From Flavobacteriales bacterium (GTDB lineage: Bacteria > Bacteroidota > Bacteroidia > Flavobacteriales_D > Crocinitomicaceae), in contig CANJSS010000014.1 of the NCBI GenBank assembly GCA_947476955.1, positions 1 through 35,470 on the forward strand: 35,470 bases of DNA, given 5' to 3'. This document shows positions 1 through 35,470 of the stretch, one piece after another. Under the pieces are notes generated by a model that saw only the letters and a list, made by a program, of their open reading frames with translations, was not told the DNA's origin and ran no database searches. The position numbers were made by a program, and so were the translations under genes. Every line of letters starts with the position of its first letter. The first letter of the stretch is position 1.

Positions 1-1
1 C

Positions 2-850
2 GATCGAAAAATACTGTTGATAATTGGAATTAGTGGTGGATTCGCCTCCGTTTTTGGAACACCATTGGCAGGTGCGCTTTTCGCTCTGGAAATAGTCGTT
101 CTCCGTAAAAAGTACTATACCATTATTGTCCCGAGTTTTTTAGCGGCATATTGCGCACATTTCACTTGTTTAGCTTGGAATATCTCGCATGCATCCTTTA
201 AAATCCCAGTAGTACCACCATTGACACTAGAAACAATTCTCTGGGTAGTATGCTGCGGAATTATTTTTGGAATAACCGCACTTGCTTATACAAAATCGAC
301 AGCGTTTTGGACAAATTCTTTTAAAAAGACTATACGTTTTGCGCCGTTCCGACCAATGATTGGCGGCATTTTTATTGCCGCAGCAGTTTACTTTCTTGGA
401 ACAACAAAATATATTGGACTTGGCATTCCCAGCATTGAGTCAGCCTTTACGCATAATTTGAATGGGTACGATTTCATCTTAAAACTGCTCTTCACATCCT
501 TCACCCTTGGTGCTGGTTTTAAAGGAGGAGAAGTAACTCCCTTGTTTTTTATTGGAGCAACGCTTGGAAATGTGCTCGTTTGGTTTGTTCCTCTGCCTTT
601 TCCATTATTGGCTGGAATTGGTTTTGTGGCAATTTTTTCCGGAGCAACCAATACCCCAATTGCTTCAACTTTCATGGGAATGGAATTATTTGGTATAGAA
701 AGCGGCTTTTTTCTGGCAATTGCATGTTCAACTGCGTATTTATTTTCGGGACCAAAAGGAATTTATACAGCACAAATCAGCGCAGGTCCAAAGAAATATA
801 TCTATACCAAAATAGCGGAGTGGCACAGAAATATAAGGCAAATTGAGTAA
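2..850 (+). CDS. CLC-F-type fluoride/proton antiporter, C-terminal part (5' end outside window)
   Basis: The reading frame is open from the first bases of the window, so the N-terminal part is missing; an internal ATG at 17 is not the true start. The fragment is a strongly hydrophobic CLC-family membrane protein. The segment GFKGGEVTPLFFIGA sits where chloride CLCs carry the GxFxP motif. GGEVTP at this place is, to my knowledge, characteristic of the CLC-F branch, which exports fluoride in exchange for protons and confers fluoride resistance. It is followed by FSGATNTPIASTFMG, which is also CLC-like. The protein ends soon after the last helix, with no CBS domains. The selectivity loop and gating glutamate near the N-terminus cannot be checked here, so fluoride specificity rests on one motif. 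The next gene is dnaX, 94 bases downstream and probably under its own promoter. Confidence 0.8.
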   Translation, partial: DRKILLIIGISGGFASVFGTPLAGALFALEIVVLRKKYYTIIVPSFLAAYCAHFTCLAWNISHASFKIPVVPPLTLETILWVVCCGIIFGITALAYTKSTAFWTNSFKKTIRFAPFRPMIGGIFIAAAVYFLGTTKYIGLGIPSIESAFTHNLNGYDFILKLLFTSFTLGAGFKGGEVTPLFFIGATLGNVLVWFVPLPFPLLAGIGFVAIFSGATNTPIASTFMGMELFGIESGFFLAIACSTAYLFSGPKGIYTAQISAGPKKYIYTKIAEWHRNIRQIE

Positions 851-931
851 GTAGAAAACACCAAGAAAAAATGTACTTAAATTAGTTTTTAACAATCCGT
901 TTTTTTACGCGGAAAAATTAGTACAAATCAT

Positions 932-939
932 TAAATTTG
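932..939 (+). promoter_or_regulatory. dnaX promoter, -7 element TAAATTTG
   Basis: Exact match to the Bacteroidota -7 consensus TAnnTTTG. It ends only five bases before the dnaX ATG at 945, so transcription would start at or next to the start codon. The message would be leaderless or nearly so. Confidence 0.6.
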
Positions 940-944
940 CATTA

Positions 945-2671
945 ATGAGTGATTTTGTTGTTTCGGCCCGAAAATATAGACCCCAGACCTTTGATACGGT
1001 TGTGGGACAATTTTCTATTACTTCAACACTGAAAAACGCAATAAAAACAGAACATTTAGCTCAAGCATTCTTATTTTGTGGTTCCCGTGGTGTTGGAAAA
1101 ACAACAACTGCCCGGATTTTAGCTAAAACCATAAACTGTTTTGCACCAACGGATAACATTGAAGCATGCGACACCTGCGATTCTTGTATTTCGTTTAATA
1201 CGGGTAATTCGCTGAATGTTTACGAATTAGATGCCGCTTCCAATAACTCGGTTGATGATATCCGAAATTTAATTGACCAAGTGCGCATTGCTCCGCAGTT
1301 GGGGGATTTCAAAATCTATATTATAGATGAAGTCCACATGCTCTCCAATCAAGCATTTAACGCTTTTTTGAAAACATTAGAAGAGCCACCAAAACATGCG
1401 ATTTTTATTCTTGCTACAACGGAAAAACATAAAATTATTCCAACTATCTTATCCCGTTGTCAGATATTTGATTTTAGCCGTATCAAAGTAAAAGATATTG
1501 CAGATCACTTGGCAACAATTGCGGCGAAAGAAGAAATAACTGCAGATTCTGAAGCCTTGCATTTAATTGCGCAAAAAGCAGATGGCGCGCTGCGTGATGC
1601 GCTTTCCATTTTTGATCAGATTGTAACTTTTACAGGTTCTAATCTTACCTATAAAAGTGTGCTTGAAAATTTAAATATTCTGGATTATGATTATTACTTC
1701 AGAATTGTAGAAAGTGCGCAAAAAGAAGATATTCCTTCTGCCCTTTTGCTGCTAAACGATATTTATGAAAAAGGTTTTGATGGGCATAATTTTATCGTAG
1801 GCTTAGCAGATCATTATCGAAATTTACTCGTTTGCAAAGATCTTCGAACGGCAAAATTACTTGAAGCGGGTGAAGCAATCGAACAACGCTATATCGATCA
1901 ATCCAAACAAGTTGATGGACATTTAATTTTACGGTCACTCGCGGTATTAAGTAAATCTGATGTCGACTACAAATCCTCTAAAAATCAGCGTCTACTGGTG
2001 GAAATGGCCTTGATGCAACTGTGTTCTTTACTGCAAGAGCAAGAAAAAAAAAATGTCTGACGGATCCCGTTGAACTCATTCCATTTCCTAGTCAAAATTT
2101 AAGAGACAATGTTCCAAGTGCCTCAAAACCTATTGCTCCGGCAGTACGACAGAATTTCGAGAAACCAGCTGTGGAACAAAAAATACTTTCTGTACCTTCG
2201 GGAGCATTAAACACTTCAACACTTTCCATTAAAAAAATGATGGAAATAAAGGAGGATGAACGAACTGGAATTTCAACTTTACCTGAAAATTTACCCTTCA
2301 ATACCTATTCTTATGACCAGGTAAAGATGCTTTGGCGAAGATTTGCATTTGAAATGAAGGAAAAAGGAATGGAGACATTCTACAATGCAATGATCAAAAG
2401 AGAACCTGTCCAAAAGGAAGATCACCTCATTATGATGGATGTAGATAACCAAATTCAAATAGATTACATCAAACCGCATTTGCAGGATATGATTGGTTTC
2501 TTTAGAAAAGAATTGAAAAATTACGCAATTGAGATCGATTTTTCCTTAAACGATAATCCTGAAAAAGAAATTAAGTTCCTTACTGGTAAAGATAGATTTG
2601 CTTCCTTAGCGCGTAAAAATCCAAACTTACACACACTGAAAAACACCTTTAACCTCGATATTGAATATTGA
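945..2671 (+). CDS. dnaX: DNA polymerase III gamma/tau subunit, coding region split by a -1 frame change
   Basis: ATPase subunit of the replicative clamp loader. The zero frame (945-2060) encodes 371 residues: Walker A GSRGVGKTT (46-54), four zinc-ligand cysteines (C65, C75, C78, C81), Walker B IIDEVH (126-131), sensor ATTE (157-160) and the SRC motif (170-172). It continues through domain III and then stops. The -1 frame continues without a stop to 2671 and adds about 206 residues. These include a conserved-looking C-terminal domain starting near YDQVKMLWRRF and ending in a LARKNPNLHTLKNTFNLD-type tail, as in full-length Bacteroidota DnaX. The frames join at a run of ten A (2044-2053). Frameshifting or slippage would give a tau-like protein of about 575 residues, and the zero frame alone a gamma-like one. 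A true frameshift mutation or a homopolymer error cannot be excluded. Confidence 0.9.
2044..2072 (+). promoter_or_regulatory. Candidate frameshift/slippage site in dnaX: A10 tract plus hairpin
   Basis: Ten consecutive A residues (2044-2053) contain A AAA AAA in the correct phase for a -1 slip (zero-frame codons GAA AAA AAA AAT GTC TGA). Six bases after the heptamer a compact hairpin is possible: ACGG (2060-2063), loop ATC, CCGT (2067-2070). Two G-T wobbles extend it to 2058-2072. The zero-frame stop is at 2058-2060, inside the hairpin. The arrangement resembles the E. coli dnaX signal (A AAA AAG plus stem-loop), and the A tract resembles the slippage run of Thermus dnaX. Confidence 0.6.
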
Positions 2672-2685
2672 GAAATGAATTGTAT

Positions 2686-4761
2686 TTAAAATTTCACACG
2701 AAACTGCAAGGTAATATCCGATTTTTTAGATCCTTTAATTTCTTCCGCACCAGATCCTATTGCAGAACGGTTGTTGTATATAAAAACACCATATCTAAAC
2801 CAAAGATCACACCGGCGTAAAAAAGAAAAACGAACCATCGCATACGCCCTGCTACCTTGGTAGTAATACGATGGTATTGCAAAAACGTATAATGCATTGT
2901 TTTCGTACGAATAAATCCGGGTATCATAGCTATCTGTATCGAAAAGTGCATAACGCAATGCCAAATCGAATGGTAATTTCTTGGGTTTATATAAAACATC
3001 CTGCGTGAAGATAAAACCATCCTCCGGCGTATTGCTTTTGCGTTGAATTGTAACATACTCAATCCGACTTTTGATGGTGAAAAATTCACTCACAGCATAC
3101 GCAATATTCAAACGGTAATTTCGCTGTAAAACAGCTTCCAATTCTGTCACTGTTCCATCTGAATCGCGGCTATTTTTTTGACGCATCTGTTCACGATAAC
3201 GTGCGTAAATTTCCAATTGTTTTGTAGGCTTATAAGCTGGTTGAATCATAATCTCGTGTCCATAAGACGGAGCGTCTACCGAATATTTCATCCATGGAAA
3301 TTTAAATAAATCTATGTACGAATTTATCGACCATGCGCTGGAAAGTTTCATTTTTAAACCGGCATAAATACCACTTTCATTCTGGGTATTACTTCCTTCC
3401 GAAAATCCAGTGTTGTAAAATGTTTGGTATCCGCGTTGGTAGTTTCGGTATAAAATACTGAACGATGCACGCGAATCCAAAGAAAATAAAACGCCATGGA
3501 GATTGGCCCAAGATCCGGAAAACGAAGTGCGAGAAGTCTCTCCGAAAAAATTAAAATTCTTATACACCCAACTGTAATCGCCACTAAACGACAACATGTC
3601 TTTACCTCTAAAATCAAATTGATTATAGGGCTGAATTGCTTTGTTGAACTCGGTGGTATAACCTTGGTAAACCCCGGCAATTCCCGCTTGAAAACTTCTA
3701 TTTCGATAGCGTAGATTTGATCCAAAAATTTTCTCTGTCAATAGATCTTTCTTGTTAATTTCGGAGTTGGTGCGGTGCAAACCCGAAATATTTATACTTG
3801 TAACAAATTCTAAATCGTCATAAATAGAATCTGAAATCACCGATGCATCCATTTTTTTAACAGAAGCAAATGTTGTAATTGAAAAATCCTTGTAACCAAT
3901 ATCAACGGCTGCTCCTCGCATAAACCGCGCTTCATCCACAGAGGTATACGGGCGAAGTGGATTCGCAGTTTTCTTAACATTAGTAACATCTGCAGTTTTT
4001 CCAAATGCATATCCAGACCATAAATTCAATCCTTGTCCGATTTGAATTTGGTAATCGCCAACAGCAACGGAACGTAGGTATTTTCCACCTTTAAAAAAGG
4101 CATGGGCTGAATAAAAATCAAACCCATTTTTTTGTGCGCCCTTGAAAAATTGTTCGCCAGCATCTTTTTCACCCGTAATTCCGATACTGATATTTGTGCG
4201 GTAACTGTATCGAACTCTCGAATAATAGCGGTCTGCATTTCCATAATAATAGGAATTACTATTCTTTAGTATAGAATCATTCACTTTTGTGTAGCCATTT
4301 TTAGATTCTGGCGTCGCTTGGTAACGCAGGTACATTTCATAACTCCCATGTTCCAATGCTTCTTTCCATGAAATGTGCAAATTGTCCAGTCTATCATCGA
4401 CTCGAACAAATGGTAAAATCAATTGAATGGTTTGTAAATCCCAATATTCCAAACTTTGCAATTCGTATATAGAAATGAACTTCCCGTAAAGTTTTCGGTG
4501 CAATAAAAGGTCGTTTATCTGAACAGCGGAGAGCAAATTCAAATCCTCTAGATTCATTGCTGTTGCGCCATTCAAGTTTAGCGGGTTATCGAAATAATAG
4601 TTCAGGTATTCGATGACATTGGTTAGATCAATCTCCTCCGTTTCTAATTGTTCCGCAATAAATTCGATACGTTGCTGAATTATTTCACTCCTTTGCTGCG
4701 CGAACAACATATTTCCAAGAAATAGGAACGTGAATAGTAGTATTTTTTTATATAAACCCAA
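2686..4761 (-). CDS. Exported protein with N-terminal helix-hairpin-helix region and predicted outer-membrane beta-barrel
   Basis: A 691-residue protein of unknown function. A signal peptide is visible (KKILLFTFLFLGNMLFAQ, cleavage near residue 21). Residues about 25-120 have the spacing of ComEA-like helix-hairpin-helix repeats (NLNGATAMNLEDLNLL, then GKFISIYELQSLEYWDL). The remainder is rich in alternating aromatic/polar beta-strands and ends in phenylalanine (FRVKF), as outer-membrane barrels do. The start codon is TTG, placed one base after the TAA of the upstream gene, which suggests translational coupling. This start is chosen because it preserves the signal peptide; the next in-frame ATG lies inside it. 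Members of this family are annotated only as HhH-domain proteins in Bacteroidota. A role in DNA binding or uptake is conceivable but not shown. Confidence 0.75.
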   Translation of the reverse strand: MGLYKKILLFTFLFLGNMLFAQQRSEIIQQRIEFIAEQLETEEIDLTNVIEYLNYYFDNPLNLNGATAMNLEDLNLLSAVQINDLLLHRKLYGKFISIYELQSLEYWDLQTIQLILPFVRVDDRLDNLHISWKEALEHGSYEMYLRYQATPESKNGYTKVNDSILKNSNSYYYGNADRYYSRVRYSYRTNISIGITGEKDAGEQFFKGAQKNGFDFYSAHAFFKGGKYLRSVAVGDYQIQIGQGLNLWSGYAFGKTADVTNVKKTANPLRPYTSVDEARFMRGAAVDIGYKDFSITTFASVKKMDASVISDSIYDDLEFVTSINISGLHRTNSEINKKDLLTEKIFGSNLRYRNRSFQAGIAGVYQGYTTEFNKAIQPYNQFDFRGKDMLSFSGDYSWVYKNFNFFGETSRTSFSGSWANLHGVLFSLDSRASFSILYRNYQRGYQTFYNTGFSEGSNTQNESGIYAGLKMKLSSAWSINSYIDLFKFPWMKYSVDAPSYGHEIMIQPAYKPTKQLEIYARYREQMRQKNSRDSDGTVTELEAVLQRNYRLNIAYAVSEFFTIKSRIEYVTIQRKSNTPEDGFIFTQDVLYKPKKLPFDLALRYALFDTDSYDTRIYSYENNALYVFAIPSYYYQGSRAYAMVRFSFLRRCDLWFRYGVFIYNNRSAIGSGAEEIKGSKKSDITLQFRVKF

Positions 4762-4762
4762 A

Positions 4763-5572
4763 TTATTTTCGGCTATACGTTAAAGAAAAATGTGGTGACC
4801 AGCCTAAAACTTGGTGAAAAGAACTACCTAAATCGCACTGAAATTGTTTGAATTTATACCCAAAACCAAAGGATATTTCTACCGGCTGTGTTGCTATACC
4901 AGCTCTAAAATAAAAATTATCCAGCATTTGATAATCCATTCCAGCTTTGACGCGAAGTGCAAAATTGACATGTTTCTCTACTTCTGCGGTCACCAATACT
5001 TTTTTAGAAAATGTATAGCATGTTCCTAAACGCATCAGAGTAGTGAATCGTTCGTCTTTATAGTCTGCCAGCTTTGCTCGACCAATATTAAATATACTAA
5101 ATCCTATTTTCCAGTCCTCTGTTAGTTTTGCCAAAAATCCAAGTTCTGCTGTAACCGTATTTCGAGAGCCATAATTGTCCGGTAATTTTATTCCTTGGTA
5201 ATTCAATTGCACACCAGCCGAAAACATTTCGCTCAATTTCAAACTGTACCCTGCTCCTATTCGGTGTGTTCGGTATAAATTAAAGCCAGTAAGTTGGGCT
5301 CCAACTGAAAAAACACCTGTTTTTAGGGGTTGAACATACACAAAACCTTGTGACTGCAATTCTTTTAGTAGAAACCGATTTTCATACGAAACGCCAAAAG
5401 TTTGTTGCTTAACTTCAGACAAAGCGCCAGGATTATGATGAAAAGCCCATGCATCGGAAAGCGCTACAGATGCATTTGCCATTGAATTGGAACGACCGCC
5501 GATCGGAAGCCATCCTTGCGCGATAGAGACCAATGGTAGAAATAAAACCAGTCCGATGATTTGTTTTAGCAT
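4763..5572 (-). CDS. Exported PorV/PorQ-like outer-membrane beta-barrel protein of unknown function
   Basis: 269 residues with an N-terminal signal peptide (MLKQIIGLVLFLPLVSIAQG). The mature start GWLPIGGRSNSMANASVALSD resembles the N-terminus of PorV/PorQ and FadL-type barrels (GARSxGMGGAxVAxSD, NPG). Alternating strands follow to the end. PorV and PorQ proteins help T9SS cargo release, but this one is shorter than PorV and its assignment to that subfamily is only a resemblance. It is the first gene of a two-gene operon with the HhH/barrel protein directly downstream, suggesting the two act together at the outer membrane. A loose -7 match (TATTTTTA, minus strand, 5577-5584) lies just upstream of the ATG. 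Confidence 0.7.
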   Translation of the reverse strand: MLKQIIGLVLFLPLVSIAQGWLPIGGRSNSMANASVALSDAWAFHHNPGALSEVKQQTFGVSYENRFLLKELQSQGFVYVQPLKTGVFSVGAQLTGFNLYRTHRIGAGYSLKLSEMFSAGVQLNYQGIKLPDNYGSRNTVTAELGFLAKLTEDWKIGFSIFNIGRAKLADYKDERFTTLMRLGTCYTFSKKVLVTAEVEKHVNFALRVKAGMDYQMLDNFYFRAGIATQPVEISFGFGYKFKQFQCDLGSSFHQVLGWSPHFSLTYSRK

Positions 5573-5698
5573 GTGTTAAAAATACGCATTTGAACTATTC
5601 ACACAGCAAACTTTTAAAATTTGGCGTGCTGTTTTATCCACAAAAAATGGATAGAATTCTAAAAACAATAAAATTTAATAGTATCTTAAAATTATTTT

Positions 5699-5947
5699 TT
5701 ATTGATCCGTTCTATTAAAAACGGTGGAATATTCTGCTTCCGTTGCCATTAAAAAAGGAGCTTGCAATTCCAACATATCTTTGATACGAAGCATTTCAGG
5801 ATATTTCTCTGCAATTGTTTTAAAGTACATTCTTCTTTCTCCGAAGAGCATTATTTCTTCAAAAGTTCGCTCATTTATAATTTTATAGAAAGTCTTTCCA
5901 TTGGAAAGTTTTCGGTATTGCGGAAAGTGCGTATTTTTATCCATCAT
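5699..5947 (-). CDS. Small conserved hypothetical protein (82 residues)
   Basis: Cytosolic-looking protein without membrane segments. It contains RKLSNGKTFYKIINERTFEEIMLFG, a pattern I associate with short uncharacterised Flavobacteriales proteins; the family function is unknown. An in-frame ATG at 5995 would give 98 residues. The tandem ATGs at 5947/5944 are preferred because a -7 element (TATTTTCG, minus strand) lies at 5952-5959, just upstream, and because the longer form would overlap the TPR gene on the other strand. The gene is divergent from the TPR gene with only 15 bases between the start codons. Confidence 0.6.
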   Translation of the reverse strand: MMDKNTHFPQYRKLSNGKTFYKIINERTFEEIMLFGERRMYFKTIAEKYPEMLRIKDMLELQAPFLMATEAEYSTVFNRTDQ

Positions 5948-5951
5948 AAAG

Positions 5952-5959
5952 CGAAAATA
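5952..5959 (-). promoter_or_regulatory. -7 element TATTTTCG upstream of the 82-residue gene
   Basis: One mismatch to TAnnTTTG. It lies 4-7 bases before the tandem ATGs, implying a leaderless or nearly leaderless transcript. Confidence 0.4.
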
Positions 5960-5962
5960 AGG

Positions 5963-6619
5963 ATGTTTGCAAATAAAACGCACGAAAAGGGACACGAATT
6001 ACTGTTGAACGGGAAATATAACGAGGCAATTGTATTGTTTTCCGATGCGTTGGAAGCAGATCCAAATCATCCAGATATTTATTCCGACCGAGGAGTTGCC
6101 TACCTACATTTGAAAAACGAGCAAAAATGCATGGAAGATTTGAATACGGCGTTGACTTTACAACCAGAATATTCGTTTCGATTTGCCTCTCGCGCTTATG
6201 CAAAAGATTTTTTCGGAAAAACAGAGGCTGCCATTGAAGATTATGAAAAAGCTGTTGCTTTGGATCCTGAAGATGCCGTTGCACATAATAATCTTGGCTT
6301 ATTATTGGAGAAATTAGGTTTTAAGAAACAAGCACAAGAAAATTTCAAACGCGCAGATGCGCTATCGAAGCAGGAGAAAAAGCTATTTGAATTAATTGCA
6401 GAAATAGAAGATAATGAAATGGAATCTTCTCCTGAAATTTCCAAAACCGAAAAAATTGAAATGATTAATTCACATGTGAAGGTTTCCCGTTTAGAGATGC
6501 AGGAATCGGCTGCAGCAATTAATCCTTCTAGTTTTAAAGAATTCCGAAGAATTTTCACCTCCAAGCTTCAGTTCTCAGAATTTCTGCATTTTATAAAAAA
6601 TGGTTTCAGAATTAAATAA
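5963..6619 (+). CDS. Tetratricopeptide repeat (TPR) protein
   Basis: 218 residues. About three to four TPR units run from the start to about residue 140, for example HEKGHELLLNGKYNEAIVLF, DIYSDRGVAYLHLKNEQKCM and AHNNLGLLLEKLGFKKQAQE. TPRs form a helical scaffold for protein-protein contact. The C-terminal third is charged and ends in a basic segment. No signal peptide is seen, so the protein is probably cytoplasmic. The frame is open upstream to 5762, but that part is antisense to the neighbouring small gene and does not look like TPR sequence, so the ATG at 5963 is chosen. The nth ATG follows three bases after the stop codon, indicating co-transcription. Specific partners cannot be inferred. 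Confidence 0.8.
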   Translation: MFANKTHEKGHELLLNGKYNEAIVLFSDALEADPNHPDIYSDRGVAYLHLKNEQKCMEDLNTALTLQPEYSFRFASRAYAKDFFGKTEAAIEDYEKAVALDPEDAVAHNNLGLLLEKLGFKKQAQENFKRADALSKQEKKLFELIAEIEDNEMESSPEISKTEKIEMINSHVKVSRLEMQESAAAINPSSFKEFRRIFTSKLQFSEFLHFIKNGFRIK

Positions 6620-6622
6620 ACC

Positions 6623-7267
6623 ATGACAAAAAAAGAAAAAGCGCATTATATACTTACCGAATTAGAAAATCTATATCCGGAAACACCAATTCCGTTGGAT
6701 CATTCCGATTCGTTTACGCTATTGATATCTGTTCTTCTTTCCGCACAATGCACGGATGAACGCGTCAATAGAATTACGCCCGCTTTGTTTAAATTGGCAG
6801 ATAATCCATTTGACATGGTTAAATTGTCTGTGGAAGAAATTCGTGCAATTATTCGTCCGTGCGGTTTATCACCAAAAAAATCGCGCGCAATATTTGAGCT
6901 TTCTCAAATATTAATTGCTAAATATGCTGGTGAAGTTCCTGCGGACATGGCATTATTGGAAGAATTGCCTGGCGTTGGACACAAAACTGCCTCCGTTGTG
7001 ATGGCTCAATCTTTTGGTGTGGCAGCATTTCCGGTAGACACGCACATTCACCGTTTGTTAACACGTTGGGGAATAACGAGTGGGAAAAATGTAGTGGAAA
7101 CAGAAAAAGATGCGAAGAAACTCTTTCCAAAGGCATTATGGAACAAACTTCATCTGCAGATCATCTTTTACGGACGAGAATATTCTCCTGCTAGAAGTCC
7201 AAAACTTGAAAAGGATTATATCACCCGAACAATAGGAACGAAAACTGCAATAAAAGAACTCGTTTAA
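6623..7267 (+). CDS. nth: Endonuclease III, DNA glycosylase/AP lyase without the iron-sulphur cluster motif
   Basis: 214 residues, close to the usual length (211 in E. coli). It removes oxidised pyrimidines and nicks abasic sites in base excision repair. The HhH motif LPGVGHKTA carries the catalytic lysine K121, and VDTH carries the catalytic aspartate D139 (E. coli K120/D138). LLSAQCTD near residue 40 is also typical. The C-terminal C-x6-C-x2-C-x5-C cluster of classical Nth is absent: after GREYSPARSP there is not a single cysteine. The protein still extends past the cluster position (LEKDYITRTIGTK), so this is a different tail rather than a truncation. It is probably co-transcribed with the TPR gene upstream. 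Confidence 0.93.
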   Translation: MTKKEKAHYILTELENLYPETPIPLDHSDSFTLLISVLLSAQCTDERVNRITPALFKLADNPFDMVKLSVEEIRAIIRPCGLSPKKSRAIFELSQILIAKYAGEVPADMALLEELPGVGHKTASVVMAQSFGVAAFPVDTHIHRLLTRWGITSGKNVVETEKDAKKLFPKALWNKLHLQIIFYGREYSPARSPKLEKDYITRTIGTKTAIKELV

Positions 7268-7286
7268 AAGGCAATCCATGAACCGA

Positions 7287-7592
7287 TTATACCTTTTCTT
7301 CCAAGTGCTTCAATTTAGCCACTAACTTCTGATTTTGCTCTTCCAGATTTTGCAATTCTTTTTCCTTTTTTCTGGAATTTTGGAAATTAAAGAGGTAAGC
7401 TAAGGCATATCCAACTATTACAGAAATGAGAATCAATAACGTTAGTGGCATCGTAGTTTGGAAAAATACTAAATGTACTTCCTCATCGTTCCAATTCAAG
7501 GTTGCAAAAACGACACCTAAAATTCCAATAATAATGCTGATTGTAAATTTCACCTTATTCCATAATGAAAGTGCTTTCCAATATTCTGACAT
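7287..7592 (-). CDS. LapA-domain (DUF1049-like) small inner-membrane protein
   Basis: 101 residues. Two transmembrane helices (about 15-33 and 45-68) are separated by a short loop containing NWNDEEVHLVFFQTTMPLTLL, the pattern of LapA family proteins. A charged coiled-coil tail follows (NSRKKEKELQNLEEQNQKL). In E. coli, LapA works with LapB in assembly and turnover of lipopolysaccharide synthesis; no lapB is present here, so that role is only suggested by family. It is convergent with nth. A -7-like TATCTTCG lies at 7613-7620 on the minus strand. Confidence 0.75.
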   Translation of the reverse strand: MSEYWKALSLWNKVKFTISIIIGILGVVFATLNWNDEEVHLVFFQTTMPLTLLILISVIVGYALAYLFNFQNSRKKEKELQNLEEQNQKLVAKLKHLEEKV

Positions 7593-7612
7593 AAAAGTTG
7601 AATTAATTTACC

Positions 7613-7620
7613 CGAAGATA
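7613..7620 (-). promoter_or_regulatory. -7 element TATCTTCG upstream of the LapA-like gene
   Basis: One mismatch to TAnnTTTG, about 20 bases before the ATG at 7592. Confidence 0.4.
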
Positions 7621-7817
7621 AGAAGATTGTTGCAAATTTTGAATGAAATGCTTATTAAAATTAAATATGTCTAAACTAGAAATCAAATTCCATTGGTGAT
7701 ATGCGGAAAGAACAGCTTTTAGAAGTAACTGAATATTTTGCCCGAAAAAAAAATGCTAATTACTTGGATTGTTTCGCAAGCGAGTTTTCAATTCACTTTT
7801 CAATAGGTAAAATGTGC

Positions 7818-7825
7818 TATATTTG
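7818..7825 (+). promoter_or_regulatory. efp promoter, -7 element TATATTTG
   Basis: Exact TAnnTTTG match 19 bases before the efp ATG, with T-rich sequence about 20 bases further upstream. It lies inside the upstream open frame and so argues against the longer efp start. Confidence 0.6.
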
Positions 7826-7844
7826 TAGCGTTAAAAAAATAAAA

Positions 7845-8411
7845 ATGGCAAATACAGCAGATATAAAAAACGGTGTGTGCATTAAGCACAACGATAAATT
7901 GTTTCAAATCATCGAATTTCAGCACGTTAAACCAGGAAAAGGCCCTGCATTTGTGCGAACAAAAATGCGTCAAATTGAAACTGGGAAGGTAATTGACAAT
8001 ACCTTCTCTGCAGGACATAAAATTGATATCGTTCGGATAGAAAATCGGGAATACCAGTATTTATATCAAGAAGGTTCCGATTATATTTTTATGAACAACG
8101 AAACATTCGAGCAAATAAACATTGCCGCAAAAATGATTGATAAGCCAGCTTTCTTGCAAGAAGGTATGATTTGTTCTATTTTGTTTCATGCAGAAGAAGA
8201 AATGCCGTTAGTGCTGGAATTACCAATGTATATTATTTCAGAAGTTACCTACACGGAACCTGGGGTAAAAGGAGATACAGCAACAAATTCCATGAAACCT
8301 GCAACAATTGCAACTGGAGCAGAAGTTAAAGTTCCATTGTTTATTGACAATGGCGAAGTTATTAAAATAGATACCCGCACAGGTGTTTACGTGGAAAGAG
8401 TGAAAAACTAA
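7845..8411 (+). CDS. efp: Translation elongation factor P
   Basis: 188 residues, the normal length. EF-P enters the ribosome at polyproline stalls and stimulates peptide bond formation. Domain I carries the loop KPGKGPAFVRTK, whose lysine (about residue 32) is the modification or tip residue. The C-terminal half holds the EF-P signature region ending in DTRTGVYVERVKN. The frame is open upstream to 7701, but the family starts at MANTADIKNG. A consensus -7 box lies between 7818 and 7825, so the ATG at 7845 is the start. The gene is monocistronic, with an intrinsic terminator 27 bases after the stop. Confidence 0.97.
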   Translation: MANTADIKNGVCIKHNDKLFQIIEFQHVKPGKGPAFVRTKMRQIETGKVIDNTFSAGHKIDIVRIENREYQYLYQEGSDYIFMNNETFEQINIAAKMIDKPAFLQEGMICSILFHAEEEMPLVLELPMYIISEVTYTEPGVKGDTATNSMKPATIATGAEVKVPLFIDNGEVIKIDTRTGVYVERVKN

Positions 8412-8438
8412 TACCCTTCGTTCGACCAATTCATATTT

Positions 8439-8465
8439 AGGGATTTCTTGTAGATCCCTTTTTTT
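8439..8465 (+). terminator. Intrinsic terminator after efp
   Basis: Stem AGGGAT (8439-8444) / ATCCCT (8454-8459) with a 9-base loop, followed directly by a run of T to 8465. Confidence 0.7.
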
Positions 8466-8614
8466 ATGGCCAATACTATCGCTGAACGAAGCGATACAAT
8501 GTCTTTATAACGTGTAGCAGAAAATATCGTGGCAAAAACAAACTTAATGAAGGTGAATGTGAACAATTTACCAGCTACAGTAGTTATATACTTACAAAAG
8601 TAATTTAGCATTTC

Positions 8615-9079
8615 ATGAACAAAGATTTCATTAACCCAATTGATCCGGACAAAATTTCAGAAAATCCAGGAACTTTAGCGTATCCGCATCACGCTGGAAG
8701 CGCTTTGGTTAAACCAGAAGATCAAGGAAAGATTAAGGGTCGCGCCTTGTCTGCGATGGAACACCAGACAGACATGCAATTAGGTCAAATCTATGAGCAA
8801 ATGCAATTGCTTGCGGAACAAGCTAAAAAGTTGAACGATAGAAAAACAATTTCAGAATTTATTTATACAGCAGAAATGCGTTTTGAACCATTGATTAATC
8901 ACCAATACCATTTGTACCAAAAAGAAAATGGAGCGTATTTACTTTCTTTGATTGGACCTAGCCAGTGGGGAAGATCTAAAAATAATTTTACTTTTTGTGC
9001 ATCGGTAAAACTTCTGGCAGATCACACTTGGGATATTATCGAAAAAAACGAGGATTTTATGAAGCAGCAAGCAGATTAA
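8615..9079 (+). CDS. DUF2452 family protein
   Basis: 154 residues, no signal peptide or membrane segment. The N-terminus NPIDPDKISENPGTLAYPHHAGSALVKPED and the later FEPLINHQYHLYQKENGAYLLSLIGPSQWG match the DUF2452 family, also found in eukaryotes (C1orf50-like). The function is unknown. The invariant-looking tryptophan, histidine and tyrosine residues in the second half suggest a conserved binding surface, but no catalytic motif is recognisable. A TAATTTAG element (one mismatch to the -7 consensus) lies seven bases before the ATG. It is convergent with yaaA. Confidence 0.75.
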   Translation: MNKDFINPIDPDKISENPGTLAYPHHAGSALVKPEDQGKIKGRALSAMEHQTDMQLGQIYEQMQLLAEQAKKLNDRKTISEFIYTAEMRFEPLINHQYHLYQKENGAYLLSLIGPSQWGRSKNNFTFCASVKLLADHTWDIIEKNEDFMKQQAD

Positions 9080-9083
9080 ACAT

Positions 9084-9110
9084 AAAATAATGCCGTCTGG
9101 ATTATTTTTT
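9084..9110. terminator. Possible bidirectional terminator between DUF2452 gene and yaaA
   Basis: Stem AAAATAAT (9084-9091) / ATTATTTT (9101-9108) with a GC-richer 9-base loop and T-run. The stem is all A-T, so it would be weak. Confidence 0.4.
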
Positions 9111-9874
9111 CACCGAACAAATACCCATTCATTTTCTGTAGATTGATTTACATCAAAAGAATAACCATCTACTGTATATAATTTTAGTTCTTCCGGATCT
9201 TCTATTTTATTTACAATACAATACCGAGCCATTGCGCCCCTTGCATGTTTTGCAAACATCATTACAATCTTGTATTCCCCATTTTTAAATTCTTTAAAAA
9301 CTGGTGTAATAATAGTTGAATTGACTAGTTTTTTATCCACGGCTTTGAAATATTCTGCCGAAGCTAAATTAACAAGCACTTCCTTGTCGGACATGTTGTT
9401 GTTTAAATAAACTGCAATCTTCTTTCCCCAGTATTGGTAAAGATTTTTATGTTTTGAAGAAATTTCCCACTTGGTTCCCATTTCCAATCGGTATGGAAAA
9501 ATTAAATCCAAAGGTTTCAAAATGCCATATAAACCCGATACTATAAAAACAGAATCTTGCATCCTCTGGGTTTCCTCATCGTTCAATGAACGCGCATTTA
9601 ATCCTTTATAAACTTCTCCGTTAAATGCAAAAACAGCAGGGATAATTTCATTTGTTGGTTGCACTGGTAAAACCCAATTTTTATAGCGCAAATTATTTAA
9701 TTCAGCCAATTCCTGCGACACATGCATCATTTCTTGCAGTTTTTTTACTGAAAACTTCTTCAGCTTATTTGCCAAAACGGAACTTTCAGGTAAAAAAGGT
9801 GATACCGAAAATTCTTTCAGCGGCATAGTTTTAATGGTATCGATAGATTTTGCGGGAGAAAGAATTAGCTTCAT
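9110..9874 (-). CDS. yaaA: YaaA family protein (peroxide stress response, DUF328)
   Basis: 254 residues, full length for the family. The start MKLILSPAKSID, the internal FNGEVYKGLNARSL, the GLYGILKPLDLIFPYRLEMG segment and the C-terminal KHARGAMARYCI are all YaaA hallmarks. In E. coli, YaaA limits free iron and DNA damage under hydrogen peroxide and belongs to a DNA-binding fold with a helix-hairpin-helix motif. It is soluble and cytoplasmic. The ATG at 9874 has a -7-like TACCTTCG (minus strand, 9890-9897) immediately upstream. Confidence 0.95.
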   Translation of the reverse strand: MKLILSPAKSIDTIKTMPLKEFSVSPFLPESSVLANKLKKFSVKKLQEMMHVSQELAELNNLRYKNWVLPVQPTNEIIPAVFAFNGEVYKGLNARSLNDEETQRMQDSVFIVSGLYGILKPLDLIFPYRLEMGTKWEISSKHKNLYQYWGKKIAVYLNNNMSDKEVLVNLASAEYFKAVDKKLVNSTIITPVFKEFKNGEYKIVMMFAKHARGAMARYCIVNKIEDPEELKLYTVDGYSFDVNQSTENEWVFVR

Positions 9875-9889
9875 GGTTTTTGATTTTCA

Positions 9890-9897
9890 CGAAGGTA
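9890..9897 (-). promoter_or_regulatory. -7 element TACCTTCG upstream of yaaA
   Basis: One mismatch to TAnnTTTG. A TTTTTTG run lies about 20 bases further upstream on the minus strand, at a suitable distance for the -33 TTG. Confidence 0.45.
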
Positions 9898-9984
9898 ACT
9901 ATTGTGATAGATTATTTACAAAAAAGACTTTATAATAAAAGTATCAATATAAATAATTTAAGTAAATTAGTGGCTCTAAAAACT

Positions 9985-12615
9985 ATGAAAACTATGAAAA
10001 AAATTACCTCTCTATTCTCTCTGTTCTTAATTATTGGAATCAAAACTATTGGCTTTTCTCAAGAAAACGCACCCACAGAAGTTATCTTTAGTGAAAGTTT
10101 CCATATTTCAAGGCCGCTAATTGAAATAAACGCAGAGAATCCAGTTAACATGCGGAAAATTGAAAAAGCACATGCTAAAAAGCTGAAGGAATCAAAAGAC
10201 AAAAAACACCGTACTCCGCAACAATTTGTATACAATACTGAAGATAATGGTTTGATATACGGCAACGATAGCAGTATAATACAATGGAGTGATGGTTCTA
10301 GAAATACCACAAATAAGGCTCCAATTCAAAATTGGCTTGGACAAACTGCTTCTGGCTTTCGTCCAATGGATCCTTCTGGAGCTGCGGGACCTAATCACTA
10401 TATTCAAGCGATAAATTCTACAACCTACAAAATTTACAACAAAAACACTGGAGCTACCATTACAACTGGTAGCGTTGGAAGTTTGTGGACTCCTGCGACA
10501 CAAAATGATGGTGATCCAATTGTAATGTACGACCGCTTCGCTGACCGATGGTTTATTGCGCAATTTGGCTCTACAGGAAATAAAGTTTACATCGCCATTT
10601 CTACAACTAGTGATCCAACAGGTTCCTATTATACGTATAGTTTTACTTCATCCCAATTTCCTGACTATCTGAAGTTTTCAATTTGGGCAGATGGATATTA
10701 TATGACATCCAATCAAGGAACTCAAAAAGTATTTGCCTTTGAACGAACTGCAATGCTTGCTGGAAATGCAAGTGCACGTGCTGTGAGTAAAAACTTCACT
10801 CCTCCAAACGGTGGTGGATTCTTTTGTCCTTTGGCAGGCGACGCAGATGGTAATAGCGGATTACCAACTTACGGAACACCTTGTCCTATATTTTCGTACT
10901 CAGACAATGCTTGGGGTGGAACTACAATTGATGGAATTCAAATTTACCAAATGTCAGTAAACTGGGTTCCTACAACGCCAACTGCAACATTAACATTTGT
11001 TTCCGCAGTTCCTACAACTTCTTTTGACGCCTCATATAATTCGAGTTGGAATGATATTTCTCAACCGGGTGTTACTCAAAAAATAGATGGAATTGGTGGT
11101 GTATTAAATTACCGATCCCAATGGAGAAAATGGAATGGCTATAATAGCGTAGTTCTGACTTGGGGCGTAAAAATAAGTACAACGCAACGGAGTGTAATGT
11201 GGTGTGAAATGCGCCAAGACCAAACAACATCCGCTTGGACGGTATACCAACAAGGAATTTTCACTCCAGATGCTTACAACCGTTGGCTTGGATCAATTGC
11301 AATGGATGATTATGGAAATATTGGATTATCCTATGCTATTTCTGGATCCAGCACCATGTATCCTAGTTTAGGTTACACTGGCAGATTAGCAAATGATCCT
11401 TTGAATACATTGACATTTGCAGAAACAATTGCAATTGCCGGTTCTGGTTCTCAAACAGGAGGAAATAGATTTGGCGATTATGCGCATACTTCCTTAGATC
11501 CAGATGGAATAACATTTTGGCATACAGGAGAGTATTGTGGAGGAACAACCTCTTCAAGCGCTGCACGCACACGTATATATTCTTATCGATTACAATCTGC
11601 TAATGCATCATCTGTATCTATAACTTCTAATGATGCAAATAATTCAATTTGTTCTGGAGAGAGCGTTACTTTTACTGCAGTTCCAACATTTGGAGGAACA
11701 ACACCTATTTACCAATGGCAAGTAAATGGTGTGAATGCAGGAACAAATAGTTCCGTATTTACAACAACAACTCTAGCTAACAATTCAGTTGTAACATGCA
11801 GTATGACTTCGAATGATCCTGTTGCAGTTGGAAGTCCAGCAACTTCCAATTCTATTACCATTACAGTTTCTAGTTTTGTTACACCATCTATTTCAATAAT
11901 TGGAAATCCAGTTATTTGCGCTGGAAAAACAATTTCATTAATTTCATCTTCGAGTAATGGCGGTTCTTCGCCATCTTTCCAATGGGCTGTAAATGGTGTT
12001 AATGTTGGAACTAATAGTTCTAGTTACGCCTACACGCCAACGAATGGCGATCAAGTTACGTGCACATTAACTTCTAGTGGCGCATGTGTAACTTCAGCTA
12101 CAAGTGTTTCAGCGCCGGTAACAATAACCGTAACGCCAGCGCCGGCAATTCCAACGATAACAGTGAATAGTGGTGTTTTAACTTCCAGCGCTACGACGGG
12201 CAACCAGTGGTACTTAAATGGAACGCTTATTTCAGGTGCAACTGGACAAAACTTCACACCATTGAGTAATGGTAATTATACCGTACAAACTACTGTAAAT
12301 GGATGTATGTCGGAATCCGTTGTTTACGCAGTTACATTTTTGGGAATTGATGAGTTGAATCCACATTTCTTGGTAATTTACCCGAATCCATCACAAGGCG
12401 TATTCATGGTTTCATTTGAAACGAAGCAAGATGAAAAGTATTCCCTTTCCATTTATAACGCCGCAGGACAGCTAATTTATTCAGAAGAAATAATGAATCA
12501 ACATGGTGCTTTTTCAAAAGAAGTTGTTTTAGGAAAAGTTGCTGCAGGAATTTACAATCTTAGATTAACTAACGGACAAACAGAATCGAACACTAAGATT
12601 AGTATTAAGAACTAA
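9985..12615 (+). CDS. Large secreted protein with Ig-like repeats and T9SS C-terminal sorting domain
   Basis: 876 residues. The signal peptide starts MKTMKKITSLFSLFLIIG (ATG at 9985, alternative at 9994; the frame is open to 9850 but this is the first start giving a signal peptide). The N-terminal two thirds (to about 560) has propeller-like or sialidase-like segments, such as DPSGAAGPNHYIQAINSTTYKIY and DPIVMYDRFADRWFIAQFG. Two related Ig/PKD-like repeats follow, with the cores WQVNGVNAGTNSS and WAVNGVNVGTNSS, then a shorter unit (WYLNGTLISGATGQNF). The last 80 residues, starting near FLVIYPNPSQGVFMVSF, form a type A T9SS sorting domain that directs export and cell-surface attachment or release. 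The ligand or enzymatic activity is unknown. A near -7 element (TAAATTAG, 9963-9970) precedes it. Confidence 0.85.
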   Translation: MKTMKKITSLFSLFLIIGIKTIGFSQENAPTEVIFSESFHISRPLIEINAENPVNMRKIEKAHAKKLKESKDKKHRTPQQFVYNTEDNGLIYGNDSSIIQWSDGSRNTTNKAPIQNWLGQTASGFRPMDPSGAAGPNHYIQAINSTTYKIYNKNTGATITTGSVGSLWTPATQNDGDPIVMYDRFADRWFIAQFGSTGNKVYIAISTTSDPTGSYYTYSFTSSQFPDYLKFSIWADGYYMTSNQGTQKVFAFERTAMLAGNASARAVSKNFTPPNGGGFFCPLAGDADGNSGLPTYGTPCPIFSYSDNAWGGTTIDGIQIYQMSVNWVPTTPTATLTFVSAVPTTSFDASYNSSWNDISQPGVTQKIDGIGGVLNYRSQWRKWNGYNSVVLTWGVKISTTQRSVMWCEMRQDQTTSAWTVYQQGIFTPDAYNRWLGSIAMDDYGNIGLSYAISGSSTMYPSLGYTGRLANDPLNTLTFAETIAIAGSGSQTGGNRFGDYAHTSLDPDGITFWHTGEYCGGTTSSSAARTRIYSYRLQSANASSVSITSNDANNSICSGESVTFTAVPTFGGTTPIYQWQVNGVNAGTNSSVFTTTTLANNSVVTCSMTSNDPVAVGSPATSNSITITVSSFVTPSISIIGNPVICAGKTISLISSSSNGGSSPSFQWAVNGVNVGTNSSSYAYTPTNGDQVTCTLTSSGACVTSATSVSAPVTITVTPAPAIPTITVNSGVLTSSATTGNQWYLNGTLISGATGQNFTPLSNGNYTVQTTVNGCMSESVVYAVTFLGIDELNPHFLVIYPNPSQGVFMVSFETKQDEKYSLSIYNAAGQLIYSEEIMNQHGAFSKEVVLGKVAAGIYNLRLTNGQTESNTKISIKN

Positions 12616-12641
12616 AATTCGTTTCAGTTCTACCCATTATT

Positions 12642-12676
12642 AAAAACGGGCTGCTCTATTGATCAGCCCGTTTTTA
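12642..12676. terminator. Strong bidirectional terminator between the T9SS protein gene and the DASS transporter gene
   Basis: Twelve-base perfect stem AAAAACGGGCTG (12642-12653) / CAGCCCGTTTTT (12664-12675) with a 10-base loop. Flanking A and T runs make it work in both directions for the two convergent genes. Confidence 0.9.
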
Positions 12677-12679
12677 GTT

Positions 12680-14059
12680 TTACTTTAAAAAATAATAGGA
12701 GAAAGCGGATACAATAATTATACCTGCTATATTCAATACAAACCCAACTTTAGCCATTTGGTGAATCTTAACATATCCGGAGGAAAAGACAATTGCATTT
12801 GGTGGTGTTCCAACTGGCAGCATAAAAGCGCAACTTGCGGCTAAGGTTAATGGAACGCACAATTGAGCAATTGGATAACCAGATTGCAAAGCAAATTCAG
12901 CAATTAGCGGCACAAAAACGGTTACCAAAGCTAAATTTGACATTATTTCCGTAGCAAAAATGGCAATCGTTACAACAACAAGTAGAATGATGTAGAATGG
13001 CACATCCGTGAAGTTCATAAATACTTTCGTTAATTCCATAACAACGCCATTTTTTTCAAACATAGCGGCTAGAGCAAGTCCTCCGCCAAATAGAATTAAA
13101 ATTCCCCAAGGTAATTTCTCCATATCCTTCCAGGATAGAAGCGGTTTTTTATCAGAACTACTTGGGAGCACAAAAAGTAATATTCCGCCAAGCAAAGCGG
13201 CACTTTCATCCCGATAGGAAAAACCAAGCATGGAGTTAAAAACTTCTTTAAAAGACCAAAGAATAACTACTCCTAAAAAAATAAAAGTTACTCTTTTTTG
13301 GTCTTTTGTCCAAGGTGTTTTATGCAATTGAAAATCATGGTGTTCCTTTCTTTCCTCTCCCATTGAAAAATAAAAGAATAAAAAGGTAACTAATAGCATC
13401 GCAATACTTACTGGCATTCCAATACTCATCCAGGTAAAAAAGTCAATTTTAATACCGTAATTTTGCTCAAGAATACTCGCCATTTGCGTATTTGGTGGAG
13501 ATCCGACTAACGTAGCCATTCCTCCGATACTTGCTGCATAAGCAACAGATAGTAAAAGAAATAAGGGGAATTTAGTTTTTTTTGTGGAAACCGGCATTGC
13601 GTGAATAATTGCCATAGCCATTGGCAGCATCATCAAAGCTGTTGCAGTATTAGAAATCCACATACTCAACAAACCAGTGCTCAATAAAAAACCAAGTAAT
13701 ATTCTAGGTTTTGATTGTCCAACAACGCTAATAATTCCGCGGGCAACTTGTTCGTGAACCTTCCATTTTTCCAAACCCAAAGCAAGAATAAATCCACCGA
13801 AAAATAAATAAACATTACTGTTACCGTATGCGGATGCAAGTTCATCTGTTGAAAGTATTCCAAGTGGAACGGCAAGAATTAGAGGCAGTATAGCGGTAAT
13901 ATAGATTGGAATAACTTCAAATATCCACAAATAAATCATCAACCCTCCCAAAGCAATAGCATTCCAGAAAATAGATTTTCCGCCAGTAGCAAATAGAATA
14001 AAAGCAAATAGAAAGATACCAAAACCAATTAGCATCTTTTTCCAATCAAGTGTCATCAT
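12680..14059 (-). CDS. DASS/SLC13 family sodium:anion (dicarboxylate-type) symporter
   Basis: 459 residues, typical for the family. It is an inner-membrane protein with about 11-12 hydrophobic helices. Two SNT-type ion/substrate motifs are visible: WISNTATALMMLPMAMAI near residue 135 and the C-terminal SCAFMLPVGTPPNAIVFSSGYVKI, the sodium:sulphate/dicarboxylate symporter signature. Likely substrates are succinate, malate or fumarate, but sulphate or other anions cannot be excluded from sequence. The gene lies downstream of the 85-residue gene on the same strand, separated by a weak terminator-like hairpin. I found no convincing promoter of its own, so read-through expression is possible. Confidence 0.9.
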   Translation of the reverse strand: MMTLDWKKMLIGFGIFLFAFILFATGGKSIFWNAIALGGLMIYLWIFEVIPIYITAILPLILAVPLGILSTDELASAYGNSNVYLFFGGFILALGLEKWKVHEQVARGIISVVGQSKPRILLGFLLSTGLLSMWISNTATALMMLPMAMAIIHAMPVSTKKTKFPLFLLLSVAYAASIGGMATLVGSPPNTQMASILEQNYGIKIDFFTWMSIGMPVSIAMLLVTFLFFYFSMGEERKEHHDFQLHKTPWTKDQKRVTFIFLGVVILWSFKEVFNSMLGFSYRDESAALLGGILLFVLPSSSDKKPLLSWKDMEKLPWGILILFGGGLALAAMFEKNGVVMELTKVFMNFTDVPFYIILLVVVTIAIFATEIMSNLALVTVFVPLIAEFALQSGYPIAQLCVPLTLAASCAFMLPVGTPPNAIVFSSGYVKIHQMAKVGFVLNIAGIIIVSAFSYYFLK

Positions 14060-14075
14060 AGGATCAAAAAATTAA

Positions 14076-14104
14076 ATAAAAAAAAGCGGAAGTAAATCCC
14101 GCTT
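14076..14104 (-). terminator. Weak intrinsic terminator after the 85-residue gene
   Basis: On the minus strand AAGCGG (14104-14099) pairs with CCGCTT (14089-14084) around a 9-base loop, followed by a T-run (A-run 14076-14083 on the plus strand). Confidence 0.5.
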
Positions 14105-14139
14105 AAAAATAATTGTATTTTTTATCAATTCGTCTAAAA

Positions 14140-14397
14140 TTAACTTAATGCATTTAATTTTTGAATAAATCCTATTGCTGCATTTTCAATTTCCGCTGTA
14201 ATTGGTTTAAAATCCGCTTTTGATTTTGCACCATTAATCTTAGATAACATTGTATCTTGGAAGTTTGCAGCTTCATCAATTACTGCATCTGCTTGCTCTA
14301 CTTTTGATTGATCAATCAATTGTATAGTGAAACATTCTTCTACAACATCGATTACCATGTTATTCAAGTTTCTTTTAAGAATTCTTCTACTTGCCAT
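14140..14397 (-). CDS. Conserved small helical protein, unknown function (85 residues)
   Basis: A short, mainly alpha-helical, soluble-looking protein. The basic N-terminus MASRRILKRNLNN is followed by acidic and amphipathic stretches (VIDVVEECFTIQLIDQSKVEQAD, then MLSKINGAKSKADFKPITAEIENAA). No known catalytic motif, signal peptide or membrane segment. I recall similar short proteins in Flavobacteriales with no assigned role. It sits downstream of the pnp terminator and upstream of the DASS transporter. A near-consensus TAACTTTA lies in its upstream region. Confidence 0.7.
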   Translation of the reverse strand: MASRRILKRNLNNMVIDVVEECFTIQLIDQSKVEQADAVIDEAANFQDTMLSKINGAKSKADFKPITAEIENAAIGFIQKLNALS

Positions 14398-14455
14398 TTT
14401 TTTTGTTTTTTTATTAAAGTTAATAATCTTGGTAGATTCGTTTAACTGCGTTAAG

Positions 14456-14495
14456 AAAAAAGCACCGCTGTGAATTACTTCAGTCGCGGTGCTTT
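14456..14495 (-). terminator. Intrinsic terminator after pnp
   Basis: Stem AAAGCACCGC (14459-14468) / GCGGTGCTTT (14486-14495), loop of 17 bases. On the minus strand it is followed by a T-run (A-run from 14456 on the plus strand). It begins 6 bases after the pnp stop. Confidence 0.85.
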
Positions 14496-14500
14496 ATAAA

Positions 14501-16645
14501 TTATGCTTGAGGAGTTTCCTCTTTTCTTTCTGGTCTTGGAAGCAAGATACGTCGAGACAATTTCCATTTTTTCGTTTTTGGATCTTTTCCAACTACTTTA
14601 AATTTCAATACATCACCTTCGTTACAAACGTCTTCCATTTTCGCTACTTTCTCCCATGAGAATTCAGAAATATGAATTAGTCCATCTGTTCCTGGAAGAA
14701 TTTCAACGAAACAACCGAAATCTTTCACTGATTTCACCTTTCCTTCGTATTCTGCTCCTTCTTCAACTTGCGGAGGGAATGCAATGGAACGAATTCTGCG
14801 AACTGCTTCATTCATATCTGTTGCATTGTTGGACATTACTTGCACACGGCCTTCACCACCTTCTAATTCTTCAATTGTAATTGAAGTATTTGTTTCTTTT
14901 TGCATTGCCTGAATAATTTTTCCTCCAGGTCCGATTATCGCACCAATCATTTCATTTGGCACATTGAATGCTTCAATTCTTGGCGTTTGCGGTTTGAATT
15001 CGGCATTCGGCACGGCGATTGTTTCAATGATTTTATTCAAAATATGTAAACGTCCACCTCTAGCCTGCTCCAATGCTTGGATCAACACTTCGTATGGTAA
15101 ACCATCTACTTTGATATCCATTTGACACGCTGTAATTCCTTTTGATGTTCCTGTAACTTTAAAGTCCATGTCACCCAAATGATCTTCATCACCTAAAATA
15201 TCTGACAAGACAGCAAATTTACCACCGTCGGCAACTAATCCCATTGCAATTCCAGAAACTGGCGCTTTAATCTGCACACCACCATCCATCAAAGCCAATG
15301 TTCCAGCACAAACTGTTGCCATAGAAGACGAACCATTTGATTCTAAAATATCTGAAACCAAGCGAATCGTGTACGCATTATCGTCTGGTAAAACTGGCTT
15401 TAATGCTCTCAATGCCAAGTTTCCGTGACCAATTTCTCTTCGGGAAGTGCCACGTAATGGTTTTGCTTCACCGGTTGAGAATGGCGGGAAATTATAGTGT
15501 AATAAAAATTTCTCTGTTCCATGAAACGTTACGCCATCGATCAGTTGCTCATCCATTTTTCCACCCAATGTCAAGGTTGTAAGCGATTGCGTTTCACCGC
15601 GTGTAAATACCGCCGAACCGTGAACCATCGGTAAATAATTTACCTCAGCCCAGATTGGACGAATTTCATCAAACTTACGACCATCCAAACGAATAGATTC
15701 ATTTAACATCACATCTCTAACCGCTTTTTTCTTTACTTCACTGAAATAAACCGAAATAAAACCATTCACTGTTGCTAATTCTTCTTCTGTAAAACTTTCC
15801 TTTACTTCTGTTTTCACCGCGTTGAACAATTCCGTTCTTTTTGCTTTATCCGCAAGTCCCATGCGCGCAACTGCCTTGCATTTTTCCATTGCCAATTCAT
15901 AGACTTTAGCTCTTACAGCTTCGTCGTGAATTTCGTGGCTATATTCTCTTTTTGGATTTGCATTAGGTATTTCAGCAGCTAAATCCAATTGAAACTGGCA
16001 TTGCTCAATAATCGCAGCGTGTGCAATTTTAATCGCTTCCACCATTTCCAATTCAGAAATCTCTTGGAATTCGCCTTCAATCATGTTTACATCCTTCATG
16101 GTTCCTGCAACCATCATATCAATATCCACGTGTTTCATTTGCTCCATTGTAGGATTTACAACCCATTCGCCGTTTACACGACCAACACGAACTTCCGACA
16201 TTGGACCATTGAATGGAATATTCGAAACTGCAATTGCAGCAGAAGCAGCCAAACCGCACAATGCGTCTGGATTATGAATTCCATCATACGATAGCAACTG
16301 AATCATTAATTGTACTTCCGCATGGTAATCGTCTGGAAAAAGTGGACGAAGTGCTCTATCCACCAAACGCATTACAAGAATTTCAGTTTCTGAAGGACGC
16401 GCTTCACGACGGAAAAATCCACCTGGAAAACGTCCTGCTGCAGAGTATTTCTCTCTGTAATCAACTGTTAACGGAAGAAAATCAACTCCCTCTTTTGCAT
16501 CAGGAGCAGCTACAACTGTTGCCAACAACATTGTGTCTCCTAATCTAACTACAACAGACCCATCTGCCTGTTTTGCCAATTTTCCGGTTTCAATGGAAAT
16601 TTCTTTCCCTCCGGTCATCATTGACTTTCTGATTCCTATATTCAT
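14501..16645 (-). CDS. pnp: Polyribonucleotide nucleotidyltransferase (PNPase)
   Basis: 714 residues, the usual length. A phosphorolytic 3'-5' exoribonuclease and core enzyme of mRNA decay. Two RNase PH domains are seen: the first contains [17 protein letters not shown], the second [23 protein letters not shown] and [16 protein letters not shown] with the catalytic acidic residues. The KH domain has [12 protein letters not shown] (about 575-590), and the S1 domain (about 625-695) starts [21 protein letters not shown]. All expected parts are present. It lies downstream of rpsO, the classical rpsO-pnp order, but a hairpin terminator separates the two. The ATG at 16645 is the first plausible start. 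Confidence 0.98.
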
Positions 16646-16700
16646 ATATTTAATTATACATTATTACACATGCTTTTTTTTCAAAAGCAACTTTTTAAAC

Positions 16701-16737
16701 AAAAAGGGGACAGTCGAATAAGTTCGAATGTCCCCCC
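16701..16737 (-). terminator. Intrinsic terminator/attenuator between rpsO and pnp
   Basis: GGGGACA (16706-16712) pairs with TGTCCCC (16729-16735). Inside it, TCGAA/TTCGA extends the stem past one mismatch, leaving a 4-base loop. The minus-strand T-run corresponds to 16701-16705. It may reduce rather than abolish read-through into pnp. Confidence 0.8.
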
Positions 16738-16763
16738 AAATAAATAGTGTGTTCGTGTAAAGA

Positions 16764-17033
16764 TTAACGACGTAATCCCAATTCTTTAACGATAGCACGG
16801 TATCTTTCAATATCTTTTCTTTTCAAATAGTCTAATAAACTTCTGCGTTTACCAACTAATAATTGCAAGGAACGTTGTGTTCCAAAATCTTTACGATTCT
16901 TTTTTAAGTGCTCCGTCAAGTTCGAAATACGAAATGTGAACAATGCAACTTGCGCTTCCGTTGAACCAGTGTTTGTTTCTACACCACCGTGTTTCGTGAA
17001 GATCTCTTTTTTAATTTCTGAGTTAATATACAT
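16764..17033 (-). CDS. rpsO: 30S ribosomal protein S15
   Basis: 89 residues, exactly the family length. It binds 16S rRNA at the h20-h22 junction and nucleates platform assembly. The motifs TGSTEAQVALFTFRISNLTEHLKKNRKDFGTQRSLQLLVGKRRSLLDYLKRKD and RYRAIVKELGLRR are diagnostic. A consensus -7 element lies about 47 bases upstream of the ATG. The 5' leader can form a small hairpin. It is followed by a strong hairpin and then pnp. Confidence 0.98.
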   Translation of the reverse strand: MYINSEIKKEIFTKHGGVETNTGSTEAQVALFTFRISNLTEHLKKNRKDFGTQRSLQLLVGKRRSLLDYLKRKDIERYRAIVKELGLRR

Positions 17034-17079
17034 GCCAATATTACTTAAATGATTTTTATGTAGTCGACTTTCGACGGTG

Positions 17080-17087
17080 CAAAGATA
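17080..17087 (-). promoter_or_regulatory. rpsO promoter, -7 element TATCTTTG
   Basis: Exact TAnnTTTG match on the minus strand. Transcription would begin near 17074, giving a leader of about 40 bases. Confidence 0.65.
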
Positions 17088-17121
17088 ATTAAATTTTCTT
17101 GTTCTACTTTTTTATTTGAAA

Positions 17122-17682
17122 TTAAATTTCTTTTTTCCATTCTACACTACAAATAGTACCATCCATTTCTGCAAAAACTTCTATAGTCTCCCTTGAAAAA
17201 ACTTCCAATAAATCGCCAGTTTGAGCTGTTTCATTGCCTATTCTAACTAAACCGCTATAGACATAAATAAAAAGTATATTATCCGTATTAAAGAAAATAC
17301 TTTCACCTAAAACTAGCTTTTTCGCAGATAGATTCGTTTCCATTCCTAGACGATAAATCACATTAAAATCTATTGCTTTGCCCCTACTTTTCGTTTGCCA
17401 TTCCCCAAGAAAATAATCCTGTTGAAAAGGAGTAAGTTTTTTAGAATGGTGTTCTATATGTTCTAACGCAAGAGTGCCACTTAAAACAAGTAATCTTCGC
17501 TCAAAACCTTTTAAAGATGTAAAATCAGAGGTTTCTAACTCAATGGAGGCAGTACTGATTCTAAAGTCAAATTGCCGGGAATTAAAATCTGCATTTTCAG
17601 GATAAATAAAAAGTTGCGTCGTCGTTCCACCTGACCAATTGATAGCTCTATTATTTTCCTTGACAAATTTCCGAATTTCCAT
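17122..17682 (-). CDS. HutD/Ves family cupin-like protein
   Basis: 186 residues, soluble. The start WSGGTTTQLFIYPENADF, the segment FDFRISTASIELETSDFTSLKGFERRLLVLSGTL and the later DFNVIYR match the HutD/Ves family, which has a double-stranded beta-helix fold. HutD is linked to histidine utilisation in Pseudomonas, and Ves to environmental stress in E. coli; the biochemical activity is unknown. No hut genes are near, so the histidine link is not supported here. The ATG is only 7 bases beyond a hairpin that looks like the accD terminator, so expression probably depends on read-through from accD. Confidence 0.8.
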   Translation of the reverse strand: MEIRKFVKENNRAINWSGGTTTQLFIYPENADFNSRQFDFRISTASIELETSDFTSLKGFERRLLVLSGTLALEHIEHHSKKLTPFQQDYFLGEWQTKSRGKAIDFNVIYRLGMETNLSAKKLVLGESIFFNTDNILFIYVYSGLVRIGNETAQTGDLLEVFSRETIEVFAEMDGTICSVEWKKEI

Positions 17683-17685
17683 AGC

Positions 17686-17712
17686 AAAAAAAGTCCCACT
17701 TTTCAGTAGGAC
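17686..17712 (-). terminator. Terminator-like hairpin between accD and the HutD-like gene
   Basis: On the minus strand, GTCC (17712-17709) with AC pairs with GT and GGAC (17696-17693) around a 6-base loop, with two single-base mismatches. A T-run follows and leads almost directly into the next start codon at 17682. Confidence 0.6.
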
Positions 17713-17721
17713 GTTTGTATT

Positions 17722-18567
17722 TTAGTTTTTGAAAAGTTTCAAGGAAAGCGCCAGTGTTTCTTTGAGTTTTGTGCGATCCACAATATAATCAAGGAAACCA
17801 TGCTCCAATACAAATTCTGACCGTTGGAAACCTTCGGGTAAATCTCTTCCTATCGTTTCTTTTACCACCCGAGGTCCTGCAAAAGCAATCAGCGCTTCCG
17901 GTTCGGCAATATTAATATCTCCCAACATTGCGAATGAAGCAGTTACACCTCCAGTTGTCGGATCGGTTAAAAATGAAATATACGGAAGTTTTTTTTCTGC
18001 AAGTTGACCGAGCTTACCAGAAACTTTTGCCATTTGCATCAAGGAATATCCAGCTTCCATCATTCTAGCACCGCCGGACTTGGAAATAATCATAAACGGC
18101 GCATTGATTTTTATAGCCTCATCAATTGCGCGAGCAATTTTTTCTCCCATTACGGCTCCTAATGAACCACCAATAAATGCGAAATCCATTGCTGCAACAA
18201 CTATATCATTGCCGTCTAACTTTCCTTTTGCCGTTCGAATTGCATCTACCAATCCGGTGCTTTCCTGCGTGCTTTTTACGCGGTCAATATATTTCTTTGT
18301 GTCTTCAAAACGCAACGGATCTCCAGAAGTCAATTTAGCATTCAATTCTGTATATTTTCCGCCATCAAATAAAATATTGAAATATTCTTCTGAACCTATT
18401 CTTTCGTGGTTCGAGCAGCGATCACAAACGTATGCATTCTTTGAAAGATCATCCGCTGTGAAAACAGTTTTACATTTCGAACATTTCATCCATAAACCTT
18501 CGGGAGTTTCTTTCTTCTCGGTCGTGGATGTTGTAATTCCTTCTTTTTTTCGTGTAAACCAACTCAT
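17722..18567 (-). CDS. accD: Acetyl-CoA carboxylase carboxyltransferase subunit beta
   Basis: 281 residues. With AccA it transfers the carboxyl group from biotin to acetyl-CoA, making malonyl-CoA for fatty acid synthesis. The N-terminal zinc ribbon has C29-x2-C32-x15-C48-x2-C51. The crotonase-like core includes [29 protein letters not shown] and [17 protein letters not shown], the oxyanion-hole and acyl-CoA-binding segments. The frame is open to 18597, but the family begins with MSWF-[basic], so the ATG at 18567 is used. It follows fba on the same strand with a short gap, so the two are probably co-transcribed. Confidence 0.97.
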
Positions 18568-18628
18568 AATTTTAATTTTTAATTCTGGATTTATCATTCG
18601 GAATTAGTGATTCCATATTGTCCAGAAA

Positions 18629-19696
18629 TTAGATTGTATTAATATTATTTAAATCCTCAAAAGCTTTAATTAAACGATCGATGAATGTGATTTCACCTTC
18701 GCGCAACCACTTTCTAGGATCGTAGTACTTTTTATTCGGTAATTCTTCTCCTTCAGGGTTTCCAATTTGAGTGCGTAAGTAATCTATATTATTTACCATA
18801 TAATCGCGTGCACCTTCTGTAAAAGCAAATTGAAGATCTGTATCAATATTCATTTTAATTACGCCATAACTAATCGCCTCGCGAATTTCTTCCAAAGTTG
18901 AACCGGATCCACCATGAAAAACGAAATTTACAGGATTTGGTCCTGTATTAAATTTTTTCTGAACGTATTCTTGCGAATTTTTTAGGATTTTAGGTGTTAA
19001 TTTAACGTTCCCAGGTTTGTATACACCGTGAACATTTCCAAACGCTGCAGCAATTGTGAATTTATCGGATACTTTCAGTAATTCTTCATAAGCAAAAGCA
19101 ACTTCTGCCGGCTGAGTATATAATTTTGAGCTATCGACATCTGTATTGTCTACACCATCTTCTTCTCCACCAGTGATTCCAAGTTCTATTTCCAGCGTCA
19201 TCCCCATTTTGCTCATCCTAGCAAGATATTGCTTACAGATCTCGATGTTTTCTATAATTGGCTCTTCGGATAAATCAATCATGTGGGAACTGAACAATGG
19301 TTTGCCCGTTTCTTTGAAGAAAATTTCGCTAGCATCTAATAAACCGTCAATCCAAGGTAATAATTTCTTTGCGCAATGATCTGTATGCAAAATAACTGTT
19401 GCACCATAGACTTTTGCAAGCGTATGAATATGCTTTGCACCAGCTATGCCACCAGAAATAGCAGCTTTTTCATTTTCATTCGACAAACCTTTCCCTGCTA
19501 TGTAATGTGCTCCTCCATTTGAAAACTGAATAATTACAGGAGAATTAATTTTTGCAGCAGCTTCCATCACTGCATTGATGGTATTGGAACCAGTAACATT
19601 TACAGCGGGCAATGCAAATCCTTTTTCTTTTGCATATTGGAATATCTTTTGAACATCATCGCCTGTTGCGACACCTGCTTGGATGGAATGATTCAT
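18629..19696 (-). CDS. fba: Fructose-bisphosphate aldolase, class II
   Basis: 355 residues, typical of the class IIA (FbaA) enzymes. Zinc-dependent cleavage of fructose 1,6-bisphosphate to glyceraldehyde 3-phosphate and DHAP, or the reverse. The motifs VILHTDHCAKKLLPWIDGLLD (catalytic Asp and zinc His), EIELGITGGEEDGVDN (zinc Glu), FGNVHGVYKPGNV (zinc His) and FVFHGGSGSTLEEI (zinc His and phosphate loop) are all intact. The ATG at 19696 has a consensus -7 element 23 bases upstream. A perfect 8-base inverted repeat overlaps the expected -33 region. Confidence 0.98.
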   Translation of the reverse strand: MNHSIQAGVATGDDVQKIFQYAKEKGFALPAVNVTGSNTINAVMEAAAKINSPVIIQFSNGGAHYIAGKGLSNENEKAAISGGIAGAKHIHTLAKVYGATVILHTDHCAKKLLPWIDGLLDASEIFFKETGKPLFSSHMIDLSEEPIIENIEICKQYLARMSKMGMTLEIELGITGGEEDGVDNTDVDSSKLYTQPAEVAFAYEELLKVSDKFTIAAAFGNVHGVYKPGNVKLTPKILKNSQEYVQKKFNTGPNPVNFVFHGGSGSTLEEIREAISYGVIKMNIDTDLQFAFTEGARDYMVNNIDYLRTQIGNPEGEELPNKKYYDPRKWLREGEITFIDRLIKAFEDLNNINTI

Positions 19697-19719
19697 ACTT
19701 TTATTTTGTTTTCAATCTA

Positions 19720-19727
19720 CAAAAGTA
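19720..19727 (-). promoter_or_regulatory. fba promoter, -7 element TACTTTTG
   Basis: Exact TAnnTTTG match on the minus strand, upstream of the fba ATG at 19696. Confidence 0.65.
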
Positions 19728-19732
19728 ATATT

Positions 19733-19755
19733 AAATAGGTTGAAATCACCTATTT
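19733..19755. promoter_or_regulatory. Inverted repeat AAATAGGT-N7-ACCTATTT, possible operator
   Basis: Two perfect 8-base arms (19733-19740 and 19748-19755) separated by seven bases, between the divergent fba and uvrD/pcrA genes. It covers the place where RNA polymerase would contact the fba -33 region. It has no T-run placement of its own, and it stands upstream of both genes, so a terminator role is unlikely. Confidence 0.5.
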
Positions 19756-19827
19756 TGATCCTACTTTTTGCAATAAAAAAGTGAAAAAATGATTCCGTTT
19801 GTGCACGATTAGCTTCTTGAAAATTCG

Positions 19828-19835
19828 TAGATTTG
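19828..19835 (+). promoter_or_regulatory. uvrD/pcrA promoter, -7 element TAGATTTG
   Basis: Exact TAnnTTTG match, giving a leader of about 50 bases. A TTTG lies at 19798-19801, slightly further upstream than ideal for -33. Confidence 0.55.
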
Positions 19836-19892
19836 TAACTGTATGGCTTAGTTATTTCTAGTCGACACAAACACTACAAACCGTTTTTTTCC

Positions 19893-22175
19893 ATGAGTTA
19901 TCTGGACGAGTTAAATAAAAGTCAGCGCGAGGCTGTTGAAGCAATCCATGGGCCAATGATGGTTATCGCGGGAGCTGGGTCTGGGAAAACGCGCGTATTA
20001 ACCTATCGAATTGCGTATATGTTGGAACAAGGAGTTGATCCGTTCAACATCATGTCTTTGACATTTACCAATAAAGCGGCAAAGGAAATGTCGGAGAGAA
20101 TTGGAAAAATCGTAGGTTCATCGGAAGGAAAAAACATAACAATGGGCACTTTTCACTCTGTTTTTTCTCGGATTCTTCGCTACAATGCAGATCGATTGGG
20201 TTATCCTACAAATTTTACAATCTACGATACACAAGATTCGAAAAGTTTACTAAAAGATATTGTAAAAGAATTCAATCTCGACGATAAAATTTACAAGCCA
20301 GGAATGGTTTTAGGTCGAATTTCCTCCGCTAAAAACAGTTTGATTTCTGCGGATGCCTATGCGCTAAATACAGATATTATAAACGAAGACAACCAATCGA
20401 GAAGGCCAGAACTTGCAAGAATATATAAAAGTTACTCCCTGCGTTGTTTTAAGGCCGGGGCAATGGATTTTGATGATCTCTTATTTCAAACAAACGTTTT
20501 ACTCCGCGATTTTCCCGATGTATTGCATTATTACCAGCAAAAATTCAAATATATTTTGGTGGATGAGTACCAAGATACAAACTACGCGCAGTATTTAATT
20601 GTAAAGAAACTTGCTGCGATATATGAGAATATTTGTGTGGTAGGCGACGATGCTCAAAGTATCTATTCCTTCCGAGGGGCAAATATTCAAAATATTTTAA
20701 ATTTCAGAAAAGATTATCCGGATTTTAAATTATTTAAACTAGAGCAAAATTACAGGAGCACCAAAAACATCGTAGAAGCAGCTAATAGCATAATCGCAAA
20801 AAATCAGGATCAAATAAAGAAAAACGTTTGGACGGAGAACATAGAAGGTGCAAAAATTGGCGTTATCCGAACATTAACCGACAACGAAGAAGGGAAAGTC
20901 ATTACCAATAAAATATTTGATATCAAGCAGAGTACAAATTCTTCTTTTAATGACTTTGCAATTCTTTACCGTACAAATAAACAGTCCCGTTCCTTTGAGG
21001 AAGCACTCCGTAAACTGGGTATTCCGTACAAAATTTATGGCGGTTTATCTTTTTACCAGCGAAAAGAAATCAAAGACCTTTTGGCATATTTTCGACTGAC
21101 AACCAATCCTCGGGATGAAGAAGCTTTGAAACGTGTGATTAATTACCCAAAACGAGGCATCGGAAAAACATCCATTGAAAATATTATAATCGCTGCAAAT
21201 AATTACGGCACAAGTATCTGGGATGTCATTACCAATATGAACCAATATCCAGTAGCTTTGAATGCAGGGACAAAATCTAAGTTGTATGAATTTACTACTA
21301 TGATTAAAAGTTTTTCTGCTCAATTGGACTCAATGAACGCATATGAAATGGCGCAAAATATTGCTAAATCATCTGGAATTCTTAAGGAATTGTACAGCGA
21401 AAAAGATAAAGGGCCGGAAGATGTAGAACGCTACCAAAACATTGAAGAATTATTAGCTGGTATAAAGGAATTTACGATATCGCAGCAAGAGGACGCCGAC
21501 CAATCCTTGTCTGAATTTATGATTGACGTTGCGCTGCTCACCGATGCGGATGATGAGAAAGGGGATGAGAAAAATCACATCACTTTGATGACAATTCACT
21601 CGAGCAAAGGATTGGAATTTCCACATGTTTTTTTAGTCGGGTTAGAAGAAAATTTATTTCCTTCTCAAATGGCTTTAAATTCTAGGACGGAATTAGAAGA
21701 AGAACGACGTTTGTTTTATGTTGCCGTAACGCGCGCAAAAGAAACGTGTACCTTATCTTATGCTACATCTCGATTTATCTGGGGAAATTTAGTTTCCTCT
21801 GAGGCAAGCAGATTCATTGAAGAAATAGATCAGAAATTTTTAAATTTCGAAACACCGCAACGTGGAATGGGAAGGTCTTTATCTGGACGAGTTTCCAATT
21901 TTGACGAACCTTTTACCGGTGGTTTAAATCGCACTACTTCAGCGCCAAGTGGATCTTTCAAATCCTTGAATGAAATAAGTAACTCGCCTGAAAAATCAGG
22001 ATCGAAAGCAGATTTAAAAGTTGGTTACAACGTGTTGCATGATCGTTTTGGCAAAGGTAAAATAACACGACTAGAAGGCGAAGGAGCAGATAGGAAAGCA
22101 ACGATTTTCTTTCCGCACCATGGTGCAAAAACAGTTATTTTACGTTTTGCAAATTTGAACGTGTTAGACGAGTAA
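19893..22175 (+). CDS. ATP-dependent DNA helicase, UvrD/PcrA type (SF1A)
   Basis: 760 residues. A 3'-5' helicase for nucleotide excision and mismatch repair and for clearing RNA polymerase or replication conflicts. Q-motif LNKSQREAV and Walker A AGAGSGKT (26-33), TFTNKAAKEM (motif Ia), VDEYQDTN (motif II), GDDAQSIYSFRGA (III), QNYRS (IV), TIHSSKGLEF (V) and FYVAVTRAKE (VI) are all present. The C-terminus has a linker and a Tudor-like domain, VGYNVLHDRFGKGKITRLEGEG, characteristic of PcrA/UvrD and involved in RNA polymerase binding. Single gene with its own promoter, convergent with the TamL-like gene. Confidence 0.96.
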   Translation: MSYLDELNKSQREAVEAIHGPMMVIAGAGSGKTRVLTYRIAYMLEQGVDPFNIMSLTFTNKAAKEMSERIGKIVGSSEGKNITMGTFHSVFSRILRYNADRLGYPTNFTIYDTQDSKSLLKDIVKEFNLDDKIYKPGMVLGRISSAKNSLISADAYALNTDIINEDNQSRRPELARIYKSYSLRCFKAGAMDFDDLLFQTNVLLRDFPDVLHYYQQKFKYILVDEYQDTNYAQYLIVKKLAAIYENICVVGDDAQSIYSFRGANIQNILNFRKDYPDFKLFKLEQNYRSTKNIVEAANSIIAKNQDQIKKNVWTENIEGAKIGVIRTLTDNEEGKVITNKIFDIKQSTNSSFNDFAILYRTNKQSRSFEEALRKLGIPYKIYGGLSFYQRKEIKDLLAYFRLTTNPRDEEALKRVINYPKRGIGKTSIENIIIAANNYGTSIWDVITNMNQYPVALNAGTKSKLYEFTTMIKSFSAQLDSMNAYEMAQNIAKSSGILKELYSEKDKGPEDVERYQNIEELLAGIKEFTISQQEDADQSLSEFMIDVALLTDADDEKGDEKNHITLMTIHSSKGLEFPHVFLVGLEENLFPSQMALNSRTELEEERRLFYVAVTRAKETCTLSYATSRFIWGNLVSSEASRFIEEIDQKFLNFETPQRGMGRSLSGRVSNFDEPFTGGLNRTTSAPSGSFKSLNEISNSPEKSGSKADLKVGYNVLHDRFGKGKITRLEGEGADRKATIFFPHHGAKTVILRFANLNVLDE

Positions 22176-22200
22176 TTTATTCCTCCGATATAAAAACCCT

Positions 22201-24864
22201 TTAGAAGGGGTATCCAATTCCGAAATGAACATTCGGCGTAAATGGTTTTGGCATAAAGGATTTATAGGAAGCGCCAAATTTTGCCAATCCTTCTGCATAG
22301 TAGGGATCGCGCGACTGAAAAATCCATCTTGCTCCTTGCGGTAATGCTGGATTTGTTAACGGTAATCCAAAATCCAATCGTAAAATAAAGAAATCCAAAT
22401 CCATTCGTAATCCAAAACCTCCTGATACAGCAACTTCTTTGTACCAGTTGGAAGAAAATTTACTTCCTGGACGATTAACATCCTCGTTGAAGGTCCAAAC
22501 ATTTCCCGCATCAACAAATAATGCACCTTTCATCAATTCTCCAAACGAAAAACGGTATTCCACGGAAGTACCGATTCGAATGTCGCCAATTTGCGTCGCC
22601 GTCCGATTGGTATCCAAATAATATTTATATGAACCAGGACCTAAAGCACGCGCTTTCCATCCTCGATTATCATTTGCTCCACCTGCAAAGAAACTGTAAT
22701 CGTAGGGCATAGAAGTGCGCGTGTTTCCATAAGGAACACCACCTCCAAACTGCAATCTACCGTGCAAACTTTTCTTTCTTCCGGCAGGATTTGAAACTAT
22801 AATTTCATTGTCTAAACGAGCAAACTGCGAATAACCAATTCCAAAAATTGTATTCTGGCCATTATCGATTGTATCCTGGAAATTTTTAAACATTGAAAGT
22901 GTATTTCCTGCAGGATCAAATGTAGAATTCATGTAAAAAGAAAAATTCCCTTGTTTATCCTCTTTTTCCTTGTTGTTGTATTCGAATGTTAGCTTCCAAT
23001 CCTGCCAAATAAATTGGTTGCTGTACGCGTTTTTTAGGAAAAGGTCATTCAATAAGTCCAACTTAGTTTGAAAATCTGGTTTATTTTGAATCCGTACAAT
23101 TTTTATGATCGACATAAAAGGTAAGCCAGTTTGAAAGACCTGGGTTTTCGAAACATAGAACTTCCACAAATAATTTAACTGAAAAATATGGCGTTCAAAA
23201 TCGAGTCGCAATTGATAATTATAGGCAGAAGAAAGCACTGTTCGCGGCCGCTGCCTTTTAGATAAAAAAGTCACTTTTGTCGGAAATAATCCAGGTAATT
23301 CTAGTTTCACACTTGGACCAAATTCAAAAGTATTAAAACTCCTTCCAGATTGTTTGATTTTATCTCCTTCCAGATTAGCAGCAAAAACGGAAGGCTGTGA
23401 TTCAAATCCACCTGAAAGTGAAATAGTTAGTTTTTCAGCACCTCTAAATAAATTGTTATTGATGTAATTTACCGTCATAGCAACACCCAAAAACCCATTG
23501 GAATTTGTTGCACGTGGCTCAAATCCAACACTTTGCTTTTCTATCGGAACAAGGTAATAATGTACTTCGATTGAATCTGAACCAGGAACTTCTATTAAAA
23601 CAGGTTTTATTACCTGAAAAAGTCCGAGTTGAAGCAAACGAGAGTAACTTCTCTCCAAATAATATTCCTTGTAAACATTTTCATGTTCCAGGTAATTTTG
23701 AATTTCAATTACTTCCGGAGCAATCGCTAATTCGCCATTGTATAAAAAAGTTGCCATTCGGAACTTATCTAATTGTTCGGAATTTCTCTTTTTTATTTCG
23801 GCAAAAGCAAAGGTATCTAAGGTTCTAACAAATTGTTGATCCAACAAGGATAATCCCATTTGTTCAACGGTATTTTTAAAATTACCTTTGAAATAAGTTG
23901 TATCAGCGATATGAAAATAAACTTGCTTGACGAAGGTTGTTTTATGTTTAATTGGCACGAGCGAATCCCTATTCAAAGCAGACCGAACCATTCGATCTGT
24001 AAAAACCACTCCAAGCTTGACCGACATCGTTTCTGCCGTCGTATCGGCGGTAAAATTAATGTGGGAACTACTAAAACCATATAGCGTATTGTCGCGCATG
24101 TGTTTGGCAACTTTGTCTCGGTAGTCATTTAAATAATCGGAGTCAAACGGTTGATTCAACAAAGGTAAATCAGGATGCAACTTCAGAAACTTCGTATATT
24201 CGAGTTGTACCACTCGGTTATTGGACTCCACAAAAACGGAATCGATGAAATACTGTTTTCCAGGTTGTAAGACATACGTTACTGTTGCTTTTTGTTTCTT
24301 TTCTTTGTAAGCTACCTTTCCACTAGCTGATCCATAATAATAACCCTTATTCCGCAGGTAGACGTTTAATTGTTCCAGTGATTTATTAAACGGTATAGAA
24401 TCAAAGACAATCGGTTTTTCCCCAATTTTATACTTGAACCATTCCCGAAAAAACAATTTTGGATTCACGCTATCTTTGTATCGGAGAATTTTCTCCGTAT
24501 ATAAATCGCTTCCTTTTTCGTACGCTTTTTCGATGCGCCGTTGATTGATTCGCTGAACACGCTCAAATCGTTGTTTATTTTCTTGCCGCAGGGAAATAGT
24601 TCGTTCAAATCTTTTTTCTGCAACAGCAGCTGAATCCACCCGATTATATGCCCACAAGCGCATTTTTATTCCAAAGGTTTTAAAATTTGGCTTTTGACGG
24701 ATAATATCCAAAACTTTATCTTCCTCCAAATGTGCCTCTTCCACTTGGATTAAATTTTTCTTTAATAAATATTTATTTATAGGGACATACTTCGTTTGCT
24801 TGCAACTATAAGCAAGAAGCCCAATAATTAGGAGAATATATGTAATTTTGAGTATTCTAATCAT
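22201..24864 (-). CDS. TamL-like Omp85/BamA-superfamily outer-membrane lipoprotein
   Basis: 887 residues. It starts with a lipoprotein signal peptide (MIRILKITYILLIIG, lipobox LAYSC, Cys21). POTRA-like repeats occupy about 25-430 (for example YYYGSASGKVAYKEKKQKATVTYVLQPGKQYFIDSV). The Omp85 surface-antigen barrel fills the C-terminal half, with the conserved GGANDNRGWKARALGPGSY segment (GxxxxRG motif) and a final strand ending in F. Lipidated TamA homologues (TamL) are typical of Bacteroidota and act with TamB in outer-membrane biogenesis; no tamB lies beside it here. The frame is open to an ATG at 24879, but that start would fall inside the -7 box at 24877-24884, and the lipobox spacing favours 24864. 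Confidence 0.88.
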   Translation of the reverse strand: MIRILKITYILLIIGLLAYSCKQTKYVPINKYLLKKNLIQVEEAHLEEDKVLDIIRQKPNFKTFGIKMRLWAYNRVDSAAVAEKRFERTISLRQENKQRFERVQRINQRRIEKAYEKGSDLYTEKILRYKDSVNPKLFFREWFKYKIGEKPIVFDSIPFNKSLEQLNVYLRNKGYYYGSASGKVAYKEKKQKATVTYVLQPGKQYFIDSVFVESNNRVVQLEYTKFLKLHPDLPLLNQPFDSDYLNDYRDKVAKHMRDNTLYGFSSSHINFTADTTAETMSVKLGVVFTDRMVRSALNRDSLVPIKHKTTFVKQVYFHIADTTYFKGNFKNTVEQMGLSLLDQQFVRTLDTFAFAEIKKRNSEQLDKFRMATFLYNGELAIAPEVIEIQNYLEHENVYKEYYLERSYSRLLQLGLFQVIKPVLIEVPGSDSIEVHYYLVPIEKQSVGFEPRATNSNGFLGVAMTVNYINNNLFRGAEKLTISLSGGFESQPSVFAANLEGDKIKQSGRSFNTFEFGPSVKLELPGLFPTKVTFLSKRQRPRTVLSSAYNYQLRLDFERHIFQLNYLWKFYVSKTQVFQTGLPFMSIIKIVRIQNKPDFQTKLDLLNDLFLKNAYSNQFIWQDWKLTFEYNNKEKEDKQGNFSFYMNSTFDPAGNTLSMFKNFQDTIDNGQNTIFGIGYSQFARLDNEIIVSNPAGRKKSLHGRLQFGGGVPYGNTRTSMPYDYSFFAGGANDNRGWKARALGPGSYKYYLDTNRTATQIGDIRIGTSVEYRFSFGELMKGALFVDAGNVWTFNEDVNRPGSKFSSNWYKEVAVSGGFGLRMDLDFFILRLDFGLPLTNPALPQGARWIFQSRDPYYAEGLAKFGASYKSFMPKPFTPNVHFGIGYPF

Positions 24865-24871
24865 ACATTTG
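24864..24871 (+). promoter_or_regulatory. -7 element TACATTTG for the SpoU methyltransferase gene
   Basis: Exact TAnnTTTG match 27 bases before the GTG start. It lies back-to-back with the opposite-strand element at 24877-24884. Confidence 0.5.
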
Positions 24872-24876
24872 TAGAA

Positions 24877-24884
24877 CAAAAATA
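24877..24884 (-). promoter_or_regulatory. -7 element TATTTTTG for the tamL-like gene
   Basis: Exact TAnnTTTG match on the minus strand, 12 bases before the ATG at 24864. Confidence 0.5.
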
Positions 24885-24898
24885 ATAATAAAGCAGCA

Positions 24899-25636
24899 GT
24901 GTCAGACCTTTCAAAGAATAAGATTAAATGGATTCGCTCCCTTCACCAGAAAAAAATCCGCGAAGAAGAGGGATTGTATTGCGTGGAAGGAGAAAAAATG
25001 GTTCTTGAAGCTATTGCATATGCTGGCGATTCCATTCAGTTGATTTTGCACACAACCGAATTTAAATTTAGCCATCCAAGCGCAGATTCTTGCTGTGTTT
25101 CAGAGAAGGAATTGGCGCAAATTTCGACTTTAAAAACACCAAATAAGGCATTTGCAATACTTCGGAAAAAGGAAATTTCCGATTTTTCCGAGCAAAATAA
25201 ATTAACCCTGGCTTTGGATGGTGTGCAAGATCCAGGAAATATGGGCACAATTTTGAGGATAGCAGATTGGTTTGGAATTTCCACTATTGTTTGTTCCAAA
25301 AACACGGTAGAATGCCACAATCCAAAAGTGGTACAAGCAAGTATGGGGGCAATTTTTCGTGTGCAAATTGCGTACGTTGATTTAGCACAATGGCTTAAAA
25401 AACAATCCGTTCCAATTTATGGGGCCCTACTTTCAGGTGAATCTATTTATGCAAAACAAGAACTGAAAAACGGAATATTACTTCTTGGAAACGAAGGAAA
25501 TGGCATTTCTGAGGATATTTTACCATTTATTACCCATCCAATCGCAATTCCGCGAATTGGACAGGCTGAATCTTTGAATGTTTCGGTCGCCGCAGGAATT
25601 TTGGTTTCCGAATTTATTCGTAGGACAAATTCTTAA
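24899..25636 (+). CDS. TrmH/SpoU-family RNA 2'-O-methyltransferase
   Basis: 245 residues with a GTG start (no upstream in-frame ATG). The N-terminal substrate-binding domain (NKIKWIRSLHQKKIREEEGLYCVEGEKMV) is followed by the SPOUT knot with motif 1 LDGVQDPGNMGTILRIADWFG (catalytic Asn/Arg), motif 2 ILLLGNEGNGIS and motif 3 IPRIGQAESLNVSVAAGI. It methylates a ribose 2'-OH in rRNA or tRNA using S-adenosylmethionine; the exact nucleotide cannot be told from sequence. It is divergent from the TamL-like gene, with interleaved promoters. Confidence 0.93.
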   Translation: MSDLSKNKIKWIRSLHQKKIREEEGLYCVEGEKMVLEAIAYAGDSIQLILHTTEFKFSHPSADSCCVSEKELAQISTLKTPNKAFAILRKKEISDFSEQNKLTLALDGVQDPGNMGTILRIADWFGISTIVCSKNTVECHNPKVVQASMGAIFRVQIAYVDLAQWLKKQSVPIYGALLSGESIYAKQELKNGILLLGNEGNGISEDILPFITHPIAIPRIGQAESLNVSVAAGILVSEFIRRTNS

Positions 25637-25649
25637 AAAACTATTTTTA

Positions 25650-26501
25650 TCAAGCTTTTTTGAAAAGCCCTTTCCAAACCAAATAAATACCCACTAAAAC
25701 AAGTGGAATACTCAAAATCTGCCCTGTATTTAATACTAAATATTCGTCTCTTGCAGTTTGACCTAATTTCACAAATTCCACAAAGAAGCGCGAACCAAAA
25801 ATCAAGATTAAAAATGTGCCGAAAATAACGCCTGGTTTTTTCCATAAGTCTCTTTTCCAATACAGGAAAAGTAGTATTCCAAAGGATAGCAAATAACAAA
25901 TTGCTTCGTATAATTGCGCTGGATGGCGAACCGGAATACTTGCCCAAGTTCCATCGTATCGGTTATAATCGTGGTAAAGAAATCGAAAACCCCAAGGCAA
26001 AGCTGTTTCATCCCCCACCATTTCATGGTTAACCAAATTTCCCAATCGAATGAAAGTTGCACCAATTGCAATTGGTGCAGAAATTCGGTCTAAAATCCAT
26101 AAAAATGGTTTTTTAACTACTTTTCTAGAATAAACAAATAACATAATTAAAATAGCGACTGCCGCACCATGACTAGCTAAACCGCCTTCCCAAACTTTGA
26201 GAATATCGATTGGATGAGAAAGATAGCCGCGTTCCAAAACAACATTGTTTGTATCGATAACATCCCAATATGGTCCGTAGAAAAAAACATGTCCTAATCT
26301 TGCGCCGATGATTGTTCCCAAAACCATGTACATGACTAGTTTGTCCATCGCCTGCTCGTCAATGTTTTCTTTTTTAAACATTCTTTTCACGACGAAATAG
26401 CCTAGAATAAGTCCGGAAACAAATAATAATCCGTACAAATTTGGTGTTTTGTACCCGTCAAAGATTTCAGAACTTATGTTCCAGTTAATTGCTGCTATCA
26501 C
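25650..26501 (-). CDS. lgt: Prolipoprotein diacylglyceryl transferase
   Basis: 283 residues. An inner-membrane enzyme that transfers a diacylglyceryl group from phosphatidylglycerol to the lipobox cysteine. About seven transmembrane helices. The Lgt signature appears as FIRLGNLVNHEMVGDETALPWGFRF, with the VRHPAQLYEA motif following. GLASHGAAVAIL contains the essential histidine region. The start is GTG at 26501, 8 bases after the trhO stop, so the two genes form an operon. Lgt would process lipoproteins such as the TamL-like protein nearby. Confidence 0.96.
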   Translation of the reverse strand: MIAAINWNISSEIFDGYKTPNLYGLLFVSGLILGYFVVKRMFKKENIDEQAMDKLVMYMVLGTIIGARLGHVFFYGPYWDVIDTNNVVLERGYLSHPIDILKVWEGGLASHGAAVAILIMLFVYSRKVVKKPFLWILDRISAPIAIGATFIRLGNLVNHEMVGDETALPWGFRFLYHDYNRYDGTWASIPVRHPAQLYEAICYLLSFGILLFLYWKRDLWKKPGVIFGTFLILIFGSRFFVEFVKLGQTARDEYLVLNTGQILSIPLVLVGIYLVWKGLFKKA

Positions 26502-26509
26502 CTTTTTTA

Positions 26510-27586
26510 CTATTTATTTGATTCGATTAAAGATACAGGTTTTTCCTTATTTAATTGAAACGGTAATTTTTCAGATCTTCCTTTTTTGAATATTTTATTA
26601 CTTACCATTATTCCTTTTCGCAATTCTTTTTGCTTTTCTTCTGGCAATTGGTGCATTTCCTGGCAATCCGTGGAACAACAATTGGTCGTATTTTCTTTAC
26701 ACGAATCACATTGAATAAACAATAAATGGCATGCATCGTTTGCGCAATTTGTATGCGTATCTGCTGGAGATCCACATTGGTGGCAAACCGAAATCACATC
26801 GTCGGATATGCGTTCGCCCCTGCGCTCGTCAAAAACAAAATTCTTGCCGATAAATTTATTTTCAATGCCTTTTTCTTTGCAATCGTTGGCATATTTTATT
26901 ATTCCTCCCTCTAGTTGGTGCACATTTTTAAATCCTCGGTGACGAAACCAAGCGGATGCTTTTTCACAACGAATTCCGCCAGTGCAATACATCACAAGAT
27001 TCTTGTCCTCATTTCCTTTTAGATATTCCTCTTCAATGTAAGGCAACGATTCGCGAAAGGTATCCACATCGGGCAGAATCGCATCTTTAAAATGTCCAAC
27101 CTCTGATTCGTAATGGTTCCTAAAATCGATTAAAATTGTAGATGGATCGTTTGTTAGTTCATTGAATTCTTCAGCAGACAAATGTTTGCCTTTATTGGTA
27201 ACATCGAAGGATTCATCTGTTAATCCATCTGCCAGTATTTTATCGCGCACTTTAATTTTCAGCTTAAGAAAAGGAAATTCTGCTTCGGAATCATCGACTG
27301 CAATATTCAATCGAATTTCATTTAAAAAATCTATCGAATTTAGTTCTGTTCGAAACCTATCAAGATTTAATAATGGGACAGCAATTTGTGCATTGATTCC
27401 TTCTTTTGCGACGTACGTTCTTCCGACAACATCAATATTTGACCACATCTGGAAGAGGTGATCTCTGAATAAGCGAGGATTTAGAATGTGAGCGTATTGG
27501 TAAAATGAAATCGTAACAAATTTGTAACCACTTTCGCGCCATTTTAATTCTAGTTCCTCTTTACTTAATGTATTCCACAGTTGCAT
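26510..27586 (-). CDS. trhO: tRNA uridine(34) hydroxylase, rhodanese family
   Basis: 358 residues. Prephenate-independent, O2-dependent formation of 5-hydroxyuridine at the tRNA wobble position. The N-terminal UPF0176 ferredoxin-like domain (about 20-115, VGRTYVAKEGINAQIAVP) is followed by a rhodanese domain (about 135-235) with active-site loop YCTGGIRCEKA, catalytic Cys201. A cysteine-rich C-terminal region (CHQCGSPADTHTNC and CDSCKENTTNCCSTDC) probably binds zinc. All family features are intact. The promoter is at 27615-27622, and lgt is directly downstream. Confidence 0.95.
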   Translation of the reverse strand: MQLWNTLSKEELELKWRESGYKFVTISFYQYAHILNPRLFRDHLFQMWSNIDVVGRTYVAKEGINAQIAVPLLNLDRFRTELNSIDFLNEIRLNIAVDDSEAEFPFLKLKIKVRDKILADGLTDESFDVTNKGKHLSAEEFNELTNDPSTILIDFRNHYESEVGHFKDAILPDVDTFRESLPYIEEEYLKGNEDKNLVMYCTGGIRCEKASAWFRHRGFKNVHQLEGGIIKYANDCKEKGIENKFIGKNFVFDERRGERISDDVISVCHQCGSPADTHTNCANDACHLLFIQCDSCKENTTNCCSTDCQEMHQLPEEKQKELRKGIMVSNKIFKKGRSEKLPFQLNKEKPVSLIESNK

Positions 27587-27614
27587 GCTATGTTTGTTTT
27601 AAATAAAAGATGCA

Positions 27615-27622
27615 CAAAAATA
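27615..27622 (-). promoter_or_regulatory. trhO-lgt promoter, -7 element TATTTTTG
   Basis: Exact TAnnTTTG match on the minus strand, 28 bases before the trhO ATG. Confidence 0.55.
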
Positions 27623-27761
27623 CGGAAAATAAACTGTTTTTTCATCACTATTTTGGATCTGACTAGCAGTAAAATTTAAATTAAAACTATCTTCGTCTAA
27701 TTGGAAACAGACCTAAGAAAGTTAAATGACTTTTCGGTTTGTTTAATTCGATTCACAGTTA

Positions 27762-28400
27762 ATGGTAGAAGAATTATTTCTAGATAAAATCAAGCAAGAA
27801 ATTTCGGAAAGATTACCCGGTGAATCTGCCCATTTGAGAATGTCGCCAGAACACAGATTACTTTCAAGTACAGCACTCAAAAATGCTCAAAACATTAGAG
27901 AATCTGCTGTTGCAATTGTACTTTACAGAATCGAAAACCGTATTGAATGTATTCTCACACAACGACCGATTTATGCTGGAAACCACAGTGGACAAGTTAG
28001 TTTTCCAGGCGGTAAGAAAGATTTAAGTGATGAGAATTTAGAAGCAACCGCTCGAAGAGAATGTTTTGAAGAAATTGGAATTGAAAGAGAAAAAGGAATT
28101 TTATTGGGAAAATTGACAGATGTATATATTCCAGTCAGCGGATTTTTAGTGAAACCTTTCGTGTTTTACCACAGCGAATTGCCGGAGTTAATCCCTGATA
28201 AGCGGGAAGTAGCAGAAATATTGCGGTTTTCCCTTTTTGATCTTAAAAAGGAAACCTTGATTTCCTATACAGAAATTAAATTAGACGACGGAACGATATT
28301 TCGGAATATCCCCTATTTTAATCTTGCCAACAAAAAAGTATGGGGAGCAACCGCATTAATTTTAAGTGAAATGAAGGAGATTTTGGTTAATATGGAATGA
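27762..28400 (+). CDS. Nudix hydrolase, CoA pyrophosphatase type (NudL-like)
   Basis: 212 residues. The CoA-Nudix signature is clear: LTQRPIYAGNHSGQVSFPGG immediately before a Nudix box with RRECFEEIGI as the metal-binding REUxEExGU core. Such enzymes cleave CoA, oxidised CoA or acyl-CoA to 3',5'-ADP and phosphopantetheine, removing damaged cofactor. It is soluble. A -7-like TATCTTCG (27688-27695) lies about 65 bases before the ATG. It is followed by a heptanucleotide tandem repeat and a strong terminator. Confidence 0.92.
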   Translation: MVEELFLDKIKQEISERLPGESAHLRMSPEHRLLSSTALKNAQNIRESAVAIVLYRIENRIECILTQRPIYAGNHSGQVSFPGGKKDLSDENLEATARRECFEEIGIEREKGILLGKLTDVYIPVSGFLVKPFVFYHSELPELIPDKREVAEILRFSLFDLKKETLISYTEIKLDDGTIFRNIPYFNLANKKVWGATALILSEMKEILVNME

Positions 28401-28412
28401 CGGGGAATTAGA

Positions 28413-28450
28413 ATTTGGGATTTGGGATTTGGGATTTGGGATTTGGGATT
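28413..28450 (+). repeat. Heptanucleotide tandem repeat (ATTTGGG)5 plus ATT
   Basis: Five perfect copies of ATTTGGG (28413-28447) followed by ATT, in the intergenic region between the Nudix gene and the terminator. It is not within a coding region. Guanine triplets are spaced by four bases. Confidence 0.95.
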
Positions 28451-28459
28451 AAATACTAA

Positions 28460-28556
28460 AAAAAAAGAGGAACAAATTCTATTGAAACTTGTTCCTCTTT
28501 TTTCTAAACTATGCTAAAACTATTAAACCTAAAAACACTAACTATGAAATAGTGTT
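28460..28556 (-). ncRNA. Candidate small RNA (about 95 bases)
   Basis: Within the 271-base gap between coding regions. On the minus strand an exact -7 element (TAAATTTG, 28561-28568) is followed at the expected start by a hairpin, AACACTA (28556-28550), 9-base loop, TAGTGTT (28540-28534). An A/T-rich single-stranded stretch follows, then the strong terminator at 28503-28461. No open reading frame of note is present. The rest of the gap (28569-28671) shows nothing recognisable. The alternative is plain 3' untranslated sequence of the ZIP gene. Confidence 0.35.
28461..28503. terminator. Strong bidirectional terminator between the Nudix and ZIP genes
   Basis: Stem AAAAAGAGGAACAA / TTGTTCCTCTTTTT (arms 28462-28475 and 28489-28502) with a 13-base loop, flanked by A and T runs on both sides. 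It serves both convergent genes and would also end the candidate small RNA on the minus strand. Confidence 0.9.
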
Positions 28557-28671
28557 GGTACAAATTTAGCTAACTTTTAAAGAACTAAAGTAAATTTAAA
28601 ATTAAAAAATTGTTAAAACCTTTTAGATGTCATGTGATTAGATGAGTAGATTCAAAAAGATAGAAAACGAT

Positions 28672-29499
28672 TTAACCCCCCAATCCAACATCTAGAATCA
28701 TCATAACAAGGAAACCTCCTATAAATCCAAGTACAGCAACATCGGTATATTTATCGCGTTGGGTTTCGGGAATCACTTCTTCCACCACAACAAAAATCAT
28801 TGCTCCAGCAGCGAAAGCCAAGGCAAAAGGCAGAATCGGTTGCATGTATATTACTGCCACTGCACCAATCACTCCGGCAATTGGTTCTACAATAGCAGAT
28901 AATTGTCCGTACCAAAAACTTTTAAATCTACTTGCTCCGGAACGTCTCAGTGGCATCGCAACGGCAAATCCTTCCGGGAAATTTTGGATCCCAATTCCAA
29001 TAGCCAATACAATTGCACCGGTAATCGTCGCATCTTCCATCCCAATAGCGGCGGCACCAAACAAAATCCCAACCGCGAGTCCTTCTGGAATATTGTGTAA
29101 GGTTATTGCCAAAACCAAAAGCGTTGTCTTATGCAATTGAGTTTTAACACCTTCTTTTTCTTCGTCTTTAAAATTTATGTGAAGATGGGGTAATTTTTTA
29201 TCCAGAAAAAATAAAAATAAAGCTCCCAACAAAAAACCAACTGCTGCTGGCATCCATGGAGCGGAAGGGTACATTTTTTCAGACATGCTGATTGCAGGGT
29301 TCAAAAGCGACCAAAAACTTGCTGCAACCATAATTCCACCCGTGAAACCAAGCATTCCATCCAACCAGCCACGGTGCATTGTTTTAAATAGAAAAACGAG
29401 AGAAGCACCTGCAGCAGTCAATAACCAGCAAAAGGTAGTGGCAATTAACGCTGCCAATACCGGATCCATATCCGTAAAAAATAGCTCCAACGTTTTCAT
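28672..29499 (-). CDS. ZIP-family divalent metal transporter (GufA/ZupT-like)
   Basis: 275 residues, eight hydrophobic helices. It imports zinc or other divalent metal ions across the inner membrane. Metal-site motifs are [17 protein letters not shown] in helix 4 and [19 protein letters not shown] in helix 5. A short loop with histidines ([15 protein letters not shown]) lies between helices 3 and 4. Helix 7-8 includes [13 protein letters not shown]. The frame is open to 29523, but that start would overlap the -7 element at 29521-29528, so the ATG at 29499 is used. The gene is divergent from ndk. Confidence 0.92.
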
Positions 29500-29520
29500 T
29501 GTGGTTGTTTTTATTTGTAC

Positions 29521-29528
29521 CAAAGATA
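29521..29528 (-). promoter_or_regulatory. ZIP gene promoter, -7 element TATCTTTG
   Basis: Exact TAnnTTTG match on the minus strand, 21 bases before the ATG at 29499. It decides the start codon. Confidence 0.6.
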
Positions 29529-29570
29529 GTAAAATTCATAATTTGCAATTTGAAATTCATATTTCTAAAC

Positions 29571-29578
29571 TATCTTTG
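29571..29578 (+). promoter_or_regulatory. ndk promoter, -7 element TATCTTTG
   Basis: Exact TAnnTTTG match 25 bases before the ndk ATG at 29604; same octamer as the divergent ZIP promoter. Confidence 0.65.
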
Positions 29579-29603
29579 CACCCAATATTTAGAAATAAAA
29601 CAA

Positions 29604-30023
29604 ATGGCAACAAACAGAACATTTACAATGCTTAAGCCTGATGCAATCGAAAATGGTTACACAGGAAAGATCATCGACATGATTATCCAAGCTGGATTTG
29701 AAATTAAAGCGATGAAATTAACTCGATTAACAACGGAACAAGCACAAGAATTTTATGAGGTACATGCTGAACGTCCATTTTATGGCGAATTAGTAGAATA
29801 TATGACTTCTGGACCTATCGTCGCTGCAATTTTGGAGAAAGAAAATGCAGTTGCTGATTTTCGTGCATTAATTGGTGCAACGGATCCTGCAGATGCAGCG
29901 GAAGGAACAATCCGAAAGTATTATGCGGAATCAAAAGGTAGAAACGCTGTTCATGGTTCTGATTCAGACGAAAATGCTGCAATAGAAAGTGAATTTCACT
30001 TTTCAGCAAACGAAATAATCTAA
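29604..30023 (+). CDS. ndk: Nucleoside diphosphate kinase
   Basis: 139 residues, family length. It equalises NTP and dNTP pools by phosphate transfer through a phospho-histidine. The start [18 protein letters not shown], the nucleotide-binding [14 protein letters not shown] and the active-site [10 protein letters not shown] with His117 are all present. The upstream in-frame codons to 29499 precede the promoter and are excluded. Monocistronic, with a clear terminator. Confidence 0.98.
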
Positions 30024-30041
30024 GCACAAGAAGAAGAAGTT

Positions 30042-30072
30042 AAAAATGCTGTTCAGTGAGCAGCATTTTTTT
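30042..30072 (+). terminator. Intrinsic terminator after ndk
   Basis: Ten-base stem AAAAATGCTG (30042-30051) / CAGCATTTTT (30061-30070), 9-base loop, continuing T-run. Confidence 0.85.
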
Positions 30073-30231
30073 ATGCCGTTTTTTTAAACTGAAAATGTGA
30101 ACAACTTCGCTTTAAGCAAAATTTATAGTATTAATAATCAAATACTTAGACAAATAAACCTTTTCTTTTTTTGTTGTAAAACTTTATGAAAATTGATTGA
30201 AATTTCACTCTATTATACGTAAACATTTTCT

Positions 30232-30239
30232 TAAATTTG
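30232..30239 (+). promoter_or_regulatory. pepT promoter, -7 element TAAATTTG
   Basis: Exact TAnnTTTG match ending 10 bases before the pepT ATG, so the leader would be only a few bases. Confidence 0.55.
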
Positions 30240-30249
30240 AACTCAAAGA

Positions 30250-31503
30250 ATGAGTATGCAAAAAAAGAACTACACTGTCGAAGAACGCTTTATAAGATAT
30301 GTGCAAATAGATACAACAGCAGATCCAAATTCTACCTCCTTTCCTTCTTCCATGAAACAAAAGAATCTTGGGAAAGTACTACTAAAGGAGTTATTGGAAA
30401 TGAAATTGGAAGAAGTGGAAATGGATGATTGGGGATATGTTTTCGCAACGATTCCTTCCAATAGTCCATCAATAGATTTACCAACAATTTGTTTCTGTTC
30501 CCACATGGACACAGCGCCTGATTGCAGCGGAACAGATGTGAAGCCGATAATTCACCGCAATTATTCCGGCGAACCAATTGTTTTACCAGACGATAAAAAT
30601 CAAGTCATTACGACAGAAAAACATGTGTATCTTAAGGAGAAAATTGGCGATGATATTATAACGGCCAGTGGTTTAACACTTCTCGGAGCAGATGATAAAG
30701 CTGGAATTGCGATAATCATGGATTTTGCGCATTATATCGTCAACAATCCACAAATTACACATGGTCCAATCCGGATATTGTTCACGCCAGACGAAGAAGT
30801 TGGTCGCGGAGTGGAACATTTGGACATGAAAAAACTCAATGCAGATTATGGCTATACATTAGATGGTGCAAAACTCGGTGAAATTGAAGACGAATCCTTT
30901 TCAGCGGACGCTGTAAAAGTTACAATCCACGGAATTAGCGCGCATCCTGGCTATGCAAAGAATAAAATGGTAAATGCAGTGAAAATAGCTTCGGAGTTTA
31001 TTACTGCATTACCAAAAAATAAATGGTCTCCTGAAACGACGCAAGACAGAGAAGGCTTCGTGCATCCTATGTCGATTGAAGGCGGATTAGAAAAAGCAAC
31101 GATCACCTTTATCATTCGCGACCACATCACCGAAAATTTGATGGAATTTGAAAACAGATTGGAGTCGATTCTGAAAATGGTCATGGAACAATACACTGGG
31201 GCTGCATATGAATTTGAAGTAACCGAACAATACAGAAACATGAAAGAAGTTTTGCGTTCCGTTCCTTTTGTTGCGAATTACGCAATTCAAGCAATGGAAA
31301 AAGCGGGCGTTGCTGCAAAACCAACTATTATCCGTGGAGGAACAGATGGATCACGTCTATCGTTTATGGGTTTGCCCTGTCCAAATATTTTTACTGGAGA
31401 AATGGCCATTCACTCGAAGCAGGAATATGTTTCCATTCAAGACATGGAGCGTTCGGTTGATACCTTAGTTGAACTCGTTCAAATCTGGGAAAAACACCAA
31501 TAA
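30250..31503 (+). CDS. pepT: Peptidase T (tripeptide aminopeptidase)
   Basis: 417 residues, M20 family, binuclear zinc. It releases the N-terminal residue of tripeptides in the cytoplasm. CSHMDTAPDCSG (first zinc ligand), LLGADDKAGIAI (bridging Asp), FTPDEEVGRGVEH (catalytic Glu pair), the dimerisation domain with VTIHGISAHPGYAKNKMVNA, and RGGTDGSRLSFMGLPCPNIFTGEMAIHSKQEYVS (C-terminal zinc ligand) are all present. The ATG at 30250 is used; a second ATG two codons later is possible. The holA promoter element begins on its stop codon. Confidence 0.97.
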   Translation: MSMQKKNYTVEERFIRYVQIDTTADPNSTSFPSSMKQKNLGKVLLKELLEMKLEEVEMDDWGYVFATIPSNSPSIDLPTICFCSHMDTAPDCSGTDVKPIIHRNYSGEPIVLPDDKNQVITTEKHVYLKEKIGDDIITASGLTLLGADDKAGIAIIMDFAHYIVNNPQITHGPIRILFTPDEEVGRGVEHLDMKKLNADYGYTLDGAKLGEIEDESFSADAVKVTIHGISAHPGYAKNKMVNAVKIASEFITALPKNKWSPETTQDREGFVHPMSIEGGLEKATITFIIRDHITENLMEFENRLESILKMVMEQYTGAAYEFEVTEQYRNMKEVLRSVPFVANYAIQAMEKAGVAAKPTIIRGGTDGSRLSFMGLPCPNIFTGEMAIHSKQEYVSIQDMERSVDTLVELVQIWEKHQ

Positions 31504-31508
31504 TTTTG
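31501..31508 (+). promoter_or_regulatory. holA operon promoter, -7 element TAATTTTG
   Basis: Exact TAnnTTTG match that starts on the TAA stop of pepT, 13 bases before the holA ATG. Confidence 0.5.
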
Positions 31509-31520
31509 CAAAATTAGTTC

Positions 31521-32522
31521 ATGGATCACGCACTCATCCTAAAAGATATACATGCCAAAAAGCTAGAGAAAATTTATTTTCTACATGGCGAAGAGCCCTA
31601 TTTTATTGATGAGATAACCCGTGCAATAGTAGAAAATGCGCTGGAAGAGCACGAACGCGATTTCAACCAGGTAATAGTTTACGGAAAAGATGTTGAACCA
31701 TTGAGTTTAATATCAGAACTAAAGAATTATCCAATGATGGCAGCGCGGAAATTGGTAGTTTTAAAAGAAGCCCAAGATTTTAAGTTGATGGATGAGCTAG
31801 AATCCTATTTTGAAGCACCTTCCGAAACTACTATTTTCGTTATAAACTACAAATACAAAACCTTTGACTCGCGCAAAAAACTAATCAAATTTGCCGCAAA
31901 AAATGGGATTGTCTACAAATCAGAAAAAATCAAAGAATACCAATTGGTTGACTGGATTACAAAATATATCCGGACACAGGGATTTGGAATAACACCAAAA
32001 GCAAGTATGCTGTTGGGCGAATTTTTAGGCAGCGATATCGGAAGAATTGTAAAAGAAGTAGAAAAACTTACGCTTTTATTGGAGAAATCTACCACCATCA
32101 ACGATATTCATATTGAGGAAAATATTGGTATTTCCAAAGATTACAATGTTTTTGAATTGACCAATGCACTGGCGATTCGTGATATTCCTAAGGTTTTTCA
32201 AATCGTGAATTATTTTGAACACAATACCAAAGCAACAGATATTATTGTGGTTATTTCGACTATTTTTAAGTTTCACACCCAACTAATGCGCATTCACTTT
32301 CTTCCGACCAAATCGAAGGATGCTGTTGCTGCGGCATTGAAAATTCACCCATTTGTTGCTGCAAATTTAATTCAGGCAACAAAAGTGTACAATCCGAAAA
32401 AAATTGCGATTAACATTGCTGTGTTGCACGAATACGATTTAAAATCAAAAGGCGTTGGCAATACCGGTGCGTTTTCGCAAAGCGATTTAATGAAAGAAAT
32501 GGTTTATCGATTATTATACTGA
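31521..32522 (+). CDS. holA: DNA polymerase III delta subunit
   Basis: 333 residues, normal for HolA. The clamp-loader subunit that opens the beta clamp. Degenerate AAA+ domain: the N-terminus contains KIYFLHGEEPYFIDEI (the HolA Walker A-like region without a functional P-loop), followed by KNYPMMAARKLVVLKEAQ (Walker B region). The C-terminal collar domain runs from about residue 210. It partners with DnaX encoded at the other end of the window. The stop overlaps the rsmE start (TGATG at 32520-32524), so the two are translationally coupled. Confidence 0.92.
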   Translation: MDHALILKDIHAKKLEKIYFLHGEEPYFIDEITRAIVENALEEHERDFNQVIVYGKDVEPLSLISELKNYPMMAARKLVVLKEAQDFKLMDELESYFEAPSETTIFVINYKYKTFDSRKKLIKFAAKNGIVYKSEKIKEYQLVDWITKYIRTQGFGITPKASMLLGEFLGSDIGRIVKEVEKLTLLLEKSTTINDIHIEENIGISKDYNVFELTNALAIRDIPKVFQIVNYFEHNTKATDIIVVISTIFKFHTQLMRIHFLPTKSKDAVAAALKIHPFVAANLIQATKVYNPKKIAINIAVLHEYDLKSKGVGNTGAFSQSDLMKEMVYRLLY

Positions 32523-33229
32523 TGCATTTATTCTACGACCCATCCTTATCCTCTAAGCAGGAAATTCATACACTTTCAGAGGAAGAATCTAAACATGCTT
32601 GTCGCGTGCTTCGCTTAAAAGAGGGAAATGAAATCTTACTATTAAATGGGACAGGAATTGAATTTACAGCAAAAATAAAGGATGCAAACCCAAAGAAATG
32701 TTTAGTAGAAATCGTTTCCCAAATGGAAGTTGCTGCACCATCCTACTCAATCCATATCGCTATTGCACCGACAAAAAACAACGACCGATTAGAATGGTTT
32801 TTGGAAAAAGCTACGGAAATTGGTATTACGGAAATAACGCTGCTTTTGTGTTCCAATAATGAGCGTAAGCAAATAAAAGAGGAACGATTTGAAAAAATTT
32901 TAATATCTGCAATGAAGCAATCCAAACGCTTATTCTTGCCAAAATTAAATACACTTGTTTCTTTCAAGGAATTTATAGAAAAAAATCCAAAAGGCTTAAT
33001 CGCTCACTGCTATGACGCTAAAAAACAAACTATTGAAACAGGTTTTTCTCTTGTAAATTGTCCGGTATTAATTGGTCCGGAAGGCGATTTCACCGAACAA
33101 GAAGTAAATTTGGCATTGAAAAATGGATATAAAACAATAACTTTAGGAGAGAATCGTTTGCGAACAGAAACCGCTGGGCTTTATGCGTGTATGCAAGCCA
33201 AGCTATTAGTGGACAAACAGAAAATATGA
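32522..33229 (+). CDS. rsmE: 16S rRNA (uracil1498-N3)-methyltransferase
   Basis: 235 residues. SPOUT methyltransferase acting on U1498 of 16S rRNA in the assembled small subunit. The N-terminal PUA-like domain includes HACRVLRLKEGNEILLLNGTG. The SPOUT domain has KNNDRLEWFLEKATEIGITEI and the S-adenosylmethionine knot, LIGPEGDFTEQEV and TLGENRLRTETAGLYA. The start codon overlaps the holA stop. Confidence 0.97.
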   Translation: MHLFYDPSLSSKQEIHTLSEEESKHACRVLRLKEGNEILLLNGTGIEFTAKIKDANPKKCLVEIVSQMEVAAPSYSIHIAIAPTKNNDRLEWFLEKATEIGITEITLLLCSNNERKQIKEERFEKILISAMKQSKRLFLPKLNTLVSFKEFIEKNPKGLIAHCYDAKKQTIETGFSLVNCPVLIGPEGDFTEQEVNLALKNGYKTITLGENRLRTETAGLYACMQAKLLVDKQKI

Positions 33230-33264
33230 AATGCTGCGAGCAGCATCAAACGAATACGTTAGCA

Positions 33265-33918
33265 ATGAAAAAAATACTTTTTTTACTCCTCTCAATACTT
33301 TTTTTTGGGAATTTATCCAAAGCGCAAGGAACCTACCAGTTGGCGGTATTGAAATACAATGGTGGAGGTGATTATTACGCTAATCCAACCGCTTTGCCAA
33401 ATTTAATTGCTTTTTGTAATCAAAATCTAGCGACAAATATTTCCAAGGATGTACCCTACGTTGAAGTTGGAAGCCAGGACATGTTTTTGTATCCGATGAT
33501 TCATATGACAGGGCATGGAAATGTTGTCTTTTCGAGCGAAGAATCAGAGAATTTACGCAAGTATATGCTCGCAGGTGGATTTCTGCACATAGATGATAAT
33601 TATGGAATGGATGAATTCATTCGGGTAGAATTGAAAAAAGTTTTCCCAAATAATGCCTTGGTGGAATTGCCTTTTGATCACCCAATATTTCACCAGAAAT
33701 ATGATTTCAATGGGCTGCCAAAAATCCATGAACACGACGGAAAACGCCCACAGGCATTTGGTATAATTATAGATGGACGTTTGGTCTGTTTGTATACGGT
33801 AGAAACAGATTTAAGCGATGGTTGGGAAGATGCTGCAGTGCACAATGATACGGCAGAGAAAAGAAAACAAGCACTGCAAATGGGTGCAAATATTCTCCAG
33901 TACGCATTTATGAAATAA
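33265..33918 (+). CDS. Exported DUF4159 family protein
   Basis: 217 residues. The signal peptide MKKILFLLLSILFFGNLSKAQ is followed directly by the DUF4159 domain over the whole mature protein (YQLAVLKYNGGGDYYANPTALPNL, GHGNVVFSSEESENLRKYMLAGGFLHIDDNYGMD). The domain has a class I glutamine-amidotransferase-like look but no clear catalytic Cys. Location periplasm or cell surface; function unknown. The ATG at 33265 is chosen for the signal peptide; the frame is open further upstream inside rsmE. It follows rsmE by 35 bases and is probably in the same operon. Confidence 0.85.
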   Translation: MKKILFLLLSILFFGNLSKAQGTYQLAVLKYNGGGDYYANPTALPNLIAFCNQNLATNISKDVPYVEVGSQDMFLYPMIHMTGHGNVVFSSEESENLRKYMLAGGFLHIDDNYGMDEFIRVELKKVFPNNALVELPFDHPIFHQKYDFNGLPKIHEHDGKRPQAFGIIIDGRLVCLYTVETDLSDGWEDAAVHNDTAEKRKQALQMGANILQYAFMK

Positions 33919-33937
33919 TCCAAAATATAGCCAAATT

Positions 33938-34750
33938 ATGAAAATACCTGGCAATTTCCTTGTGTTTCTGATTACTTTTTTTTCAATTTTCACGAGTTAC
34001 TCGCAGTTGTCAGTAACTAAACAGTTTTTTACAAAAAACTGGCGGTATTGCGATAGTTCCGTTGCAATATACTATGCAATAACGGAACTGGAGTCTGAGG
34101 ATGCGGGCGTAGTTTCCACTTTTTACATGGATGGTATTTTAAAATCTCGGGTTTCGTATAGTTGTATTTCAAAAAAGACAGAAAATGGAATTTTCCAAAG
34201 TTTTGGAAAAGAAGGGAATATTTTATCGCAATTCACCTATCTAGAAGGAAAAAAAAATGGTGCGTTTTTCTATTACTTTGACACTGGTGAAATAAAAATT
34301 CAAGGAAAATACGCTGCAGATTCTTTGCAAGATTCACTCTGTTCCTATTATAAAAACGGAGCTTACCGAAGAAAAGATTTCTATTCCTCTGGGAAATTAA
34401 AAGACGGGAAATGCTTTACAGCGAGTGGTTTGGATACCGCCTACTTTGCTTACGATATGGATGCAGAATTTCCAGACGGAATGCAAGGAATGGTGCGTTG
34501 GATTCAAACCAACTTGCAGTATCCGCAAGATGCAATTGATGAAAATATTCAAGGTCGCGTGTATGTTTCCTTTATTGTCGATGAAAAAGGTGTTGTTTCA
34601 GATATCCAAATTGAGCGCGGGGTTGCATCTATATTGGACAAGGAAGTTATGCGACTCATTGGTCAAATGCCAGATTGGAAACCTGGTGAGTTAGATGGAT
34701 TTAAAGTAAGCTCAAGAATGAGACTTCCGATTAATTTCAACTTAAATTAA
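33938..34750 (+). CDS. Exported protein with MORN-like repeats and C-terminal TonB domain
   Basis: 270 residues. The signal peptide ends near FTSYSQ. Residues about 40-160 have several MORN_2/YwqK-type repeats (NGIFQSFGKEGNILSQFTYLEGKKNGAFFYYFDTGEIKIQGKY, YYKNGAYRRKDFYSSGKLKDGK). The last 90 residues are a TonB C-terminal domain: IQTNLQYPQDAIDENIQGRVYVSFIVDEKG, then VMRLIGQMPDWKPGELDG and a final strand. No transmembrane anchor or proline-rich linker is seen besides the signal peptide, so it is not a canonical energy-coupling TonB and probably a periplasmic protein using the TonB fold. It follows the DUF4159 gene by 19 bases. Partner unknown. Confidence 0.85.
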   Translation: MKIPGNFLVFLITFFSIFTSYSQLSVTKQFFTKNWRYCDSSVAIYYAITELESEDAGVVSTFYMDGILKSRVSYSCISKKTENGIFQSFGKEGNILSQFTYLEGKKNGAFFYYFDTGEIKIQGKYAADSLQDSLCSYYKNGAYRRKDFYSSGKLKDGKCFTASGLDTAYFAYDMDAEFPDGMQGMVRWIQTNLQYPQDAIDENIQGRVYVSFIVDEKGVVSDIQIERGVASILDKEVMRLIGQMPDWKPGELDGFKVSSRMRLPINFNLN

Positions 34751-34827
34751 ACTACTGCTCATCCTGTTATTTACACTTATGTTTAACCTGCAGGAATTAA
34801 AATTAAGAGCATCATTTGAAAATTTCA

Positions 34828-35470
34828 TTACATTCTTTCCGGTACCTTTACCCCTAGCAATTCCATTGCCAATCGTATCACTTTTGCAACATTTAAACTT
34901 AGAATAAGTCGCATGCGCTTAACCGTTTCATCCTGTTCAATTAAAATTGGCACAGCCTGATAAAAATGGTTGTACGTTTTTACCAACTCGTAGGCATAAT
35001 TAGCAACAACAGCCGGCGATTGCTCTTTAGCTGCTTCGTTTAAAATATCTGGAAATTCCGATAATAGTTTTATTATATCTTTTTCTTCATCCTGAATTAC
35101 TTTGCAACTTGTGCCACTTTGTAAATTCGTTGCACCAGATTTTGCAAGTAGCGATTTAATTCGCGCGTGCGTATATTGAATAAATGGCCCGGTATTTCCA
35201 TTTAGCTCCACCGATTCTTGCGGGTCGAAAACCATTTTTTTCTTAGGATCCACCTTCAGTAGGAAATACTTCAAACCACCCATTCCAATCAAATTGAATA
35301 GTGCTATTTTATCTTCCTCCGACATTCCTTCCAAATGTCCACGTTCACGTGTCATTTCGGCAGCACTTTCTACTACTTCCGCCATTAATTCATCCGCATC
35401 GACAACTGTTCCTTCGCGGGATTTCATTCTACCCATTCCTTTTGGAAGTTCCACCATTCCATAAGAAAGA
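34828..35470 (-). CDS. argS: Arginyl-tRNA synthetase, C-terminal part (5' end outside window)
   Basis: The frame is open to the window edge (preceding codons read LSYG before MVELPKGMGRMKSREG). The fragment begins just before the KMSKS-equivalent loop (MKSREGTVV), and contains the GLKYFLLKVDPKKKMVFDP segment, NGNTGPFIQYTHARIKSLL and the anticodon-binding DALR domain (about the last 110 residues, YAYELVKTYNHFYQAVPIL). It ends in VPERM, the typical ArgRS C-terminus. It charges tRNA-Arg. The HIGH motif and N-terminal domain are outside the window. It is convergent with the TonB/MORN gene; no clear terminator lies between them. Confidence 0.97.
   Translation of the reverse strand, partial: LSYGMVELPKGMGRMKSREGTVVDADELMAEVVESAAEMTRERGHLEGMSEEDKIALFNLIGMGGLKYFLLKVDPKKKMVFDPQESVELNGNTGPFIQYTHARIKSLLAKSGATNLQSGTSCKVIQDEEKDIIKLLSEFPDILNEAAKEQSPAVVANYAYELVKTYNHFYQAVPILIEQDETVKRMRLILSLNVAKVIRLAMELLGVKVPERM

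Follow-up and report, generated by a model that had tools for sequence, protein, structure and literature searches.

In the window, a 35,470-nucleotide stretch of Flavobacteriales DNA, the dnaX gene is split between two overlapping reading frames. On the plus strand, an open reading frame from ATG at 945 to 2060 encodes a 371-aa product with the ATPase domains and domain III, which corresponds to gamma and ends just beyond domain III (Pfam DNA_pol3_gamma3 residues 243-363; TIGR02397 residues 6-360). A run of ten A, the presumed slippage site, occupies 2044-2053, so that the junction reads CAA GAA AAA AAA AAT GTC TGA in the zero frame, in which the TGA at 2058-2060 ends gamma if the run is read as ten A. 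In the -1 frame this stop spans two conserved codons, for L and T, and in that frame the tau tail continues on the same strand from 2054 to 2671, for 205 codons up to a TGA at 2669-2671. The zero frame stops one codon and the +1 frame five codons past the run, the latter at a TGA at 2071-2073, leaving -1 as the sole open frame. A small plus-strand stem-loop, ACGG/ATC/CCGT at 2060-2070, lies six bases past the run and is probably a by-product of the coding sequence. Upstream of dnaX, a voltage-gated chloride channel domain (PF00654) at 17-850 is cut by the window start, and downstream two minus-strand genes at 2686-4761 and 4763-5572 gave no Pfam match above cut-off.

The initial annotation had described a zero frame of 371 codons ending at about domain III, a DnaX-like continuation in the -1 frame, and ten A at the junction in a phase fit for a -1 slip, and the split is confirmed in each of these respects. 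In a profile search, NF011531 (DnaX gamma/tau, 614 positions) matches the -1 tail over its positions 451-613, with an E value of 5.1e-18. The zero frame alone passes the DnaX cut-offs, with 685.6 bits against 685 for NF011531 and 434.7 against 250 for TIGR02397, and the one-frame relative L010 scores 761.3 with NF011531, above the cut-off. This gene is the sole strong dnaX match in its genome, a draft of 179 contigs, in which the two other matches are weaker, at 34% and 29% identity. Read with 11 A, the window encodes 575 aa, as counted from the sequence, the same as the natural one-frame DnaX of L010. A10 occurs once in the window versus 7.5 times expected from shuffles, and 41 times in the genome when overlapping hits on both strands are counted; being so frequent by chance, the run alone is no proof, and the evidence lies in its conservation.

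Conservation within the genus was examined in 26 genomes, of which 22 gave readable junctions; one locus (L023) was cut short and G005, G010 and G012 had no close dnaX match. The frame break, whose retention in relatives had been raised as a check, was found with A10 and the immediate zero-frame stop in 20 of the 22 readable loci, and in a further one (L024) dnaX is still broken in spite of an A11 arisen by substitution. In L010 the run is A11 and dnaX is one open frame, the tail of which is 71% identical to the -1 tail of the window. Between the window and 17 congeners, the tail substitutions at codon positions 1, 2 and 3 number 1029, 693 and 1946, so that third-position changes dominate and the tail is selected as protein. 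Of 96 distinct loci in the family, 80 carry the run, and L010 is the single one of these 80 whose tail is not in -1. An assembly or sequencing error in the homopolymer, or a broken and dying gene, would find some support in the draft state of the window's genome and in a congeneric genome (G013) with A11 and an intact frame. Against it stand the break shared within the genus, which refutes error or decay there, its presence in the single-contig family genomes G081, G091 and G114, the protein-level selection on the tail and the lack of a second close dnaX in the genome, and such an explanation is hardly credible.

The survey was extended to dnaX loci from the order, the class and the phylum together with 80 named genome records, the best 80 of more than 592. 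The loci came from sets of 146, 277, 49 and 293 matches, of which those supplied were used together with selected others, usually one or a few in each genus, a non-random sample. After removal of near-identical and uncovered loci, 285 remained; L023 and L155 were excluded with the boundary uncovered, and L313 as too short. A run of A9 to A13 near the gamma/tau boundary was found in 226 of the 285 distinct Bacteroidota loci, a count drawn, like the other phylum-wide counts, from this non-random sample with relatedness not removed. The lengths are A9 in 22, A10 in 181, A11 in 19, and A12 and A13 in two each. Outside the family, the run is present in all 30 loci from other families of the order, 48 of 52 from other orders of the class, 55 of 72 named records and, among other classes of the phylum, 13 of 35 loci. 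In the named records, one-frame genes with A10 occur for example in Pedobacter, Mucilaginibacter, Hymenobacter, Dyadobacter, Chitinophaga and Aquimarina, and Flavicella marina has A11 with its tail in -1. The 59 loci without a run include 22 of the 35 from other classes, and the named ones among them (17 loci) are mostly titled Bacteroidales, Bacteroidaceae, Prevotellaceae or Prevotella.

Such recurrence is not matched elsewhere in these genes. The boundary windows, 105,194 nt in all, contain 229 A runs of nine or more and no T run of that length, the upstream coding regions of the same genes (236,478 nt) contain no A or T run of nine or more, and the distal tails (84,142 nt) contain two. From each gene's own codon usage about six loci with such a run are predicted, versus the 226 observed, and GC-rich genes keep it too, in seven of the 16 loci with a GC3 of 0.8 or more. 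No locus holds an A8 remnant at the site; the two loci whose longest run is eight have it elsewhere. That the run recurs over most of the phylum very likely marks it as a genuine, ancient molecular switch and not as an error of sequencing.

While the run persists, the frame of the tail behind it does not. Among the 226 run-bearing loci, 99 have the tail in frame 0, 117 in -1 and ten in +1, and all three codon phases are occupied by the run. Both non-tail frames are closed within eight codons past the run in 209 of the 226, versus 27% of 9,040 and 18% of 8,952 control positions in the same genes. The +1-tail loci (L086, L089, L097, L099, L105, L106, L109, L110, L185 and L281) carry A10 or A11 and need one A fewer or two more for the tail to be read; eight of the ten were also placed by tblastn using the window's own tail, and L105 (G157) comes from a single-contig genome. 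Near relatives differ in the tail frame with the run kept: L010 (A11, frame 0) and L011 (A10, frame -1) share 98% identity in the N-terminal part compared, L245 (A10, frame 0) and L247 (A9, frame -1) share 91%, and the same was observed in L274/L281, L268/L270 and other pairs. In a gene tree, at least 26 changes of tail frame were counted over the run-bearing loci, as compared with 74 to 87 for shuffled labels, and 13 changes in the presence of the run; these counts are rough, the tree being a quick FastTree of about 190 residues in which the family is not one clade. Because the tree is weak, the near-relative pairs are the firmer evidence for frame change. The base directly 3' of the run is C in 80 loci, G in 75 and T in 72 (a tally including two loci later excluded), and with such variation no fixed slippery heptamer is present.

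In the family, 16 loci from five genera keep the -1 break with no A run (L050, L051, L057, L061, L062, L072, L076, L083 and L195-L202); they form one clade in the gene tree with a weak support of 33. In the -1 frame, the codon ten before the proline of an I/L-P-F motif is ATC in 14 of them, with single cases of ATA and ATG, whereas ATC accounts for 90 of the 440 Ile codons in the preceding part of these genes. In three loci a canonical start codon shares bases with the gamma stop or lies next to it (ATGA, GTGA, TAATG), with ATG beside the ATA in L196, ATG in L076 and GTG also in L198. The run-less junctions with ATC carry TATCTTAAG-like sequence, and AAAAAAGGAGG was found upstream in L050, L057 and L201. 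This group demonstrates that a dnaX with a frame break can be maintained by means other than the A run, which counts against a pure slippage reading; re-initiation and another shift are possible routes. Based on the start-like codon that overlaps or adjoins the stop in these 16 loci, the tail might be regarded more widely as a separate polypeptide, re-initiated after the gamma stop. The A-run loci, however, share no start codon at the junction, and in the window no ATG occurs in the -1 frame past the run before KKMMEIKE, well inside the conserved tail, so that for the window this route is very improbable.

Ribosomal -1 frameshifting on A_AAA_AAA, with or without a stimulator, would produce tau from uniform transcripts. 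E. coli dnaX uses ribosomal -1 frameshifting according to PMC5009743, the phase in the window suits a -1 slip on A_AAA_AAA, and a single tRNA-Lys, with anticodon TTT, is among the tRNAs found in the 179-contig draft. Furthermore, other loci show an excess of Shine-Dalgarno (SD)-like motifs upstream of the run: GGAG, GAGG or AGGA occurs within 18 nt upstream in 89 of the 226 loci versus 10.9% of control positions, and two codons before the run codon GAG outnumbers GAA by 101 to 16, as against 1304 GAG to 2711 GAA elsewhere. This enrichment counts against a pure slippage reading. None of the three motifs, however, is present in the 18 nt before the window's run, and ribosomes of Bacteroidia are reported not to recognize SD sequences (PMC9976891). 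The heptamer would need only seven A, yet a run of eight is found at the site in no locus. A -1 ribosomal slip cannot serve the ten A10 or A11 loci with a +1 tail or the frame-0 loci that keep the run, which disfavors ribosomal shifting as the general mechanism and leaves it unlikely for the window as well.

The compact stem six bases past the run exists as the initial annotation described it, but its proposed role as a stimulatory element was not borne out. The 50 nt past the run in the window fold no better than shuffles (z 0.22), and Rfam gave no match at 1900-2300. Retention of the hairpin among relatives is partial: of the 20 A10 loci in the genus, 15 have it in register, the congeners L012, L013 and L019 lack it, and in the family it is in register in 30 of 67 A10/-1 loci. 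The codons ACN GAY CCN GTN for T-D-P-V force three of its four stem pairs. In 32 of 53 loci the one pair left free is standard, versus 25.7 by permutation, with a P of 0.06 from which relatedness was not removed. Being probably a by-product of T-D-P-V, with average folding and a free pair not significantly kept, the hairpin was rejected as a specific stimulator. Over all 226 loci folding past the run is slightly stronger than in shuffles (mean z -0.34, with 8.4% of loci below -2), and RNA structure there may play a weak role.

Transcriptional slippage is the explanation to which the comparison points, and RNA-polymerase slippage of the Thermus type most likely fits better than ribosomal -1 frameshifting. 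The homopolymer is constant in length and its codon context is not, which matches the need of a slipping polymerase and not that of a ribosomal -1 shift, and since the +1 and frame-0 loci could not make tau by a -1 shift, slippage is favored. The choice between the two, left open in the initial annotation, was thus tipped by relatives with the tail in frames 0, -1 and +1. An argument from Glu codons was dropped, as runs at codon position 2 start with GAA or CAA and never GAG by construction. The features of the Thermus type are present, namely a conserved homopolymer of nine or more and nearby stops in both non-tail frames. Probably, then, the run acts as a programmed transcriptional slippage site at which varying A numbers give gamma and tau; the gamma/tau switch with an in-frame short product thus stands as first suggested, and only the hairpin as its stimulator falls away. 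In the proposed mechanism, RNA polymerase would slip on the run and release dnaX transcripts of varying A number. Transcripts with ten A would be translated to the 371-aa gamma, and those with 11 A (or 8, or 14) would bring the tail in frame and yield tau, of 575 aa in the case of 11 A. With nine or 12 A, translation would terminate at 2071-2073, and gamma would end in slightly different residues. As slippage would reach three frames, the tail frame at the DNA level could drift among relatives with the run held at about ten A. From genomic comparison we infer the occurrence of slippage in the window's organism, its rate, and the production and use of both gamma and tau.

The nearest described case is that of Antonov et al. 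2013 (PMC3711429), who report 17 dnaX genes of the two-ORF kind, spread over 12 genera and with ten A in nine of the genes, and propose transcriptional realignment; their screen included 22 Bacteroidetes genomes. The genes are alike in overlapping ORFs, ten A at the junction, a -1 offset at the DNA level and a tau that needs recoding, and the window has the zero-frame stop right past the run, the -1 tail and the ten A. Its dnaX belongs to this two-ORF A10 kind already in print. The initial annotation knew of no such switch described for Bacteroidota; the kind itself is described, and its nine A10 cases may or may not include members of that phylum. The published set comprises 17 genes with -1 only, whereas here the run is phylum-wide and tails lie also in 0 and +1. 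Chlorobium and Chloroherpeton dnaX, in the same source, are likewise two-ORF genes with tau made by recoding, but their runs of 7 to 9 A are shorter than that of the window, and the organisms belong to another class of the wider group. T. thermophilus dnaX, in which slippage on A9 reaches all three frames (PMC1088944 and PMC5009743), is alike in having an A run near the gamma/tau boundary and other-frame stops just past it. In Thermus tau is in the template frame, in the window gamma, and 99 of the 226 Bacteroidota loci have the Thermus arrangement. Escherichia coli dnaX (A_AAA_AAG) makes the same two products at the same protein site; there gamma is the shifted product, and its synthesis involves a stem-loop as well as an SD stimulator, neither of which is supported in the window. 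A phylum-wide run with a three-frame drift was not found in the literature covered, mainly open papers.

On balance, we lean to the broader proposal that polymerase slippage on about ten A is an old and near-general gamma/tau switch of Bacteroidia, which would free an essential gene from its DNA frame. The tail would have moved between the three frames many times with the run length held, and one group would have lost the run, its tail being read otherwise, possibly as a separate polypeptide from AUC. If so, many dnaX genes of the phylum could not be read correctly from DNA alone and would enter annotations as truncated or split genes, and production of gamma alongside tau would be under selection throughout the phylum. 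A difference of one A between close relatives, such as L010 and L011, would swap which product is templated. The loci would also offer a natural series for slippage versus run length and for the question of why bacteria keep gamma. Elsewhere in the collection, extra frame breaks or an internal stop were observed in the N-terminal part of dnaX in L078 (G143) and L049 (G028), possibly as assembly faults.
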